64,000 nt of DNA, from NCBI RefSeq assembly GCF_000485905.1, contig NC_022664.1, forward strand, positions 806,001 through 870,000. The letters run 5' to 3'. A program made the translations under genes and the position numbers. The DNA is from Spiribacter curvatus (GTDB lineage Bacteria; Pseudomonadota; Gammaproteobacteria; Nitrococcales; Nitrococcaceae). Positions 1 through 64,000 of the stretch are shown here, in pieces. The first letter of the stretch is position 1; every line of letters starts with the position of its first letter. The notes beneath the pieces are model-generated. The model had not been told where the DNA came from, searched no databases, and saw only the letters and a list, made by a program, of their open reading frames with translations.

Positions 1-44
1 CGGCGAACGAAGCAGACAACACAGATATTTGAAAGCGAATCGGC

Positions 45-2648
45 ATGAATAATAGCAGCGCAGCCATCCGTCGGGCCTTCCATGAGTTCTTTGCCGAACG
101 CGGCCATTCGATCGTGCCCAGCGCCTCTCTGGTGCCACCCAACGATCCGACGCTGCTTTTCACCAATGCCGGGATGGTGCCATTCAAGGATGTTTTCCTG
201 GGTCGTGAGCAGCGCCCCTACCAGCGCGCCGTCAGCGCTCAGCGTTGCGTCCGGGCGGGCGGCAAGCATAACGACCTCGAAAACGTCGGCTACACCGCGC
301 GGCATCACACCTTCTTCGAGATGCTCGGCAATTTCAGCTTTGGTCAGTACTTCAAGCGCGATGCCATCAGCTATGCCTGGACGTTTCTCACCGAGACCCT
401 CGGGCTGCCTGCCGAGCGGCTCTGGGTGACGGTGTATGAGGACGACGACGAGGCCGCCGGTATCTGGCTCGATGAAGTGGGTGTTGATCCGGCACGCTTT
501 GCGCGCATCGGTGCGGCGGACAACTTCTGGTCAATGGGTGATACCGGCCCCTGTGGCCCCTGTTCCGAGATCTTCTACGACCACGGGCCCGAGGTGCCGG
601 GTGGTCCACCGGGCAGTGCCGATGAGGATGGCGATCGCTACGTCGAGATCTGGAACCTCGTGTTCATGCAGTACGAGCGGGGCGCCGATGGCGCACTGAC
701 ACCGCTGCCGAGTCCATCCATCGATACCGGCATGGGCCTCGAGCGGATCGCCGCGGTTGCGCAGGGTGTGACCAACAATTACGACATTGATCTGTTCCGT
801 CATCTGGTCGATGCAACCGCCCGGCTGATCGGTACCGATGATCGCGAGGGGAGCTCGCTGCGGGTCATTGCCGATCACATCCGGGCCTGTGCCTTTCTGG
901 TGGTGGACGGTGTGCTGCCGAGCAATGAGGGCCGCGGCTATGTGCTGCGCCGGATCATCCGCCGTGCCGTTCGTCATGGTTACAAACTCGGGGTCAGCGA
1001 GCCGTTCTTCTGGCGGTTGGTCGAGCCGCTGATCGGCGAGATGGGTGAGGCCTACCCAGAGCTGGCGAACAATCGTGAATTGGTCGAGCGGGTCCTGCGA
1101 CTTGAGGAGACGCGCTTTCGGGAGACCCTCGAGCAGGGGCTGCGGCTGCTGGAGACCGATCTCGCGGATCTGACGGGCGATACGGTCCCCGGCGAGACGG
1201 TTTTCAAGCTCTACGACACCTTTGGCTTCCCGGTGGATCTGACCGCGGATGTCGTCCGTGAGCAGGGACTGCATCTGGACATGGCCGGGTTTGAGACGGC
1301 GATGAGTGCCCAGCGCGAGCGCGCCCGCGCCGCGAGCGTTTTCCGCGCTGAATACGGGGGCGCGGCGGATTTCGGCGGCACCACAGAGTTCAGTGGTTAT
1401 GAGGTCAGAGAAGATGCCGCGCAGGTGATCGGTCTGTATCGCGACGGCGGGGCGGTGGACGCACTCGCACCCGGCGATCACGGGATGGTCATCCTTGATC
1501 GCACGCCCTTCTATGCCGAGGCCGGCGGTCAGGTTGGCGATACAGGCCATCTGCTGGCCAGTGGCGTCGAGTTTTCGGTGGAGGACACCCAGAAATACGC
1601 TCAGGCGCGTGGTCACCTCGGGCATATGGTGACCGGCGAGCTACGCCTTGGCGACGCGGTTGATGCCCGCATTGACGGCGCAAAGCGTGATCGAACCACG
1701 CTCAACCATACCGCGACGCATCTCCTGCATGCCGCGCTTCGCGAAGTGCTTGGCGAGCATATCCATCAGAAGGGCTCGCTTGTCGCGCCGGAACGGCTGC
1801 GCTTCGATTTCGCCCACTTCGAGCCGATAACCGCCGATCAGCTCCGTGCCATCGAGGCACGGGTCAACGCCTGGATCCGGCGCGACGAGGCGGGCGAAAT
1901 CTTCGAGACCGAGTATGACCAGGCCATTGAAATGGGCGCGATGGCGCTGTTCGGTGAAAAGTATGGCGACCGCGTGCGGGTCGTGCGCTTTGGTGATGTC
2001 TCCACCGAGCTCTGTGGCGGCTGCCATGTCAGCACCACCGGTCGCATCGGTCTGTTCCGCCTGATCGCCGAGGGCGGCGTGTCGGCAGGTGTACGCCGGA
2101 TCGAGGCAATCACCGGCGCAGCCGCCGTCGAGCGGGTCCAGAACGACGCGCAGACGCTCGAGGAGGCGGCTGCAAAGCTGCGGGTCGCCCCGGATAATCT
2201 GCTGGTCCGTCTTGACCAGGATATCGACAAGGTCCGCTCGCTGGAGCGGGAGCTCGGTCGGATGAAACAGCGGCTCGCGAGCCAGGCGGGCACTGAACTG
2301 GCCGATTCAGCGCAAGTCATTGACGGCGTCAGGGTGCTCGCCGCGCGGGTCGAGTCAGCGGGTGAATCGCTCCGCGACACCGTGGATCAGCTCAAGAACA
2401 AACTGGGGAGTGCGGTGATCGTGATCGCCGCGGACGATGACGGCAAGGTGCGGCTGGTCGCTGGCGTGACCACCGATCTCACCGATCGTCTGCGTGCTGG
2501 CGATCTGGTCAACCATGTCGCCCGGCAGGTAGGGGGACGCGGCGGCGGCCGACCCGATTTCGCCCAGGCGGGTGGCAGTGATGCGGCGGCACTCCCCGCA
2601 GCGCTCGAGTCCGTGACTGACTGGGTGCAGGAACAACTGAATCAGTAG
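45..2648 (+). CDS. alaS: Alanyl-tRNA synthetase
   Basis: Charges tRNA-Ala with alanine in the cytoplasm and edits Ser/Gly mischarging. The 867-residue chain is full length for the family. The N-terminal class II catalytic core carries the typical [16 protein letters not shown] stretch (about residues 29-44). The editing domain has the HTATH zinc motif (about 555) and the CGGCH motif (about 657). A coiled C-terminal region ends in the glycine-rich C-Ala segment. The ATG at 45 matches family N-termini (short lead, then [10 protein letters not shown]); only a weak purine tract precedes it. The gap to lysC is only 12 bp, so the two are probably co-transcribed, an arrangement common in gammaproteobacteria. 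Confidence 0.98.
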
Positions 2649-2660
2649 CAAGGGATATCC

Positions 2661-3935
2661 ATGTCACTCGTTGTCCAGAAATTCGGCGGCTCCTCGGTCG
2701 CCAATATCGAGCGCATCGAAAATGTCGCCCGAAAGGTCATCGCCTCGCGCGAGGCGGGGCATGATGTGGTGGTGGTCGTCTCCGCCATGAAAGGCGAGAC
2801 CGACCGTCTTAACGAGCTTGCCTATGGCGCTGCCCAGAACACGACTCCACGACCGCGCGAGCATGATCTGCTGCTCTCCACCGGCGAGACCGTCACGATT
2901 GCGCTGCTGACGATGGTGCTCGAGCGAATGGGCTCGCCGGCACGGTGCCTCACTGGGGCACAGGTGCGCATCCTCACCGATAGCGCATTCAGCAAGGCGC
3001 GTATCCAGGACATTGACGCTGAATCCATCCGCGGCGACCTGGGAGCCGGGCGTATTGTCGTGGTGGCGGGATTTCAGGGCGTTGATGAAAACGGCTCGAT
3101 CACCACGCTGGGACGGGGTGGCTCGGATACCACCGCGGTTGCGCTGGCCGCTGCTCTTGAGGCCGATGAGTGCCAGATCTACACCGATGTGGATGGCGTT
3201 TACACGACCGATCCCCGCGTGGTCCCCACCGCACGGCGGCTTGAACAGGTCACCTTCGAGGAGATGCTCGAGCTTGCGAGTCTGGGTTCGAAAGTGCTCC
3301 AGATACGCGCAGTCGAGTTCGCCGGCAAGTACCAGGTGCCATTGCGGGTGTTGTCCTCCTTTCAGGACGGACCCGGAACACTGATTACAACGGAGGGACA
3401 GAATATGCAGCAGGGCAGTATGGAAGAGCCCTTGATCGCCGGTATCGCGTTCACACGCGATGAGGCGAAACTGACCATGATCGGCGTGCCGGATACGCCC
3501 GGTGTCGCCACTCAGATCCTTGGCCCGGTGGCGGACGCCAACATCGAAGTGGACATGATCGTTCAGAACATCAGCAATGATGGACTGACTGATTTTACGT
3601 TCACGGTGAACAAGACTGAGTATGACCGGGCACTGGATATCCTCAGCCAGCAGGCCAAGGTGCTGGGTGCGCGCGAGGTGTTCGGCGACAGCAGCATCGG
3701 AAAGCTCTCGCTCGTTGGTGTCGGAATGCGCTCGCATGCAGGTGTGGCCAGTCGCATGTTCAAGGCGCTGGCGGCGGAAGGGATCAACATCCAGATGATC
3801 TCCACCTCAGAGATCAAGATTTCTGTTGTGACCGACGAGAAATATCTCGAGCTTGGAACTCGGGCGCTGCACAAGGCCTTTGAGCTCGACGACCGTAGCG
3901 GCAAGACGGTGAGCGTGGAAGGTCAGTCGGACTAG
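2661..3935 (+). CDS. lysC: Aspartokinase (alpha subunit)
   Basis: Phosphorylates aspartate, the first step to lysine, threonine, methionine and diaminopimelate. The 424-residue protein has the N-terminal amino-acid kinase domain with the KFGGSS motif (about residues 7-12) and the GRGGSDTTA segment (about 153-161). Two C-terminal ACT domains start near residue 265 and normally bind the feedback inhibitor lysine and/or threonine. It follows alaS by 12 bp. A near-perfect internal ribosome binding site precedes Met249 (see the separate entry), suggesting the alpha2beta2 organisation known for lysC of Bacillus, Corynebacterium and some pseudomonads. There is no homoserine dehydrogenase fusion. Confidence 0.97.
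   Translation: MSLVVQKFGGSSVANIERIENVARKVIASREAGHDVVVVVSAMKGETDRLNELAYGAAQNTTPRPREHDLLLSTGETVTIALLTMVLERMGSPARCLTGAQVRILTDSAFSKARIQDIDAESIRGDLGAGRIVVVAGFQGVDENGSITTLGRGGSDTTAVALAAALEADECQIYTDVDGVYTTDPRVVPTARRLEQVTFEEMLELASLGSKVLQIRAVEFAGKYQVPLRVLSSFQDGPGTLITTEGQNMQQGSMEEPLIAGIAFTRDEAKLTMIGVPDTPGVATQILGPVADANIEVDMIVQNISNDGLTDFTFTVNKTEYDRALDILSQQAKVLGAREVFGDSSIGKLSLVGVGMRSHAGVASRMFKALAAEGINIQMISTSEIKISVVTDEKYLELGTRALHKAFELDDRSGKTVSVEGQSD
3405..3935 (+). CDS. Putative aspartokinase beta subunit from an internal start in lysC
   Basis: Within lysC, in frame, ATG 3405 (codon 249) is preceded by GGAGGG at 3392-3397 with 7 nt spacing, a better ribosome site than the one in front of the full-length gene. 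Translation from here would give 176 residues holding only the two ACT regulatory domains. This is the size and layout of the beta subunits made from internal starts in Bacillus subtilis and Corynebacterium glutamicum lysC. The site is seen directly; its use is inferred. Confidence 0.6.
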   Translation: MQQGSMEEPLIAGIAFTRDEAKLTMIGVPDTPGVATQILGPVADANIEVDMIVQNISNDGLTDFTFTVNKTEYDRALDILSQQAKVLGAREVFGDSSIGKLSLVGVGMRSHAGVASRMFKALAAEGINIQMISTSEIKISVVTDEKYLELGTRALHKAFELDDRSGKTVSVEGQSD

Positions 3936-4093
3936 TCAGCCAGCCATGATTGGGTTGAATGTAGGGGAGACAGCCCCCGCGTCAGAATATACAATTACAG
4001 AATGATGAAAGCGGATGGGCGATAACGGATCTAACGCGAGGGAACGCCGGTCTGTATAGGAGGCGGTCGCGATAACAATGAGGAGATGTCGGA

Positions 4094-4300
4094 ATGCTTA
4101 TTCTGACCCGCAGGGTTGGTGAAACCCTGATGATTGGCGACGACGTCGCCGTGACAGTGCTTGGCGTCAAGGGCAATCAGGTCCGTATCGGCGTTAAAGC
4201 GCCCAAGGATGTCATGGTTCATCGCGAAGAGATCTACGAGCGTATCCGTGATGAGGATGAGGCGGCCGGCGACGGTAACGCCTCTGAGGACGAGCGCTGA
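4094..4300 (+). CDS. csrA: Carbon storage regulator CsrA
   Basis: Small RNA-binding dimer that represses or stabilises mRNAs by binding GGA motifs near ribosome sites; a global regulator of carbon flow, motility and biofilm. The 68-residue protein starts [10 protein letters not shown] and contains the [21 protein letters not shown] core, with an acidic tail typical of halophiles. The ribosome site AGGAG at 4081-4085 lies 8 nt before the ATG. The leader contains two further GGA triplets around the start (AGGAGATG and CGGAATG), compatible with CsrA autoregulation. The order lysC-csrA-tRNA-Ser is a common gammaproteobacterial arrangement. Confidence 0.97.
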
Positions 4301-4316
4301 CCGTATCGCGGAGCGG

Positions 4317-4346
4317 TTTACGTAACCGCCATCAGTCCCGTATTCT
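4317..4346 (+). promoter_or_regulatory. Putative sigma-70 promoter of tRNA-Ser
   Basis: TTTACG at 4317-4322 (-35-like, 4 of 6) and TATTCT at 4341-4346 (-10-like, 4 of 6), separated by 18 bp, end 13 bp before the tRNA 5' end. This is the expected distance for a stable-RNA promoter with a short leader. Confidence 0.5.
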
Positions 4347-4359
4347 AGGGGCTTACATT

Positions 4360-4490
<131 letters not shown>

Positions 4491-4519
<29 letters not shown>

Positions 4520-4788
4520 CAAAAAGGACGCCCCAGCCGGATGGTGTCGTCAGTCGGCGATTGACTGATGGCGGATGACGAGCCTCTCGAGCATATCGAC
4601 GACATATTGTCCCGCTGCTGCGTTCATACTGTCCTTTGGGCCAGTGCCCTTTCATGATCTGTGATGTATGGCGCTGAAAATAACACGCCAGCGCTCGCAG
4701 CGTGTGCCGCCGGTATCCGCGACAACGCCTCATTCGGAAGAGGCCCACCCGGGTAGGGCTTGTTGTCGCGAGCGGCACGCATCAATCC
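4491..4788. other. Gene-free spacer with structured elements
   Basis: About 300 bp with no convincing reading frame between the tRNA-Ser terminator and the sulfatase-like gene, which ends at 4789. It holds the outer arm of the tRNA-Ser inverted repeat and a compact dyad element at 4718-4770. In that element CGCGACAA (4718-4725) pairs with TTGTCGCG (4763-4770), enclosing two smaller hairpins: GCCTC/GAGGC at 4727-4744 and a CCCACCCGGGTAGGG stem. The outer stem is perfect, so a three-way junction RNA or cruciform is possible. No T-run follows on either strand, so it is not a plain terminator. Confidence 0.5.
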
Positions 4789-6576
4789 TCAGCGATTCTG
4801 TATCGCTCGAATCTCCTCGGTGCGCTCGAGAAGCTTCAGGCGGCTGACCCTCTTCACGAAAGGCGGATCATTGGTGCGCTCAAGTGAGCCGAACAGACGG
4901 GCCGGCTTGAACCGATAACTCGTGCAGTTCAGCGTCGATTCGTTACACCCAAGCGCGGTGCCGTCGCTGCGGACAAAGTGGACACGCCCCTTGTAGGTAT
5001 CACCGACGATCAATCGCCGACGCCCGGCGTTGTCGGTGTTGAGGAGGCTTCGGCCAATCATCTCCTCACCGCGCCGTGCACCGGTAAGATCCAAGATGGT
5101 CATCGGTACATCGATCTGCGCGGTCAGCTGATCCTCGGGCCGGAACTCGATTCGCTTCGAGGCCGTATCGGCGATTCTGACCGCAAGCATGCCGAAGTTG
5201 CTGTCCAGTGGTTCAGCGCTCCCGGTTTGACGCACGAATCCGGTGGATTCATCCGATGTGATAATCACAGTGGTATCTCTGAGGAAACCACGCTCATCGA
5301 GCTCGGCGAGGAAATCGACGAGTGCTCGCTCCATGGCGGCGAACGCTTGCCTTCGACGATCCTGCCGATCCCTGGGCTGCTCCGTTGCGGCCGAATCCGC
5401 CGGCTGCGCTCCGTTGACGAACGGGTGATGGGTTCCGACATTGAGCAGTGTCGCAAACCAGCGCTGTCGACGTTGATCCAGCGATTCAACCTCAGAGAGC
5501 GCCGCACGCAGGAAATGTCGATCACTCGCCCCCCAGCCCGACTGCTCGGTGTTGCCTTCCGGGACGGTCTTTCGGGCGCCCAGGTTGCCGATGACGCGAT
5601 CGAAACCGGCCAGCGGCATGAACTGATCCTTCGCCATAAAGTCCAGGTCGGCGGCCTGAAGGTATGCGGTTCTGTAACCGGCCTGATCAAGGCGTTGGGG
5701 GAGGCAATCGAGTTCACCCCCTTCGTTGGAGGCTTCGGTCATCTCGGAGGGCATCAATCGCATCCGTGGATAATCGGCGCAGAGCAGGGGGTAGGTGCCC
5801 CGATCGGTCTGGCGCTGATGCGTGAGCATGTTCGAATAAAGGCGGAATCCCGTCGCGTTGAGTGCCTGCTCCAGGCGCGGCAGAGACAGGGCGGGGTTAA
5901 AGCCATGGTGGTCGGCGATCGCTGGAAGATAGGCGCCTGACAGCCCTTCGACCATGATGAGGAGGACATTCTGGTCTTGCCCAGAGCCTGCTGCATGGCC
6001 ACGGCTTGCCTCATAGAAAGCATTCTCGGCATTGTCGGACTGACGCGGTTCGAGCGCGACGGGATGGCTCAGCGCCAGGCTTGGTAGCTGTGCGAGCGAT
6101 CCAACGACGACATTGTTGTTGGGTGTTGTCAGACTGTCGGTTGAGAGGATGACCAGTGCGATCAGTGCGCCGACCAGCCCCGCACTGCGCAGTGGGGGCA
6201 GGTTATTGGTATTCTTCAGAAGCCAGAAAAGCGGCAGACTGGCGAAACTGAAGACCGCCAGCCAGATCAGACTGATGCCCTGTGCGCTGGTGACGATGAA
6301 TGCAGGCTCGGTGAGATACCCGAGGTGCCCCATACGAAAGAATGTCCCATGCGTGACAAGGTGCTCGGCGCCAGCGGCGTAGCCCATCACAATGAGTGCC
6401 ACGGCAGCGAATCGCATGATCCGTCCCGGGAGCAGCGGCGCAACCCAGTAGAGAACGCCCGCCGCGATTAGATCGGCGCCAATTGCCGGAATCGGAGCGG
6501 GATGGATGCCTGTGCCGGCCACCAGCAGGGCACGCATCACGACCACCACAAGGAATAGGGCGATAAAACGTTTCAT
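4789..6576 (-). CDS. LtaS/sulfatase-superfamily inner-membrane enzyme
   Basis: About 595 residues from the ATG at 6576 (MKRFIALF); an upstream TTG at 6630 would add 18 residues unlike a membrane start. Roughly five N-terminal hydrophobic segments (to about residue 190) precede a periplasmic alkaline-phosphatase-fold domain. NVLLIMVEGLSG (about 205) matches the first metal site. RQTDRGTYPLLC (about 258) looks like the nucleophile-threonine loop of LtaS-type enzymes. VGTHHPFV and IITSDEST (about 438) are the later metal loops. The last usually reads DH in LtaS and phosphoethanolamine transferases, and here it is DE. Likely a phosphoglycerol, phosphoethanolamine or sulfate ester enzyme of envelope glycans; the substrate is not readable. 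It is divergent from the sulfotransferase gene at 6658. Confidence 0.75.
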   Translation of the reverse strand: MKRFIALFLVVVVMRALLVAGTGIHPAPIPAIGADLIAAGVLYWVAPLLPGRIMRFAAVALIVMGYAAGAEHLVTHGTFFRMGHLGYLTEPAFIVTSAQGISLIWLAVFSFASLPLFWLLKNTNNLPPLRSAGLVGALIALVILSTDSLTTPNNNVVVGSLAQLPSLALSHPVALEPRQSDNAENAFYEASRGHAAGSGQDQNVLLIMVEGLSGAYLPAIADHHGFNPALSLPRLEQALNATGFRLYSNMLTHQRQTDRGTYPLLCADYPRMRLMPSEMTEASNEGGELDCLPQRLDQAGYRTAYLQAADLDFMAKDQFMPLAGFDRVIGNLGARKTVPEGNTEQSGWGASDRHFLRAALSEVESLDQRRQRWFATLLNVGTHHPFVNGAQPADSAATEQPRDRQDRRRQAFAAMERALVDFLAELDERGFLRDTTVIITSDESTGFVRQTGSAEPLDSNFGMLAVRIADTASKRIEFRPEDQLTAQIDVPMTILDLTGARRGEEMIGRSLLNTDNAGRRRLIVGDTYKGRVHFVRSDGTALGCNESTLNCTSYRFKPARLFGSLERTNDPPFVKRVSRLKLLERTEEIRAIQNR

Positions 6577-6657
6577 GGATTTATATTCGCATGTCTGGTC
6601 ACTGTGCGGCGATGGCGGATGGACGTTCAAGGCTTTCTGGCGGTCAGGTCGGCGGCA

Positions 6658-7383
6658 ATGATCTCACAGACCCATCGCTGCATTTTCGTGCATGTCCCGA
6701 AGACCGCCGGTCAGAGCATTGAGCAGGTTTTTCTCACGCAACTGCGCCTTGAGTGGAAACAGCGCGCCCCGTTGCTGCTGCGGCGCAATCGGGATCCCCG
6801 AAAGGGCCCGCCACGCCTCGCGCATCTGCGAGCATCCGAATATGTTGATCTCGGCTACTGCGATCTGGACACCTTTTCAACTTTCTACCGGTTCTCTTTT
6901 GTCCGTAATCCGTGGGATCGGATCGTTTCATTCTACAAATACATCGGATCGCCGGCCGAGTACCCCTTTCGTGACTTCGTGCTCCATCACCTGCCGAATG
7001 GCCTCTGGTCGAGGATGCATTGGTTTGTTCGGCCGCAGACCGACTTTCTCTACCGGGATGGCAAACTGCTCGTCGACTTCGTGGGGCGTTTCGAATCGCT
7101 GGCCGAGGATTTCACGCATGTTGCCGGACAGCTCGATCTGCCGACCCGGGAACTGCCCTTTGTGAATCGTTCGGATGCCCGCCGGTCGCCGGTCTATCCA
7201 GCCATTCGGCGGACCCTCAAGGCGCTATGGCCGGGTAGCCCGGCATTCGGCAATTTCGGCGGACGCCCGCTGACCCGCTACCCAGACTTTGCGGCGTACT
7301 ATGATCGCGATACCTGTGATGTCATCGCGAGACTCTACGCCAGCGACATCGAAGCATTCGGTTATCACTCACCGCTCGGCTGA
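6658..7383 (+). CDS. Sulfotransferase, family 2 type
   Basis: 241 residues. FVHVPKTAGQSIE (about residues 9-21) is the 5'-phosphosulfate loop of carbohydrate sulfotransferases of the Sulfotransfer_2 / heparan 2-O-sulfotransferase type. FSFVRNPWDRIVSFY (about 80-94) is the 3'-phosphate-binding segment. It is predicted to move sulfate from PAPS onto a glycan or lipid. The ATG at 6658 is chosen because it starts eight residues before the conserved strand; the GTG at 6604 would add 18 basic residues. It ends 19 bp inside the convergent second sulfotransferase gene. Together with the sulfatase-fold gene, GT4 and flippase it forms an accessory envelope-glycan group. Confidence 0.85.
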   Translation: MISQTHRCIFVHVPKTAGQSIEQVFLTQLRLEWKQRAPLLLRRNRDPRKGPPRLAHLRASEYVDLGYCDLDTFSTFYRFSFVRNPWDRIVSFYKYIGSPAEYPFRDFVLHHLPNGLWSRMHWFVRPQTDFLYRDGKLLVDFVGRFESLAEDFTHVAGQLDLPTRELPFVNRSDARRSPVYPAIRRTLKALWPGSPAFGNFGGRPLTRYPDFAAYYDRDTCDVIARLYASDIEAFGYHSPLG

Positions 7384-8285
7384 TCGAGCCAGGCGGACAG
7401 ATCCCGATTGAGTAGGCGTCCGAGCCGGTCAACGTCGTCGGCGAAGTAGTCACACAGTTCGGCCCGCATCGCCTCATCCAGCGCCGCACGGTCTCGAGCA
7501 CGGGTGTTGATCCGGCGGATAGCGGCGGCCAGCCCCCAGTCGCCCGGTCGCCAGAGCGCGTCGCGGAGCATCGAGGTGCGCCGGATGAGCTGCGAGAGCA
7601 GCACCGAGCGGGTGTGGGGCGCGGAGTTGAGGGTAGGGAATGCCGTGCGCCCGTCATCCCCGACATTGAGAAATTCAAGGACGGCGCGATAGACTGCACC
7701 GGGATCGCGACGCAGGTCGTCGACAAGGATGACCTTGACCTGATCTGACCCGACCCTCTGATAGAGGCGCTCCAACTGTTCGCCGAGCCGGGCGTAGGGG
7801 CCGTAGAGCAATCGATCGGGATCCCCGCAGGCAGGAGTGGGGACGGACTGTCCACGGCGACGTGCATCCTGCAGGCGCCAGGCACGCTCGAATCGACGCA
7901 CGGTCTCCCAGCCCTGCCGCAGGCACTCATCATGAAGGGCGGGGGCCATCTCCAGCGGATTACGGACCGAGACGATAAAGCGGGCGTCGGGCTGATACTC
8001 AAGGATCCGCGGCACGGCCGTGGCTGAGTAGAGATAATGCGTCGAACCCTCACCGACGGCGACATGGCGATCGTCGGCCTCAGCGAACAGGCGCTCGTAA
8101 TCGGCGAGGCGGGCGGTGCCGGCGATTCCGTCGGTATTAAAGTAGTGCGGCTCCTTGCGGGGGCTGAAATAGATCTGCGGATGCGCTGAGAGCCATTCAG
8201 CCAGCGCCGTCGTCGCCGCCTTTGGGGCGCCAAGGATAAAGAAATCCGGCTTTCTGATGGCAGGCTCCCGCGTTGTGTAGACCAT
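7365..8285 (-). CDS. Sulfotransferase, family 1/3 type
   Basis: About 306 residues from the ATG at 8285 (MVYTTREP); another ATG at 8339 would add 18. PDFFILGAPKAATTAL (about residues 13-28) is the PAPS 5'-phosphosulfate loop of Sulfotransfer_1/3 proteins. FIVSVRNPLEMAPALHDE (about 100-117) is the 3'-phosphate motif. It belongs to a different sulfotransferase family from its convergent neighbour, so two distinct sulfation reactions are implied. A PAPS-forming system is not in this window. It is transcribed away from the GT4 gene. Confidence 0.87.
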   Translation of the reverse strand: MVYTTREPAIRKPDFFILGAPKAATTALAEWLSAHPQIYFSPRKEPHYFNTDGIAGTARLADYERLFAEADDRHVAVGEGSTHYLYSATAVPRILEYQPDARFIVSVRNPLEMAPALHDECLRQGWETVRRFERAWRLQDARRRGQSVPTPACGDPDRLLYGPYARLGEQLERLYQRVGSDQVKVILVDDLRRDPGAVYRAVLEFLNVGDDGRTAFPTLNSAPHTRSVLLSQLIRRTSMLRDALWRPGDWGLAAAIRRINTRARDRAALDEAMRAELCDYFADDVDRLGRLLNRDLSAWLDQPSGE

Positions 8286-8367
8286 GAATATTCCAGCGCG
8301 CCCGGACCACGCTGTCCAGCCCTTGTTGATGGCGTTCATTCAGTCTATGAGGCATCTTGTGGTAGTC

Positions 8368-9525
8368 ATGGCTGTACCGACCGATACCGATCATCAACCG
8401 CCGCGGCGTTTGCTGCACGTAGTCCACGCTGTACGGACCCTCGATCCCGCCGGCGGCGGCATTGTGACTTTCCTCGAGAGCCTGTGCCGGGGGCTGAGGG
8501 ACGATACGGTGCAGACAGGCATCGAGGCAGTCTTTCCCACCGCTCGGCACTGGCGGGTGCTTGCCATCCGCCGGCCGATCGACTTCCACCGCCGTATCCG
8601 CGCACTGCTGGCGGATGCCGATGCCCTGCATGTGCATGGCGTTTTTGGCTGGCACGTACTGCTCGGTGTCCTCGCTGCACGGCGGATGGGTCGAGCGTAC
8701 GTCATCACGCTGCACGGGCATCTCCACCCCGATGCGCTCCGCGAGCGGCGCCTTGCCAAAAGGCTCTGCCTCGCACTGTTTGGCTGTCGCGTCCTAAGAG
8801 GGGCAGGAGCCGTGTTGGTGACCACCGACGCCGAGCGTGAGATCGTTGCCCGGCACGTTGAGGGGGTCAGGACCGAGTGCATCATGCCCGGGCTTGAGGT
8901 CCCGGCATCGCCGCCATCGTTGGCTGCGGATCGTCGTCCGGTGGCCGGGTCAGGGCTTCGCGTGCTCTACCTCGGTCGTCTGCACCCACATAAGGGCGTT
9001 CATCGGGTTATTGAGGCGCTGGCGGCGCTGGCCGATGCCGGCATCCCGGCAACGCTCATGATCGCCGGTCGGGGTGATCCCGGCTATGCCCGGCGACTCG
9101 ACCGGCAGGTCGCCTCGAGTGGGCTCAATGATCGGGTGCAGTTGCTCGGCCATGTCGATGCGGCGGAGCGTGCGCGGTTATGGCCGGAGACCGATGTCCT
9201 GGTGCTGCCTTCCCGGTCGGAGAATTTTGGATTCGCGGCTGCCGAGGCGATGGCTGCAGGCCGTCCTGTGATTGTCGGGGAGGGTGTGGGGCTCGCGCCG
9301 CTCGTTATGGATCGGGACTGCGGTCATGTCATTCCCGCCGACGATGCGTGCGCGCTCACGGATGCGCTGGCGGCCGTGAGCGACTCCGAGCGTCGGATGG
9401 CCATGGGGCGAAATGCCCATGCGGCCGCGCTTGATCACTTCTCACAGGTGGCGATGGGCACAGGCCACGAGCGGGTCTATCGACGGCTCGTCGGCATGCC
9501 GCCGGCGTCGTCGGCGGCAACCTGA
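8368..9525 (+). CDS. GT4-family glycosyltransferase
   Basis: About 385 residues from the ATG at 8368 (MAVPTDTDHQPPRRLLHVV); earlier in-frame ATGs at 8284 and 8347 exist. The GT-B fold is visible. The N-terminal acceptor domain has DPAGGGIVTF near residue 24 and LHVHGVFGWHVLLGV. The C-terminal donor domain has VLYLGRLHPHKGVHRVIEAL and the family signature PSRSENFGFAAAEAMAAGRPVI, whose acidic residues bind the nucleotide sugar. It acts at the cytoplasmic face on an envelope glycan. Its last 49 bp overlap the convergent flippase gene. Confidence 0.88.
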   Translation: MAVPTDTDHQPPRRLLHVVHAVRTLDPAGGGIVTFLESLCRGLRDDTVQTGIEAVFPTARHWRVLAIRRPIDFHRRIRALLADADALHVHGVFGWHVLLGVLAARRMGRAYVITLHGHLHPDALRERRLAKRLCLALFGCRVLRGAGAVLVTTDAEREIVARHVEGVRTECIMPGLEVPASPPSLAADRRPVAGSGLRVLYLGRLHPHKGVHRVIEALAALADAGIPATLMIAGRGDPGYARRLDRQVASSGLNDRVQLLGHVDAAERARLWPETDVLVLPSRSENFGFAAAEAMAAGRPVIVGEGVGLAPLVMDRDCGHVIPADDACALTDALAAVSDSERRMAMGRNAHAAALDHFSQVAMGTGHERVYRRLVGMPPASSAAT

Positions 9526-10850
9526 CGTCCCGCGAGCGGTCGGCCGATGGCTGTGCTCTCGATACCGAGCTGCTGACGCACCGCCCACCAGAGGCGCAGA
9601 TTCCAGAGCGCGAGTGTGATGGCGGTCGCGGCGGCTGCACCATTGAGTCCGAACAGCGGGATGAGCCCTACGTTGAGACCGATGTTCAGAACAACGGCGA
9701 GGCCGAGGACGCGGACGACCAGCCGCTCATGGCCAGTCATGTTGAGCAGGAACACGACCGACCCCGACCCCGCGTTGAAGATCTGTCCGATCGCGAGAAT
9801 CAGAATGGGGGAGTAGGCCGCGTCATATTCGACGCCGAAAGCCAGGTCGATCACCGGTCTGCCGACGCTGACGAGGCCGATAACCGCGAGCGCTGTGAGC
9901 GCGAGGGTAACCCGCGCCGATGTGGTGACGACCCGTTGCAGCCGATCATGATCGCCCAGCGAATGCAGGCGAGCGAACTGCGGAGCGGCGACCATGTTGA
10001 CTGCATGCAGCCCGAAGGCGAGGAAACCGGCGGTCTGGACGGCAACGCGATAGATGCCTATCTGTGCCTCGTCGACGAACAGCCCCAGTACTACGATGTC
10101 GGTCTGTTGATGCATCAGGAAGGTCCCCGCGACCAGCGCCAGGGGGATCGTGCTCTGCAGCCATTCACGCGGTTCGCGGATCGGTGGCGCGGATCCGAGC
10201 TCGACCGGGCGGACCCGCGCGAGCATCACTCGGCCCGCGACCAGGGCAATGCCAGCGGCGAGGGCATGCAGCGCCATTGCGTGACTGGCCGTAAAGGCAT
10301 CTCCGAGTAGCAGCGCGGCCACCGTGCAGAACGCGAGCGCCAGAGCATAGCGAATCACCAGGTCGGGGAACTGGCCCTGCAGGACATGACGAAGCCCGCG
10401 CAGGGCGGCGCCGGTGAGGTTGCCAAGCACCATGAGCGTGGCCATGACCACACCCGCGGCGAAGGTGGTGAGTTGCTCATCGCTGAAGTGCGGTGCGAAT
10501 ACCGCCAGCGCCAGCCCGGAGAGAATTGTGATGGTCAGTGATAGCGTCAGGGCGAGGCGTGTCGCCCATTGCCAGACCCCCCGGATCCGGCCCCACGCCT
10601 GATGGGCGCGCGCGGCAGCGGTCTCCCGCACAACCAGCATCGGCAAGCCGAGCTCGGCCGGCACGACCAGCAGCCAGACAAGGGCGTAGACGTAGGCGTA
10701 AAGCCCATAGCCGGATGGCCCCAGGCTGCGGGCAAGGACAATCGTTAGAGCGAGCACCAGACCCGCGCTGCTCAGTTTGATCGCCAGACTCCCCAGACTG
10801 CTGGCCACGAGGCCAGAGCGCCGGGGATGCAACAGATCACGTAAAATCAC
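9477..10850 (-). CDS. Polysaccharide flippase (Wzx/MurJ-like MOP family)
   Basis: 457 residues with about 12-14 hydrophobic segments from SLAIKLSSAGLVLALTIVLARSLGPSGYGLYAYVYA onward, the typical start of lipid-linked oligosaccharide flippases. It is predicted to flip undecaprenyl-linked glycan across the inner membrane. Its start codon overlaps the stop of the truncated haemoglobin gene (10847-10850), indicating translational coupling. Its 3' end overlaps the GT4 gene by 49 bp. With the GT4 and sulfotransferases it forms a partial glycan export group; no Wzy or chain-length regulator is adjacent. Confidence 0.87.
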   Translation of the reverse strand: MILRDLLHPRRSGLVASSLGSLAIKLSSAGLVLALTIVLARSLGPSGYGLYAYVYALVWLLVVPAELGLPMLVVRETAAARAHQAWGRIRGVWQWATRLALTLSLTITILSGLALAVFAPHFSDEQLTTFAAGVVMATLMVLGNLTGAALRGLRHVLQGQFPDLVIRYALALAFCTVAALLLGDAFTASHAMALHALAAGIALVAGRVMLARVRPVELGSAPPIREPREWLQSTIPLALVAGTFLMHQQTDIVVLGLFVDEAQIGIYRVAVQTAGFLAFGLHAVNMVAAPQFARLHSLGDHDRLQRVVTTSARVTLALTALAVIGLVSVGRPVIDLAFGVEYDAAYSPILILAIGQIFNAGSGSVVFLLNMTGHERLVVRVLGLAVVLNIGLNVGLIPLFGLNGAAAATAITLALWNLRLWWAVRQQLGIESTAIGRPLAGRQVAADDAGGMPTSRR

Positions 10851-11239
10851 GGTACGGGGCTGGTTGTTGACCGGGTCAACCAGCGCTCGAGATTGGCGAG
10901 GATACGGTCGGCCAATACATGGGCGCGATCGGTCATCGGTCCCTGAAAGTGCGCATCCAGCGTCTGGTGAAAGTGTTGGCCCCAGCGCTCGAAGTGCTCA
11001 TGGCGCAAGGGGCCTTTGGCGTGTACCGCTGCATGCCGGGCCACCATGTGCCGGGTGTAGCCACCCTGTTCACCGAGCAGCATCTTGCGCCAGTAGGCCT
11101 CGATCGTCGGCAGGTGATCTTCGATGCGGATCTGCGCGGTCTCCATGAAAACCGGACGCATCAGCGGGTCGTTGAGTAGACGCTCGTAGAAGGCGTTTAC
11201 GAGTGTGTGGATGGCTTGTGGGCTGTCCAGGTCGGTCAT
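10847..11239 (-). CDS. Group III truncated haemoglobin
   Basis: 130 residues. The pattern IHTLVNAFYERLLNDPLMRPVF at the N-terminus, then IEAYWRKMLLGEQGGYTRHMVARHAAVH and FERWGQHFHQTLDAHF, is that of group III 2-on-2 globins. The proximal haem histidine is probably in RHAAVH. Likely roles are oxygen, NO or peroxide chemistry; members are often mislabelled as TatC-like. It is the first gene of a two-gene unit with the flippase (4-bp overlap), an unusual partner. Confidence 0.87.
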   Translation of the reverse strand: MTDLDSPQAIHTLVNAFYERLLNDPLMRPVFMETAQIRIEDHLPTIEAYWRKMLLGEQGGYTRHMVARHAAVHAKGPLRHEHFERWGQHFHQTLDAHFQGPMTDRAHVLADRILANLERWLTRSTTSPVP

Positions 11240-11271
11240 AGCGTGCTGCAGGCATCAACGTCGTTCAACAA

Positions 11272-11520
11272 TCAGTCCATTGATATTATGCAGCACTTAC
11301 TGATGCGAGTGCGCTGAATCTGATCGCTCAGGTACGGTCCACGTCTGACTCGCCTTCCTGGCGCCTTCGTCAGTATGATGATGAAAACTTCACAAGAGAC
11401 GATCAGAGCCGTGATCTTTTCACTGCCCCCCAGCCCCTGCACCGCGAATGTCGCCAGGACGCCCAGCACTGCGATCACGAAAACAATCTCGATGAGCGTA
11501 AAGCCACGCTGCGCTGGCAT
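11272..11520 (-). CDS. Stunted type IV prepilin-like protein
   Basis: 82 residues: MPAQRGFTLIEIVFVIAVLGVLATFAVQGL is a complete prepilin leader, G/F cleavage site, Glu5 and hydrophobic helix. The remainder (SEKITALIVSCEVFIIILTKAPGRRV...) does not resemble a pilin globular domain, and the protein is far shorter than minor pilins (150-200). Its ATG shares one base with the mshG stop (TAATG), so it is coupled to the MSHA operon. It occupies the position where mshF or minor pilins would follow mshG. It is either a decayed minor pilin or a tiny helix-only pilin; I favour decay. Confidence 0.6.
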   Translation of the reverse strand: MPAQRGFTLIEIVFVIAVLGVLATFAVQGLGGSEKITALIVSCEVFIIILTKAPGRRVRRGPYLSDQIQRTRISKCCIISMD

Positions 11521-12749
11521 TAGAAAGCCGAGCTCATCTGCCAGATCGGCATGAAAATACCCGCCGCCAGTACGAGCACCAGCAGGCCGATGAATCCGAT
11601 CATGATGGGTTCGATGTAGGAGGGCAGGCGTTTCAGATCCTCATCCACTTCGCGTTCGTAGAAGTCGGCCACCTGATCCATGAGATCGGCAAGCTGGCCG
11701 GTCTCCTCACCGACGGCAAGCATCTGCAGCACCATCGGGGTGAATAAGTCGCTGCGCTTGCACACGCTATGCAGGCTCTCGCCACGCTCGATGCCGCTGC
11801 GCAGACCGCGGATACCCTGGCTGATATAGCGGTTGTCGGTGGCATCCGCCACGGTATCGATCGCGGTGAGCAGGGGCACGCCCGCGCGCAGGGCCATCGC
11901 GAAGGTGCGGGTGAACCGCGCGAGCAGCGCCCGGCGCATGACCCCACCGGCGATGGGGATGTTGAGCTTGAAGCGATCCCACTGCAGACGGCCTCTACCC
12001 CCTCGCAGATAGTAGCGCAGCAGGAGGATGCCGCCGGCCGTCAGTGCCAGCATGAGAATGCCGTAGCGTTGGGTGAATCCAGAGGTGGCAAGCAATGCGC
12101 GGGTGGCAAGCGGCAGCTCGGTGTCGAGGTTCTCGAAAAGATCCGCGAAGGTTGGGATGACGAAGATGTTGACAACGATGAAGGCGCCAAGAATCGCGAT
12201 AAGCACGAACATGGGATAGCGCAGGGCGGACTTGATGCGCTCGCGGGTGACGCGCTCCTGTTCGAGATTGTCCGCCATCTGCGTGAGGGCGTTCTCGAGC
12301 TGACCGGACTGTTCACCGACACGCATCATGTGAATGAATAGCGGCGGGAAGACGTCGCGATGCTGGTTCATGCTCTCGGCAAGGGCGCTGCCGCCCCCGA
12401 GGTTGTTGGCAATGCTGAGCAGTGCCTCTTTCAGGCGCTCCTGCTGGGCGTTCTCGGCAAGCCCACGGATCGCCCGGATGACGGGCACACCGGCATGCAG
12501 CAGAGAGCGGAAGTGCCGGGCGAAAATAATGAGGTCATTGAGCGGAATGGGGCGTTTGAGATACCGCCCGATCAGCTGGCCGACATCCATGCTGGCGCTG
12601 AACTTCTCGTGACCGGCCTGCTCCAGTGACAGCGGCGTCGCGCCGAGGTCGAGCACATAGGCGGCGGCGCGGCGCTGATCCTCGGCGTCGACCTCGCCCT
12701 GGATGAGCTGGCCCTCACTGGTGCGGGCACGGTAGTTATAGCGCGGCAT
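11520..12749 (-). CDS. mshG: MSHA pilus inner-membrane platform protein (GspF/PilC family)
   Basis: 409 residues. The N-terminal MPRYNYRARTSEGQLIQGEVDAED is the characteristic start. It is followed by two repeated GspF domains with HFRSLLHAGVPVIRAIRGLAENAQQ (about 86-106) and FTRTFAMALRAGVPLLTAIDTVADAT (about 271-296), each ending in membrane segments (about 170, 220 and 380-400). It forms the rotor under the pilus that is turned by the MshE ATPase. It begins 3 bp after mshE. Confidence 0.93.
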   Translation of the reverse strand: MPRYNYRARTSEGQLIQGEVDAEDQRRAAAYVLDLGATPLSLEQAGHEKFSASMDVGQLIGRYLKRPIPLNDLIIFARHFRSLLHAGVPVIRAIRGLAENAQQERLKEALLSIANNLGGGSALAESMNQHRDVFPPLFIHMMRVGEQSGQLENALTQMADNLEQERVTRERIKSALRYPMFVLIAILGAFIVVNIFVIPTFADLFENLDTELPLATRALLATSGFTQRYGILMLALTAGGILLLRYYLRGGRGRLQWDRFKLNIPIAGGVMRRALLARFTRTFAMALRAGVPLLTAIDTVADATDNRYISQGIRGLRSGIERGESLHSVCKRSDLFTPMVLQMLAVGEETGQLADLMDQVADFYEREVDEDLKRLPSYIEPIMIGFIGLLVLVLAAGIFMPIWQMSSAF

Positions 12750-12751
12750 GG

Positions 12752-14476
12752 TTACTGATCCCTGCCGATGATCTCGCCGAGAACGCGGACCACTTCAGCG
12801 ACATTGGTGTAGCCCTCGTCGATGAGCCGAAGCGCGGTAGTGCCGAGGGAAACATAATCCGGTGCCTCGTGGGCAAGCCGGGCGAATGTCGAGAAATCAC
12901 TCTGTCGCAGGGCACGGCGCATGGCCTCGTCGATTTCGACGAGCTCGAACATCCCGATCCGGCCACTGTAGCCCGACTGATCGCAGATCTGACAGCCCTC
13001 GCCCACCTGGATCGTCGGGCTGGCCGGATCCTCATGGCCGGCGCGGGTCAGCCAGGCGATTTCCTCATCGTCAGGGGCGCGCCCTTTCGCGCACTGCGGA
13101 CAGACCCGGCGAAGCAGTCGCTGAGCGATGACGCCGCGCAGCGCGGCGGCGAGCATGAACGGCTCGACGCCCATATCGAGCAGGCGGTTGGCCGTGGAAA
13201 CGGCGTCGTTTGTATGCAGCGTCGAGAGCACGCGGTGGCCGGTGATCGCCGCCCGCATTGCGATCTCGGCGGTTTCGGCATCGCGGATCTCACCGACCAT
13301 GACGATATCCGGATCCTGGCGCAGGGCGGTCCGCAGGACCCGGGCAAAGTCGAGCCCGATCTGTTCGTGGACCTGCACCTGTGTGACCCGGGGCAGGGCA
13401 TACTCCACCGGGTCCTCGACGGTGATGATCTTCACCTCTGGGGTGTTCATCTCGCTGAGGGCGCCGTAGAGCGTCGTTGACTTGCCCGACCCGGTCGGCC
13501 CAGTCACGAGGATCAGACCATTGGGGATGTTCATCAGCTGGCGGAAGCGCTTGAGCAGCGCCGGCGCCATGCCGGTCTGCTCGAGCGAGGAGACGACGGC
13601 GCTTTGATCGAGCAGCCGCATCACAACGCTCTCGCCATACTGCTGGGGCAGGGTGGACAGGCGCACGTCGATCCGTCGGCCCTGTACCCGCGACTGGAAG
13701 CGGCCGTCCTGGGGGAGACGGCGCTCAGTAATGTTGAGGCCACTCATGAGCTTTAACAGCGAGACCAGCGCATTCTGCATGTTGCCCTGACGCACCAGGC
13801 GCTCGTGCAGGATCCCGTCCTTGCGGGTGCGGATGCGGAGCTGTCTCTCTTCGGGCTCGATGTGGATGTCGGAGGCGCCGCGCTGCACCGCGTCCTCCAT
13901 GAGCGTTTTCAGTAGCCGCACCGCCGGCGAGCTTGCGCGCCCGGCGCCGACGTTGAGGTTGGTGAGGTCGATTTCATCAGTGCTGGCGAGCTCTTCGGTG
14001 ATCTCGTCAGCGATGCTCTCAAGCTCGTCGGTACGGCCGTAGACGACGTTGATGGTGTCGATGATGTCCTGCCGGCCGGCAAGGCGGAACTCGACCGGTT
14101 TAGGCAGGATCCGCTCGACTTCGTCCATGGCCATGACATCGCCGGGGTCATCCGTGGCGACCACGAACTGATCGTCGCTCTCCTCGAGGATGATGGCACC
14201 GAAGCGCCGGGCGGCATCCTCTGGCAGCTGTTTGGCGGTCTCGTTATCCACCCAGTACTGGTTGGGGTCGGCGACACGGATGCCGTAGTGCTCGGCGAGG
14301 ACTTTGTTGAGCTCGCGCTCGCTCATGCGCCCGGTCTGGACCAGTGCCTCACCCAGGGCAAGGCCGGAGCGCTTCTGCTCGTCGAGCGCGACCTTGAGAT
14401 CCGCCTCGGTGATCAGCCCGCGAGCGATCAGCTGGTCGCCCAGCCGCTGCGGTGGGGCGGGCCGTTCAGCCGCCAC
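12752..14476 (-). CDS. mshE: MSHA pilus extension ATPase with MshEN c-di-GMP domain
   Basis: 574 residues. Near the N-terminus RLGDQLIARGLITEADLKVA is followed by LALGEALVQTGRMSERELNK, the two-part MshEN motif known to bind cyclic di-GMP in Vibrio MshE. The GspE ATPase core follows with Walker A GPTGSGKSTTLYGAL, Asp box, Walker B QDPDIVMVGEIRDAETAEIA and HVLSTLHTNDA. A tetracysteine zinc site (CPQC...CQIC) lies near the end. It powers pilus extension at the cytoplasmic face. GTG start; 5 bp after the TPR gene and 2 bp before mshG. Confidence 0.95.
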   Translation of the reverse strand: MAAERPAPPQRLGDQLIARGLITEADLKVALDEQKRSGLALGEALVQTGRMSERELNKVLAEHYGIRVADPNQYWVDNETAKQLPEDAARRFGAIILEESDDQFVVATDDPGDVMAMDEVERILPKPVEFRLAGRQDIIDTINVVYGRTDELESIADEITEELASTDEIDLTNLNVGAGRASSPAVRLLKTLMEDAVQRGASDIHIEPEERQLRIRTRKDGILHERLVRQGNMQNALVSLLKLMSGLNITERRLPQDGRFQSRVQGRRIDVRLSTLPQQYGESVVMRLLDQSAVVSSLEQTGMAPALLKRFRQLMNIPNGLILVTGPTGSGKSTTLYGALSEMNTPEVKIITVEDPVEYALPRVTQVQVHEQIGLDFARVLRTALRQDPDIVMVGEIRDAETAEIAMRAAITGHRVLSTLHTNDAVSTANRLLDMGVEPFMLAAALRGVIAQRLLRRVCPQCAKGRAPDDEEIAWLTRAGHEDPASPTIQVGEGCQICDQSGYSGRIGMFELVEIDEAMRRALRQSDFSTFARLAHEAPDYVSLGTTALRLIDEGYTNVAEVVRVLGEIIGRDQ

Positions 14477-14481
14477 GATGA

Positions 14482-15201
14482 TCAGTCCGCATACGGCACC
14501 TCACCGTCACGGAGCGCTTTGCGACGGTTCCGGGCATAGGTCCGGACGCTCTCATCGAGATCGTCATGCTCGAGCAGCGCCGCCCAGGCCTGATCGGCGC
14601 TGTCGAGCGCACCCCGCCGGTCCTGGGTAATGGCCTCGCCGAGGATCCACTCAGCCGCGGCCGGCTCGGCGCGCCGCAATTGCGCATAGACGCTCGCGGC
14701 TTCGTCGTACTGACCCGTTCGCCGGTACAGATCGGCGAGGTGCGAGCGCAGGTGGGTCTCGTTGGAATCGGCGGGCGGGCGGATCGCCTCCAGCGCCTCG
14801 ATGGCGGTCTCGGCGTCGTCATTGTCGCGGGCGATCCGGGCGAGCATCCGCGCGGTGGCCAGATCATCGGGAATGATATCCAGCCCCTGCGCAAGGACGT
14901 CCTGGGCGCGCTGCGGCCGGCCCGTGACGACAAGGATGCGGGCATAGCCGCGGCGTGCGCTCATCAAGTCCCGATCGAGCGACAGTGACTCGCGAAAGCG
15001 CCTGGCGGCCGTGGATAGATCACCCTCGTCGAGGGCACGCTGCCCCTTATGGTAGAGATCGAGGGCCCGTTCGCCGGTGGAAATATCCGGGGGTGATCGC
15101 TCCATGCCGTCGTTCTGGGCCAGAACGGCGGGCGTGCCCGCCATTGCCGCCATTGCCGCCGTTGCGAGGAGGGGGATGAATGCCCACTGTCGGATCGTCA
15201 T
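14482..15201 (-). CDS. TPR protein of the MSHA operon (MshN-like)
   Basis: 239 residues with an N-terminal signal or anchor segment (WAFIPLLATAAMAAMAGTPAVLA) and then about four tetratricopeptide repeats, for example ALDLYHKGQRALDEGDLSTAARRFRESLSLDRDLMSARRGYARIL. Position between secretin and ATPase matches mshN, usually a periplasmic or membrane TPR protein helping secretin assembly. It overlaps mshL by 4 bp. No mshM-type AAA ATPase gene is present between them, unlike the Vibrio operon. Confidence 0.8.
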   Translation of the reverse strand: MTIRQWAFIPLLATAAMAAMAGTPAVLAQNDGMERSPPDISTGERALDLYHKGQRALDEGDLSTAARRFRESLSLDRDLMSARRGYARILVVTGRPQRAQDVLAQGLDIIPDDLATARMLARIARDNDDAETAIEALEAIRPPADSNETHLRSHLADLYRRTGQYDEAASVYAQLRRAEPAAAEWILGEAITQDRRGALDSADQAWAALLEHDDLDESVRTYARNRRKALRDGEVPYAD

Positions 15202-16856
15202 AGCATCTGCTCAAGTTGCCGATCGAGGGTCTGGGCCCAGGTGTCTTCATCCACAACCGTCGGTCGCAACAGAATCACCAGCTCGACTTTCTCGGAGGAC
15301 TGTTGCTGGCGGCTGAACAGCGGTTTGAGCGGGGGGATGGCACCCAGCACGGGGACCGCGGAATCCGTGCTCTGCTCGCGCTGCTCCATGAGCCCGCCGA
15401 TCACGATCAGGTCACTGTCACGGGCGCGGACGATGGAATCGGACTGGCGGACATCACTGCTGGCGAGCTGGAATTCGATCTCCCCGTCATTGGTGGTCTG
15501 CACGGTCCGCGGGATCTCGGTGACATTGGAAACGGATGGCTGGACATGCAGTGTGACGTAACCGTCGGCATCGATATTGGGGGTTACATCGAGCGAAATC
15601 CCCGAGAAAAAGGACCGGAACTCCGGGTTGATCTCGGTCTGGGCGTTGCCATCGGTAATGGTGGTATCCAATTCGACGCCGGTCTGGAAGAAGCTGTCGG
15701 TCCCCACCTTGATCAATGCCTTTTGATTGTTGAGCGTCGAGACCCGCGGGGAGGAGAGCACCATGACGTCGCCCTGCTGGTCGAGGGCGCTGATGGTGGC
15801 GTCGAACGAGGTACCGCGCACGATGCCGAGATCGAAAAGGCCCGTGTTTGCGTCGGTGCCGCTTGGCGTCAGATCGACGCTCGTCTCGCGGCCGGCGGTG
15901 CTGCCGACATAACGCCAGTCAATCCCCGCCTCGAACTCATCGTTCAGGCTTACCTCGACGATCCGTGCCTCGAGGATGACCTGGCGGTTGATGGTGGCCT
16001 GCAGGCCGCTGATGAAGGTCTCGACCTGATCGAGCACGGCGGGTGTCGCCCGCACAACCACCGCGCCCGCCTCGGGGCTTGTGACCACGCGGGCGGCATC
16101 ACCGGTGTCGGCATCACTGGTCTCGGCGTCATCTTCCGTATCGGTCGCGGTTTCGTCTTCCGCGGTGGCGTTGTCCCCGCTGGCTTGCTGGCCGGCGATA
16201 ATCTCCTCAATGGCGGACTCGATGTCCTGCCAGAGCTGCGAGTCGGAGCGCGTGGTCAGGCTGCTGCCACTGATTTCGTCATTGGCGTCTGCCTGGTCTT
16301 CCTCTTCCGAGGAGCTGATTTCACCCCCGGAGATGCTGGTCCCCGAGACCCCCTCGCGCTCGACGTTGATGTAATTGAGACTGAATACGCGTGTTTCGAG
16401 TGCCGAGGGCAGGATCAGGAACGAGCCCTCCATCCTTCGGTAGTGATAGCCATACCCCTCGCGCAGGATCTCCATGACCTCGGGCACGGAGACGTCGCTG
16501 AGCTGGAGCGAGATCTGACCGGTGACTTCCGGGTGCACTACGACGTTATAGGGGGAGTCCTCAACCAGCCCGTGATAGAAGTTGGGTACCGAGACCGCAT
16601 CGGCTCTGATATCAAATCGTGGTTCTGTCACCGGCGATTCCGCGGTCGCCGCGAGTGGCCTGGGCTGGAGCATTGCCTCGGCGGCGGAGGGCAGCGGTGG
16701 GGCGGCATCGCCGATCATCTCAAACGCCGGATCGGCGAGCGTCATTGCCTGCGTCACCGCGGCACTGCGCTCTGCCTCGGTCATACCGCCCTGATAGGCG
16801 CATCCGCTGAGAAACAGCGCGAGCAGGCAGTAACTGAGGGCGGATCTGTAAGCCAT
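15198..16856 (-). CDS. mshL: MSHA outer-membrane secretin (lipoprotein)
   Basis: 552 residues. The N-terminus MAYRSALSYCLLALFLSGCAYQGG contains a lipobox (LSGC). Then comes an STN/N0-like domain (VSVPNFYHGLVEDSPYNVVVHPEVTGQISLQLSDVSVPEVMEIL), an N1 domain, and a C-terminal secretin barrel with SSPRVSTLNNQKALIKVG (about 375) and VPVLGAIPPLKPLFSRQQQ (about 510). It forms the pilus exit pore. Two highly acidic, Ser/Asp/Glu-rich linkers (about 175-245) interrupt the periplasmic part, in keeping with a halophile. It overlaps the downstream TPR gene by 4 bp. Confidence 0.93.
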   Translation of the reverse strand: MAYRSALSYCLLALFLSGCAYQGGMTEAERSAAVTQAMTLADPAFEMIGDAAPPLPSAAEAMLQPRPLAATAESPVTEPRFDIRADAVSVPNFYHGLVEDSPYNVVVHPEVTGQISLQLSDVSVPEVMEILREGYGYHYRRMEGSFLILPSALETRVFSLNYINVEREGVSGTSISGGEISSSEEEDQADANDEISGSSLTTRSDSQLWQDIESAIEEIIAGQQASGDNATAEDETATDTEDDAETSDADTGDAARVVTSPEAGAVVVRATPAVLDQVETFISGLQATINRQVILEARIVEVSLNDEFEAGIDWRYVGSTAGRETSVDLTPSGTDANTGLFDLGIVRGTSFDATISALDQQGDVMVLSSPRVSTLNNQKALIKVGTDSFFQTGVELDTTITDGNAQTEINPEFRSFFSGISLDVTPNIDADGYVTLHVQPSVSNVTEIPRTVQTTNDGEIEFQLASSDVRQSDSIVRARDSDLIVIGGLMEQREQSTDSAVPVLGAIPPLKPLFSRQQQSSEKVELVILLRPTVVDEDTWAQTLDRQLEQML

Positions 16857-16863
16857 TGTTCTT

Positions 16864-17313
16864 TTATTCCTTTATCCGGCGATCCGGGGTTTCCCGGGTA
16901 ATATCGCCGCCGGTGATTGACCGCGTCCCGGTCCCCGACTCATTGGTGATCTCGACACTCGAGCGCCCGATCCGCTCGATCACCCCCGCCTCGGTCTCCG
17001 CGTCCGCTGTGACAACCCGACCACCGATCACGGCGCGCCGTCGCCACTGTCCGTGAATGGCCTCCTCCACGATCAACGTCAGTTCAGTGGGCGAGGGCGG
17101 CGGTGCCTGCGTCTCGTCGGCTGAAGGACCGGCGTTCTCAGAGGCGGCTTCGTCGATCTGCCGCTCGGCCTGCCGGATGGCCTCCTGCAGGACCGCGGGT
17201 GGCGCTGTCGGATCGAGCGCTGTCTGTTGCGCGGCGACCGGCGCGGCCATCACGGCGATCAATACCGCCAGTCGGGTTGTGCCGGCGCCGTTAGTCGACT
17301 TGGGCCGCTGCAT
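16864..17313 (-). CDS. MshK-like pilus biogenesis protein
   Basis: About 149 residues from the ATG at 17313. N-terminal signal-like segment (TRLAVLIAVMAAPVAAQQ), then the DPTAPP motif typical of MshK/PilP-type proteins, a Ser/Pro/Asp-rich linker, and a small beta domain RRAVIGGRVVTADAETEAGVIERIGRSSVEI resembling the 'ING..V..G......V..I' pattern of MshK. Periplasmic partner of the secretin or alignment complex. It overlaps mshJ by about 23 bp and ends 7 bp before mshL. Assignment rests on position and this weak motif. Confidence 0.65.
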   Translation of the reverse strand: MQRPKSTNGAGTTRLAVLIAVMAAPVAAQQTALDPTAPPAVLQEAIRQAERQIDEAASENAGPSADETQAPPPSPTELTLIVEEAIHGQWRRRAVIGGRVVTADAETEAGVIERIGRSSVEITNESGTGTRSITGGDITRETPDRRIKE

Positions 17314-17995
17314 AAATATCAAACCTCAGGGTGACGCGCGCCATGGGATGGTCGCTCACCTCGTAGTCCATCGATCGCCACACCAACGGTACAGTCAATG
17401 CCTCCAGTCGCGCCAGCAGCGCCACTGTCTGCGCGTAATCCGCCTCGACGGTCAGGCGCATACGGCGATGATCAATGGCGACGTTGGTGGTGCGGTCATC
17501 CGATCCCACGGCGATACCCGCACCGGGCTGGCGGTCAAAGCCGATGATACGCGGAGCCGGCTCGCTCTTGATGGCTGAACCGATGCGATCGATCGCCTCC
17601 TCGGCTGGCATCAGGGTGATGAATGCAAGATCACGGCGCGATTCACCGGCTCTGATCGCCTCGATCTGTGATTCGAGCGATGCGATGCGCTCGCGCACGG
17701 TCTGATCGGGATCCTCAACGTCTTCGGTCTGCTCTTCCAGCGCCGCGATCGTGGAGCGCAGCCCGTCCATCTGTGACTCGAGCGTCTCCTGTTCGCTCTG
17801 CAGGCTGGTGAGACGGCTTGACTGTGGGGACAACAGGGCCATCTGCCAGATGAGCGCAACCGCCATGAACCCACCGGCGAAGACCATCACCCGCTCGCGC
17901 GGGCTCCGTCCCGCCAGCCAGTCCTCCGCACCCGCGGCCATCTGCTGGAGCGCGCCGAGCCGCTGTTTCCAGCGTGTGCGCAGGCCGTTACTCAT
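17291..17995 (-). CDS. mshJ: MshJ / PilO-like alignment-complex protein
   Basis: 234 residues. One membrane helix (RVMFAGGFMAVALIWQMALL, about 35-54) is followed by a coiled coil (LTSLQSEQETLESQMDGLRSTIAALEEQ) and a PilO-type ferredoxin-like domain (MRLTVEADYAQTVALLARLEALTVPLVWRSMDYEVSDHPMARVTLRFDIYA). It works with the PilM/PilN-like partner encoded just upstream (8-bp overlap) to connect the cytoplasmic ATPase with the secretin. Confidence 0.8.
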   Translation of the reverse strand: MSNGLRTRWKQRLGALQQMAAGAEDWLAGRSPRERVMVFAGGFMAVALIWQMALLSPQSSRLTSLQSEQETLESQMDGLRSTIAALEEQTEDVEDPDQTVRERIASLESQIEAIRAGESRRDLAFITLMPAEEAIDRIGSAIKSEPAPRIIGFDRQPGAGIAVGSDDRTTNVAIDHRRMRLTVEADYAQTVALLARLEALTVPLVWRSMDYEVSDHPMARVTLRFDIYAAAQVD

Positions 17996-19646
17996 CGGTA
18001 TCTTTCAGTGCGCGCAACAGCGACGGGAAGTCTGTGCCCTGGATACCTGCCGTCCCTGTATCGTCGGGCCGTGCGGCGGTGTCGGCCAACAGCCCGTCAC
18101 CTTCAATCGTGAAATCGTGGACCACCAGGCCACTCGGCCGCTCGCTGCGGTTGCCGATATCGAGCGTGCTCGGTGACCACTCAGCGAACGGGGCGGTGGC
18201 CGTCAGAAGGCTGGCAAAGGTCTCGGCCTGAAACGCCTGCAGGGTATGCCCACGCAGCGTGATGGCATCCGCCTCGATGTTGATACGCTCAAGCCAGACG
18301 CCTTCCACGACGGCGTCACCCAGCGCCTCCATGGGCGCGGCGAAGCCATCGAGCAATGACGTGTCGACCCCCTCGAATGCACCGAGGAGGCTGTCATAGG
18401 CATTATACTGCCGCTGCAATCGGTCGCGGCGCTCGACGAGCCGGGCCGATGGCTCAACGTCCTGGGCCTGCTCGAGCTGCTCGCGAAGATCCGCGACCGT
18501 GCTGTTCAGCTGTTCGCGTTGCGCGCTGGCGGCCGCCACGGCATCGGCATGATCGGCGATCCGCCAGGTCTGCACGCCACTGATTGCCGCGAGCACCAGC
18601 ACACCGGCGAGGGTGATCGCGGCGAGGTTCCGCGGAGCGGTGATTGATCGGTCCTTGGCCGGTGGCTGATAGATCGAATCGGCCTCGGGCAGTGAGACGT
18701 TGAGCGTCGCGGCGATCGCGAGCATCCCCTCGGGCGTGGCACTGGCGGCCTTCGTCTGGGCATCCGCCGGCTCGACATGGGGCGGGAGTGTGAGGATATG
18801 GCAGTCAATCCCCAGGCTCTCGCCGAGCGCATCGCTGACGTTCTCAAGCCCCTCGAAGCTGGGTCCGATCAGGCACTGACTGAGCGGTGTATCGGACAGG
18901 CGTTTGTTGAAGTTGGTGGCGGTGCGGACACACTCGCTGACCAATTGATCGGTCTGGGTGGTGTCCAGCCCATTGTCTCTGTCCACCGCCATGGTCACGG
19001 TGCGCGAGAGATAGAGATAGTCGCCCCGCGCGACCGTCACACCGGTGCTGCGAGATGCAACAAAGACCGTCATGATCGGGGTTGCGTCGTTACTGCTCTG
19101 CTCATCGAGCACGGCGTCAGCGACGCTCTGCTTGGCGAGCGTAATCAATGCCGTCTCGCGCGGGAACATCGCCCGCAGATCCAGCCCGGCGCTGGTGACG
19201 GCCTTGCTCAGATCATCCAGCATCCGACGCGACATGACCGTCGCGCGCACCAGCGAGGACTCCTCGGTGCTGGCTTCACGATCATTGGTGAGCCGCACAC
19301 CAGTCGTGACAATCTCATCACTCCCCATCACCCCCGGCGGTGTCACCCGCCAGGACAGGGCCTCACGAATCTCATGATCGGCAACGCCAGGGAGATCGAC
19401 AAACTGGGTGTCGTAATCGCTGCGGCTCAGCGTGACGTAGGCTGGAATCCCCTTGAGATCGTGCTCATCAACCAGATCGCTGAGGACCTGACCCGCCTGG
19501 GACCGCTCGCAGGGGCGAGTGATACACAACTCGAGCGACGCCCGATCCACCGACAGCACCGACAGAGTGATCGATGACTGGGCAAAATGAATGCCGGCCC
19601 GCCTTTGCGGGACCGGCACTCTTCGGTTGAGGAATAAGTTTCTCAA
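17988..19646 (-). CDS. mshI: MshI-like protein: PilM-like domain fused to PilN-like domain
   Basis: 552 residues. The N-terminal half is an actin-fold PilM-like domain (IPAYVTLSRSDYDTQFVDLPGVADHEIREALSW at about 63-95, GLDLRAMFPRETALI at about 148). A transmembrane helix follows (NLAAITLAGVLVLAAISGVQTW, about 340-362), then a coiled coil and a PilN-like periplasmic domain (GVWLERINIEADAITLRGHTLQAFQAETFASLL). PilM and PilN are separate proteins in T4aP systems. The start is uncertain: TTG at 19646 gives a plausible N-terminus (MRNLFLNRR) but has no ribosome site. A strong hairpin lies inside the first 20 codons. Confidence 0.8.
   Translation of the reverse strand: MRNLFLNRRVPVPQRRAGIHFAQSSITLSVLSVDRASLELCITRPCERSQAGQVLSDLVDEHDLKGIPAYVTLSRSDYDTQFVDLPGVADHEIREALSWRVTPPGVMGSDEIVTTGVRLTNDREASTEESSLVRATVMSRRMLDDLSKAVTSAGLDLRAMFPRETALITLAKQSVADAVLDEQSSNDATPIMTVFVASRSTGVTVARGDYLYLSRTVTMAVDRDNGLDTTQTDQLVSECVRTATNFNKRLSDTPLSQCLIGPSFEGLENVSDALGESLGIDCHILTLPPHVEPADAQTKAASATPEGMLAIAATLNVSLPEADSIYQPPAKDRSITAPRNLAAITLAGVLVLAAISGVQTWRIADHADAVAAASAQREQLNSTVADLREQLEQAQDVEPSARLVERRDRLQRQYNAYDSLLGAFEGVDTSLLDGFAAPMEALGDAVVEGVWLERINIEADAITLRGHTLQAFQAETFASLLTATAPFAEWSPSTLDIGNRSERPSGLVVHDFTIEGDGLLADTAARPDDTGTAGIQGTDFPSLLRALKDTDE
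19592..19618 (-). promoter_or_regulatory. Hairpin between pilin gene and mshI (possible attenuator)
   Basis: On the minus strand TGCCGG-T-CCCGC is followed by an AAAG loop and GCGGGCCGGCA, an 11-bp stem with one bulge, then TTCATTTTG. It is located about 125 nt after the pilin stop codon, at the start of mshI. It could stop most transcripts after the abundant pilin message and let a fraction continue. The T-tract is weak, so function is uncertain. Confidence 0.45.
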
Positions 19647-19744
19647 CGCTTTATCTATTATTTATCGTTCGCTAGGCGTGGCGTCGGGCTTTTGCAAACG
19701 TCACCGTCAATACCACTTTCAATGTTCGCGCGCGATAAACTTTA

Positions 19745-20140
19745 TTAACGCGTCAAATAGCACTCAGCAGAGCCAACTTCGTTGGTGCTGCTGTCATATG
19801 TCGGTACCGTGACCACGGTATCGTCATCATTTCCCGGGGCACTATTCTGCAGACTATAACTCGAAGAACTAGTTGCCGCCGCATTGGATGCGACATAAGT
19901 GCATGCAGCGCTTGCATCTGTCCAATTGCCGTTCGTGTTGCCGTTTGCAAGCTCCCTTGCGAACAGATTCCCCGCCTCGCTGGACACTGTCGTCGCAGTA
20001 CCAGCAAGTTCTGCCCTATCCTGCAGCCCCGTGAGCTGAGGCACGGCGATTGCTGCCAATGCACCAAGCACGGCGAGGACGATGACGAGTTCGATGAGGG
20101 TGAAACCGCGCTGAATGCGCGATGGGTGATTTGCGTTCAT
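19745..20140 (-). CDS. mshA: MSHA-type major pilin
   Basis: 131 residues from the ATG at 20140, selected over longer in-frame starts because GGAGG (20147-20151) sits 7 nt before it and because the leader then has the right length. MNANHPSRIQRG/FTLIELVIVLAVLGALAAIAVPQL shows the prepilin peptidase site, Glu5 and the hydrophobic helix. The small globular part is Ser/Thr/Ala/Asn-rich with a C-terminal cysteine pair (ACTYVAS...AECYLTR) forming a probable disulfide loop. The Ser/Thr content offers O-glycosylation sites, and an O-ligase-like gene is directly upstream. It heads the MSHA operon. Confidence 0.9.
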   Translation of the reverse strand: MNANHPSRIQRGFTLIELVIVLAVLGALAAIAVPQLTGLQDRAELAGTATTVSSEAGNLFARELANGNTNGNWTDASAACTYVASNAAATSSSSYSLQNSAPGNDDDTVVTVPTYDSSTNEVGSAECYLTR

Positions 20141-20231
20141 TAAAGAACCTCCAAAAACTTGAGTGGCCTGCTGATTGACGGAATCTGTCCAATCGCAGCT
20201 ATTTTTGCCCCACCCGTCACCCCATTCCGTA

Positions 20232-20260
20232 AGAATACCCTCCGTCCGGGGGATTGACAA
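20232..20260 (-). promoter_or_regulatory. Putative sigma-70 promoter of the pilin operon
   Basis: On the minus strand TTGTCA (20260-20255, 5 of 6) and TATTCT (20237-20232, 4 of 6) are separated by exactly 17 bp. This gives a 5' leader of about 85 nt before the pilin ATG. Confidence 0.6.
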
Positions 20261-20316
20261 CGATTGAGTCCGTTTTCTCCTAGACATGATGGATGGGTTC
20301 GCGACTCTTTTTACCC

Positions 20317-22275
20317 TCAGGCGTCGCGGTCTTCCTGAAGCCGCCGGAGATCGGCCCGGATCGCCTCAATCCGGGCCTCCATGACGGCCACGCCGGCGCT
20401 GTCACCGGCGGACGAGCGGGCGGCCGCGGTGGCCTGATAGAGCGGTAGGGGGCGCGCTTTGTGACCGTATTTCAGCTCGACGCCCGCCTCGAGTAGCGAT
20501 CGTGCGGCGGCATCACCGTCTTCCTCGCGCAGAAGCGCGGCGTAGTTGAGGCGGGCCGAGACAAGTCGTGGGTTACGATCCAGCGCCTGCTCAAACGCCG
20601 AGCGTGCACTGCCTTCGGTCAGCGCTGGATACGCGCGTCGCAGCTGCGCCCGGATCCCGTAAGTCCGCCCACGCAGCGGATTGCGGTCCTGTGCGATGTC
20701 GAGCATCCGCATGGCCTCACCGGCCAACTCTGCGCGCAGATCCGGCTGATCATCGGGCACGACGCGCAGTAACCGCTGATAGAGGATGGCATGATGCAGC
20801 CATGGCGTATCCGCCGATCCCCAGCGCCGCTGGGCGGTCTGAAATGCCGCCTCCGCCGCCTCGAACTGTCCCCGGTTCATCGCCGCCACTCCCTGGTCCA
20901 TCAGGCGCTGCGACGCCCCCGTGAGTCCAACGCTCAGCGCGATCACCGCGAACACACCGACCCCGGCCACCAGACTGAGCGGTCGACGCCAATTCGGCAG
21001 CCGCAGGCTGGCCAGCGTCCCGCCCGGTGACAGCCGCTCCAGCTCGGCGATCAAGACAAAGGCGGGGATCAGCACGCTCGGCATCTGCAGCTGGTAGCTG
21101 AATAACCCATGCACCCCAAGCCCGCCGATCGCCGCGAACGCCGCGATCACCATCGCCGTCGTTGCCGCCGGTTGATCGCCGCGGCGGCTTACCCGCATCG
21201 ATTGGAGGAACAGATAGACACAGACCGCGCTGATCGCGAGTAACAGGATCGGTCCCGGCAGACCGCGCTCGGCCCAGAACTGTAGATAATCGTTGTGCGT
21301 ATAGAGCCCGGCACTGCCATCACCGGCCGGGCGGATCGCGGCATAGGCGAGCCAGAACACATCGGGCCCGATGCCAAGCCACGGTGCCTCGCGGATCAGC
21401 TCCCAGGTCGCGCCCCACTGCAGAAACCGCACCGCGCCGGCCTGATCCGGCGCGGCCAGCGAGCCGATCCGATCGCCGAGCAGCCGGCCACTCCCAAGCC
21501 CGAGGGCATTCGCGAGCCAGGCCGCCGTCAGCGCCGCGACGAAGATCACCGCGATGGCGGCGAGCTGCCGGCGACTGACATCCAGCGCGTAGGCGGCACC
21601 GCCGAGGATGACCAGCAGCACGATCAACGCCGCCAGAAAAGCCGCCCGGCTGCCATCGATGCCCACCGCGAAGATCAGCAGGAATAATACCCCGGGCAGT
21701 GCCCGGTGCCCCCGTGCGTATCCAAGCAGCCGACCCGGACCCGCGAGCCATGCCAGCGCCACCGCGGGCCATAGCACGTTCATCAGCGTTGCGGCCGAAT
21801 TGGGATTGGCGAAGAACGCGGTTGGCCGATGCCCGGTGAAGAATTGCCCGATCATGAATGCGGCAAGACCACCCGCGACCAGCGTGATTCCCACGCCCAT
21901 CGCCGGGCGGTAGACCGCATGATCGGGTGCGGTCATGATCCGCCAGGCGGCATAGGCGAACGCCACCGATCCCATCGCCGCGAGATCCACCAGGGTGAGG
22001 TAGGGCACCCGGCTCCATGTGACCGATAGCGCACTCCAGGCGATCAGTACCAGAAACAGCGCACCCGCCGGCCCCAGCGGCCATCGCCCATCCGCCGGCC
22101 GGCGTGCCAGGGCGACCGTCAGCCCGGTCAGCGCCACAATCACCGTCATGGCGATATACATCAGATGCTGCTGGTAATTGGCCTGATCGATGACCGCCGC
22201 GGCCAGGGTAAGGGCGAGTACCGAGGCAGCCGGTAGCCAGTGGTGACGCGTTAGCCGATGGAACACTGAATTCAA
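20317..22275 (-). CDS. O-antigen ligase / O-oligosaccharyltransferase-like protein with TPR tail
   Basis: 652 residues. About 11-12 membrane segments contain the Wzy_C/O-antigen ligase pattern: the large periplasmic loop with GIGPDVFWLAYAAIRPAGDGSAGLYTHNDYLQFWAERGLPG (about 308-350) and the HND/H residues typical of the family. From about residue 470 a soluble tail has TPR-like repeats (AMNRGQFEAAEAAFQTAQRRWG, ARSAFEQALDRNPRLVSARLNYAALL). Members next to pilin genes (PilO/PglL/TfpW types) transfer glycan to pilin; others act on lipid A core. Its position immediately upstream of the pilin favours pilin glycosylation. Start codon TTG 22275 or GTG 22266. Confidence 0.8.
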   Translation of the reverse strand: MNSVFHRLTRHHWLPAASVLALTLAAAVIDQANYQQHLMYIAMTVIVALTGLTVALARRPADGRWPLGPAGALFLVLIAWSALSVTWSRVPYLTLVDLAAMGSVAFAYAAWRIMTAPDHAVYRPAMGVGITLVAGGLAAFMIGQFFTGHRPTAFFANPNSAATLMNVLWPAVALAWLAGPGRLLGYARGHRALPGVLFLLIFAVGIDGSRAAFLAALIVLLVILGGAAYALDVSRRQLAAIAVIFVAALTAAWLANALGLGSGRLLGDRIGSLAAPDQAGAVRFLQWGATWELIREAPWLGIGPDVFWLAYAAIRPAGDGSAGLYTHNDYLQFWAERGLPGPILLLAISAVCVYLFLQSMRVSRRGDQPAATTAMVIAAFAAIGGLGVHGLFSYQLQMPSVLIPAFVLIAELERLSPGGTLASLRLPNWRRPLSLVAGVGVFAVIALSVGLTGASQRLMDQGVAAMNRGQFEAAEAAFQTAQRRWGSADTPWLHHAILYQRLLRVVPDDQPDLRAELAGEAMRMLDIAQDRNPLRGRTYGIRAQLRRAYPALTEGSARSAFEQALDRNPRLVSARLNYAALLREEDGDAAARSLLEAGVELKYGHKARPLPLYQATAAARSSAGDSAGVAVMEARIEAIRADLRRLQEDRDA

Positions 22276-22466
22276 CTCTCGCCGGACTGCTCTGCTGCAC
22301 TGATCATCGATCGATCGGTCAACGGTATCACGGTTGTCTGCGTGCGCCCGTTACTGGGGGCATGGATACACCTCGTGTCAGAATGCGGGCACACAGCCAA
22401 TCAGGCCGATGGGGGCGCATTGCGATACGCCCCGGCTGCCCACCAAACGCATAAAGGACTTCACAT

Positions 22467-23492
22467 ATGGATCTTAAAGCACTGATCGTTCGCGCCGTGG
22501 AGTTGGGCGCGTCCGATCTTCATGTCGCCGCCGGCGGCCCACCCGTCATTCGTGTGGATGGCGACCTGAGCACTCTCAGCGACGAACAGGTCAGCCACAA
22601 GGCGCTTGAGAAGGCGCTGTTCGAGGTCATGGACGAGGCGCAGCAGGCTCAGTACCGCGACCACCGCGAGGTGGACTTCGCCCTGCAGGTCGAGAACGCG
22701 GGGCGCTTTCGTGTCAACGTCTACGAGCAGATCAACGGCCCGGGGGTCGTGCTGCGCGCGATCCCCGCGGAGATCCCGGCGCTCGATGACCTCGGCGCGC
22801 CCCCGGTCATTCACCAGGTCGCGGATCGCGCCCGCGGCCTGGTGCTCGTCACCGGCCCAACTGGCTCGGGTAAGTCAACGACCCTCGCGGCGATGGTCGA
22901 TCACCGTAATCGCCAGTATCCGGAGCACATCCTCACCATTGAGGATCCGGTGGAGTTCGTCCATCACTCCAACAAGGCGCTGATCACCCAGCGCGAGGTG
23001 GGTCACCATACGGTCGACGTCCAGCACGCCCTGCGAGCGGCCCTGCGCGAAGACCCCGACGTCATTCTGGTCGGTGAGCTGCGTGACCCCGATACCATCC
23101 GTCTGGCGCTGACCGCCGCGGAGACCGGGCATCTGGTCTTTGGCACGCTGCATACGCGGACCGCGGCCAGCAGCATTGACCGGATCATCAATACCTTCCC
23201 GGGTGATGAGCAGGCGCAGGTGCGGGCGATGCTCGCCGAGTCGCTGCTCGCGGTGATCTCGCAGACGCTGCTCAAGCGCGAGGGCGGCGGCCGAGTGGCC
23301 GGGTTCGAGATCATGATGGCGGTGCCCGCGATCCGGAATCTGATCCGCGACAGCAACCTGGCGCAGATTCCCAATGCGCTGCAGACCGGTCAGGCCAGCG
23401 GCATGCAGACCATGGGGCAGTCCATCAACCAGCTCCAGCGTCAGGGGCTGATCTCCCCGGAGGCGGCCAGGGCCGCCACCGGTGAGGCCTGA
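22467..23492 (+). CDS. pilT: Type IV pilus retraction ATPase (PilT family)
   Basis: 341 residues. ELGASDLHVAAGGPPVIRVDGDL is the PilT N-terminal signature. Walker A GPTGSGKSTTLAAMV (about 131), Asp box, Walker B LREDPDVILVGELRDPDTIRLAL, His box HLVFGTLHTRTAASSIDRIINTFP and the C-terminal AIRNLIRD motif (AIRNLIR in PilT) follow. Powers pilus depolymerisation. The ribosome site AAGGA lies 8 nt before the ATG. It faces away from the pilus operon and abuts the convergent aceK with no gap. No second ATPase such as PilU is adjacent, so it may retract the MSHA pilus, a T4aP elsewhere, or both. Confidence 0.93.
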   Translation: MDLKALIVRAVELGASDLHVAAGGPPVIRVDGDLSTLSDEQVSHKALEKALFEVMDEAQQAQYRDHREVDFALQVENAGRFRVNVYEQINGPGVVLRAIPAEIPALDDLGAPPVIHQVADRARGLVLVTGPTGSGKSTTLAAMVDHRNRQYPEHILTIEDPVEFVHHSNKALITQREVGHHTVDVQHALRAALREDPDVILVGELRDPDTIRLALTAAETGHLVFGTLHTRTAASSIDRIINTFPGDEQAQVRAMLAESLLAVISQTLLKREGGGRVAGFEIMMAVPAIRNLIRDSNLAQIPNALQTGQASGMQTMGQSINQLQRQGLISPEAARAATGEA

Positions 23493-25226
23493 TCAGAGCG
23501 CGATCTGATGCGGCGCGATGCTCTGGCGGACATAGGGCACGATCTCGGCCACCTCGCCGGCCACGCGCCGGCGCTTGACGTCGCGCCAGTATTCAGCGGT
23601 CAGCAGGTCACTGTGTTCGCTCAGAAAGGTCTGGCGCAGGAAAGCCGGCATCGCCAGAAAGCGGATGAATTCCTCGGGGAAAATGTCATGGGCGCCGACA
23701 AACCGCGTCGTCGCGTGCTCCATGAGCGGGAAGTCCTCGTCGGGTTCGGGGAGTTCGAAGAAGCTGCAGTCACTGACGCGCATTACTTCATCGTAGTCAT
23801 AGAAAACCACCCGGCCCGAGCTCGTCACGCCGAAGTTCTTCAACAATAGATCGCCGGCGAAGATATTGGTCTCGGCGAGATCCTTGAGGCACCGCCCATA
23901 GTCGAGAATGACGCGCTTCGCCTCGGTCTCGTCCACTTCGCGGATGTAGAGATTGAGCGGTCGCACCCGACGCTCGACATAGGCGTGGCCGAACACCAGC
24001 TGCCCGCCGTTGATCGCCACGGTGCGCGGCGCCTCGCACCGCAGTTCCTCGACCAGCGCCTCGGAGAAGCGATCCCTGGGCAGCTCGAGGTTGCGGAAGA
24101 ACTGCGTGTCGATGAGCCGACCGGCGTGGTCATGGCGCGACACCAGCCGATAGCTCTGATGGACATCCTCCTGGGTGGTGGTCTTCGGCGGCCGGAACAC
24201 ATCACGCATGATCTTGAACACCAGGTTGAACGAGGGCAGCGTGAAAACGATCATCACCAGCCCGGCGTCACCGGCGGCATGCACGAACGCATCGTCGGTG
24301 CGATCCAGGTGATGCATGAGCTGGCGATAGCGCTCGGTCTTGCCCTGCCGCAGTCGCCCGAGCACGGTATAGAGCTCGTCGATCGGCTTGTCGGGCAGCA
24401 GCCCATGGAGGAACTGCACCGCCGCCACCACCGAGGTGGGATCGGCGAAGTAGTACGAGCGGGTGTAGGAGAACACCACCCCGACCTGATCGGCGGTGAG
24501 CAGCACCGCATCCACGGCGATGCCTTCATCGTCATTGCGCAGCGCGACGACGATCGGCCGAATCCCGTCGCTCAGGCGCATCCGTCCAACCAGATAGGCC
24601 CGGGTCCCCTGGAAGAAGTGCGAGTCGATGAACTCGAATCGCAGACACTCGGCATCCGCCTGATCCGGGCCGATCTGCTCGCGGATGGTGGTCGCCATGC
24701 CCTCGGCATCACCCGCCATGGCGACATAGGGCCGGTCGAACCGGAAGTCCTCGAGCACCCGGCGGCAGGTCTGATCCAGGTCGTTCCAGCACGGATAGCG
24801 CCGCATGGTGAGCGACTCAATGCCTTCCTCCGGCGGCGGCTGCACGAACTCCACCGCCGCGTCCACGCCGCGGGTGCCGAACACCCGCCGGGTAATGGAG
24901 TTAAAGAAGGTCTTCATGAAGCCGGCATCGGGCACCGCCTCGACCCGACGGCCGAAGCAGTCACGCACCTCCGCCCAGAACGGGCGACCGGCGAGGTCAT
25001 CGCCGAGTGCTTCGTGCAGGGTCTCGACCGTCCGCCGGGCCCAGAGCTCATAGAGCTCGACCCGTGCGCCGATGTCCGCCATCTGGCCCTTCCAGTCGCG
25101 CTCCTCGAAGCGCCGACCGGCCCGCGCGGTGATCTCGCGAAAGGCGCGGTTGTATTCGAGGAAACCGTCGTGGATACAGCGGGCCGCGGTGGCGACCTGC
25201 TGATAGCGGGGGTGGCTATCGATCAT
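23493..25226 (-). CDS. aceK: Isocitrate dehydrogenase kinase/phosphatase
   Basis: 577 residues, full length. Bifunctional enzyme that phosphorylates and inactivates, or dephosphorylates, isocitrate dehydrogenase, diverting carbon to the glyoxylate shunt. Family landmarks include the ATP-binding/kinase segment NLVFKIMRDVFRPPKTTTQEDV and FFRNLELPRDRF, GDLLLKNFGVTSSGRVVFYDYDEVM (catalytic/metal Asp) and the C-terminal IFPEEFIRFLAMP. GGAG 8 nt before the ATG supports the start. It lies 39 bp downstream of icd in the same direction, so kinase and target are probably one operon, unlike aceBAK of E. coli. No aceA/aceB is present here. Confidence 0.96.
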   Translation of the reverse strand: MIDSHPRYQQVATAARCIHDGFLEYNRAFREITARAGRRFEERDWKGQMADIGARVELYELWARRTVETLHEALGDDLAGRPFWAEVRDCFGRRVEAVPDAGFMKTFFNSITRRVFGTRGVDAAVEFVQPPPEEGIESLTMRRYPCWNDLDQTCRRVLEDFRFDRPYVAMAGDAEGMATTIREQIGPDQADAECLRFEFIDSHFFQGTRAYLVGRMRLSDGIRPIVVALRNDDEGIAVDAVLLTADQVGVVFSYTRSYYFADPTSVVAAVQFLHGLLPDKPIDELYTVLGRLRQGKTERYRQLMHHLDRTDDAFVHAAGDAGLVMIVFTLPSFNLVFKIMRDVFRPPKTTTQEDVHQSYRLVSRHDHAGRLIDTQFFRNLELPRDRFSEALVEELRCEAPRTVAINGGQLVFGHAYVERRVRPLNLYIREVDETEAKRVILDYGRCLKDLAETNIFAGDLLLKNFGVTSSGRVVFYDYDEVMRVSDCSFFELPEPDEDFPLMEHATTRFVGAHDIFPEEFIRFLAMPAFLRQTFLSEHSDLLTAEYWRDVKRRRVAGEVAEIVPYVRQSIAPHQIAL

Positions 25227-25265
25227 GGTGCGCTCCGCAGCCCGTGATGGGACATCGCCGGCGGG

Positions 25266-26564
25266 TCAGTCCCGCATGCGCTCGATCATCGCCTCGCCGA
25301 ACTGCGAGCAGCTCACCTTGGTGGCGCCGTCCATCTGTCGGGCGAAGTCATAGGTGACATGCTTGCTCGCGATGGCCGCGTCCATACCGGTGAGGATCAG
25401 GTCGGCGGCATCGGTCCAGCCCAGATGACGCAGCATCATCTCCGCGGAGAGGATCAGCGAGCCGGGATTGACCATGTCGCGACCGGCGTACTTGGGCGCC
25501 GTGCCGTGGGTCGCCTCGAACACGGCATGACCGGTCTGTTCGTTGATATTGCCGCCCGGCGCGATACCAATGCCGCCGACCTGGGCGGCGAGCGCGTCGG
25601 AGAGATAGTCGCCATTGAGGTTCATGGTGGCGATGACCTCGAAGTCGGTCGGCCGCAGCAGCACCTGCTGGAGCGTGATGTCGGCGATGGAGTCCTTCAC
25701 CAGTATCCGGCCGGCCGCAACGGCGGCGTCCTGCTCGGCGTTGGCGGCCTCCTGGCCCTTCTCCGCGACCGTGCGCTCCCACTCGGCCCAGGTGTAGGTC
25801 TCGGCCGCGAACTCGCGCTCGGCGAGCGCGTAGGCCCAGCTGCGGAAGGCGCCCTCGGTGTATTTCATGATGTTGCCCTTGTGGACAATCGTCACCGACT
25901 CGCGCTTGTTATCAATGGCATAGCGGATCGCGGCGCGCACCAGCCGCTCGGTGCCCTCGCGGGAGATGGGCTTGATGCCGAAGCCGCATTCCTCGGGAAA
26001 GCGGATATTGGCATGGGCCGACGGGAAGTTCTCGGCAAGCAGCGTCTTGAAGCGCTCGTTCTCCTCGGAGCCGGCCTCGAACTCGATCCCGGCGTAGATA
26101 TCCTCGGTGTTCTCGCGGAAGATCACCATATCGACCTGATCGGGATTCTTGACCGGCGAGGGCACGCCATTGAACCAGCGCACCGGGCGCTGGCAGACAT
26201 ACAGGTCGAGCACCTGGCGCAGCGCGACGTTGAGTGAACGGATGCCACCGCCGACCGGCGTTGTCATCGGCCCTTTGATGGAGATGAGGTATTTGCGGAT
26301 CGCCTCGACGGTCTCGTCGGGCAGCCAGGCACCCACTTCGTTGTTGGCCTTCTCGCCGGCGAGGACCTCCATCCAGTGGATCTGGCGCTTCCCGCCATAG
26401 GCCTTCTCAACCGCTGCGTCCACCACGCGCTGCATGACGGGATTGATGTCGATGCCAATGCCGTCCCCCTCAATGTAGGTGATGATGGGGTTGTCGGGGA
26501 CGTTCAGAACGCCGTCTTCCAGCGTGATCGGCGCGCCACCGGCGGGGACCTGATAGGTGCTCAT
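25266..26564 (-). CDS. icd: NADP-dependent isocitrate dehydrogenase
   Basis: 432 residues, homodimeric type. Oxidative decarboxylation of isocitrate to 2-oxoglutarate in the TCA cycle. The segment [27 protein letters not shown] (about 106-132) contains the serine phosphorylated by AceK in E. coli. NADP-type features and [24 protein letters not shown] (about 350) are present. The minus-strand ribosome site GAGAGG precedes the ATG. The presence of the AceK target serine together with the adjacent aceK indicates phosphorylation control. Confidence 0.97.
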
Positions 26565-26657
26565 GATTGGGCCTCTCTCTTGCGTTACGAGTCGTTTTTA
26601 TCGGCGATATTCTTTCATAATCACCCCACCGAAAACAGCGACCAGCCGGAGACGCGC

Positions 26658-27404
26658 ATGACACTGAGCGATGCCGCCTACAAGCGTGACAAGCGCGACC
26701 TGCAACTCGAGCTGCTGAGCCTGCAGCGGTGGGTGAAGACCACCGGCCAGCGGGTGGTGATCGTTTTCGAGGGCCGGGATGCCGCCGGCAAGGGGGGTGC
26801 GATCAAGCGTTTCATGGAGCATCTCAACCCCCGCGGCGCCCGCGTCGTCGCCCTCGAAAAACCCACCGAAACCGAGCGGGGGCAGTGGTATTTCCAACGC
26901 TACGTCGAACAGCTCCCCAGCGCGGGTGAGATCGTGCTGTTCGACCGCTCCTGGTACAACCGCGCCGGCGTCGAGCGGGTGATGGGCTTTTGCACGGAGA
27001 CTGAGTATGAGCGGTTTCTGCGCCAGGCGCCGGTCTTCGAGCGGCTTCTGGTAGAGGCGGATACCTGGTTGATCAAGCTGTGGTTTTCGATCAGCCGCGA
27101 TGAGCAGCGTCAGCGGATCGAGGCGCGGGCGGCCCATCCGCTCAAGCGCTGGAAGCTGAGTCCAATCGACCGCGAGGCGCTCAATCGTTGGGATGACTAC
27201 ACCGCGGCCATGAACCGCATGTTCGAGGCGACCGATACGCCCGTGGCGCCCTGGACAGTGATTGGGACGGACGAGAAAAAACGCGCCCGCCTCAATGCCC
27301 TGCGCCATGTCCTTGAGACACTTCCTTACACCGGCAAGGCGCCCGAGCGGATCAGTGCCATCGACCCCGATGTGGTCAGGCGAGCGTCGAGCGTCGCTCG
27401 ATGA
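26658..27404 (+). CDS. ppk2: Polyphosphate kinase 2 family protein
   Basis: 248 residues from the ATG at 26658, with GGAG 6 nt upstream; a longer in-frame opening to 26376 crosses the icd promoter region and is not used. Walker A FEGRDAAGKGGAIKRF (about 33-48) and the lid/Walker B segment IVLFDRSWYNRAGVERVMGF (about 93-112) are the PPK2 signatures. WLIKLWFSISRDEQRQRI and LKRWKLSPID follow. It moves phosphate between polyphosphate and nucleotides. The single-domain form is typical of class I/III enzymes; ADP versus GDP/AMP preference cannot be read. It ends 29 bp inside the convergent photolyase-like gene. Confidence 0.92.
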   Translation: MTLSDAAYKRDKRDLQLELLSLQRWVKTTGQRVVIVFEGRDAAGKGGAIKRFMEHLNPRGARVVALEKPTETERGQWYFQRYVEQLPSAGEIVLFDRSWYNRAGVERVMGFCTETEYERFLRQAPVFERLLVEADTWLIKLWFSISRDEQRQRIEARAAHPLKRWKLSPIDREALNRWDDYTAAMNRMFEATDTPVAPWTVIGTDEKKRARLNALRHVLETLPYTGKAPERISAIDPDVVRRASSVAR

Positions 27405-28605
27405 TGAGCGGTCGTGCCGCCTTCCAGAAACGAAAGAACCCATGCGTGGCGGCCGGCCAGTGGAGGACATCCCAGTCGCGCGGCACCGCCTGGCGCTCGA
27501 TCCCGTCGGCGGCGAGGACCGAATCCAGGGCGGCCATCGCATCAGCCGTCGGACCGGTCGGCACGTAGGGCGTCAGCAGCCGATCGACGCCCGCCGCCGT
27601 GGCGGCCTCGCGCACGGCTGTCAGGCCGTCGGCGGTTGCCAGGTCGATGCGGCCGATGGTGCGCCCGCCCGGGTTGCGGGCCAGCGCATCGGCGAGCCCC
27701 GCATGGGCGAAATCCCGAACCCGGTCCGCGACCGATCCGCTGCTGCGCCAGTCGGTACTCTGCACGGCGATCACGAGTGGCCAGTCGCGGGTGCCGAACA
27801 GCGACTCCGGCAACAGATCATCCTCGGTGATCAGCAGCCCGGTCGTGGGTGTGACCGCCCAGTCGACCGCGAGCGGTGACGGACCGACCGGCGGGCGTTC
27901 GATGCCCTCGGGCGCCGCCACCTGGGTGTTGATCCGATAGCCGGGATTGAAACGGCCATTGGTGTATTTGTTGATGTTCGACGAGCGCGCGATGTAGGGC
28001 TTGCCCGGCGTATGCAGTCCCGCCACCCAGCGCCAGGACAGCGTGTTCGAGGCGGGATCACCGTCGAGGAGATGGCGCAGGAAGAAATCCGCCCCAAGGG
28101 CCCAGGGCAGCTCGAGGGTGAATACCCAGATGCTTGCGAACCACATCCGCGCATGATTGTGCAGATACCCGGTGTCGCGGAGCTCATGGACCCAGAAGTT
28201 GAAGGCATCGATATCGGTGTCGCCATCAAGTGCCGTCTGCAGGTCGGCGGCCAGTCGGCCGTCCCTGGCGACCTGCCCGTGTGCCTCATCGCAGGCGGCG
28301 CGGTAGTCATGCCAGTGCACGGGCCGACGCTCCATGAATCCCTTCCAGTAGGTCCGCCAGCACACCTCCTGGATGTATTTCTCAGCGCCCTCGAGGCCAT
28401 GGGTATCGATGGCGGCGTCGATCGCTGTTTCCTCGAGCAGCAGACGGTGGCGCAGCCAGGGCGAGAGCCCCGATACCCGATTGTCGCCGTCGGGGCCGAA
28501 ATCGTGGTTGCGCCAGCGCGCGTAGTCGGCGCCGGCGTGGGGAATGAAGGCGTTCAGGTGGGCAAGGCCCGCTTCATGACTGGCATCGGGGGGTGTCGGG
28601 AACAT
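27376..28605 (-). CDS. Photolyase/cryptochrome-like FAD protein with domain order reversed
   Basis: About 409 residues from the ATG at 28605, preceded by AGGAG with 9 nt spacing. The protein begins almost at once with the photolyase alpha-helical FAD-binding domain: HLNAFIPHAGADYARWRNHDFGPDG, YIQEVCWRTYWKGFMERRP, FNFWVHELRDTGYLHNHARMWFASIWVF, LDGDPASNTLSWRWVAGLHTPGKPYIARSSNINKYTNGRF. The usual N-terminal antenna-binding alpha/beta domain is missing. Instead an alpha/beta-looking segment follows at about 270-409 (DWPLVIAVQSTDWRSSGS..., GVDRLLTPYVPTGP...). It overlaps the ogt gene by 32 bp, so both are co-expressed, suggesting a DNA repair role. Light function is unproven. Confidence 0.78.
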   Translation of the reverse strand: MFPTPPDASHEAGLAHLNAFIPHAGADYARWRNHDFGPDGDNRVSGLSPWLRHRLLLEETAIDAAIDTHGLEGAEKYIQEVCWRTYWKGFMERRPVHWHDYRAACDEAHGQVARDGRLAADLQTALDGDTDIDAFNFWVHELRDTGYLHNHARMWFASIWVFTLELPWALGADFFLRHLLDGDPASNTLSWRWVAGLHTPGKPYIARSSNINKYTNGRFNPGYRINTQVAAPEGIERPPVGPSPLAVDWAVTPTTGLLITEDDLLPESLFGTRDWPLVIAVQSTDWRSSGSVADRVRDFAHAGLADALARNPGGRTIGRIDLATADGLTAVREAATAAGVDRLLTPYVPTGPTADAMAALDSVLAADGIERQAVPRDWDVLHWPAATHGFFRFWKAARPLIIERRSTLA

Positions 28606-29089
28606 TCGGGGTGACTCCTGTGGGCGTTTCCCAGGCGAGCAGCCGATGCTTGCGCGCCCGGCCGCCGATGTATTGTCCGGCTGTGCCATCGCGACGGATC
28701 ACCCGGTGGCAGGGCAAGAGAACCGGCGCCGGATTGGCGGCGACAGCACTGGCGACGGCGCGCACGGCCGATCGGCGATCGACTCGCGCGGCCAGCTCGC
28801 TGTAATTGACCCGCTCGCCCGGGCGGAGTTCGGCAAGTGCCTGCCAGACCGATTGCTGGAAGTCGGTACCGCGCAGGGTGAGGCGCAGCGGATCCTGCGC
28901 GCCCCAGGGCGGCGGAAGCGGCGTGGCGGGCGGTGCAACGGCCGGCTGCGGGCCCTGGAACCGCGCGCGCTGCAGGCGATGGGCGTCGCCGATCAGCAGC
29001 AATGCGCCCCATGGCCCGTGCCAGAGGCCGCGGTGCGGCGCGGCCGGCAGTTGCGAGACGGCGACGATCTCGACGGCGGGCGGGATCAC
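28574..29089 (-). CDS. ogt: Methylated-DNA--protein-cysteine methyltransferase
   Basis: 171 residues. Suicide repair of O6-alkylguanine. LRGTDFQQSVWQALAELRPGERVNYSELAARVDRRSAVRAVASAVAANPAPVLLPCHRVI holds the recognition helix with Arg finger and the active-site PCHRVI (Cys at about 130). The GTG start at 29089 has AGGAG 6 nt upstream. It ends inside the photolyase-like gene (32-bp overlap), a DNA-repair pair. Confidence 0.93.
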   Translation of the reverse strand: MIPPAVEIVAVSQLPAAPHRGLWHGPWGALLLIGDAHRLQRARFQGPQPAVAPPATPLPPPWGAQDPLRLTLRGTDFQQSVWQALAELRPGERVNYSELAARVDRRSAVRAVASAVAANPAPVLLPCHRVIRRDGTAGQYIGGRARKHRLLAWETPTGVTPNVPDTPRCQS

Positions 29090-29166
29090 GGGCTGCTCCT
29101 GATGCGCTCAAAGCGTTATGCTAACGCCTGAAAAATCCGCGTTAAACGACGACAGGGAGCCTTTAT

Positions 29167-30402
29167 ATGGCCGATCACGCCAAGCCGTGGACCGAGTCCA
29201 TGCCGGACGAGCAGTTTCAGTTCATCCACGATATCCTCGCCGCACCGAGTCCCATCGGCCTCGAAGCGGCCATGACCCAGGGGGTGCTGCGGCCCTATAT
29301 GGAGCGCATTGCGCCGGCGGGCGCGGCGGTGCGCAACTTCAAGGGCCACGCCGGGGTGGTGCTCGATACCCATCCGGGGCGGGATGATCTATTCACCGTC
29401 ATGGTGATCGGTCATGCCGATAAGATCCGCATGCAGGTGCGCAGCATCGGCGAGGACGGCAAGGTCTGGATCAATAGTGATTCGTTCCTGCCCACCACGC
29501 TGATCGGTCATGAGGTGAGCATCTTCAGTGAGGATCCAGCGGCGCCCGGATCGTACCGGCGCTTTGATGGCGGCACGGTGGAGGCGCTCGGCGCGATCCA
29601 TTTCGCCGATCCCAAGGTCCGCTCCGGCGATCAGGGCGTGAAAAAGGAACAGCTCTACGTCGAGCTGCAGGTCCATGGCGAGGAGAAGAAAAAGCAGATT
29701 GAGGATCTCGGTATCCGCCCGGGCGACAGTATCCTCATGAACCGCCCGATCCGCCCCGGCTTCAGCCCCGATACCTTCTATGGCGCCTATCTGGACAATG
29801 GGCTGGGCTGCTTCGTCGCCGCCGAATCGGCACGGCTCGTGGCCGAGGCGGGTGGTCCATCGAATATCCGCGTGCTTTTCGCCGCCGCCACCTATGAGGA
29901 GATCGGGCGCTTCGGCAGTCGTGTGCTCGTCAGTGAAATGCGCCCCGATGCGGTCATTGGTGTCGACGTCAATCATGACTTCGTGGCCGCGCCCGGGATT
30001 GGTGACAAGCGCATGTCACCGGTGACCATGGGCAAGGGCTTTACCATGAGCGTCGGTGCGATCGTGAGCGAGCAGCTCAACCGTCGTGTCGAGACCGTCG
30101 CCCGCGATAACGACATCCCCATCCAGCGCGATGCCGTGGGCCCGGATACCGGTACCGACGGCATGGCCGGTGTGCTGGGTAACGTTGACTGTGCCGCCAC
30201 CTCGGTGGGCATGCCCATCCGCAACATGCACACCATCTCCGAGAGCGGCTGTACCCGGGATGTGCTGGCCTGTACCCATGCCGTGGCGGAGACGTTGAAG
30301 GCGCTGGATGCCGAGGAGACCGAGCCGGGAACGCTCGCCGAGCGCTTCCGAAACCAGCATCCGCGACTCGATCAGGCCACGCCGCAGCGCCATCCGGGCT
30401 GA
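29167..30402 (+). CDS. M42-family metallo-aminopeptidase-like protein
   Basis: 411 residues. M42 glutamyl aminopeptidase/cellulase fold with the expected metal ligands in order: His and Asp in VIGHADKIRMQV, Asp in GAYLDNGLGC, the catalytic Glu pair in TYEEIGRFGSR, Asp in VIGVDVNHD, and His in NMHTISES. The usual HxDEIG reads HADKIR, so the loop beside the ligand differs. It is about 50-60 residues longer than typical M42 enzymes. GGGAG lies 7 nt before the ATG. An M42 member is part of the NAGGN osmolyte gene set in halophiles, but none of its partners is present here, so that role is not claimed. Confidence 0.8.
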   Translation: MADHAKPWTESMPDEQFQFIHDILAAPSPIGLEAAMTQGVLRPYMERIAPAGAAVRNFKGHAGVVLDTHPGRDDLFTVMVIGHADKIRMQVRSIGEDGKVWINSDSFLPTTLIGHEVSIFSEDPAAPGSYRRFDGGTVEALGAIHFADPKVRSGDQGVKKEQLYVELQVHGEEKKKQIEDLGIRPGDSILMNRPIRPGFSPDTFYGAYLDNGLGCFVAAESARLVAEAGGPSNIRVLFAAATYEEIGRFGSRVLVSEMRPDAVIGVDVNHDFVAAPGIGDKRMSPVTMGKGFTMSVGAIVSEQLNRRVETVARDNDIPIQRDAVGPDTGTDGMAGVLGNVDCAATSVGMPIRNMHTISESGCTRDVLACTHAVAETLKALDAEETEPGTLAERFRNQHPRLDQATPQRHPG

Positions 30403-30420
30403 TCAGGGCCGGCGTCGGCG

Positions 30421-31032
30421 CTAGTGCGTCGACGCCGCCGGGTCGTCTTCGCCGGTCAGTGCCGGGAGATGATCATCGAGCCAGAGCACCCGGTCGGACC
30501 GGGCCTGGAGGTCGGTGGCCACGCCGGTACTGAACACGGCGAGCTCGATGCGCTTGCCATACTCGGAAAGGTGCTCGATGGCATCGAGCAGGTCACCGTC
30601 ACCGGATGACAGCACCAGGCTGTCGTAGCGGTCGCGGTGGATCAGTGCAAGCGAGGCGAGACCCACATCCACGCCCATCTGGCGCTGATTGAACAGCCGA
30701 TGACTGCCATTGCCATGGGGGCAGCGCAGATCCACCTTGCAGCCACAGTCGGTGCACCAGGCATTGCGCACGCGCTCGCTTTTCAGTCCATAGAGCTTCA
30801 CGATCAGGTTGGGGCCGTGGGGTGCGGCCGTCTGCAGCCAGTTGTGAAAGCGGTCGCGGCCGTCGTTGGGTTCATCCTGCGCGGAATTGAGGAAATAGCT
30901 GCGCCACAGCGGGCCGAGCTTGCGCTCGATGAGTTCGCGCAGGCGCAGGTAGTCGATGCGCCGCTGACTGCCCAGCAGTGCAAGGTTGTTTGCATGGATG
31001 TAGCTTGCATCAATCAGCCAGAGTCGTCGCAT
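30421..31032 (-). CDS. NYN-domain (PIN-like, LabA-type) protein with Cys/His cluster
   Basis: About 203 residues from the ATG at 31032 (MRRLWLIDAS); an ATG nine bases upstream is also possible. The N-terminal Asp in LWLIDASYIHANN, the central QMGVDVGLASLAL and the SSGDGDLLDAIEHL loop form the acidic site of NYN/PIN-like nucleases. An inserted CTDCGCKVDLRCPHGNGSH (about 94-112) looks like a zinc knuckle, which could grip RNA. Probably a ribonuclease or RNA-binding protein. Divergent from the DUF4010 gene. Confidence 0.75.
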   Translation of the reverse strand: MRRLWLIDASYIHANNLALLGSQRRIDYLRLRELIERKLGPLWRSYFLNSAQDEPNDGRDRFHNWLQTAAPHGPNLIVKLYGLKSERVRNAWCTDCGCKVDLRCPHGNGSHRLFNQRQMGVDVGLASLALIHRDRYDSLVLSSGDGDLLDAIEHLSEYGKRIELAVFSTGVATDLQARSDRVLWLDDHLPALTGEDDPAASTH

Positions 31033-31072
31033 CAGGGGCATCCAAGGTGGAAAAGGTCGACAGGTTAACGCA

Positions 31073-32338
31073 ATGACGGACAGCGGGCATTGGCTGGCGC
31101 TCGCGGTGGCCCTCGCCATCGGCGCCGTGATTGGCCTTGAGCGGGGCTGGCAGCGGCGGGATGTGAGCGAGGGCGGGCGTGTTGCCGGTATCCGCACGTT
31201 TACGCTCATCGGCTTTGCCGGCGGACTGACCGGCGTGTTCGGCGAGCGTTTCGGGCCGGTGCTGGTCGCGGTGGCGCTGGCCGCCCTGGCGGGGCTCCTG
31301 CTCATGGGCTACCGCCGGCGCCTGAATATCGATGACGATCGTGGCATCACCACCGAGGTGGCGGCGCTGGTGACCTTTCTGCTCGGTGCTCTCGCGAGCC
31401 TCGAGGCACCGCTGCTGGCGATGGCGGGCGGCGTATTGACCGCTGCGGTGCTGGGGTTCAAGCCGCCGCTCCACGCATTACTGCAGCGTGTGGATGTCAC
31501 CGAGCTGCGGGCGATCCTCCAGCTCGCTCTGATCACGGCGGTGATCCTGCCGTTGCTCCCCGACCAGGGCTATGGCCCCTGGGGGACACTCAACCCGCGC
31601 ACGCTCTGGGTCATGGTGGTGCTGATCAGTGCCATCGGCTTTGTCGGTCACTTCGCCGTTCGCCTTGGCGGTGCGCGCCGGGGGATCCTGTTTACCGGCC
31701 TGTTCGCAGGGCTTGCCTCATCCACCGCGCTGACGCTCACCCTGTCGCGGGCGGCGCGCGATCAGCGGGACTATCAACCGCTGTTCGCCGCGGCCGTGGT
31801 GATGGCCAGCACGACGATGTTCCCGCGCATTCTGGTGCTCGTGGGCGCGATCCAGCCCGCCATGCTGGCGGGACTCTACCTGCCGGTGGCGATCATTACC
31901 GCCGTCGGCGCGACCGCGACCCTGATACTCGCCTTCCGCGCCCAGCCGGCAGCAGAGGGTGCGGGCCAGCCGCCGCTGCAGAAACCCTTCGAGCTCGGCA
32001 CGGCGCTTCGGTTCGCACTGCTGTTGGCCGTGGTCATGGTGGCCGGCGAGGGGCTGCGGCGTTATGCCGGCGATGTTGGCGTCTATCTACTGTCCCTGGT
32101 GTCGGGGTTGACCGATGTCGATGCGATTACCCTGTCGCTGTCACGCATGGCCTCGGATGGCCTGAGCGAAACGGTGGCGCAGCAGGGGATCATCATCGCG
32201 GCCATGGCCAATACCGCAGTCAAGCTGGGACTGGCGGTTGGAATCGCCCGGGGGCGCATGGGCTGGCTGGTCGGCGCGGGGCTCGGCAGCGTGATCGTCG
32301 CGGGTACGATCTGGACGGGGGTAACGCTCTGGCGATGA
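31073..32338 (+). CDS. MgtC/SapB-DUF4010 family membrane protein
   Basis: 421 residues, about 12 hydrophobic segments. The N-terminal part has the MgtC-like pattern LAIGAVIGLERGWQRR...GGRVAGIRTFTLIGFAGGL. The C-terminal half carries the DUF4010 signature GLASSTALTLTLSRAAR and LVSGLTDVDAITLSLSRMA. Inner-membrane protein of unknown transport or regulatory role. The next gene starts within its stop codon (ATGA), so the FkbM methyltransferase is co-translated. Confidence 0.82.
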   Translation: MTDSGHWLALAVALAIGAVIGLERGWQRRDVSEGGRVAGIRTFTLIGFAGGLTGVFGERFGPVLVAVALAALAGLLLMGYRRRLNIDDDRGITTEVAALVTFLLGALASLEAPLLAMAGGVLTAAVLGFKPPLHALLQRVDVTELRAILQLALITAVILPLLPDQGYGPWGTLNPRTLWVMVVLISAIGFVGHFAVRLGGARRGILFTGLFAGLASSTALTLTLSRAARDQRDYQPLFAAAVVMASTTMFPRILVLVGAIQPAMLAGLYLPVAIITAVGATATLILAFRAQPAAEGAGQPPLQKPFELGTALRFALLLAVVMVAGEGLRRYAGDVGVYLLSLVSGLTDVDAITLSLSRMASDGLSETVAQQGIIIAAMANTAVKLGLAVGIARGRMGWLVGAGLGSVIVAGTIWTGVTLWR

Positions 32339-33102
32339 ACATCCGACAGGTCATCGGCCTCGGCCGCTCCATGCTGATCTACGCCGCGCCCTGGCGCCAG
32401 CCCGCCCTTCGCCGTTTCTATCGGCCGCTGATCGAATCCGGTCGACCGGTATTCGACATCGGCGCCCATTTAGGCGATCGCAGTCAGGCGTTCGCCGCGC
32501 TCGGAGGGCGGGTGGTGGCGCTCGAGCCCCAACCTGCGCTACGGCCATTCCTCGCCTGGCGGCTTCGTCATTACGCCGATGCAGTGGTGCTGGGCGATGC
32601 GGTGGGCGCGAGCCGCGGCGAGGCTCGACTCGCGCTCAGCGATCGGCATCCCACGCTCGCCAGCCTCGACGCCGACTGGCGGGCGAGTATCGGGGCGCGC
32701 AATGCGTCCTTTGCCGACGTGCAGTGGGAGCGTGAGGTGACGGTACAGCTGATCACTCTTGAGACGTTGATCGACCGGTATGGTCTCCCCGGTTTCTGCA
32801 AGATCGATGTCGAGGGTGCGGAGGTGGCGGTACTGGAGGGGCTCGAGCAGGCCCTGCCGGCGCTGTCATTTGAATATGTGGCGGGGCGCGTGGACCAGGC
32901 GCTCGCCTGCATCCAGCGTCTGGAGACGCTTGGTGACTACCACTACAACGTCACCGTGGGGGAGCGCCGGCGCATGGCCCTGGCCGAATGGCAGGACGCC
33001 CGTGGCTTACGGGAATGGCTGAGCGAGCATGCCGGGGCGGCTGGCTCGGGAGATGTCTATGCCCGACTCATGACCCGCGACGGGCCTGATAGGCCTCGAT
33101 GA
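32335..33102 (+). CDS. FkbM-family SAM-dependent methyltransferase
   Basis: 255 residues. SAM-binding motif I VFDIGAHLGDRSQAFAALGGRVVALEP (about 40-66) and the FkbM signature LITLETLIDRYGLPGFCKIDVEGAEVAVLEGL (about 140-171) are clear. Members O-methylate sugars, antibiotics or lipids. Starts in the ATGA overlap with the DUF4010 gene and overlaps the convergent gene at 33068 by 35 bp. The substrate is unknown. Confidence 0.87.
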   Translation: MNIRQVIGLGRSMLIYAAPWRQPALRRFYRPLIESGRPVFDIGAHLGDRSQAFAALGGRVVALEPQPALRPFLAWRLRHYADAVVLGDAVGASRGEARLALSDRHPTLASLDADWRASIGARNASFADVQWEREVTVQLITLETLIDRYGLPGFCKIDVEGAEVAVLEGLEQALPALSFEYVAGRVDQALACIQRLETLGDYHYNVTVGERRRMALAEWQDARGLREWLSEHAGAAGSGDVYARLMTRDGPDRPR

Positions 33103-33793
33103 CGGCGTCCATCGCCTCGGCGTCGTAGTCGCGCAGGCCACTCACCACCATCTGCTTGACGGCATGGCCGATCACCCCGTTGCCATCCTCGATGCGGTAG
33201 TTGAACTGCACATCAGCGCGCTTGCCGTTCACCGTCAGCGATGCATCGAGCGGCGTGACGCCGACATCCATGCCGGGGGCGCGCTCGAGATCAAGGGCCA
33301 TGCTGTCGTAGACCACAAACGGCCGCTGCGGGTTGAACATCACCCCGGCCTCGGCCAGGAGGGGGCAGAGGCGATCCGGAAACGTCTCGCCGGAGCAGCC
33401 GACGTAGGCACGGATCAGCGCGAGCCGCGCGGCCTCGTCACTGGGAAGCGGTGCGTCATGGGTGATGTGGACGTATTCGCGCTGATCGTTATCCGCGATG
33501 GCGAACTCGCGACCGGGCCGCGGCGGGAAGTGGAGCGGGGTGTCGGCGCGGAGCATGCCCCGAAAGGAGAGCGCGAAGTGCTGCGCGAGACCATAGCGAT
33601 GCACGACGAGCGCGAACAGCAGGTCACCGGGTACGCAAAAACGCGGGGCGTCGGCATCGTGCAGCGGATTATGGTCGCCCGCCACGCGCTTGGCGAAGCC
33701 ACTGCCCTGGTCTGCGCCCACCCAGAGCCAGTCGCCATCTTGGTGATGGAAGCGGCTGAGCGGTTCGGTCGTCGGTGCGGCGGTGGCGGACAT
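33068..33793 (-). CDS. DUF3581-like / hot-dog-type protein
   Basis: About 241 residues from the ATG at 33793 (MSATAAPTTEPL). The segment AKRVAGDHNPLHDADAPRFCVPGDLLFALVVHRYG resembles the hydratase motif of MaoC-like hot-dog folds (D-x-N-P-x-H). The C-terminus has FNYRIEDGNGVIGHAVKQMVVSGLRDY. I recall this as the DUF3581 family of marine gammaproteobacteria; function unknown. No signal peptide. It sits alone, convergent with the FkbM gene. Confidence 0.6.
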   Translation of the reverse strand: MSATAAPTTEPLSRFHHQDGDWLWVGADQGSGFAKRVAGDHNPLHDADAPRFCVPGDLLFALVVHRYGLAQHFALSFRGMLRADTPLHFPPRPGREFAIADNDQREYVHITHDAPLPSDEAARLALIRAYVGCSGETFPDRLCPLLAEAGVMFNPQRPFVVYDSMALDLERAPGMDVGVTPLDASLTVNGKRADVQFNYRIEDGNGVIGHAVKQMVVSGLRDYDAEAMDAVIEAYQARRGS

Positions 33794-33871
33794 GGGCCGG
33801 CTGATCCTCTCGTACAAAACTGCAAACACTGCAGTCTACCGTCCCGATCGCCCCCGGGGCGAGTCCTGCAG

Positions 33872-34231
33872 TCAGCCGCCGGCGGTGTCGACCCAGCGCC
33901 TGACCTGGTCACGAGAGACGACCGCCTTGTCTGCCTTCAGCCGCTCGGTGAGCGTATCCACATCGGCAGCGGCGAGATCCGCATGGGTGTGGATTCCCAT
34001 GGCGACGAGTCGCTTTTGCATGGCCGGCCCAATGCCACGAATCGCCGTCAGATCATCGGTTGCGGCCGGCGATTCACTCGCTTGTGGTGCGCCTGCCGGC
34101 GCTTGTGGATGGGGAGCGGCTGCCGGCTCCGACGCCGGCTGATCGGTGCTGTCCGCGGAGCGGTCGTCATCTGCCTTCGGCAGCCACCACAGCGCGATTT
34201 CCATCCAGCGGCGCATGAGATGATTCCACAT
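33872..34231 (-). CDS. Small helix-hairpin-helix protein
   Basis: About 119 residues from the ATG at 34231 (MWNHLMRRWME). A short hydrophobic or amphipathic N-terminus (MEIALWWLP) and an Ala/Pro/Ser/Gln-rich linker (about 30-60) lead to a helix-hairpin-helix pair: DDLTAIRGIGPAMQKRLVAMGIHTHADLAAADVDTLTERL. This is the domain used by many proteins for sequence-independent nucleic-acid contact and found in 'flap-endonuclease-like' small proteins. No catalytic domain is visible. It lies just 4 bp after the transglycosylase stop. Confidence 0.7.
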   Translation of the reverse strand: MWNHLMRRWMEIALWWLPKADDDRSADSTDQPASEPAAAPHPQAPAGAPQASESPAATDDLTAIRGIGPAMQKRLVAMGIHTHADLAAADVDTLTERLKADKAVVSRDQVRRWVDTAGG

Positions 34232-34235
34232 GGTT

Positions 34236-35432
34236 CTAGCCCTCTGATTGATCAATGCCGAGTGCGGCGAGTACCGCGGGGTCGGGATAGCCGTCGCCGG
34301 TCATCCCCTGTTGAGTCTGAAAGCCCCGGATCGCCTCGCGGGTCTGCGGACCCAGACGTCCGTCCACAGCGCCCGCGTCAAAGCCGCGCTTATTCAACGC
34401 TGTCTGGAGTGCCTCGATCGTGTCAAACCGCAGTGCCGGGTGATCCGGCGGCGGATGATGCAGCGGCGCGGCGCCGATGAGTCGATCCGCGAGACGGCCC
34501 ACCGATAGGGCATAGAACCGCGACGGGTTCCAGCGCATGATCACATCGAAATTCGGATAGACGAGAAACGCCGGACCCTCGGCGCCGGTGGGCACGATCA
34601 GCCGCGCGGTCAGATCGGCCGCGGGGAGGGGGGCGCCGTTCGCCTGACGCAGCCCCTGTTCACGCCAGCTGGTGACCGTTCGCTCGGTCTCGGCAAGGGC
34701 ATAGTCGAATCCGTCAGGGAGGCGCACCTCGCGTCCCCAGCGCTCAGCGGGCTGCCAGCCCCGGGCACGAAGGAAGTTGGCCGCCGATTCGGCGGCGTCG
34801 GGGAGGCTGTCCCAGAGGTCGGTACGCCCGTCACCGTCGGCATCCACGGCGTGGCGGCGGTAAATACTTGGAAGGAACTGGAAGTTACCCAGTGCACCGG
34901 CCCAGGACCCCCGCAACTGACCGGCGCTGAGTGTCTGATCGTCGACCAGCTGGAGCGCGGCGATCAGCTGACTGCGGAAGAAATCCCCGCGCCGCCGGTC
35001 GCAGGCGAGTGTCGCCAGCGAGCGGACCGTGGACATATCGCCGGTGGTGCGCCCGAAGTTGCTCTCGAGCCCCCAGAATGCGACCAGGTAACGGGCCGGG
35101 ACGCCGTATTCACGCTCGATGCGACCAAGCAGATCGGCGTGCTCACGGAGCAGTTCGCGGCCGCGCTCGATGCGGCGGCGATTGACCCGGGTGGTGAGGT
35201 AGTCATGCAGCGTGGTCGTGAACTCCGGCTGCCGCCGGTCGAGCTCAATGACCCGTTCGCTGGGCGTGACGTCGGTGAGCAGGCGATCGACGGTCTGCCC
35301 GGAGATATCGCGCTCGAGGGCGGTATCGCGGATGCCATCAAGGCACGCCGCGAAATCGGTCGCGGCGCTCGCTGTGAGCGGCATTCCAGCAATGAGGGCG
35401 ATGGTCAGACAGGCCCTGCGGCATCGGCTCAT
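34236..35432 (-). CDS. Lytic murein transglycosylase, MltB family, with C-terminal peptidoglycan-binding domain
   Basis: 398 residues. Signal peptide MSRCRRACLTIALIAGMPLTASAA. Catalytic domain with YLVAFWGLESNFGRTTGD (catalytic Glu at about 111), GSWAGALGNFQFLPSIYRRHAVDADGDGRTDLW (about 163-195). C-terminal PG_binding_1 domain (FDTIEALQTALNKRGFDAGAVDGRLGPQTREAIRGFQTQQGM, about 335-376). Cleaves glycan strands with 1,6-anhydro product in the periplasm. No lipobox is seen after the signal, so it is probably soluble. Confidence 0.92.
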   Translation of the reverse strand: MSRCRRACLTIALIAGMPLTASAATDFAACLDGIRDTALERDISGQTVDRLLTDVTPSERVIELDRRQPEFTTTLHDYLTTRVNRRRIERGRELLREHADLLGRIEREYGVPARYLVAFWGLESNFGRTTGDMSTVRSLATLACDRRRGDFFRSQLIAALQLVDDQTLSAGQLRGSWAGALGNFQFLPSIYRRHAVDADGDGRTDLWDSLPDAAESAANFLRARGWQPAERWGREVRLPDGFDYALAETERTVTSWREQGLRQANGAPLPAADLTARLIVPTGAEGPAFLVYPNFDVIMRWNPSRFYALSVGRLADRLIGAAPLHHPPPDHPALRFDTIEALQTALNKRGFDAGAVDGRLGPQTREAIRGFQTQQGMTGDGYPDPAVLAALGIDQSEG

Positions 35433-35504
35433 CGGTTCTCCCTCCGATCTGCCCGGCGCGTTGATTGGATGTTAACCTCTTAGCCCAATGAATCCCAGTC
35501 TGGA

Positions 35505-35987
35505 GTGATCGTGCCCACTCTCCTTGTGCTTTTCGTAACGATTCCGCTCGCGGAGCTGTTCCTGCTGATCGAGGTCGGTGGCTGGATCGGCGCGCTGCCT
35601 ACCATTGGCCTGTGCCTTTTAACGGCCATGCTCGGCGCGGCGCTGCTCCGTCAGCAAAGCCTGCAGACCATTGCCCGGGCGCGGAACAATCTCGATCGCG
35701 GCGCACTCCCGGCGATGGAGCTGCTCGAGGGGGTCGCGCTGATCGCCGGGGGCGCGCTGCTGCTGACCCCGGGGCTTGTGACCGACGTGATTGGTTTTCT
35801 ATGCCTGATTCCCTTTACCCGCCATTGGCTGGTGCGCCTCGCGCTGGCGCGCATGTCCGTTCGGGTGGGGCCGGCGGGTCCAGGCCCCGGTCAGGACGCC
35901 GGTCCGGGCCAAGGCCCCGGGGACAGCGATCGCGAGCGTGATGTGATCGAGGGTGAATACGAGCGTCGCGACGACGACCGCCGCTGA
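35505..35987 (+). CDS. fxsA: FxsA family inner-membrane protein
   Basis: 160 residues, GTG start at 35505 or, with better spacing to GGAG (35502-35505), GTG 35511. The core LAELFLLIEVGGWIGALPTIGLCLLTAMLGAALLRQQSLQT and GVALIAGGALLLTPGLVTDVIGFLCLIP is the FxsA signature with three or four membrane segments. The tail is charged and rich in Gly/Pro, then Asp/Arg. E. coli FxsA overproduction blocks F-exclusion of phage T7; its native role is unknown. It is followed in the same frame by the AEC gene. Confidence 0.9.
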   Translation: MIVPTLLVLFVTIPLAELFLLIEVGGWIGALPTIGLCLLTAMLGAALLRQQSLQTIARARNNLDRGALPAMELLEGVALIAGGALLLTPGLVTDVIGFLCLIPFTRHWLVRLALARMSVRVGPAGPGPGQDAGPGQGPGDSDRERDVIEGEYERRDDDRR

Positions 35988-36002
35988 TCGGCGGGCCGCG
36001 CT

Positions 36003-36938
36003 CTGGTTGCCATTGCCCAGATCCTTGCCCCGGTCGTCCTGGTCATCGGCCTGGGCTGGCTGCTGGCGCGCGGCCGGTTCCTCTCCGCTCACACGCTCGG
36101 TGAGCTCAATCGGCTGACCTATTGGATTGGTCTGCCCGCGCTGCTGGTGAGCCGCATCGCCACCGCCACGCCGGCATTCGACCGGGTCGGCAGTATTCTG
36201 CTGGTGCTGGTGGGGACGACCGCAATCGTGATCGCCATCAGCGCGCTGCTGGGCCGCGCCGGGCGGCTGCCGGGCGCCTCGCTGGCGACCCTGGTCCATG
36301 CCAGCTATCGCGGTAACCTGACCTTCGTCGGGCTACCCGTGGTGATCTATGCCTTCGCCGGTGGGCGCGAGGCGTCGGCGGTGGAGTCGGCCGCGCTCAT
36401 CGCCTTTGTACCGCTGGTGATTGTCTACAACATTGTCGCTGTCATCGTCATGCAGCTTCCCGGTCAGTCGGGCCCCGGGCCGGCGATGCGAGGGCTTGGC
36501 CGCCGCCTGATCAGCAACCCCATCCTGATCGCGACGGTGCTGGGGATGGTGATCGCGCTCGCCGGCTGGCGGCTGCCCGTGTTCATGGATCGCACCCTCG
36601 GCGCGGTCGGGCAGATGGCGCTGCCGTTGGCGCTCATTGGTATCGGCGGCGGGCTCTATGCCACGCGCCTGCGCGGCCAGCGCCGCTGGGCGGGCACCGC
36701 GGCCTTGCTGAAGACGGTGGCAACGCCGCTGATTGGCTGGCTGTTGGCGGTGCTGGTCGGGTTGCAGGCCGACGAGATGCGGTTGGCATTGATCTTTCTC
36801 GTGTGTCCCACCGCGTCAGCCGCCTATGTGCTGGTGCAGGAAATGGACGGCGACGCGGCGCTGATGGCAGGGACGATCGTGCTCAGCTATTTGCTTGCGC
36901 TGCCCTCCATGGCGCTGGTGCTGTCACTCACCGGCTGA
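36003..36938 (+). CDS. AEC-family (auxin efflux carrier-like) transporter with non-standard start
   Basis: About 311 residues. The family N-terminus (VAIAQILAPVVLVIGLGWLL, then RFLSAHTLGELNRLTYWIGLPALL) is encoded from about 36006, but the first in-frame ATG/GTG/TTG is GTG 36147. That would remove the first membrane helix and conserved LPALL motif. Upstream the frame is open to the fxsA TGA at 35985-35987. The likeliest starts are CTG 36003 or ATT 36012. The remainder has about nine hydrophobic segments (YRGNLTFVGLPVVIYAF, NPILIATVLGMVIALAGWRLP, CPTASAAYVLVQEM). Substrate unknown. It overlaps the convergent RND gene by 52 bp. Confidence 0.75.
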   Translation: MVAIAQILAPVVLVIGLGWLLARGRFLSAHTLGELNRLTYWIGLPALLVSRIATATPAFDRVGSILLVLVGTTAIVIAISALLGRAGRLPGASLATLVHASYRGNLTFVGLPVVIYAFAGGREASAVESAALIAFVPLVIVYNIVAVIVMQLPGQSGPGPAMRGLGRRLISNPILIATVLGMVIALAGWRLPVFMDRTLGAVGQMALPLALIGIGGGLYATRLRGQRRWAGTAALLKTVATPLIGWLLAVLVGLQADEMRLALIFLVCPTASAAYVLVQEMDGDAALMAGTIVLSYLLALPSMALVLSLTG

Positions 36939-39900
36939 TCGAGCTCGCGGTCGAGGGCCGCCTGGGCGGCGGCGCGGGGCCGGGCGAAGCGGGCCAGCAG
37001 TAGATACAGCGCCGGCGTGAAATAGAGTGTGAAAAGCGCCGCGATCCCCAATCCGCCGAACACGACCCAGCCGATGGCCGCGCGTGATTCCGCACCGGCA
37101 CCGCTGCCAAGGATCAGCGGCAACCCACCGAACACGGTTGCGATAATGGTCATCGATACCGGCCGTAGCCTCACCCGGGCGCTCTCCAGCGCGGCCTCGC
37201 GCAGGGAGTGGCCGGTGTCGCGCAGCTGGTTGGCGAACTCCACGAGCAGGATGCCGTTTTTCGCCATCAGGCCGATCAGCAGGATCAGGCCGATCTGTGA
37301 GTAGATGTTGATCGAGGTGCCGCTGAGCGCAAGGGCGAACACCGCCGCGGCAAGCCCGAACGGGACCGTGAGCATGACCACGATGGCGCTCATCACGCTC
37401 TCGAACTGTGCGGCGAGGACCAGCAGGACGATCAGCAGGGCCAACCCGTAGGTCAGAAACACCTCCTGGCGACTCTCCTCCAGGGTTTCCGCCTCGCCCC
37501 GAGTGATCAGGCCCACTCCGTCTGGCAGATCCTCATCGGCCAGGGCGCGGAGATCGGCGACCGCGGCCTGCAGCGGGTAGCCATCATCCACCGCCAGATC
37601 AATACTGATTGCCCGGCGCTGCGCCTCGCGATCGAGCTCCGCGGCGACGCCTTCCTCACGCAGGCTGACCAGGGTTGAGAGCGGCACCATGGCACCGTCA
37701 TCGGATTGGATCCGCAGATTGGCGAGATCGTCGGGGCTGTTCACCTGCCGGCTGCTGGATTCCAGCCGCAGTGGGATCGCCCGGTCATCGATGTTCAGAT
37801 CAACGATGTCGAGCCCACTGATCATCGTCTCAAGCGTTTCCGCCAGACCATCGATCGGCACATTCAACGCCTCGGCGCGCTGACGATCGATGTCCACCCG
37901 CAGCTGGGGCTGCGTGGGTGAGTAATCGATCCGCGCGCTTCCAAGCCCATCGACATCGTCCTCGATGGCGCGACTCAAGCGCTGCGCGCTCGCATACAGC
38001 CGGTCGTAGTCATTGCCGAGCAGGGACACCTCGAGACCGCTGCCCACACCGCGCAGGCCGAGGCTGTTGGGGCTGCCCACCCGAGTGTTGACGCCCGGCA
38101 GATCGGCGAGCGCCGCGCGGACGTCGGCGGCGATCGCGCGCTCGTCGCGCTCACGCTCCGACCAGGGCGCGAGCGGCGCGACGATCAGGATGCGGTTGGG
38201 ATCCCAGCGACCGGCGATGGTGAAAAGCCGAGAGATCTCGCCACTGTCCACCAGCGGCTGGAGTCGGGCCTGCATGCGCCAGGCCTGATTCTGACTGTAG
38301 CGAAGGCCGGCACCGTCGGGGCCGTTGCCGACCACATAGATCAATCCCCGGTCCTCCTCCGGCAGCAGCGTCTGGTCGATTCGGGTGAACTGCTGGGCGG
38401 CCAGTCCCAGTACCAGCAACCCCACCAGTGCCATCAGCCAGGGGTGGGCGATGCTGTGGCCGAGACTGCGGCCATAGAACCGGCTGATCGCGCCGCCGAT
38501 CCGCCGCAGGCCGGTAACCCGTCCGCGGGACGGTGCCGCCGAACCAATGTCATCCGCCGGGCGCAGGATACGCGCGGCAAGCGCGGGGACCAGCGACAGG
38601 GCGATGAACGACGATAGCCCGACGGCCACGGCAAGGACTCCGCCGAATTCCCGAAACAGCCGCCCGGTGGTGCTCGGCAGCAGCGAGATCGGGACAAACA
38701 CCGCCACCAGCACGGCGGTGGTGGCGATCACGGCGAAGAAGACCTGATGGGTGCCGAGTAGCGCCGCGGCGCCGGCGCTGAGCCCCATGCGCTGACGGCG
38801 CTGAATGTTCTCGAGCACCACAATGGCATCGTCGACCACCAGCCCGGTGGCGAGCACCAGGGCAAGGAGGGTGAGCAGATTGATCGAGAAACCGAGCAGC
38901 CAGATCGCGGCAATGGTGCCGGTCAGTGCCAGCGGTATGGTGATCGCGGGGATCAGCGTCGCCCGCGCCGAGCCGATGAAAAGCCAGATCGTTGCCACCA
39001 CAATCAGTGTGGCGGCGATGAGCGTGATCAGCACCTCGCTGATCGCGCCACGGATGAACACCGCATCATCCGAGGTCTTGACCAGCTCGACATCGTCGTA
39101 TCGCCGGTTGAGTTCCTCGATGGCCGCCTCGGCGGCAGTGCTGATCTCGAGGGTATTGGACTGCGCCTGGCGGACGATGCCCAGCCCGAGGATCGGTTCG
39201 CCATTCAACTGCACCCGGCTGCGGGCATCGGCCGGAGAGAAAAACACCCGCGCGACGTCGCCGAGCCGCAGGCCAGGCTCGACTTCCAGGGCCTCGATCC
39301 GGGCCGGTGTCCCGACGGTGGCATTGGCGCGTACCCGCAATTCCAGCGGCGAATCACGGAAGCTGCCGGCCGGAATGTCCAGATCGGTATCCTCGAGTCG
39401 GGTGATCAGATCCGCCACTGCCAGCCCGTGGGCACTCAGTCGCAGGGGGTCAACGGCGACCCGGAGCTGGCGCTGGCGATCACCGTAGAGCCGGACATCG
39501 GCGACGCCGGGGAGTGAGACCAGGGCCGGGATAATGTCGGTCTCGACCCGGCGGGTGAGGGCATCGAGGCTTAACCCACTGCCGCGGGCGGCCACCCGCA
39601 CCACCGGACTCGCGTCCTGATCGGCCTTGATGACGTTCACCCGATCGACATCGTCCGGGAGGCTGCGCTCGACCCGGCTGACAGCCTCGCGGACGTCGGC
39701 AGCGGCGCTGTCGAGATCCGCATCAGCGCTGAATTCCACCACCACCCGAGTGCTGCTTTCCTCGCTGGAGGCGCTGATCCGACGCACGCCGGCCACCCGC
39801 GCGACGGCGCCCTCGATCTCACGGGTGACCGCTGCGTCCATGGTCTCGGGGGCCGCGCCGGGGAAGGTCGCGCTCACCGTGATCCGTGGGCGGTCGACAT

Positions 39901-40030
39901 CGGGCAGTTCACGGACCTCGACACCCCGCAGGGCCGCGATGCCGGCGATGGCGATGATCAGATTGATGACAGCGACCAGTACCGGCCGCCGGATGCCCAG
40001 TGCTGGCAGTCCGCGTGGCGCGCCCATCAT
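36887..40030 (-). CDS. RND efflux permease (AcrB/HAE1 or MexF-like)
   Basis: 1047 residues, full length. Twelve membrane segments and two large periplasmic loops. Proton-relay region GLVVDDAIVVLENIQRRQRMGLSA (about 399-422) with the paired Asp residues, VFVPISLLPSTTGRLFREFGGVLAVAVGLS, and the second-half GLMAKNGILLVEFANQLRD. N-terminus MGAPRGLPALGIRRPVLVAVINLIIAIAGIAALRG is typical of single-component IM permeases in MFP operons. It starts in the stop codon region of the adaptor gene (4-bp overlap). No outer-membrane channel gene is adjacent; TolC would be supplied elsewhere. Confidence 0.95.
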   Translation of the reverse strand: MMGAPRGLPALGIRRPVLVAVINLIIAIAGIAALRGVEVRELPDVDRPRITVSATFPGAAPETMDAAVTREIEGAVARVAGVRRISASSEESSTRVVVEFSADADLDSAAADVREAVSRVERSLPDDVDRVNVIKADQDASPVVRVAARGSGLSLDALTRRVETDIIPALVSLPGVADVRLYGDRQRQLRVAVDPLRLSAHGLAVADLITRLEDTDLDIPAGSFRDSPLELRVRANATVGTPARIEALEVEPGLRLGDVARVFFSPADARSRVQLNGEPILGLGIVRQAQSNTLEISTAAEAAIEELNRRYDDVELVKTSDDAVFIRGAISEVLITLIAATLIVVATIWLFIGSARATLIPAITIPLALTGTIAAIWLLGFSINLLTLLALVLATGLVVDDAIVVLENIQRRQRMGLSAGAAALLGTHQVFFAVIATTAVLVAVFVPISLLPSTTGRLFREFGGVLAVAVGLSSFIALSLVPALAARILRPADDIGSAAPSRGRVTGLRRIGGAISRFYGRSLGHSIAHPWLMALVGLLVLGLAAQQFTRIDQTLLPEEDRGLIYVVGNGPDGAGLRYSQNQAWRMQARLQPLVDSGEISRLFTIAGRWDPNRILIVAPLAPWSERERDERAIAADVRAALADLPGVNTRVGSPNSLGLRGVGSGLEVSLLGNDYDRLYASAQRLSRAIEDDVDGLGSARIDYSPTQPQLRVDIDRQRAEALNVPIDGLAETLETMISGLDIVDLNIDDRAIPLRLESSSRQVNSPDDLANLRIQSDDGAMVPLSTLVSLREEGVAAELDREAQRRAISIDLAVDDGYPLQAAVADLRALADEDLPDGVGLITRGEAETLEESRQEVFLTYGLALLIVLLVLAAQFESVMSAIVVMLTVPFGLAAAVFALALSGTSINIYSQIGLILLIGLMAKNGILLVEFANQLRDTGHSLREAALESARVRLRPVSMTIIATVFGGLPLILGSGAGAESRAAIGWVVFGGLGIAALFTLYFTPALYLLLARFARPRAAAQAALDRELDQPVSDSTSAMEGSASK

Positions 40031-41094
40031 TGCGCGGGGGCGTCCCGGGTCGCCTCGAGGGCGGGGTAATCATCCAGTTCCGCCGGATCGATCACGCGTA
40101 CCTCAATGCCCGGGCGCATGCGCTGCGCGCCCTCGCTGACCACCGAATCATCGGTGTCGAGCTCACCCTCCACAAGGACATGATCGCTTTGACGGGCAAT
40201 CAGTGACACCCCCAGACGCTCGGCACGGCCATCACGGACCACCCAGATATAGGGGCCATTATCGCCCCACTGCAGACTCGTCGCCGGGATGCGGGGATAG
40301 GTGGGCCCGGCCAGCTCGGTGCTGACGCGAAAGCGCATACCGGGGCGGAAGCGATCGCGCTGATTACCGATCCGTGCCTCCACGCGGAAAGTCCCGCTTG
40401 CGGTGTCGATCCGGCTGTCAACGCGCTGAATCGTGCCAGTGACCGCTGCCTGGGGGTGCGCCCAGGCGCTCAGCGTGACGTTATCGCCCGGCGCCAGCTG
40501 ACCGAGATACTGGCCGGCGAGCCGGAAGCGCACGGTGAGTGCGGTGCGGTCATCCATTGTGGTGATCGCGGTATCCGGATCAACCCGCTGGCCGACCTCA
40601 ATGTCCGTCATCCCGGTATGACCATCGAAAGGCGCAAGCCGACGCCGGTCATCGCGCTCGATGCGGGCCCGCTCCAGCGCCAGTCGCGCCAGCTCAACCG
40701 CGCGCCGGGCATCGTCGATCGTTGTGGGTGAGAATGTCCCATCGTCGATCCCCGGCTCATAGCGTGCCAGTCGTCGACGTGCATCACGCAGCTCCGCGCG
40801 GGTGCGCGCGACCTCATTGCGCTCCGCCTCGGCGTCCAGCGTGATCAGGGTTTCACCGGCGTTGACTGAGTCACCGGCATCGAACTCGATCGCCGTCACG
40901 ATGCCGGTGGACTCGGGGTAGAGGGTCACCGAGCGTTGGGCGCGCGACTCACCCACCGCTTCCAGGCGTGTCACGGCCTCGCCGGTCTCGACACCGCTCA
41001 GGCGGACCGGCGCGGCATCGGACTGTGCCCGGGCGAGCCCGGTCACGGCCAGGACGGTGATCAGCAGCGCGAAGCGCAATCGTTGTCGAGTCAT
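40027..41094 (-). CDS. RND periplasmic adaptor (membrane fusion protein)
   Basis: 355 residues from the ATG at 41094 (MTRQRLRFALLITVLAVTGLARAQ, signal peptide); a longer start at 41127 lacks a signal-like beginning. Barrel-sandwich/lipoyl halves are seen in VTLYPESTGIVTAIEFDAGDSVNAGETLITLDAEAERNEV and, after a coiled coil, RRLAPFDGHTGMTDIEVGQRVDPDTAITTM. The beta-barrel and membrane-proximal domains follow. It links the RND pump to an outer-membrane channel. Overlaps the permease by 4 bp. Confidence 0.93.
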   Translation of the reverse strand: MTRQRLRFALLITVLAVTGLARAQSDAAPVRLSGVETGEAVTRLEAVGESRAQRSVTLYPESTGIVTAIEFDAGDSVNAGETLITLDAEAERNEVARTRAELRDARRRLARYEPGIDDGTFSPTTIDDARRAVELARLALERARIERDDRRRLAPFDGHTGMTDIEVGQRVDPDTAITTMDDRTALTVRFRLAGQYLGQLAPGDNVTLSAWAHPQAAVTGTIQRVDSRIDTASGTFRVEARIGNQRDRFRPGMRFRVSTELAGPTYPRIPATSLQWGDNGPYIWVVRDGRAERLGVSLIARQSDHVLVEGELDTDDSVVSEGAQRMRPGIEVRVIDPAELDDYPALEATRDAPAQ

Positions 41095-41142
41095 TCGGGA
41101 AGCATAGCGTGTCGGTGTCGGATACACCGAATGGGAGACATG

Positions 41143-41173
41143 AAAAAAGGCCGCCGGTTCGCCACCGACGGCC
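41143..41173 (-). terminator. Intrinsic terminator of the phasin gene
   Basis: On the minus strand the arms GGCCGTCGG and CCGGCGGCC (41173-41165 and 41157-41149) form a 9-bp stem with one mismatch and a 7-nt loop, followed directly by six T (41148-41143). It lies between the phasin stop (41202) and the RND adaptor start (41094), separating the two units. Confidence 0.88.
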
Positions 41174-41201
41174 TTTCTCGCTCATCCGATCAAGACCGGA
41201 T

Positions 41202-41570
41202 TTACTTCGTCGACTTGGTCGCCGTCTCGGATGCGTTCTTGACGTTCGTCTCCACGAGCTTGCGCGCCTCGTTGACGAAGTCCTGGTTCATGGCGGCAAC
41301 CTTTTCGGCGTCGCCCTTCACCCGCTCGGTCATTTCCTTGGCGACCTTCTGCTGCTCTTCGGCATAGGTCTTGAGTGCCTCGGTGTCCTTGACCTCCAGC
41401 GCGGCGCGCGCCTGCTGCATGCCGATGTCCGTATAGGTCTTCGCCGCTTCCATCTGGGCGTCGATCATCTTCTCGGCATAGTCCATCGCGAGCTTGGCAT
41501 AGTCACGGGTCGGGCCCATGAACATCTTCTCGGCCTGCTCGTTGGCTTTGTTAAAGTTTTCGTTCGTCAT
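41202..41570 (-). CDS. Phasin family protein
   Basis: 122 residues. Almost entirely amphipathic helix: FMGPTRDYAKLAMDYAEKMIDAQMEAAKTYTDIGMQQARAALEVKDTEALKTYAEEQQKVAKEMTERV. This matches the Phasin_2-type coat proteins of polyhydroxyalkanoate granules. Rich in Ala/Lys/Glu, with no signal peptide. PHA synthase genes are not in this window. It has a strong own promoter and terminator, so expression is probably high and independent. Confidence 0.85.
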   Translation of the reverse strand: MTNENFNKANEQAEKMFMGPTRDYAKLAMDYAEKMIDAQMEAAKTYTDIGMQQARAALEVKDTEALKTYAEEQQKVAKEMTERVKGDAEKVAAMNQDFVNEARKLVETNVKNASETATKSTK

Positions 41571-41628
41571 CGCTTGGTTCCTCTATCTGCGGTATCAAAT
41601 CCAAGGCTTTGGTGCCTTGTTGCAGTGC

Positions 41629-41657
41629 AATATAGCAATGCGTTTGGTGCGATGCAA
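41629..41657 (-). promoter_or_regulatory. Putative sigma-70 promoter of the phasin gene
   Basis: On the minus strand TTGCAT (41657-41652) and TATATT (41634-41629) are separated by exactly 17 bp. Predicted transcription start is about 50 nt before the phasin ATG. Confidence 0.68.
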
Positions 41658-41717
41658 CAAAAAATTTCCTGCCCTGGATTTGCTAGGGTATACGCCGACT
41701 GAAAAAAGGGATCAAAC

Positions 41718-43697
41718 ATGCTGAGTGACAATGGATCGGCCCTGATCGGGTGGATCGGTGAAGCCCGTGAGGCCCTGACCGCCTGGGGCATGCAGCTCGT
41801 CGACGAGGCGCGGGCGCTGCCGGCCGCGGTGATCGACTTTGCGGACCTGCAGACTGCTGTGAGCGCTGGCCGACTGGCGGGGCTGATCGCGCTGGTGTTT
41901 CTGTTACAGCGGATCCTGCGCCATCGCGGTGATCCTCTGATCAACCGGCTCGCCACGTGGCAGCGCCGGGCCGCACCGGGTCTGGGGCCGTTGCGTGGCG
42001 TTGGTGTCATGGCGGCGGTGATCGCTGTGCAGGGTAGCAAGGTGGCGGTGATCGCGGCCCTTGGATACGGCGCATTGCTGCTTGGGGCGGTGGCGGCCCC
42101 GGATTGGTCGGCCGCCGCCGGGCGCTTTCTGTTGGCATTCGTGATCGCCGAAATCGCGCGTCTGGTCATCTGCATCTTCCTCGAGCCGCGCACCAGCGCC
42201 GCCCGCCTGCTGCCACTGGACGACACCGTTGCCGAGCGATGGGAGGCGCGGCTGTCACGGCTTGCGTGCACGGGGGTCTATAGCGTTGTTTTCATCGCCC
42301 CGGTGGTCGCCATCAACTTCCCGGCGTTCGCCTTGCTCGTTGAGGCGGTGCTGGTGCTTTTCGTGCTGCTCGGCGTGTTCGCCGCCATCCACGCGGTCCG
42401 TCATCCGATCAGAGAGTGGATGCTGACGCGTGGCGGCCATGGCAGGAACAGCTTCTATCGACCCATGCTGCGGCCGCTGGCGGGCATCTGGCATCTGCTG
42501 GCAGGCGCCTATAGCGCGATCTTCGCCGGACTGGTGGTGGTCGCGCCGCCGAGCGCGTTCGTTTTCATGCTCCGCGCCAGCGCGGTCAGTCTGTTGATCA
42601 TCCTCGCAGTGGGCTTTATCGGCACCTCCGCGGGCAATCTGCGCCGTATCGGTCAGTATCTGCCCGCATCGGTCCGCGAGCGCCTGCCCATGCTGCCAAC
42701 CCGCCTCGATGGTTGGCTGCCCAAGCTCGTGCGCGTCATCAATCTGTTGCTGGTGGTCACCCTGGTGGCGGCTGTCGCCGATGTCTGGGCCATTGCCGAT
42801 GTGCGCGCATGGCTGGGGACGCCTGAGGGGCAGGGACTCATCGGTGCCATTGCTGCACTGCTCGGCATCGCTATCCTGTCGCTGGGCGGCTGGCTGCTGG
42901 CGGCAAGCTGGATCGAGGATCGACTCAATCCTGATACCGGTGAGGGCGAACCCGGTGCCCGCGAGAAAACGCTGTTGGCACTGTTTCGCAACGTCATCGC
43001 AATCGCCATCCTGATTCTCGCGGGCATGATCGCGCTCTCGGAGATTGGCATTGATATCGGGCCGCTGCTCGCTGGCGCCGGTGTGATTGGCCTGGCGATC
43101 GGTTTTGGCGCCCAGACACTGGTCCAGGACATCATCACCGGCGTGTTCATCCAGCTCGAGGATGCGATCCACAAGGACGACTTCATCACCGCTGGCGGGA
43201 TCAGCGGGACGGTGGAGCGGCTCAGCATCCGCTCGCTGGGGCTGCGTGATCTCTCCGGGACGCTGCATGTGGTGCCGTTCTCCTCGGTCGACACCGTCTC
43301 GAACTACACCCGCGACTTCGGTTATCACCTGGGTGAATACGGGGTCGCCTATCGCGAGAATCTGGGCGAGGTCATCGATCATCTCCACGAGGCCTACGCG
43401 CGGTTGCTGAAAATGCCCGATATCAGCGCCGAAGTGACCGGGCCGCTCGAGGTGGATGGCGTGACAGCACTCGCCGACAGCTCGGTGAATATCCGGGTGC
43501 GCATTCTCACGACCGCCGGTATGCAGTATGCGGTGGGTCGGGCGTACAACCGGTGCGTGAAGGATCTGTTCGACGAAGTCGGTATCGAGATCCCCTATCC
43601 GCACATGACCGTTTATTTCGGTGCGGACAAGCAGGGCGGAGCGCCGCCGGCCCAGGTGGCGCTGACCGATCGGAGTGGTTCGGAGGCTGGCGTATGA
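41718..43697 (+). CDS. MscS-type mechanosensitive ion channel (large form)
   Basis: 659 residues. An N-terminal part of about nine hydrophobic segments precedes the MscS core. The core has the pore helix GVIGLAIGFGAQTLVQDIITGVFIQLEDAIHKDDFITAGGISGTVERLSIRSLGLRDLSGTLHVVPFSSVDTVSNYTRDF (about 455-535) and a C-terminal cage domain. The Gly/Ala pattern in the pore helix is preserved. It opens on hypo-osmotic shock to release solutes, expected in a salt-adapted cell. The next gene starts in its stop codon (ATGA at 43694-43697). Confidence 0.93.
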   Translation: MLSDNGSALIGWIGEAREALTAWGMQLVDEARALPAAVIDFADLQTAVSAGRLAGLIALVFLLQRILRHRGDPLINRLATWQRRAAPGLGPLRGVGVMAAVIAVQGSKVAVIAALGYGALLLGAVAAPDWSAAAGRFLLAFVIAEIARLVICIFLEPRTSAARLLPLDDTVAERWEARLSRLACTGVYSVVFIAPVVAINFPAFALLVEAVLVLFVLLGVFAAIHAVRHPIREWMLTRGGHGRNSFYRPMLRPLAGIWHLLAGAYSAIFAGLVVVAPPSAFVFMLRASAVSLLIILAVGFIGTSAGNLRRIGQYLPASVRERLPMLPTRLDGWLPKLVRVINLLLVVTLVAAVADVWAIADVRAWLGTPEGQGLIGAIAALLGIAILSLGGWLLAASWIEDRLNPDTGEGEPGAREKTLLALFRNVIAIAILILAGMIALSEIGIDIGPLLAGAGVIGLAIGFGAQTLVQDIITGVFIQLEDAIHKDDFITAGGISGTVERLSIRSLGLRDLSGTLHVVPFSSVDTVSNYTRDFGYHLGEYGVAYRENLGEVIDHLHEAYARLLKMPDISAEVTGPLEVDGVTALADSSVNIRVRILTTAGMQYAVGRAYNRCVKDLFDEVGIEIPYPHMTVYFGADKQGGAPPAQVALTDRSGSEAGV

Positions 43698-45697
43698 CGG
43701 CGATCCGGATCGAAGAGGATGTGCGCATCCCCATGTCGGATGGTGTGACACTCTCCGCGCGGATCTGGCGACCGGCGGATGCCGAGTCGTCACCACTGCC
43801 GGCGATACTCGAATACATTCCCTACCGTAAACGCGATCACACCCGCAGCCGTGATGAGACCCTGCATCGCTGGCTCGCTGAACGCGGCTACGCCAGTGTG
43901 CGCGTGGATATCCGCGGCAGCGGCGAGTCCGGTGGGGTGCTTGAGAACGAGTACCTGCAGCGCGAACTCGATGACGGCTATACGGTGATCGAGTGGCTCG
44001 CCCGTCAGCCCTGGTGTGATGGGGGTGTGGGCATGATCGGGATCTCGTGGGGCGGGTTCAGCGGCCTGCAGCTCGCGGCGATGCAACCGCCGTCGTTAAA
44101 GGCGGTTGTGACGGTCTGCTCGACCGATGACCGCTACGCTGATGACATCCACACCATGGGCGGCTGCCTGCTCGGTGACAACCTGTCATGGTCGTCGGTG
44201 ATGTTTGCATTCAACAGTCTGCCACCGGATCCCGCGCTGCGGGGTGAGGACTGGCGGTCGCTATGGCATCAGCGCCTCGAGGCCGACAAGCCTTGGCTGA
44301 TGGAGTGGCTCGAGCATCCCAGTCGCGATGATTACTGGCGTCATGGCTCGGTGTGTGAGGACTACACGGCCATCCGCTGCCCGGTCATGGCGGTGAGTGG
44401 CTGGGCGGATGGGTATACCAATGCGGTATTCCGGCTCATGGACAAGCTGACCGTGCCGCGGCAGGCCATCGTCGGGCCCTGGAGCCACCGTTATCCCCAC
44501 CAGGGCGTGCCGGGGCCGGCGATTGCCTTCCAGCAGACCGTTAAAGGCTGGTGGGACCGGTGGCTCAAGGGAGTGGACAATGGTGTCGATCATGCGCCCA
44601 TGCTCAGGGCCTGGATTCAGGATGCAGCCGCACCGGCGACCCGCTACCGGGCGCGCCCCGGGCGCTGGGTGAGTGAGGCGACCTGGCCGGTTCCCCGCAT
44701 CCACACCCAGACGCTCTATCCCAGCGAGACCGGGCAACTGGATTCAACACCCGCGCCATCGGGCGCTGCGCCGGTCCCCCTGCACTCGCCACTCAGCCTG
44801 GGGCTTTTCGCCGGTAAGTGGTGCAGTTATGCCGATGGGCCGGATCTGCCCTATGACCAGCGTGAGGAAGACGGCGGTGCACTCAATTTCGAGACCGCGG
44901 CGCTTGCTGAGTCGCTCGAGCTGCTGGGCGCGCCGGTGCTGCGCTTGCGGGTCCGTGCCGATCAGCCCAGTGCCCAGGTCGCGGTACGCCTTTCGGATAT
45001 TGCCCCGGACGGCGCGGCGACGCGGGTGAGCTATGGCGTGCTCAATCTCTGCCACCGCGACGGGCACGCGCAGCCGCAGGATCTACAACCGGGCAGCGAT
45101 GTCGATGTCACCATCCGTCTCAATGAACTGGGTCATCGCTTTGCGACCGGTCACCGCCTGCGGCTGTCGCTGTCGAGCTCTTACTGGCCGCTGATCTGGC
45201 CGGCGCCGCAGCCAGTGACTCTGACGGTGAGCCCTGAGGCCACCGCACTGGATCTGCCGGTGCGCCGCGTCGAGCCCTCTGAGGAGTCAGCGCCGGTGTT
45301 CGCCGCGCCGGATGATCTGCAGCTGGCGCCAGTCACCGAGCAGCGTGCAGCCGATCATCGATGGCGGGTACAGCGCGATCTCGAGCATGCCACCTCTGAG
45401 CTCGAGGTGATCATGGATAACGGCACCCGGACACTGGAGGAGGTCGATCTTACCCTCAGTGATCACACCTGTGAGCGCTACTGGTTGAGCGATGGTGATC
45501 CGCAGAGCGCGACCGGTGAGGTGGTATCGAGCTATGGCCTGCGCCGCGGTGACTGGCGTGTCGAAACCCGCACCCGAACCCGACTCGAGGCCGATGAAAC
45601 GGGTTTCTATGTCACCGCGGAGCTCGATGCCTGGGAGGGCGATCAGCGGGTGTTCTCCCGCAACTGGATTCGTCGGATCCCGCGCTCCCGGATCTAG
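43694..45697 (+). CDS. CocE/NonD-family serine hydrolase (X-Pro dipeptidyl-peptidase-like)
   Basis: 667 residues. S15-type alpha/beta-hydrolase: nucleophile in GMIGISWGGFSGLQ (about 116), acid in SGWADGYTNAV, His in GPWSHRYPHQG, then the jelly-roll C-terminal domain (RLSDIAPDGAATRVSYGVLNLCHR, HRFATGHRLRLSLSSSYWPLIWPAP). Cleaves esters or X-Pro peptides; the substrate is not readable. No signal peptide. It begins in the 4-bp overlap with the channel gene, so they are co-translated; the upstream extension in frame belongs to the MscS gene. Convergent overlap of 4 bp with trmO. Confidence 0.9.
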   Translation: MTAIRIEEDVRIPMSDGVTLSARIWRPADAESSPLPAILEYIPYRKRDHTRSRDETLHRWLAERGYASVRVDIRGSGESGGVLENEYLQRELDDGYTVIEWLARQPWCDGGVGMIGISWGGFSGLQLAAMQPPSLKAVVTVCSTDDRYADDIHTMGGCLLGDNLSWSSVMFAFNSLPPDPALRGEDWRSLWHQRLEADKPWLMEWLEHPSRDDYWRHGSVCEDYTAIRCPVMAVSGWADGYTNAVFRLMDKLTVPRQAIVGPWSHRYPHQGVPGPAIAFQQTVKGWWDRWLKGVDNGVDHAPMLRAWIQDAAAPATRYRARPGRWVSEATWPVPRIHTQTLYPSETGQLDSTPAPSGAAPVPLHSPLSLGLFAGKWCSYADGPDLPYDQREEDGGALNFETAALAESLELLGAPVLRLRVRADQPSAQVAVRLSDIAPDGAATRVSYGVLNLCHRDGHAQPQDLQPGSDVDVTIRLNELGHRFATGHRLRLSLSSSYWPLIWPAPQPVTLTVSPEATALDLPVRRVEPSEESAPVFAAPDDLQLAPVTEQRAADHRWRVQRDLEHATSELEVIMDNGTRTLEEVDLTLSDHTCERYWLSDGDPQSATGEVVSSYGLRRGDWRVETRTRTRLEADETGFYVTAELDAWEGDQRVFSRNWIRRIPRSRI

Positions 45698-46398
45698 CAC
45701 CCAGGCCTTGGCGCGGCGTCCACCGGGGTAATGCGGATGACCCGCGCCTCGGTGGTTCTGGCCACCCAGTGCACCTCGTGGCCGAGCAGGCGCATGCCGT
45801 ACTCCCGCCCGCCGCGGTGGTGATAGGCGGGGCGTGGGTCGGCGGCGAGGGTCTGCTCGATCAGTGGGCCGAGATGGGCCGGGGCGGCCGTAAGCGCCGC
45901 CTGCGCCGCATCACTCCAGCGAACGCCGAGCTGCGGTGACGCGGTGCCGAGCCCCTCCGGCGCGCGGCCATCCGCCGGTGCCTCAATGGCGGGTAGATAG
46001 GGCTTGATATCAAACACCGGTGTCCCGTCCATTACATCGGCTCCGCGGATGGCCAGCCCCCGACCGGGTGGATCCAGCACGCCGGCGAGTCGGACCAGCG
46101 AGAGTCCAAGGCCGTTGGGGCGGAATGGCGAGCGGGTCGCGAACACCCCCAGCCGCCGGTTGCCGCCAAGCCGTGGCGGCCGGACCGTTGGGCGCCAGCT
46201 GTGGTCGGCGTTGGCATGAAAGCCGAATATCAGCCAGCAGTGGCTGCTGTCTGCGAGGCCGCGCAGCGCGTCCGGGTCGTTGAATGGCGGGTGGAGCAAA
46301 ACCTCGGCGCGAGCGTCGGGCACCAGTCCCGGTTGCCGTGGGGTGCCGAAGCGGCCCTCGAAGTCACTGCGAACGGTGGCAATCGGTTGGATATCCAT
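45694..46398 (-). CDS. trmO: tRNA (m6t6A37) methyltransferase TrmO (TsaA/YaeB)
   Basis: 234 residues from the ATG at 46398 (MDIQPIATVRSDFEGRFGTPRQP), the usual TrmO start. HSWRPTVRPPRLGGNRRLGVFATRSPFRPNGLGLSLVRLAGV (about 67-108) is the family's SAM-binding beta-barrel signature. DIKPYLPAIEA follows. N6-methylates t6A37 in tRNA-Thr. The C-terminal part is longer in the linker than E. coli YaeB. It is divergent from cysM with about 30 bp between starts. Confidence 0.92.
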   Translation of the reverse strand: MDIQPIATVRSDFEGRFGTPRQPGLVPDARAEVLLHPPFNDPDALRGLADSSHCWLIFGFHANADHSWRPTVRPPRLGGNRRLGVFATRSPFRPNGLGLSLVRLAGVLDPPGRGLAIRGADVMDGTPVFDIKPYLPAIEAPADGRAPEGLGTASPQLGVRWSDAAQAALTAAPAHLGPLIEQTLAADPRPAYHHRGGREYGMRLLGHEVHWVARTTEARVIRITPVDAAPRPGC

Positions 46399-46428
46399 GT
46401 GGGGATGATACTGCGTTACAATTTCCAT

Positions 46429-47322
46429 ATGGCATATCCAAGCGTCGATCAATGCGTCGGTAACACCCCGCTGGTGCGACTCCAGCGGCTGGCGGATACC
46501 GGATCCAACACTGTTGTGCTCAAGCTCGAGGGCAATAACCCGGCCGGGTCGGTGAAAGACCGTCCGGCGCTCAATATGATCGTCCAGGCCGAGAATCGTG
46601 GCGAGATCAAGCCCGGCGATACGCTGATCGAGGCGACCAGCGGTAACACCGGCATCGCGCTGGCGATGGCGGCGGCGGTGAAGGGCTATCGGATGATCCT
46701 GATCATGCCGGCGAACATGACCATGGAGCGTCGCTCGTCGATGCGTGCCTATGGCGCCGAACTGGTGCTCGTCACCCAGGAAGAGGGCATGGAAGGCGCA
46801 CGTGATCTCGCCCAGCGCATGCAGGCTGAGGGCAAGGGTCGGGTGCTCGATCAGTTCGCCAATCCCGACAATTGGGGGGCGCACTACCTGGGCACGGGCC
46901 CTGAGGTCTGGCGCGATACCGATGGTGCGGTCACACACTTCGTCGCCTCGATGGGGACGACTGGCACGACGATGGGCGTGTCACGCTATCTGAAAGCGCA
47001 GAATCCGGATGTCCAGATTGTCGGTGCCCAGCCCCGCGAGGGGGCGAGCATCCCCGGCATCCGCAAATGGCCGGAAGCCTACCTGCCGGCGATCTTCGAG
47101 GCGCAGCGGGTCGACCGGGTGGTCGAGGTGGCCCAGGATGAGGCCGAGGACATGACCCGGCGGCTGGCGGCCGAGGAGGGGATCTTCGCGGGCATCTCCA
47201 GCGGCGGGACACTGTGGGCCGCGCTACAGATCGCCCGCGAGGTGGAAAACGCCACCATCGTCAGCATTGTCTGCGACCGCGGCGACCGTTATCTCTCGAG
47301 CGGCGTGTTTCCTGATCAATGA
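46429..47322 (+). CDS. cysM: Cysteine synthase B
   Basis: 297 residues. PLP enzyme of fold type II, using O-acetylserine (or phosphoserine) with sulfide or thiosulfate. PLP-lysine in GNNPAGSVKDRPALNMI (about 41), TSGNTGIALAMAAAVKGYRMILIMPANMTMERR, and phosphate loop GTTGTTMGVSRYL. The length and MTMERRSSMRAYGAEL sequence favour CysM over CysK. The ATG at 46429 is only 7 nt downstream of a TACAAT box (46417-46422), so the message may be nearly leaderless. Followed by the exonuclease gene, which overlaps by 4 bp. Confidence 0.94.
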   Translation: MAYPSVDQCVGNTPLVRLQRLADTGSNTVVLKLEGNNPAGSVKDRPALNMIVQAENRGEIKPGDTLIEATSGNTGIALAMAAAVKGYRMILIMPANMTMERRSSMRAYGAELVLVTQEEGMEGARDLAQRMQAEGKGRVLDQFANPDNWGAHYLGTGPEVWRDTDGAVTHFVASMGTTGTTMGVSRYLKAQNPDVQIVGAQPREGASIPGIRKWPEAYLPAIFEAQRVDRVVEVAQDEAEDMTRRLAAEEGIFAGISSGGTLWAALQIAREVENATIVSIVCDRGDRYLSSGVFPDQ

Positions 47323-48089
47323 ACGTCTTCGCGTTCGATATCGAGACCGTGCCGGATGTGGCCGGTGGCCGACGACTGCATGGACTCGACGGGCTTGGGG
47401 ACGGCGAAGCCGCCGAGGCCATGCTCGCCATGCGGCGCGAGGAGACCGGCTCGGATTTCCTGCGCCTACCCCTTCATCGCGTGGTGGTGATCTCGGTCGC
47501 TGCGCTGATCGGGGACCGCTTCACGGTTTTCTCGCTGGGCGAGGGCGGTGATGACGAGGCGCGCCTCATCGACCGGTTCTTCGATGGGATTGAGCGCTAT
47601 GTACCGCGGCTCGTCAGCTGGAACGGCAGTGGCTTTGATCTGCCGGTACTGCATTATCGCGGGCTGATCCATGGGCTCAGCGCGCCGCGTTACTGGGAGA
47701 CCGGGGATGAGGATCGCTCATTCCGGTTCAATAACTATCAGAACCGCTTTCATGACCGTCACACCGACCTGATGGATGTGCTGGCGGGCTACTCCGGGCG
47801 CGCTGTGGCGCCGCTCGATCAGGTTGCCACGCTGTGCGGTCTGCCTGGCAAGCTGGGAATGAGTGGGGCCGATGTGCGCCATCAAATCGATGCCGGGCAC
47901 TTCGATGCCGTGCGCGACTACTGCGAACACGATGTGCTCAATACCTACCTGCTCTGGCTGCGTTTTCGGCTTCTGCGCGGTGAGCTCGACGGCAGTGGTT
48001 ATGCCACCGAGTGTGAGCGGGTCCGCGACGCGCTGACCGAGGCTGATAGGCCGCATCTCGATCAATTCCTCAACGCCTGGACGGGCTGA
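47319..48089 (+). CDS. PolB-like 3'-5' exonuclease (DEDD family)
   Basis: 256 residues. Exo I NVFAFDIETVPDVAGG (Asp6, Glu8), Exo II RLVSWNGSGFDLPVLHYRGL (Asp), and Exo III region DAVRDYCEHDVLNTYLLWLRF (Asp; DEDDy/h-type pattern). Matches the predicted PolB-like exonuclease family (DNA_pol_B_exo2). Probably acts on single-stranded DNA or RNA ends. Lies between cysM and rlmD with 4-bp and 5-bp junctions. Confidence 0.88.
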   Translation: MNVFAFDIETVPDVAGGRRLHGLDGLGDGEAAEAMLAMRREETGSDFLRLPLHRVVVISVAALIGDRFTVFSLGEGGDDEARLIDRFFDGIERYVPRLVSWNGSGFDLPVLHYRGLIHGLSAPRYWETGDEDRSFRFNNYQNRFHDRHTDLMDVLAGYSGRAVAPLDQVATLCGLPGKLGMSGADVRHQIDAGHFDAVRDYCEHDVLNTYLLWLRFRLLRGELDGSGYATECERVRDALTEADRPHLDQFLNAWTG

Positions 48090-48094
48090 TACGC

Positions 48095-49446
48095 ATGGGT
48101 GGACGACGCAGCGGGCGATTGCCGCAGGCGCCGATCGAACTGGATATCGATCGCATCAGTCACGAGGGCCGGGGGATCGGTCATAACGACGGGCGGACGG
48201 TGTTCGTCCAGGGGGCGCTGCCGGGCGAGCGTGTCAGCGTGGATATCCGCCGCCAGCGCCGCCGGCAGCAGGAAGGTCAGGCGCTGTCGGTGGTGGCGGA
48301 ACCTGCTGCCGACCGGGTCACGCCGCCCTGCGAATTCTTCGGGGTCTGCGGCGGCTGCAGTCTCCAGCACATGGATCCGGCGGCTCAGGTCCGGCACAAG
48401 GCAACGACGCTCGCGGAGCTGCTCCGCCATGGCGGTGATGTCGTACCGGATCGCTGGCTGGCACCGCTGACCGGTCCCACCGCCGGGTACCGGGCCCCCC
48501 CGCGGGGTACCGGCGGCGGGCCCGGCTTGGCGTCAAGTACGTCCCGCGCAAGGATGACCGGGTGCTGGTCGGCTTTCGCGAGCGCTTCAGTCCGTTCGTC
48601 GCCGATATCGAGTCCTGCCACGTTCTCGACGCGCGGGTCGGGGATCTGCTCGTCGCGCTGGCGGATCTGGTGCGCGGGCTGACCATTCCCGATCGAATCG
48701 CGCAGATCGAGGTTGCGGCCGGCGATGACAGCGTGGGGCTCGTGTTCCGCAATCTTCGCGAGCTGGCCCCCGTCGACCGGGAGGCACTGATCGCCTTCGG
48801 TCATGCCCATGATCTGCTGATCTTCGAGCAGCCCGGCAATGAGTCGACGGTCGCCCCGGTTGGCCACAGTACCGAGCGCCTCCACTATCGATTGGACGAT
48901 TTCGGTCTGTCGTTCGCCTTCGCGCCCACTGACTTCACCCAGATCAATGCGGCGATCAATCGCCAGATGGTCCCTCAGGCCATCGAACAGCTTGCCCTCG
49001 ATTCCGAAAGCCGGGTGCTGGATCTGTTCTGCGGGCTGGGGAATTTCACGCTGCCCATCGCCCGGCATGCCGCGTCGGTGATCGGTGTCGAGGGAGCCGA
49101 GGCGCTGGTGAGCCGGGGACGCGAGAACGCCGCGCTCAATGGCATCGACAATGCCCGCTTCGAGGCGGCCGATCTCACCCGTCTGGGGCCCGATGCCGAC
49201 TGGCTGGGCGGTGGGATCGATCGAGTGCTGCTGGATCCGCCGCGCTCCGGCGCGCTGGAAGTACTGCCCGCCATTGCCGACCTCGGGCCATCGCGCATCG
49301 TCTATGTCTCCTGCGGGCCCTCGACCCTCGCCCGCGATGCCGGCGAGCTTGTGCATCGCTATGGCTACCGGCTGGAGGCGGCCGGGTTGATGGATATGTT
49401 TCCGCATACCGGCCACGCCGAGGCGATGGCGGTGTTCAGCCGCTGA
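48095..49446 (+). pseudogene. rlmD: 23S rRNA (uracil-1939-C5) methyltransferase RlmD, frame disrupted
   Basis: The first part (48095 onward) has the TRAM-like start IELDIDRISHEGRGIGHNDGRTVFVQGALPGE and the 4Fe-4S cysteines CEFFGVCGGC. The second part continues in another frame from about 48510: VLVGFRERFSPFVADIESC, TQINAAINRQM, the SAM motif VLDLFCGLGNFTLPIA, and the catalytic Cys in YVSCGPSTLARD. The break is exactly at a 20-bp duplication at 48485-48513 in which GGGTACCGG occurs twice. Deleting one unit (48494-48513) reads TAGYRRRARLGVKY and restores one frame of about 443 residues. No other defect is seen, so it is a recent mutation or an assembly error. GTG 48562 could start the C-terminal part only. 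Confidence 0.85.
48485..48513 (+). repeat. 9-bp direct repeat with 11-bp insert inside rlmD
   Basis: GGGTACCGG at 48485-48493 and again at 48505-48513, separated by GCCCCCCCGCG (48494-48504). The added 20 bp shift the rlmD frame by two bases. It contains a run of seven C and is almost wholly G/C. Confidence 0.9.
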
Positions 49447-49467
49447 TCCCCCCATGGAGTGCTACCG

Positions 49468-50025
49468 ATGAGCCGAGACTACGAGATCGTTCGCCGCGAG
49501 ACCGTCTATGAGGGTTTCTTCAGAATCAGTCGACTGACGCTTCGGCATGCGCTGTTTGGCGGCGGTCAGAGCGAGACGCTGGTGCGCGAGCGGCTTGAGC
49601 GCGGGAATGCGGTGGCCGTACTGCCCTATGACCCATGGCTCGATCGGGTGGTGCTGGTGGAGCAGTTTCGCCAGGGGGCGATCGATAGTGGTTTTGGACC
49701 GTGGCTGCTCGAGCCGGTCGCCGGGATCATCGAGCCCGGCGAGCAGCCTGAGGCGGTTGCCCACCGCGAGACCCGCGAGGAGTCGGACTGCGCGCTCGGT
49801 GAACTCGTCCCGATGGCCCATTATCTGGTCAGCCCCGGCGGCAGCTCACAGACGGCGAAGCTCTACTGCGCCCAGGTCGACAGCCGCGACCTGCGCCTCG
49901 AGGGCCATGGCCACCCGGATGAGGGCGAGGATATCCGCCTGCACGTGGTGCCAGCGGATCAGGCCATCGCCATGATCGACAGTGGCGCCGTTCCGGCCGC
50001 AATGTCGAGCTATGGATTTGATTGA
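49468..50025 (+). CDS. nudF: ADP-ribose pyrophosphatase (Nudix, NudF-like)
   Basis: 185 residues from the ATG at 49468, GGAG 9 nt upstream. Nudix box GIIEPGEQPEAVAHRETREESDCALGEL (about 92-119; GX5EX7REX2EE with Asp/Cys ending instead of Gly) and SPGGSSQTAKLYCAQVD nearby, typical of ADP-ribose/ADP-sugar hydrolases. Removes ADP-ribose. Its last 14 bp overlap the start of the ABC substrate-binding gene, coupling it to the transporter, a combination without an obvious metabolic reason. Confidence 0.9.
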   Translation: MSRDYEIVRRETVYEGFFRISRLTLRHALFGGGQSETLVRERLERGNAVAVLPYDPWLDRVVLVEQFRQGAIDSGFGPWLLEPVAGIIEPGEQPEAVAHRETREESDCALGELVPMAHYLVSPGGSSQTAKLYCAQVDSRDLRLEGHGHPDEGEDIRLHVVPADQAIAMIDSGAVPAAMSSYGFD

Positions 50026-51541
50026 TCGTCGCCGTCGGCGACTGATGCAGGGATTGGGGGTTGCCGGTGCGGTGACCGCGACTGGGACCTGGCCGATGCT
50101 CGGTCATGCACAGAACCCGAGTCGCGGCGGAACACTCCGCATGGCGCTGCCGCTCGCCGAGAATCTCGAGCCGGTGACCATGAGTGGCGGCGGTGTCATC
50201 GCCATCGTCCAGCAGGTCGCGGAGTATCTGGTCTGGGCCGAGGATGACCTCAGCCTGCGCCCGGTGCTCGCGACCGACTGGTCATCAGAAGACAACGCCC
50301 GAGTCTGGCACTTCAAGCTTCGGGAAGGCGTTGAGTTTCACAACGGCCAGGAGATGACGAGCGCGGATGTAGTCGCCAGCTTCCGCCGCATGGTCCAGCC
50401 TGATAGTGGCTCATCCGGTGCCGCACAGCTCGACTTCCTCAAGCCCGAAAATGTCACCGCGGATGGGCGCTATGGGGTGCGCTTTGAGCTGGATCGTCCA
50501 GTGGGCGCTTTCCCGTACTACACACACGTCTACAACGCAGTGATCCTGCCGGCCGATTACGATGGTGACTTCGCGAATAATCCGATTGGCACCGGCCCTT
50601 TCCGGCTGACCGAGTATCGCCCACAGGAAGGCGCCAGTCTCGAGCGTAATGCGCGTTACTGGAATGATCCGCTGCCCTACCTTGACAGTGTCGAGATGGA
50701 CTTCTACGACGGCTCACAGCCGCAGGTACTGGCCATGCAGGGCGGTGAGGCGGATGCCATGCTCTCGGCGGGTTATATCGATATCCGGCCCCTTTTCGAG
50801 GCCGACAACGTGCGCATGGTGACTCAGCCCACCGCGACGCACGCGCAGGTCACCATGCGCACGGACCAGAAACCCTTCGATGACGTGCGCGTCCGGCAGG
50901 CCGTCTCCCTGGCGGTCGATCGACCGAGGGCGATGGAGGTCCTGCTGGGCGGCAATGCGGCGATCGGCAATGACCACCCGCTCGCGCCGATCTATCCAGT
51001 CGGTGTGGAGCTGGATCAGCGCCAGCAAGACCTTGAACGGGCGAGGGCGCTACTCGCCGAGGCGGGCTATCCCGACGGCTTCCCGATCGACCTCCATGTC
51101 GGTCGTCTTGCCGAGCTCCCGCAGTACGCCGAGATGCTCCAGCAGATGTTGAGTCAGGTCGGTATTCAGGTTGATCTGAAGATCGAGCCGTTGAACGTCT
51201 ATTACGATCATTGGACCGAGGTGACGTTTGGTGTGACTGACTGGGCGAGTCGGGCGACGCCGGGGCAGATCCTCAATGCGGCATTCCGCGGCGGCGCTGA
51301 TTGGAATGCACCGAAGTGGACGAATGAGCGTTTCGACGCACTGCTCGATGATTTCGAGCGCGAGCCGGATCCAGAGGCGCGTGCCGAGATTGCCGACTCA
51401 CTCGCTGCAATCCTGCAGGAAGAGGTCCCGGCGGTCATCGGTTATTTCAAGGACGGCTTCCGACCGGTCAATGAGCGGGTGATGAATCTGCCCGGTAATA
51501 TGTCGAACTTCCTTGATCTGACTCGCACCTGGGTGACCTGA
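50012..51541 (+). CDS. ABC transporter substrate-binding protein, peptide family 5 (DppA/OppA-like)
   Basis: 509 residues from the ATG at 50012. N-terminal RRRRRLMQGLGVAGAVTATGTWPMLGHAQ looks like a Tat signal rather than a lipoprotein signal. The SBP_bac_5 pattern follows: SDVVASFRRMVQPDSG, GTGPFRLTEYRPQEGASLERNARYWNDPLPYLDSVEM, VRQAVSLAVDRPRAMEVLLGGNAA. It binds di- or oligopeptides or related solutes in the periplasm. First gene of a four-gene importer (50012-55278) with 9 bp to the first permease. Confidence 0.9.
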   Translation: MDLIDRRRRRLMQGLGVAGAVTATGTWPMLGHAQNPSRGGTLRMALPLAENLEPVTMSGGGVIAIVQQVAEYLVWAEDDLSLRPVLATDWSSEDNARVWHFKLREGVEFHNGQEMTSADVVASFRRMVQPDSGSSGAAQLDFLKPENVTADGRYGVRFELDRPVGAFPYYTHVYNAVILPADYDGDFANNPIGTGPFRLTEYRPQEGASLERNARYWNDPLPYLDSVEMDFYDGSQPQVLAMQGGEADAMLSAGYIDIRPLFEADNVRMVTQPTATHAQVTMRTDQKPFDDVRVRQAVSLAVDRPRAMEVLLGGNAAIGNDHPLAPIYPVGVELDQRQQDLERARALLAEAGYPDGFPIDLHVGRLAELPQYAEMLQQMLSQVGIQVDLKIEPLNVYYDHWTEVTFGVTDWASRATPGQILNAAFRGGADWNAPKWTNERFDALLDDFEREPDPEARAEIADSLAAILQEEVPAVIGYFKDGFRPVNERVMNLPGNMSNFLDLTRTWVT

Positions 51542-51549
51542 ACCCGTCC

Positions 51550-52503
51550 ATGGTGCGCTATACCGCCCGGCGGCTGATGCTGCTTGGCCTGACGCTGCTG
51601 GTTGCATCGGTGCTCATCTTCACGATGACAACGGTGCTGCCGGGCGACGTCGGTCGGATCATTCTGGGTCCGTTCGCCCAGGACAGCGCCGTTGAGGCGT
51701 TGAATCAGGAGTTGGGACTGAATCAACCCATCGTCGTGCGGTATCTCCAGTGGATAGGGGGCGTGCTGCAGGGCGATTGGGGTCGGTCGCTGTCGTTGAA
51801 TACGCCGGTGCTGCCGCTTGCATTGGAACGGCTCGGACGCTCGTTGGTGCTCGCCGCGCTGGCGATCGGCATTCTCATCCCGCTGGCCATTGGCGTTGGG
51901 GTTGCGGCCGGGCGCCGCCCCGGTGGGGCGCTCGATCGGGTGGCTTCCATCGTGGGTCTGGCGCTGGGTGCCATGCCGGAGTTCGTCACGGGCGTTGTGC
52001 TGATCGTGGCCTTTGGTATTGCTCTTCCGTGGTTCCCGGTGCAGGCCGTGACAGGCTCCGGTGCCGGGTTCTGGGCGATCCTCCATGGCCTGGTGCTACC
52101 GGCGATGTGTCTGGTGCTGCTGCTGTTTGCCTATCTCTTTCGAATGACCCGGGCCGGCATGATCGGCGCACTCGAGGCGGATTACACTCGCACGGCACGG
52201 CTTAAGGGTTTGCCCGAGCGGATCGTGCTTCGACGTCATGTCCTTCGGAACGCGCTCCTGCCGACGGTGACCGTGATCGGCGCGCAGCTCGGCTGGCTGG
52301 TGGGTGGACTGGTTGTTGTCGAGAGTCTCTTTCGTTACCCGGGCATCGGGAGCCTGCTCCACAATGCGGCCTCCAACAAGGACGTGCCGTTGCTCGCAGG
52401 CTGCACGCTGCTGGTGACACTGGTGTTCTCGCTTGCCAACCTGACCGCCGACCTGGTCTATGGCCTGCTCAATCCGCGGGTGCGCGATGCAGTCGCTGAG
52501 TAA
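51550..52503 (+). CDS. ABC transporter permease, DppB/OppB type
   Basis: 317 residues. The N-terminus MVRYTARRLMLLGLTLLVASVLIFTMTTVLPGD is the standard DppB beginning. Six membrane segments and EAA-loop RTARLKGLPERIVLRRHVLRNALLPTVTVIG. Partner of the adjacent permease. The next gene begins 17 bp before its end. Confidence 0.94.
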   Translation: MVRYTARRLMLLGLTLLVASVLIFTMTTVLPGDVGRIILGPFAQDSAVEALNQELGLNQPIVVRYLQWIGGVLQGDWGRSLSLNTPVLPLALERLGRSLVLAALAIGILIPLAIGVGVAAGRRPGGALDRVASIVGLALGAMPEFVTGVVLIVAFGIALPWFPVQAVTGSGAGFWAILHGLVLPAMCLVLLLFAYLFRMTRAGMIGALEADYTRTARLKGLPERIVLRRHVLRNALLPTVTVIGAQLGWLVGGLVVVESLFRYPGIGSLLHNAASNKDVPLLAGCTLLVTLVFSLANLTADLVYGLLNPRVRDAVAE

Positions 52504-53305
52504 TCTCTGGCGTCGCTCGCCAGGACTCACCGTGGGGATCGTCATGGTGGGGGTCTGGGTCGTGACCGCGGCACTGGCCCCCTGGGTCGCCCCTCATGAG
52601 CCAACCGCGATGGGCGTCGGGCCAACCACCGCAGCACCGTCACTCGCGCACTGGTTCGGCACGGATGAGTATGGACGGGATATCCTCAGCCGCGTCATTC
52701 ACGGCGGCCGTTATGTGCTTGCGATTGCACCGGCATCAACATTGCTCGGGCTTGCCATTGGGACGCTGTTGGGACTGATCTCCGCCTACAATGGCCGCTG
52801 GCTCGATGAGGTCATCATGCGCCTTCTGGATGCGGTCATGGCGTTCCCGATCGTGGTGCTGGCGTTGCTGGCGCTGACAGCGCTGGGTAGCTCGACGTTC
52901 AACGTCATCCTCGTGATCGGACTGGTGTTCGCACCGCTGATCGCCCGGACCGCCCGAGCCGCCGCACTCACTGAAGTCCGTAAGGAGTATGTCGAGGCGG
53001 CAAGGCTTCGGGGCGAGGGCTATTTTCGGGTGCTCATGGTCGAGATCGCGCCCAATATCCGTGGTCCGCTCATGGTGGAGGGAACCATTCGTCTTGGTTA
53101 TGCGGTATTTACATCGGCGACGCTCGGGTTTCTGGGCCTGGGTGTCCAACCGCCCGCGCCGGATTGGGGATTGATGGTCGCGAGTAGTCGATCCCTGCTC
53201 ACGACAGCACCGTGGGCGGTGCTGGCGCCGGCGATGGCGATTGGCTTTGTCGTCATCGGGTTTTCCCTGATTTCCGACGGCCTGCGGGATATGGAAACGC
53301 AATGA
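52487..53305 (+). CDS. ABC transporter permease, DppC/OppC type
   Basis: 272 residues from the ATG at 52487. DppC hallmarks: WVAPHEPTAMG..., HWFGTDEYGRDILSRVIHGGRYVL (about 56-79), EAA-loop EYVEAARLRGEGYFRVLMVEIAPNIRGPL, and C-terminal LGFLGLGVQPPAPDWGLM. Overlaps dppB by 17 bp and the ATPase gene by 4 bp (ATGA). Confidence 0.94.
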   Translation: MQSLSNLWRRSPGLTVGIVMVGVWVVTAALAPWVAPHEPTAMGVGPTTAAPSLAHWFGTDEYGRDILSRVIHGGRYVLAIAPASTLLGLAIGTLLGLISAYNGRWLDEVIMRLLDAVMAFPIVVLALLALTALGSSTFNVILVIGLVFAPLIARTARAAALTEVRKEYVEAARLRGEGYFRVLMVEIAPNIRGPLMVEGTIRLGYAVFTSATLGFLGLGVQPPAPDWGLMVASSRSLLTTAPWAVLAPAMAIGFVVIGFSLISDGLRDMETQ

Positions 53306-55278
53306 GCACACCCTTGCTGGCCTTTGAGGACCTGTGTATCTCATTCCGTCGCAAGGGTCGGTGGCTTGAGGCCGTCAGCGGCGTGGATCTGGTCGTCGGG
53401 GCCGGCGAGACGGTCGGCCTGGTCGGCGAATCCGGGTGCGGTAAATCGACTCTTGCCATGGCATCGCTGGGGTACCTGCCTGAAAATGCCCGGATACCGA
53501 GAGGACGTGTCTGCCTTGAGGGCGAGGATCTTGCCGAGCTGACCCCGGCGGCGCTGCAGGATCGACGCGGCAACCGGATCGCAGTGGTCTATCAGAACCC
53601 GGCAACCGCGCTTAACCCCGCACTGACGATTGGCCGCCAGCTGACCGAGATTTTCGAATACCAGCAAGGACAATCCGTGGAAGAGGCGCGGCGCGCCAGC
53701 GTTCGCCTGCTCGAGCAGGTGCGCATCGCCGAGCCGACACAGCTACTCGATGCCTACCCCTATCAGATCTCCGGTGGCATGCAGCAGCGGGTGGTGATCG
53801 CGATGGCTCTGGCGGGTTCGCCGGACCTGTTGGTGCTCGATGAGCCGACAACGGCGCTTGATGCCAGTATCCAGGCGGAGGTTCTCGCGCTGTTCGAGAC
53901 GCTGCGTGCGGAACTGGGGCTCGCCATGCTGCTGATCAGTCATGATCTGGCCGTTGTCCGCTCGGTCTGTGATCGAGTGGCGGTGATGTATGCCGGTGAG
54001 ATCGTGGAGTCGGCACCGGTCAGGCAGTTGTTTGAGCAACCGCGACACCCGTATACGGCATCGCTGATGGACTGTATCCCGACAGGTGAGGCGCATTGGC
54101 AAGCCGGACGGTTGGCGTGGATCCCGGGCAATCCGCCCGCCCTGGAGAATCGACCCGTGGGTTGTGCCTTTGCACCCCGCTGCCCGATCGCCCGGGATGC
54201 CTGCCGGCGTCAGGACATTCCGCTGCGCATGCTTGATCAAACGCATCGCAGCCGCTGTCTTTTCCCGGAGGAAACCGCGCCACCGGGCGGTAACCGGCCG
54301 CCCGCGGAGGTCACTACCCGATCCATCGGCGGGCCCGTGTTGGCGTGTGAAGACCTGGTGATGGAATACGGTGGCGTTCGCATCCTCGATCGGGTCAGCC
54401 TCGATGTGCGCGAGGGGGAAACGGTGGCGTTGGTGGGTGAATCAGGGAGTGGCAAGAGCACGCTGGCAAGGGGGCTGACAGGACTGACCGCGCCGGTGGA
54501 TGGCACAGCGCTGCTTGATGGTGATCCGCTCTCGCGACAGCAGCGCCAACGCAACCCGAATGCGCGTCGCGCACTGCAGATGGTGTTCCAGTCACCCGAG
54601 AACACCCTGAATGCGAGTCACCGCATTGGCCCGGCGCTTGCCCGGGCGATGCGGGGGCTGGGTGGCCTGAGTCGGGTCGAGGCACGGGCGGCGGTGCCCG
54701 ACCGGCTGCGTCAGGTTGCGCTGGAGGTCGATACGGCCGAGCGCCGCCCCGGGCAGTTGTCGGGCGGGCAGCGCCAGCGGGTCGCGATTGCCCGCGCCTT
54801 CGCCGGTGACCCGCGAGCGATCATCCTCGATGAGCCCACTTCAGCGCTGGATGTTTCGGTGCAGTCGGCAGTCCTCGATCTGCTGATCGACCTACAGCAG
54901 CGCCGTGGCACGGCGTATCTGTTCATCTCCCATGACCTGGCGGTGGTGCGCTATATCGCCGATCGCATTGCGGTGCTCTACCTCGGCCGCATCATGGAGT
55001 CGGGACCGGTCGAAGGGGTGTTCCAGGGCCCGCGTCATCCCTATACCGACCAGCTGCTGGCCGCGATCCCCGGGGTGAGTGATGGCCCACCCGTCGCCCA
55101 ACCGCGACGTGAGAATCCGGGTGCGGAGGCGCGGCCGCCGGGTTGTCCGTTTGCCGCCCGGTGTCCCTATGTGATGCCGCACTGCGCTGAAACGCCGCCC
55201 CCGGCACGTGAACCGTCACCGGGTCGGGTGGTGCACTGTCATCTGCCACTCGAGTCGCTGCCGGGGGCGGTCGATTGA
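53302..55278 (+). CDS. Fused ABC ATPase (DppD-DppF in one chain)
   Basis: 658 residues, two complete nucleotide-binding domains. First half: Walker A GLVGESGCGKSTLAMAS (about 38-53), signature YQISGGMQQRVVIAMALAG, Walker B LLVLDEPTTALDASIQAEV, then the oligo_HPY Cys-rich tail GCAFAPRCPIARDAC. Second half: Walker A GESGSGKSTLARG (about 380), signature GQLSGGQRQRVAIARA, Walker B AIILDEPTSALDVSVQSAV, tail GCPFAARCPYVMPHC. The two oligo_HPY tails carry Cys sets that in some homologues bind an Fe-S cluster. Dpp/Opp systems usually have separate D and F proteins; fused forms like GsiA also exist. Confidence 0.94.
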   Translation: MSTPLLAFEDLCISFRRKGRWLEAVSGVDLVVGAGETVGLVGESGCGKSTLAMASLGYLPENARIPRGRVCLEGEDLAELTPAALQDRRGNRIAVVYQNPATALNPALTIGRQLTEIFEYQQGQSVEEARRASVRLLEQVRIAEPTQLLDAYPYQISGGMQQRVVIAMALAGSPDLLVLDEPTTALDASIQAEVLALFETLRAELGLAMLLISHDLAVVRSVCDRVAVMYAGEIVESAPVRQLFEQPRHPYTASLMDCIPTGEAHWQAGRLAWIPGNPPALENRPVGCAFAPRCPIARDACRRQDIPLRMLDQTHRSRCLFPEETAPPGGNRPPAEVTTRSIGGPVLACEDLVMEYGGVRILDRVSLDVREGETVALVGESGSGKSTLARGLTGLTAPVDGTALLDGDPLSRQQRQRNPNARRALQMVFQSPENTLNASHRIGPALARAMRGLGGLSRVEARAAVPDRLRQVALEVDTAERRPGQLSGGQRQRVAIARAFAGDPRAIILDEPTSALDVSVQSAVLDLLIDLQQRRGTAYLFISHDLAVVRYIADRIAVLYLGRIMESGPVEGVFQGPRHPYTDQLLAAIPGVSDGPPVAQPRRENPGAEARPPGCPFAARCPYVMPHCAETPPPAREPSPGRVVHCHLPLESLPGAVD

Positions 55279-55306
55279 CAATTCATCGCCCTGCAATGGC
55301 TTGCGC

Positions 55307-56722
<1,416 letters not shown>

Positions 56723-56742
56723 TTACAAGAACCGGAGAGACG

Positions 56743-58140
56743 ATGATGAGTGCACAGGGATTCCGGACCGAATCGGACAGCATGGGCGAGCTGCAGGTGG
56801 CAATGGATGCGCTCTATGGCGCCCAGACCCAGCGGGCAGTGGAGAACTTCGCGATCAGCGGACTCGCCATGCCAAGCCGCTTCATCCAGGCGCTGGGGCT
56901 GATCAAGGCGGCCACCGCCGAGGCCAATCAGGCGCTGGGTGATCTCGACCCGACCATCGCCGGTGCGATCATCCGCGCGGCTGAGTCGGTCGCTGATGGC
57001 GCACATGATGAGCAGTTCCCGGTGGATGTGTTCCAGACCGGCTCGGGGACCAGCAGCAACATGAATGCCAACGAGGTGATCGCGCATCTCGCCAGCGAGG
57101 ATCTGGGAGCGACGGTCCATCCCAACGACCACGTCAATATGAGCCAGAGCAGCAATGACGTCATTCCGACGGCCATTCACGTTGCCGCCGCAGTGGCCTG
57201 TACAGAGGAATTGCGGCCAGCGCTCAATCATCTCGCGGCGACCCTCGAGGAGCGCGCCGAGGCACTCAGCGATGTCACCACGACTGGCCGCACGCATTTG
57301 ATGGATGCGATGCCGGTCACGCTTGGTCAGGAGGTGGGCGGCTGGGCCTACCAGGTCCGCCAGGGCGAGGTCCGTGTTCGTGAGGCGATGGAGCGGATCC
57401 GGGCGCTGGCTCAGGGCGGCACGGCAGTGGGCACCGGGATCAACGCCCGTCCGGCATTCGGCGGCGAGGTGGCGGCCGCACTGACGCGACGCAGCGGCGT
57501 GCGCTTTGAGCAAAGCCGCAACTGCTTCGAGAGCCTCAGCAGTCAGGATGCCGCCGTGGAGCTCTCCGGGCAGCTGAAAACGGTGGCGGTCAGCCTGATG
57601 AAAATCAGCAACGATCTGCGCTGGATGAATTCCGGCCCGCTCGCTGGGCTCGGAGAGATCGCTCTGCCGGCGCTGCAGCCCGGCAGCAGCATCATGCCCG
57701 GCAAGGTCAATCCGGTGATCCCCGAGGCGGTGGCGCAGGTTTCGGCGCAGGTCATTGGCAATGACACCACCATCACCGTCGCCGGTCAGTCCGGGAATTT
57801 CCAGCTCAACGTCATGCTACCGGTGGTGGCGCATAACCTTCTGCAGAGTATCTCGTTGCTGGCGAACGGCGCACAGGCGCTGGCCGATCGGGCGGTGGCG
57901 GGGTTCAGCGTCAATCGCGATCGGCTTGAGGCGGCGCTTGGCCGGAACCCGATCCTGGTCACCGCGCTTAATACCGAGATTGGCTATGAGCTGGGGGCGA
58001 AGATCGCCAAGCGCGCCTACGCCGAGGGCCGGCCGCTCATGGAGCTCGCCCGGGAGATGACTGATCTCTCCGACGATGAGCTCACCCGGCTGCTGGATCC
58101 AAAGACGCTCACCGCGGGCGGTATTCCCGGGGCGGATTAG
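56743..58140 (+). CDS. fumC: Class II fumarate hydratase
   Basis: 465 residues. FRTESDSMGELQVAMDALYGAQTQRAVENF at the start, QTGSGTSSNMNANEVIAHLAS (about 103-123), HPNDHVNMSQSSNDVIPTAIHV, TTGRTHLMDAMPVTLGQE, and the signature GSSIMPGKVNPVIPEAVAQV (about 317-336) are class II fumarase/aspartase motifs. Fumarase is preferred over aspartase for the GRTHLMDAMPVTLGQE and FQLNV pattern, but aspartase-like preference is not excluded. Iron-free TCA enzyme. It overlaps the convergent RibD-type gene by 4 bp. Confidence 0.93.
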   Translation: MMSAQGFRTESDSMGELQVAMDALYGAQTQRAVENFAISGLAMPSRFIQALGLIKAATAEANQALGDLDPTIAGAIIRAAESVADGAHDEQFPVDVFQTGSGTSSNMNANEVIAHLASEDLGATVHPNDHVNMSQSSNDVIPTAIHVAAAVACTEELRPALNHLAATLEERAEALSDVTTTGRTHLMDAMPVTLGQEVGGWAYQVRQGEVRVREAMERIRALAQGGTAVGTGINARPAFGGEVAAALTRRSGVRFEQSRNCFESLSSQDAAVELSGQLKTVAVSLMKISNDLRWMNSGPLAGLGEIALPALQPGSSIMPGKVNPVIPEAVAQVSAQVIGNDTTITVAGQSGNFQLNVMLPVVAHNLLQSISLLANGAQALADRAVAGFSVNRDRLEAALGRNPILVTALNTEIGYELGAKIAKRAYAEGRPLMELAREMTDLSDDELTRLLDPKTLTAGGIPGAD

Positions 58141-58964
58141 TACTTCAGATCGTAGCGGGCGAAGGTCTGTGTGCACCCGTCCGGGCCGTGGGCATCGACG
58201 TAGAGCGACGCGAGGCTGAAGTCAGCGGTCCCGCTCAGCAGATCACCTTCGCAGATGCTCGCGAAGGGGCTGCCGCCGATGATCCGATGAACCGTGGTGA
58301 GGTAGAGCGTGTCGAGAACACGGGCGGTGATCAGCGTATGCATGACATAGGGGCCGGTGATCGCATAGATACGCCGGTACCCCAGCCTGCCCAGAAGCGC
58401 TGCCAGCGCCTCACCACCGGGCTGTTGCGTGCCGGGCAGGGCAATGACCTTGACGCCGGTCCGCTCAAGGGCCTGTACGCGTCGTTCGTCAGGGGTGGAT
58501 CCGGTGATGACGATCACCCGCCGGCCCTGCTCGAGCAGCTGATCCGGTACGGCGAAGTCGAGGCTCACGCTGAGTACCGCCACATCCGGCTGGGGCGCGA
58601 GACCCCGTCGGGCGCGGAATGCCCGGATATCACTGAGCGCCTCGCCCGTGCCGACGGGCAGTATGTCGCTGGTCTGCCCAGCGTTGAGCTCGCGCAGATA
58701 GCGTCCCGAGCTCAGCAATAGATCGGCAGGGCCGGCCAACTCCTCGAGCAGGCGCCAGTCGCGTGGGTTGGCGATATTGCCTGGCACCGTCTGACCCCCC
58801 GCCGGGGTCGGCACGCTGATGCGGCCGTCGAGACTCGTCACGTAGTTGGCGTAGACAAAGGGCCCGCAGCGGCCCTGATCGGGCAGGGGGGTATCGAGGT
58901 AGACACCGGCCAGAGGGCGTTCGGCACCCGCGGTGGGATAGCAGGAGATGATGCCTTCATTCAT
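58137..58964 (-). CDS. RibD C-terminal (dihydrofolate-reductase-like) domain protein
   Basis: 275 residues from the ATG at 58964 (MNEGIISCYPT). PFVYANYVTSLDGRISVPTPAGGQTVPGNIANPRDWRLLEELAGPADLLLSSGRYLRELNAGQ (about 36-97) and GVKVIALPG..., GYRRIYAITGPYVMHTLITARVLDTLYLTTVHRIIGG are the RibD_C pattern, an NADPH-dependent reductase fold of riboflavin synthesis. No cytidine-deaminase-like N-terminal half is present, so it is not full RibD. Substrate unproven. Confidence 0.85.
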   Translation of the reverse strand: MNEGIISCYPTAGAERPLAGVYLDTPLPDQGRCGPFVYANYVTSLDGRISVPTPAGGQTVPGNIANPRDWRLLEELAGPADLLLSSGRYLRELNAGQTSDILPVGTGEALSDIRAFRARRGLAPQPDVAVLSVSLDFAVPDQLLEQGRRVIVITGSTPDERRVQALERTGVKVIALPGTQQPGGEALAALLGRLGYRRIYAITGPYVMHTLITARVLDTLYLTTVHRIIGGSPFASICEGDLLSGTADFSLASLYVDAHGPDGCTQTFARYDLKY

Positions 58965-59012
58965 GGCCGCCGGACCATACGGCAATGGCGCTCGGCGCGC
59001 TAGAATGGGGGC

Positions 59013-60833
59013 ATGAGCGAGACCAACGTTTTCGACCCCGATCCCGTCCTCAAGACCCTGCCCACCGGGCCGGGCGTCTATCGCATGTTCGATGCCGATG
59101 GCACCGTGATCTATGTCGGCAAGGCCCGCAATCTCAAGCGGCGCGTCAGCAGTTATTTCCGCAAGGGCGCCCACAACGCCAAGACCCAGGCGCTGGTGGG
59201 ACAGGTCGCCGATCTCCAGGTCACCGTGACCCACACCGAGGCCGAGGCGCTGATCCTCGAGAATAACCTCATCAAAGAGCACCGGCCGCGTTATAACGTC
59301 CTGCTGCGCGACGATAAAAGTTATCCATTCATCTATCTCTCAACCCAGCAGGACTTCCCGCGACTGGGGTTCCACCGCGGTCAGCGCCGGGGCGAAGGGC
59401 GGCATTTTGGCCCCTTCCCGTCCTCTGGCGCGGTCCGCGAGACACTCAACCACCTGCAGAAAGTCTTCCCCGTGCGGCAATGCCGCGACAGCTTCTACCG
59501 CCATCGCACACGGCCCTGTCTGCAGTATCAGATTGGCCGCTGCACCGCGCCCTGCGTCGGTTACATCAGCGAAAATGAATATGCCAAAGACGTCCGGCAT
59601 GTCGAGATGTTCCTCTCCGGTCAGAGCAGTGAGGTCGTCGATGAGCTGGTCCGCCGGATGGAGGCGGCCGCTGAGGCGCAGGACTTCGAGCTTGCCGCCC
59701 GGTTGCGGGATCGCATCACCAGCCTGCGACGCATACAGGAGCGCCAGTATGTCTCCGGTGCCAAGGGCGATGTCGATGTGATTGCCTGTCGGTTGCGCGA
59801 GAATATCGCCTGTGTGCAGGTATTCGTGATCCGGGATGGCCAGAATCTCGGCAATCAGACCTGGTTCCCGCGTACGCCGCCGGAGACAACGCCGGAGGAG
59901 GTCCTCTATGCGTTCATCGCCCGTCACTATCTGGGCGAGTCCCCGCCGGGCGAGCTGCTGATCAGCCATGAGCTCACCGATGGCGAGGTGCTTGAGGAGG
60001 CGATGAGCAAGGACGCCGGTCACCGGGTGGGGATCGCCTCGCGGCTTCGCGGCGAACGCCGGCGCTGGATGGAGATGGCGCAGCGTAATGCCGATCACGC
60101 CCTGAGTGCACGCATGAGCGGTGAGGCACTCATGGAGCGGCGCTTCGAGGATATCCAACAGGCGCTCTCGCTCGAGGAAATCCCCGAGCGCATCGAGTGT
60201 TTCGATATCAGTCACACTCGAGGCGAGGCGACGGTAGCCTCCTGTGTAGTGATGGGGCGCGAGGGCCCGATCAAGGATGACTATCGCCGCTTCAACATTG
60301 AGGATGTCACCGCTGGAGACGACTACGCGGCGATGCATCAGGCGCTGGAGCGGCGCTTCAAGCGGCTCAGCGACGGTGAGGGAACGCCGCCGGATGTGCT
60401 GCTCATTGATGGTGGCCAGGGCCAGCTGCGGCAGGCCGAGACGGTTCTCGAGGATCTCCAGATTGAGGGGGTCCTACCGGTCGGTATCTCCAAGGGCCCA
60501 CGGCGCAAGCCCGGCGAGGAAGTGCTGCTGGTCTCGGGGCGAGCGGATGAGATTCGCCTTGCGCCGGAATCGCCGGGGCTGCATCTTCTTCAGCAGGTAC
60601 GGGATGAGGCGCATCGGTTCGCGATCACCGGCCATCGCAACCGCCGGGGTAAGGCGCGCCAGCAGTCCAGCCTTGAGGAGATCCCCGGGCTCGGCGCCAA
60701 GCGTCGGCAAGCGCTGATGAAGCAGTTTGGTGGGCTCAAGGGCATCAAGCGTGCGGGCGTCGAGGATCTCTCGAGCGTCCAGGGGATCAGCACAGCGCTG
60801 GCTGAGCGGATCCACGGGCATCTCAATGGCTAG
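59013..60833 (+). CDS. uvrC: Excinuclease ABC subunit C
   Basis: 606 residues, full length. GIY-YIG domain GPGVYRMFDADGTVIYVGKARNLKRRVSSYF (about 15-45) makes the 3' incision. UVR motif (VRRMEAAAEAQDFELAARLRDRI, about 212-234), RNase H-like 5' nuclease (ERIECFDISHTRGEATVASCVVM with Asp, VLLIDGGQGQLRQAETVL), and C-terminal HhH pair SLEEIPGLGAKRRQALMKQFGGLKGIKRAGVEDL. Nucleotide excision repair. Followed by pgsA after 25 bp, the classical uvrC-pgsA order. Confidence 0.97.
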   Translation: MSETNVFDPDPVLKTLPTGPGVYRMFDADGTVIYVGKARNLKRRVSSYFRKGAHNAKTQALVGQVADLQVTVTHTEAEALILENNLIKEHRPRYNVLLRDDKSYPFIYLSTQQDFPRLGFHRGQRRGEGRHFGPFPSSGAVRETLNHLQKVFPVRQCRDSFYRHRTRPCLQYQIGRCTAPCVGYISENEYAKDVRHVEMFLSGQSSEVVDELVRRMEAAAEAQDFELAARLRDRITSLRRIQERQYVSGAKGDVDVIACRLRENIACVQVFVIRDGQNLGNQTWFPRTPPETTPEEVLYAFIARHYLGESPPGELLISHELTDGEVLEEAMSKDAGHRVGIASRLRGERRRWMEMAQRNADHALSARMSGEALMERRFEDIQQALSLEEIPERIECFDISHTRGEATVASCVVMGREGPIKDDYRRFNIEDVTAGDDYAAMHQALERRFKRLSDGEGTPPDVLLIDGGQGQLRQAETVLEDLQIEGVLPVGISKGPRRKPGEEVLLVSGRADEIRLAPESPGLHLLQQVRDEAHRFAITGHRNRRGKARQQSSLEEIPGLGAKRRQALMKQFGGLKGIKRAGVEDLSSVQGISTALAERIHGHLNG

Positions 60834-60858
60834 GAAACGGCATGGTAGGGTTTGAGAC

Positions 60859-61425
60859 ATGGAAATGACGCTTCCGAACATCCTCACCTGGCTGCGGATC
60901 CTGATGATCCCTGTACTGGGGCTGCTGTTCCTGCTGCCGGCACCGTGGGCGAATGCGGCCGCGGCCATCGTGTTCGCGCTGGCGAGCATCACCGACTGGC
61001 TGGATGGATTCCTCGCCCGGCGCTGGAATCAGGTCTCGCCGTTCGGCGCTTTCCTCGATCCAGTGGCCGACAAGCTGATCGTTGCGATCGCGCTGATCAT
61101 CGTGCTGGTCGAATCTCCGACGGCGCTGATGGCTATTCCGGTGGCGGTGATCATCGGTCGCGAGATTGCGGTGTCGGCGTTGCGCGAGTGGATGGCGGAG
61201 CTGGGTCAGCGGGCCAGTGTCGCGGTCGGTGTCACGGGTAAGGTCAAGACCGCCGCACAGATGATCGCTATCGTGCTGCTACTCTACCGTCACGAGCTCT
61301 ACGGCATTCCGACCTGGCCGGTTGGACTGGCAATGCTCTACGCCGCCGCCGGTCTGACGCTATACTCAATGGTGCTCTACCTTTCGGCGGCCATGCGAAC
61401 CCTGGATCAGGTCGATCAGGGTTGA
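60859..61425 (+). CDS. pgsA: CDP-diacylglycerol--glycerol-3-phosphate 3-phosphatidyltransferase
   Basis: 188 residues. NILTWLRILMIPVLGLLFLLP begins the typical N-terminus (start MEMTLPN at 60859 or the second Met at 60865). CDP-alcohol phosphotransferase signature DGFLARRWNQVSPFGAFLDPVADK (about 50-73; DGX2ARX8GX3DX3D). Four or five membrane segments. Makes phosphatidylglycerophosphate. The TGA stop overlaps the -35 box of the tRNA-Gly promoter. Confidence 0.95.
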   Translation: MEMTLPNILTWLRILMIPVLGLLFLLPAPWANAAAAIVFALASITDWLDGFLARRWNQVSPFGAFLDPVADKLIVAIALIIVLVESPTALMAIPVAVIIGREIAVSALREWMAELGQRASVAVGVTGKVKTAAQMIAIVLLLYRHELYGIPTWPVGLAMLYAAAGLTLYSMVLYLSAAMRTLDQVDQG

Positions 61426-61449
61426 CACAAAACGCGCTCGGATTAGAAT
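61422..61449 (+). promoter_or_regulatory. Strong sigma-70 promoter for tRNA-Gly
   Basis: A consensus TTGACA (61422-61427), overlapping the pgsA stop codon, and TAGAAT (61444-61449) are separated by 16 bp and placed 13 bp before the tRNA-Gly 5' end, so transcription should begin at about 61456. Confidence 0.82.
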
Positions 61450-61462
61450 GTCGCTCTGTAAC

Positions 61463-61538
61463 GCGGGAATAGCTCAGCCGGTAGAGCACAACCTTGCCAA
61501 GGTTGGGGTCGCGAGTTCGAATCTCGTTTCCCGCTCCA
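61463..61538 (+). tRNA. tRNA-Gly (anticodon GCC)
   Basis: Acceptor GCGGGAA (61463-61469) pairs with TTCCCGC (61528-61534); discriminator T and encoded CCA (61536-61538). D arm AGCTCAGCCGGTAGAGC, anticodon loop TTGCCAA giving GCC (61496-61498), T loop GCGAGTTCGAATCTCGT. Equivalent in position to E. coli glyW after pgsA. Confidence 0.97.
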
Positions 61539-61546
61539 GATACGGG

Positions 61547-61575
61547 ACCCCGACCGGTGACGGTCGGGGTTTTTT
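61547..61575 (+). terminator. Intrinsic terminator between tRNA-Gly and tRNA-Cys
   Basis: A-CCCCGACCG (61547-61556) / CGGTCGGGG-T (61561-61570) with GTGA loop forms a perfect 9- to 10-bp GC-rich stem followed by a T-run (61570-61575). It lies between two tRNA genes that form one operon in E. coli. Confidence 0.87.
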
Positions 61576-61577
61576 AT

Positions 61578-61651
61578 GGCTAGGTGGCAGAATGGTGATG
61601 CAGCGGCCTGCAAAGCCGTGAACGCCGGTTCGATTCCGGCCCTAGCCTCCA
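61578..61651 (+). tRNA. tRNA-Cys (anticodon GCA)
   Basis: Acceptor GGCTAGG (61578-61584) pairs with CCTAGCC (61641-61647); discriminator T and encoded CCA (61649-61651). Anticodon loop CTGCAAA giving GCA (61610-61612), T arm GCCGGTTCGATTCCGGC. It is only 2-3 bp after the T-run of the preceding terminator, so either read-through from the Gly promoter or an unseen promoter supplies it. Confidence 0.97.
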
Positions 61652-61754
61652 ATCCTATCCGGCGCGCGACGTCCCTGTTTCCTTCCACACCCGTCAGTGA
61701 CTGTTGATTCGCGCATCCCAGGTGTCGCGAGACGATCATTCATCGGAGCATTCA

Positions 61755-62462
61755 ATGACCGCACCCATCCTGATTACCGGTGCCAGCCAGCGTATCGGGC
61801 TTGCCTACGCGATGCACTGCCTGGAACGGGGCACACCCGTGATTGCGACCTACCGCACCCATCGGTCCGCGGTGGATACACTCGAGCAGGCGGGCGCACG
61901 ATGCCTGCACGCGGACTTCGCCACCAATCAGGGCATTGATTCGTTCATCAACGCGCTACTGGAAGAGACCTCTGCGCTGCGCGCCATTATCCACAATGCC
62001 TCGGACTGGCTGCCGGAAAGCCCAGACACAGACCCCGCCGATGTGATGGCGGCCATGATGCAGATTCACAGCACGACGCCGTATCGCATCAACCTTGCCT
62101 GCAGGCACTTACTTGAAAACAGCGACGCCGTGACGGATATCGTGCACATGACTGACTACGTCGTTGAGAAAGGCAGCGCGAAGCACATCGCCTACGCCGC
62201 CAGTAAAGCCGCTCTGGAGAACCTGACGCGGTCTTTCGCACGGCTTCTCTCACCCGGGGTAAAGGTGAATAGTGTCGCGCCCTCGTTGATCATGTTCAAT
62301 GAGGGTGACAGCGAGGCATATCGGGAAAAAACGCTGAAGAAATCCCTGCTGGGCATTGCACCGGGCGAAGTTGCTGCGGTGGAGACGCTGCAGTTCCTGC
62401 TCGATAACCCGTATATCACTGGCCGCAGTATCGGACTGGATGGCGGGCGGCATCTGGTCTGA
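61755..62462 (+). CDS. folM: SDR-family dihydromonapterin/dihydrofolate reductase FolM-like
   Basis: 235 residues from the ATG at 61755, GGAG 6 nt upstream. Short-chain dehydrogenase with N-terminal TGASQRIGLAYAMHCLERG (NADPH site; pteridine-reductase-type GxxxRIG), IIHNASDW (NNAG equivalent), YAASKAALENLTRSFA (active Tyr and Lys) and C-terminal YITGRSIGLDGGRHLV. The pattern ASQRIGLA and IIHNASDW is that of FolM. It lies between tRNA-Cys and tRNA-Leu. Confidence 0.85.
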   Translation: MTAPILITGASQRIGLAYAMHCLERGTPVIATYRTHRSAVDTLEQAGARCLHADFATNQGIDSFINALLEETSALRAIIHNASDWLPESPDTDPADVMAAMMQIHSTTPYRINLACRHLLENSDAVTDIVHMTDYVVEKGSAKHIAYAASKAALENLTRSFARLLSPGVKVNSVAPSLIMFNEGDSEAYREKTLKKSLLGIAPGEVAAVETLQFLLDNPYITGRSIGLDGGRHLV

Positions 62463-62572
62463 TCCGGCACCTTGTGCTGGGATGACGAGACGCTTGGGAG
62501 GTCGATACGCTAGAGTGAAGCAGTGAGGCGATCACTGCAGCAGGCGGTATGGCCTGTCGCGAAAACTGCATA

Positions 62573-62659
62573 GCGGGAGTGGCGAAAAGGTAAACGCAGT
62601 AGACTTAAAATCTACCGCCATTGAATGGCTTGCGGGTTCGAGTCCCGCCTCCCGTACCA
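62573..62659 (+). tRNA. tRNA-Leu (anticodon UAA)
   Basis: Acceptor GCGGGAG (62573-62579) pairs with CTCCCGT (62649-62655, one G-T pair); discriminator A and encoded CCA (62657-62659). Anticodon stem GTAGA/TCTAC with loop CTTAAAA giving TAA, long variable arm CGCCATTGAATGGCTTG, T arm GCGGGTTCGAGTCCCGC. Same isoacceptor as E. coli leuZ, which there directly follows cysT. Confidence 0.96.
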
Positions 62660-62886
62660 TTTCATTTGATTCATCGCTGCCGGCTTTTCCAGGTACCGCT
62701 GTCCCGACACAAGCTGGTATAGGCTGCTTTTATGTCGGCCGGGTACGAGCTACACACAGACACCCACGCCGTTCAAGCGTTGTACCGGCACCGATAGAGC
62801 TTACCCGCTTGCACGTCACCTACCGCGCAGGATTTCGTTCTCTGCCGAATAGCTGGTGTCGCCTGATTCTTATCGGCTAACGTTGT

Positions 62887-63741
62887 TTATTCCGAAGGAT
62901 GGGTTCGAGCGATGTGAAGATCGACGCCTGCGTCGCGTAACGTCGCCAAATCTCTACCACTCACTCCATCATCGACAATAATGACGTCGAATTCGGTTAC
63001 ATCTGCGAGACGGTAAAGGGCGCGTTGCTCAAACTTCGCGTGGTCTACCAGCAGGATGCGCCGTTGCGCGGCTTCAAACATCGCCCGCTTGGTCTCCACC
63101 ATCTCCGGCGATTGGTGATACAAATGCCCGCGGATGATGGCAGAGGTGGATAAGAGATAGGTATCGGCCATGAATTTTCCTATCTGATCTCGCGTAACCG
63201 GACCGATGAAGGCATTACACCAATGCTGGAAACGCCCACCGAGGCCGATAAGTTCGAGATCGCGAACCTCGTGCAGCGTGTTCATTAGGGTGAGCGAATT
63301 AGTGATAACGGTCAGCGGCGTCCTTTCGCAGAGCATCGGTGCCATCTGTAGGACGGTAGTGCTGTCGTCCATCAGGAGAGCCTGCCCGGACTCGATGAAG
63401 TCCATGGCGCGCTCGGCAAGCGCATGTTTTTCATCTCTCTGGCGCCCGGCACGGTAGACATCGCTCGCTTCTATCAGGGAAGTCGGTGCCGCCGAGACCA
63501 CGCCTCGATACTTGCGTAAGAGATCACGGGCGACCAGTTCATCGATATCACGATGGGCGGTCATCAGGCTGATGCCGAACCGTTCAGTGATGTCCTCAAT
63601 GCGTATCGACCCCTCGGTCATCACCGCTTCGGTTATTGCCTGTCGACGCTCGAGCTGCTTTGCGCGGCGACTGTCACTCGGCGTCTTTTCCCTTAAAAGT
63701 GCATCGAGCGCATCATTGGACTGCGAACCGACCAAGGTCAT
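62887..63741 (-). CDS. DeoR-family transcriptional repressor, GlpR-like
   Basis: 284 residues. N-terminal winged helix (RQAITEAVMTEGSIRIEDITERFGISLMTAHRDIDELVARDLLRKYRGV, about 33-81) and C-terminal sugar-phosphate sensor domain (ALLMDDSTTVLQMAPML, LTVITNSLTLMNTL, ELIGLGGRF, LLVDHAKFEQRALYRLADVTEFDVIIVDD). It lies just downstream of a gene that ends in a GlpD-type C-terminus, so glycerol-3-phosphate is a likely effector. An N-terminal extension of about 30 residues precedes the helix. Confidence 0.87.
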   Translation of the reverse strand: MTLVGSQSNDALDALLREKTPSDSRRAKQLERRQAITEAVMTEGSIRIEDITERFGISLMTAHRDIDELVARDLLRKYRGVVSAAPTSLIEASDVYRAGRQRDEKHALAERAMDFIESGQALLMDDSTTVLQMAPMLCERTPLTVITNSLTLMNTLHEVRDLELIGLGGRFQHWCNAFIGPVTRDQIGKFMADTYLLSTSAIIRGHLYHQSPEMVETKRAMFEAAQRRILLVDHAKFEQRALYRLADVTEFDVIIVDDGVSGRDLATLRDAGVDLHIARTHPSE

Positions 63742-63802
63742 GCGTTGGGTCCCCTCTGTCTGCCTTTCGGCAGGATAGCCGGTGCGGGTGGCTGTTGCAC
63801 GG

Positions 63803-64000
63803 TCAGCGTAGGCTCGTCACGCCATGACTGTCGGCGAGTCGGTGGAGTAATTGCCCACGCTCGGCGTGCTTTCGTTGCGCATCCCAACCAAGCGCTGCTC
63901 CAGTTGTTTCAGCCACTTGATTCAAGCCTTCCAGTGTCAGGCGCCCGGAAATTGCAAGCAGTGTGCGGCGAAGGACCAGATCCTCGAGATGTATCACGCT
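63803..64000 (-). CDS. glpD: Glycerol-3-phosphate dehydrogenase-like protein, C-terminal end (partial)
   Basis: The last 65 residues of a gene that enters the window from its right edge on the minus strand. HLEDLVLRRTLLAISGRLTLEGLNQVAETTGAALGWDAQRKHAERGQLLHRL matches the C-terminal DAO_C domain of aerobic FAD-dependent glycerol-3-phosphate dehydrogenase, whose consensus has DVLxRRT... and LGWDxxRxxxE. The upstream part is outside the window. The DeoR/GlpR-like repressor follows 61 bp downstream in the same orientation. Confidence 0.7.
   Translation of the reverse strand, partial: SVIHLEDLVLRRTLLAISGRLTLEGLNQVAETTGAALGWDAQRKHAERGQLLHRLADSHGVTSLR

Follow-up and report, generated by a model that had tools for sequence, protein, structure and literature searches.

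Organization of the rlmD locus

The window, that is, the whole stretch of 64,000 nucleotides analysed here, corresponds to G000:C1:806001-870000 of a genome assembled as one contig of 1,926,631 bp. On its plus strand, rlmD, the gene for the 23S rRNA m5U1939 methyltransferase RlmD (RumA), extends over 1352 bp at 48095-49446 and, as assembled, is split over two frames. The frame-0 ORF at 48095-48682 carries the N-terminal portion of RlmD, and the family sequence resumes at 48517 in the -1 frame and continues to 49446. Matches to the NF009639 and TRAM profiles and alignment with E. coli RumA (1uwv) placed the TRAM domain, together with three of the four cysteines expected for the Fe-S cluster, in the 5' part (48095-48493, plus strand); by NF009639 and 1uwv, the fourth cysteine and the methyltransferase domain with its catalytic Cys/Glu motifs were located in the 3' part (48514-49446, plus strand, -1 frame). 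The NF009639 profile was matched at positions 14-134 by the 5' half (E 1.3e-36, 126 bits) and at positions 137-445 by the 3' half (E 3.3e-117, 392 bits), and the two halves aligned with 17-120 and 130-431 of 1uwv, respectively. Over the two frames, the RlmD order of TRAM domain, Fe-S cysteine cluster, central domain and methyltransferase domain is intact. Compared with RlmD/RumA as represented by 1uwv and NF009639, the same domains and motifs are present, but they are encoded here in two frames, the assembled frame being interrupted between Fe-S cysteines three and four.

Profile search of the genome as assembled gave no single continuous frame above the curated cut-off of NF009639 (458 bits), and no second RlmD was found elsewhere by genome-wide search. 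Within rlmD itself, no second lesion was found besides a surplus of 20 bp. The claim of the earlier note that rlmD is broken, with 20 bp in excess and no other lesion, was thus borne out by the profile matches in two frames and by the 1332-bp genes of relatives. The cysteines of RumA are expected to hold an Fe-S cluster. Since the split separates the third of these cysteines from the fourth, a normal enzyme could not be formed by either half on its own.

Comparison with relatives

In the same-genus genomes G001, G012, G013, G008 and G010, rlmD is 1332 bp long, against 1352 bp here, in alignments over the full query. The surplus is lacking in 27 of 27 related loci, where the segment GYRR(R/K)ARL is uninterrupted; the genome under study (G000) is the sole one of its own species in the comparison. 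The earlier note had taken relatives without the 20 bp as a sign of assembly error. Such absence proved to be genus-wide, but by itself it does not tell whether the surplus is an artefact or a mutation confined to the strain. Of 80 more distant named relatives covered by a contig scan, at least 68 have the Fe-S cysteines and the GYRR motif together in a single frame, the remaining 12 having been missed by the pattern used. A scan of viral contigs gave no match to the flanking DNA.

Structure of the 20-bp surplus

The surplus is the second of two adjacent units on the plus strand. Copy A, GTCCCACCGCCGGGTACCGG at 48474-48493, is collinear with the relatives, and copy B, GCCCCCCCGCGGGGTACCGG at 48494-48513, is the surplus itself. 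The two are identical at 17 of 20 positions, ungapped and with zero spacer, the mismatches lying at positions 2, 6 and 11 of copy B, and together they form the highest-scoring tandem repeat of the window (TRF score 62). Both end in the 9-mer GGGTACCGG (48485-48493 and 48505-48513), the two occurrences being separated by GCCCCCCCGCG; this 9-mer was observed three times in the window, against 0.25 expected. Outside the 9-mer, 8 of 11 positions match, which is weak when taken alone (shuffle p about 0.07); support for a tandem near-copy comes instead from the 9-mer, the context and the exact abutting of the two units, taken jointly. Throughout the genome, three sites lie within three mismatches of the unit, namely copies A and B and a further site that is unrelated. 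The earlier note had described an 11-bp insert between 9-bp repeats; the repeats were confirmed, but the structure is rather a 20-bp tandem near-duplication without spacer. A 21-bp in-frame duplication minus one C was also considered, and was dropped after the ungapped 20-bp match emerged. Origin of copy B by an inverted-repeat template switch fits in part, the site being near-palindromic by eye, but a direct tandem fits better.

The region around the lesion (48471-48545) is GC-rich and folds back, as judged from DNA folding and GC content. Without the surplus, 55 nt of the site gave -17.8 kcal/mol with DNA parameters, and 28 of 5814 window positions were as stable; the site falls in the top 0.5% of the window for hairpin stability and in the top 1% for GC. 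Copy B contains the C7 run at 48495-48501, and nowhere else in the 64-kb window does a run of C or G reach seven bases. Another imperfect tandem, at 60103-60140 (period 19, TRF score 55), lies in a uvrC-like ORF (59013-60833), and it is ordinary coding sequence because the frame is left intact.

Selection on the rest of rlmD

Lineage-specific changes in rlmD were polarised with G012 and G013 as outgroups and G001 as sister. Changes at codon positions 1/2/3 numbered 7/11/40 on the G000 lineage and 12/10/46 on that of the sister, with 9 and 13 amino-acid changes, respectively, and the pairwise dN/dS between G000 and G001 was 0.089. Outside the surplus, rlmD thus shows no relaxed selection. An old duplication would entail drift in a dead gene, and as the remaining 1,329 bp are without excess change, drift after the duplication is excluded. 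The three mismatches between the copies must therefore date from the duplication event itself, unless they are errors of sequencing.

Sequence context of the mismatches

Relative to copy A, and in minus-strand orientation, copy B carries three substitutions: a G>C preceded by CCC, a T>G preceded by CGG and an A>G preceded by GGG. In all three cases the new base repeats the preceding base (random p about 0.007), and two of the three are X>G after CGG or GGG (random p 0.01-0.03), these tests being suggestive only, as they concern three positions and were computed post hoc. Lagging, or dephased, Illumina clusters repeat the previous base in this manner. GGG and CGG are the top two substitution-error motifs of HiSeq, with G as the preferred miscall (PMC4787001), and dephasing is promoted by GGC/GGT contexts, inverted repeats and GC-rich sequence (PMC3622629). 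All three mismatches are confined to the outer 11 nt of copy B. In a right-hand contig, this part would be the left end and would be built from minus-strand reads at their 3' tips. These observations suggest that the differences between copies A and B resemble sequencing errors.

Origin of the surplus

Spiribacter sp. UAH-SP71 (CP005990) is presumably S. curvatus, and we infer that the genome analysed here is that of strain UAH-SP71. In those sections of the project paper that are drawn on here (PMC3832224), the reads of UAH-SP71 are described as HiSeq 2000, 100-bp paired only, PacBio having been used on another strain; assembly was by MIRA and Geneious, with closure by oligonucleotides from contig ends, and the text of these sections gives no list of contig joins.

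Taken altogether, the surplus is most probably an artefact of assembly, in which a stretch was falsely duplicated in tandem where two contigs were joined, and rlmD is probably intact in the living cell. This reading is favoured because the surplus is an adjacent near-copy and is absent from relatives, the gene is not relaxed, the mismatch contexts are error-like, the site forms a hairpin, and the data were Illumina-only with closure from contig ends. The earlier note had held a polymerase slip or an assembly error to be at least as likely as a transposon footprint. It was correct as to the kind of event, and of the two the assembly error is now clearly favoured.

In such an event, the left contig would end in the correct sequence, GTCCCACCGCCGGGTACCGG, and the right contig would open with the same 20 bp, taken from minus-strand Illumina reads near their 3' ends, where errors are frequent. 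Read-through of the GC-rich hairpin may have left three miscalls in the 20 bp of the right contig, and with an overlap of 17/20 unrecognised, both versions would have been written in series, shifting the frame. The contig join would then lie at exactly this spot, and the reads would be without the surplus, running from GGTCCCACCGCCGGGTACCGG directly into CGGCGGGCCC.

Two marks of a false duplication are present here, in that the surplus is an ungapped 17/20 near-copy of its neighbour, and two of the three differences are X>G changes in the CGG/GGG error contexts (n=3, post hoc). In the false duplications by mis-assembly treated in the parts of PMC2864568 and PMC9516828 used here, two versions of one stretch, divergent through errors or between haplotypes, likewise stand adjacent in the consensus. 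The cases in those parts are large haplotype blocks of diploids, whereas here 20 bp of a haploid bacterium are involved, probably derived from error-rich read tips at the end of a contig. The signature of the artefact would be an adjacent near-copy with mismatches in its outer half, following GG on one strand, within an unrelaxed gene. Left uncorrected, the reference leads to a misreading of the species as one without RlmD.

The main rival, to which we give a small yet real chance, is a recent, strain-specific mutation, in which slippage or template switch in the GC-rich quasi-palindrome made an error-prone 20-bp duplication in one step and inactivated rlmD. The site is indeed strongly prone to fold back, the unrelaxed remainder of the gene is compatible with a very recent event, for instance in laboratory culture, and E. 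coli tolerates the loss of RlmD, which is dispensable there. A duplication by simple slippage is, however, identical at the time of its origin. Three substitutions in 20 bp therefore demand an error-prone single step, later drift being excluded by the 1,329 bp without excess change, and the mismatch contexts fit HiSeq errors. If such a mutation were real, it would be an example of 23S m5U1939 being lost naturally in a halophilic bacterium.

Programmed frameshifting is very unlikely. By a -1 shift at the C7 run (48495-48501), full-length RlmD would be restored, with seven residues present twice (GPTAGYR-APPAGYR-RRARL). Slipping by -1 at C CCC CCG would indeed lead into the required frame, a stable hairpin lies downstream, and the run is unique in the window as noted above; but both the run and the duplication are absent from every relative compared, the slippery site is missing in 27 of the 27 loci read, a recoding element shaped by evolution cannot be confined to a single genome, and the insertion would hit the conserved segment GYRRRARL. 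The footprint of an excised transposon with a 9-bp target duplication, suggested by the earlier note from the 9-base direct repeats on either side of 11 bp, is the least credible of all and is not supported, as these 11 bp resemble not the ends of an element but the adjacent host sequence ahead of the first repeat, of which they are a degraded copy matching in register at 8 of 11 positions, so that the whole forms a 20-bp tandem; the one further site in the genome with at most three mismatches to the unit is unrelated.

Quality of the rest of the assembly

A sample of 464 kb, about a quarter of the genome, was compared with 400 kb of G001, and included 191 conserved ORFs. Seven apparent frame breaks relative to G001 were detected, and upon inspection rlmD was the sole conserved gene still broken. 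The apparent frameshifts at 670, 688, 691, 699, 777 and 927 kb were judged to be gene starts, non-coding upstream extensions or antisense ORFs, not broken genes, the 777-kb case solely by the antisense look of the query ORF. The rlmD lesion therefore stands alone in a sample that is clean elsewhere. This cleanness of the sampled quarter is a point against the artefact, since such artefacts would then be infrequent in the assembly.

At the start of aroA (G000:C1:699381), 29 bp more than in G001 are present and the protein start differs, the gene being intact. The tandem scan of the 464-kb sample, covering periods of 12-89 bp, gave a second 20-bp imperfect tandem at G000:C1:554057, which is weaker (16/20) and does not lie at an apparent frame break.
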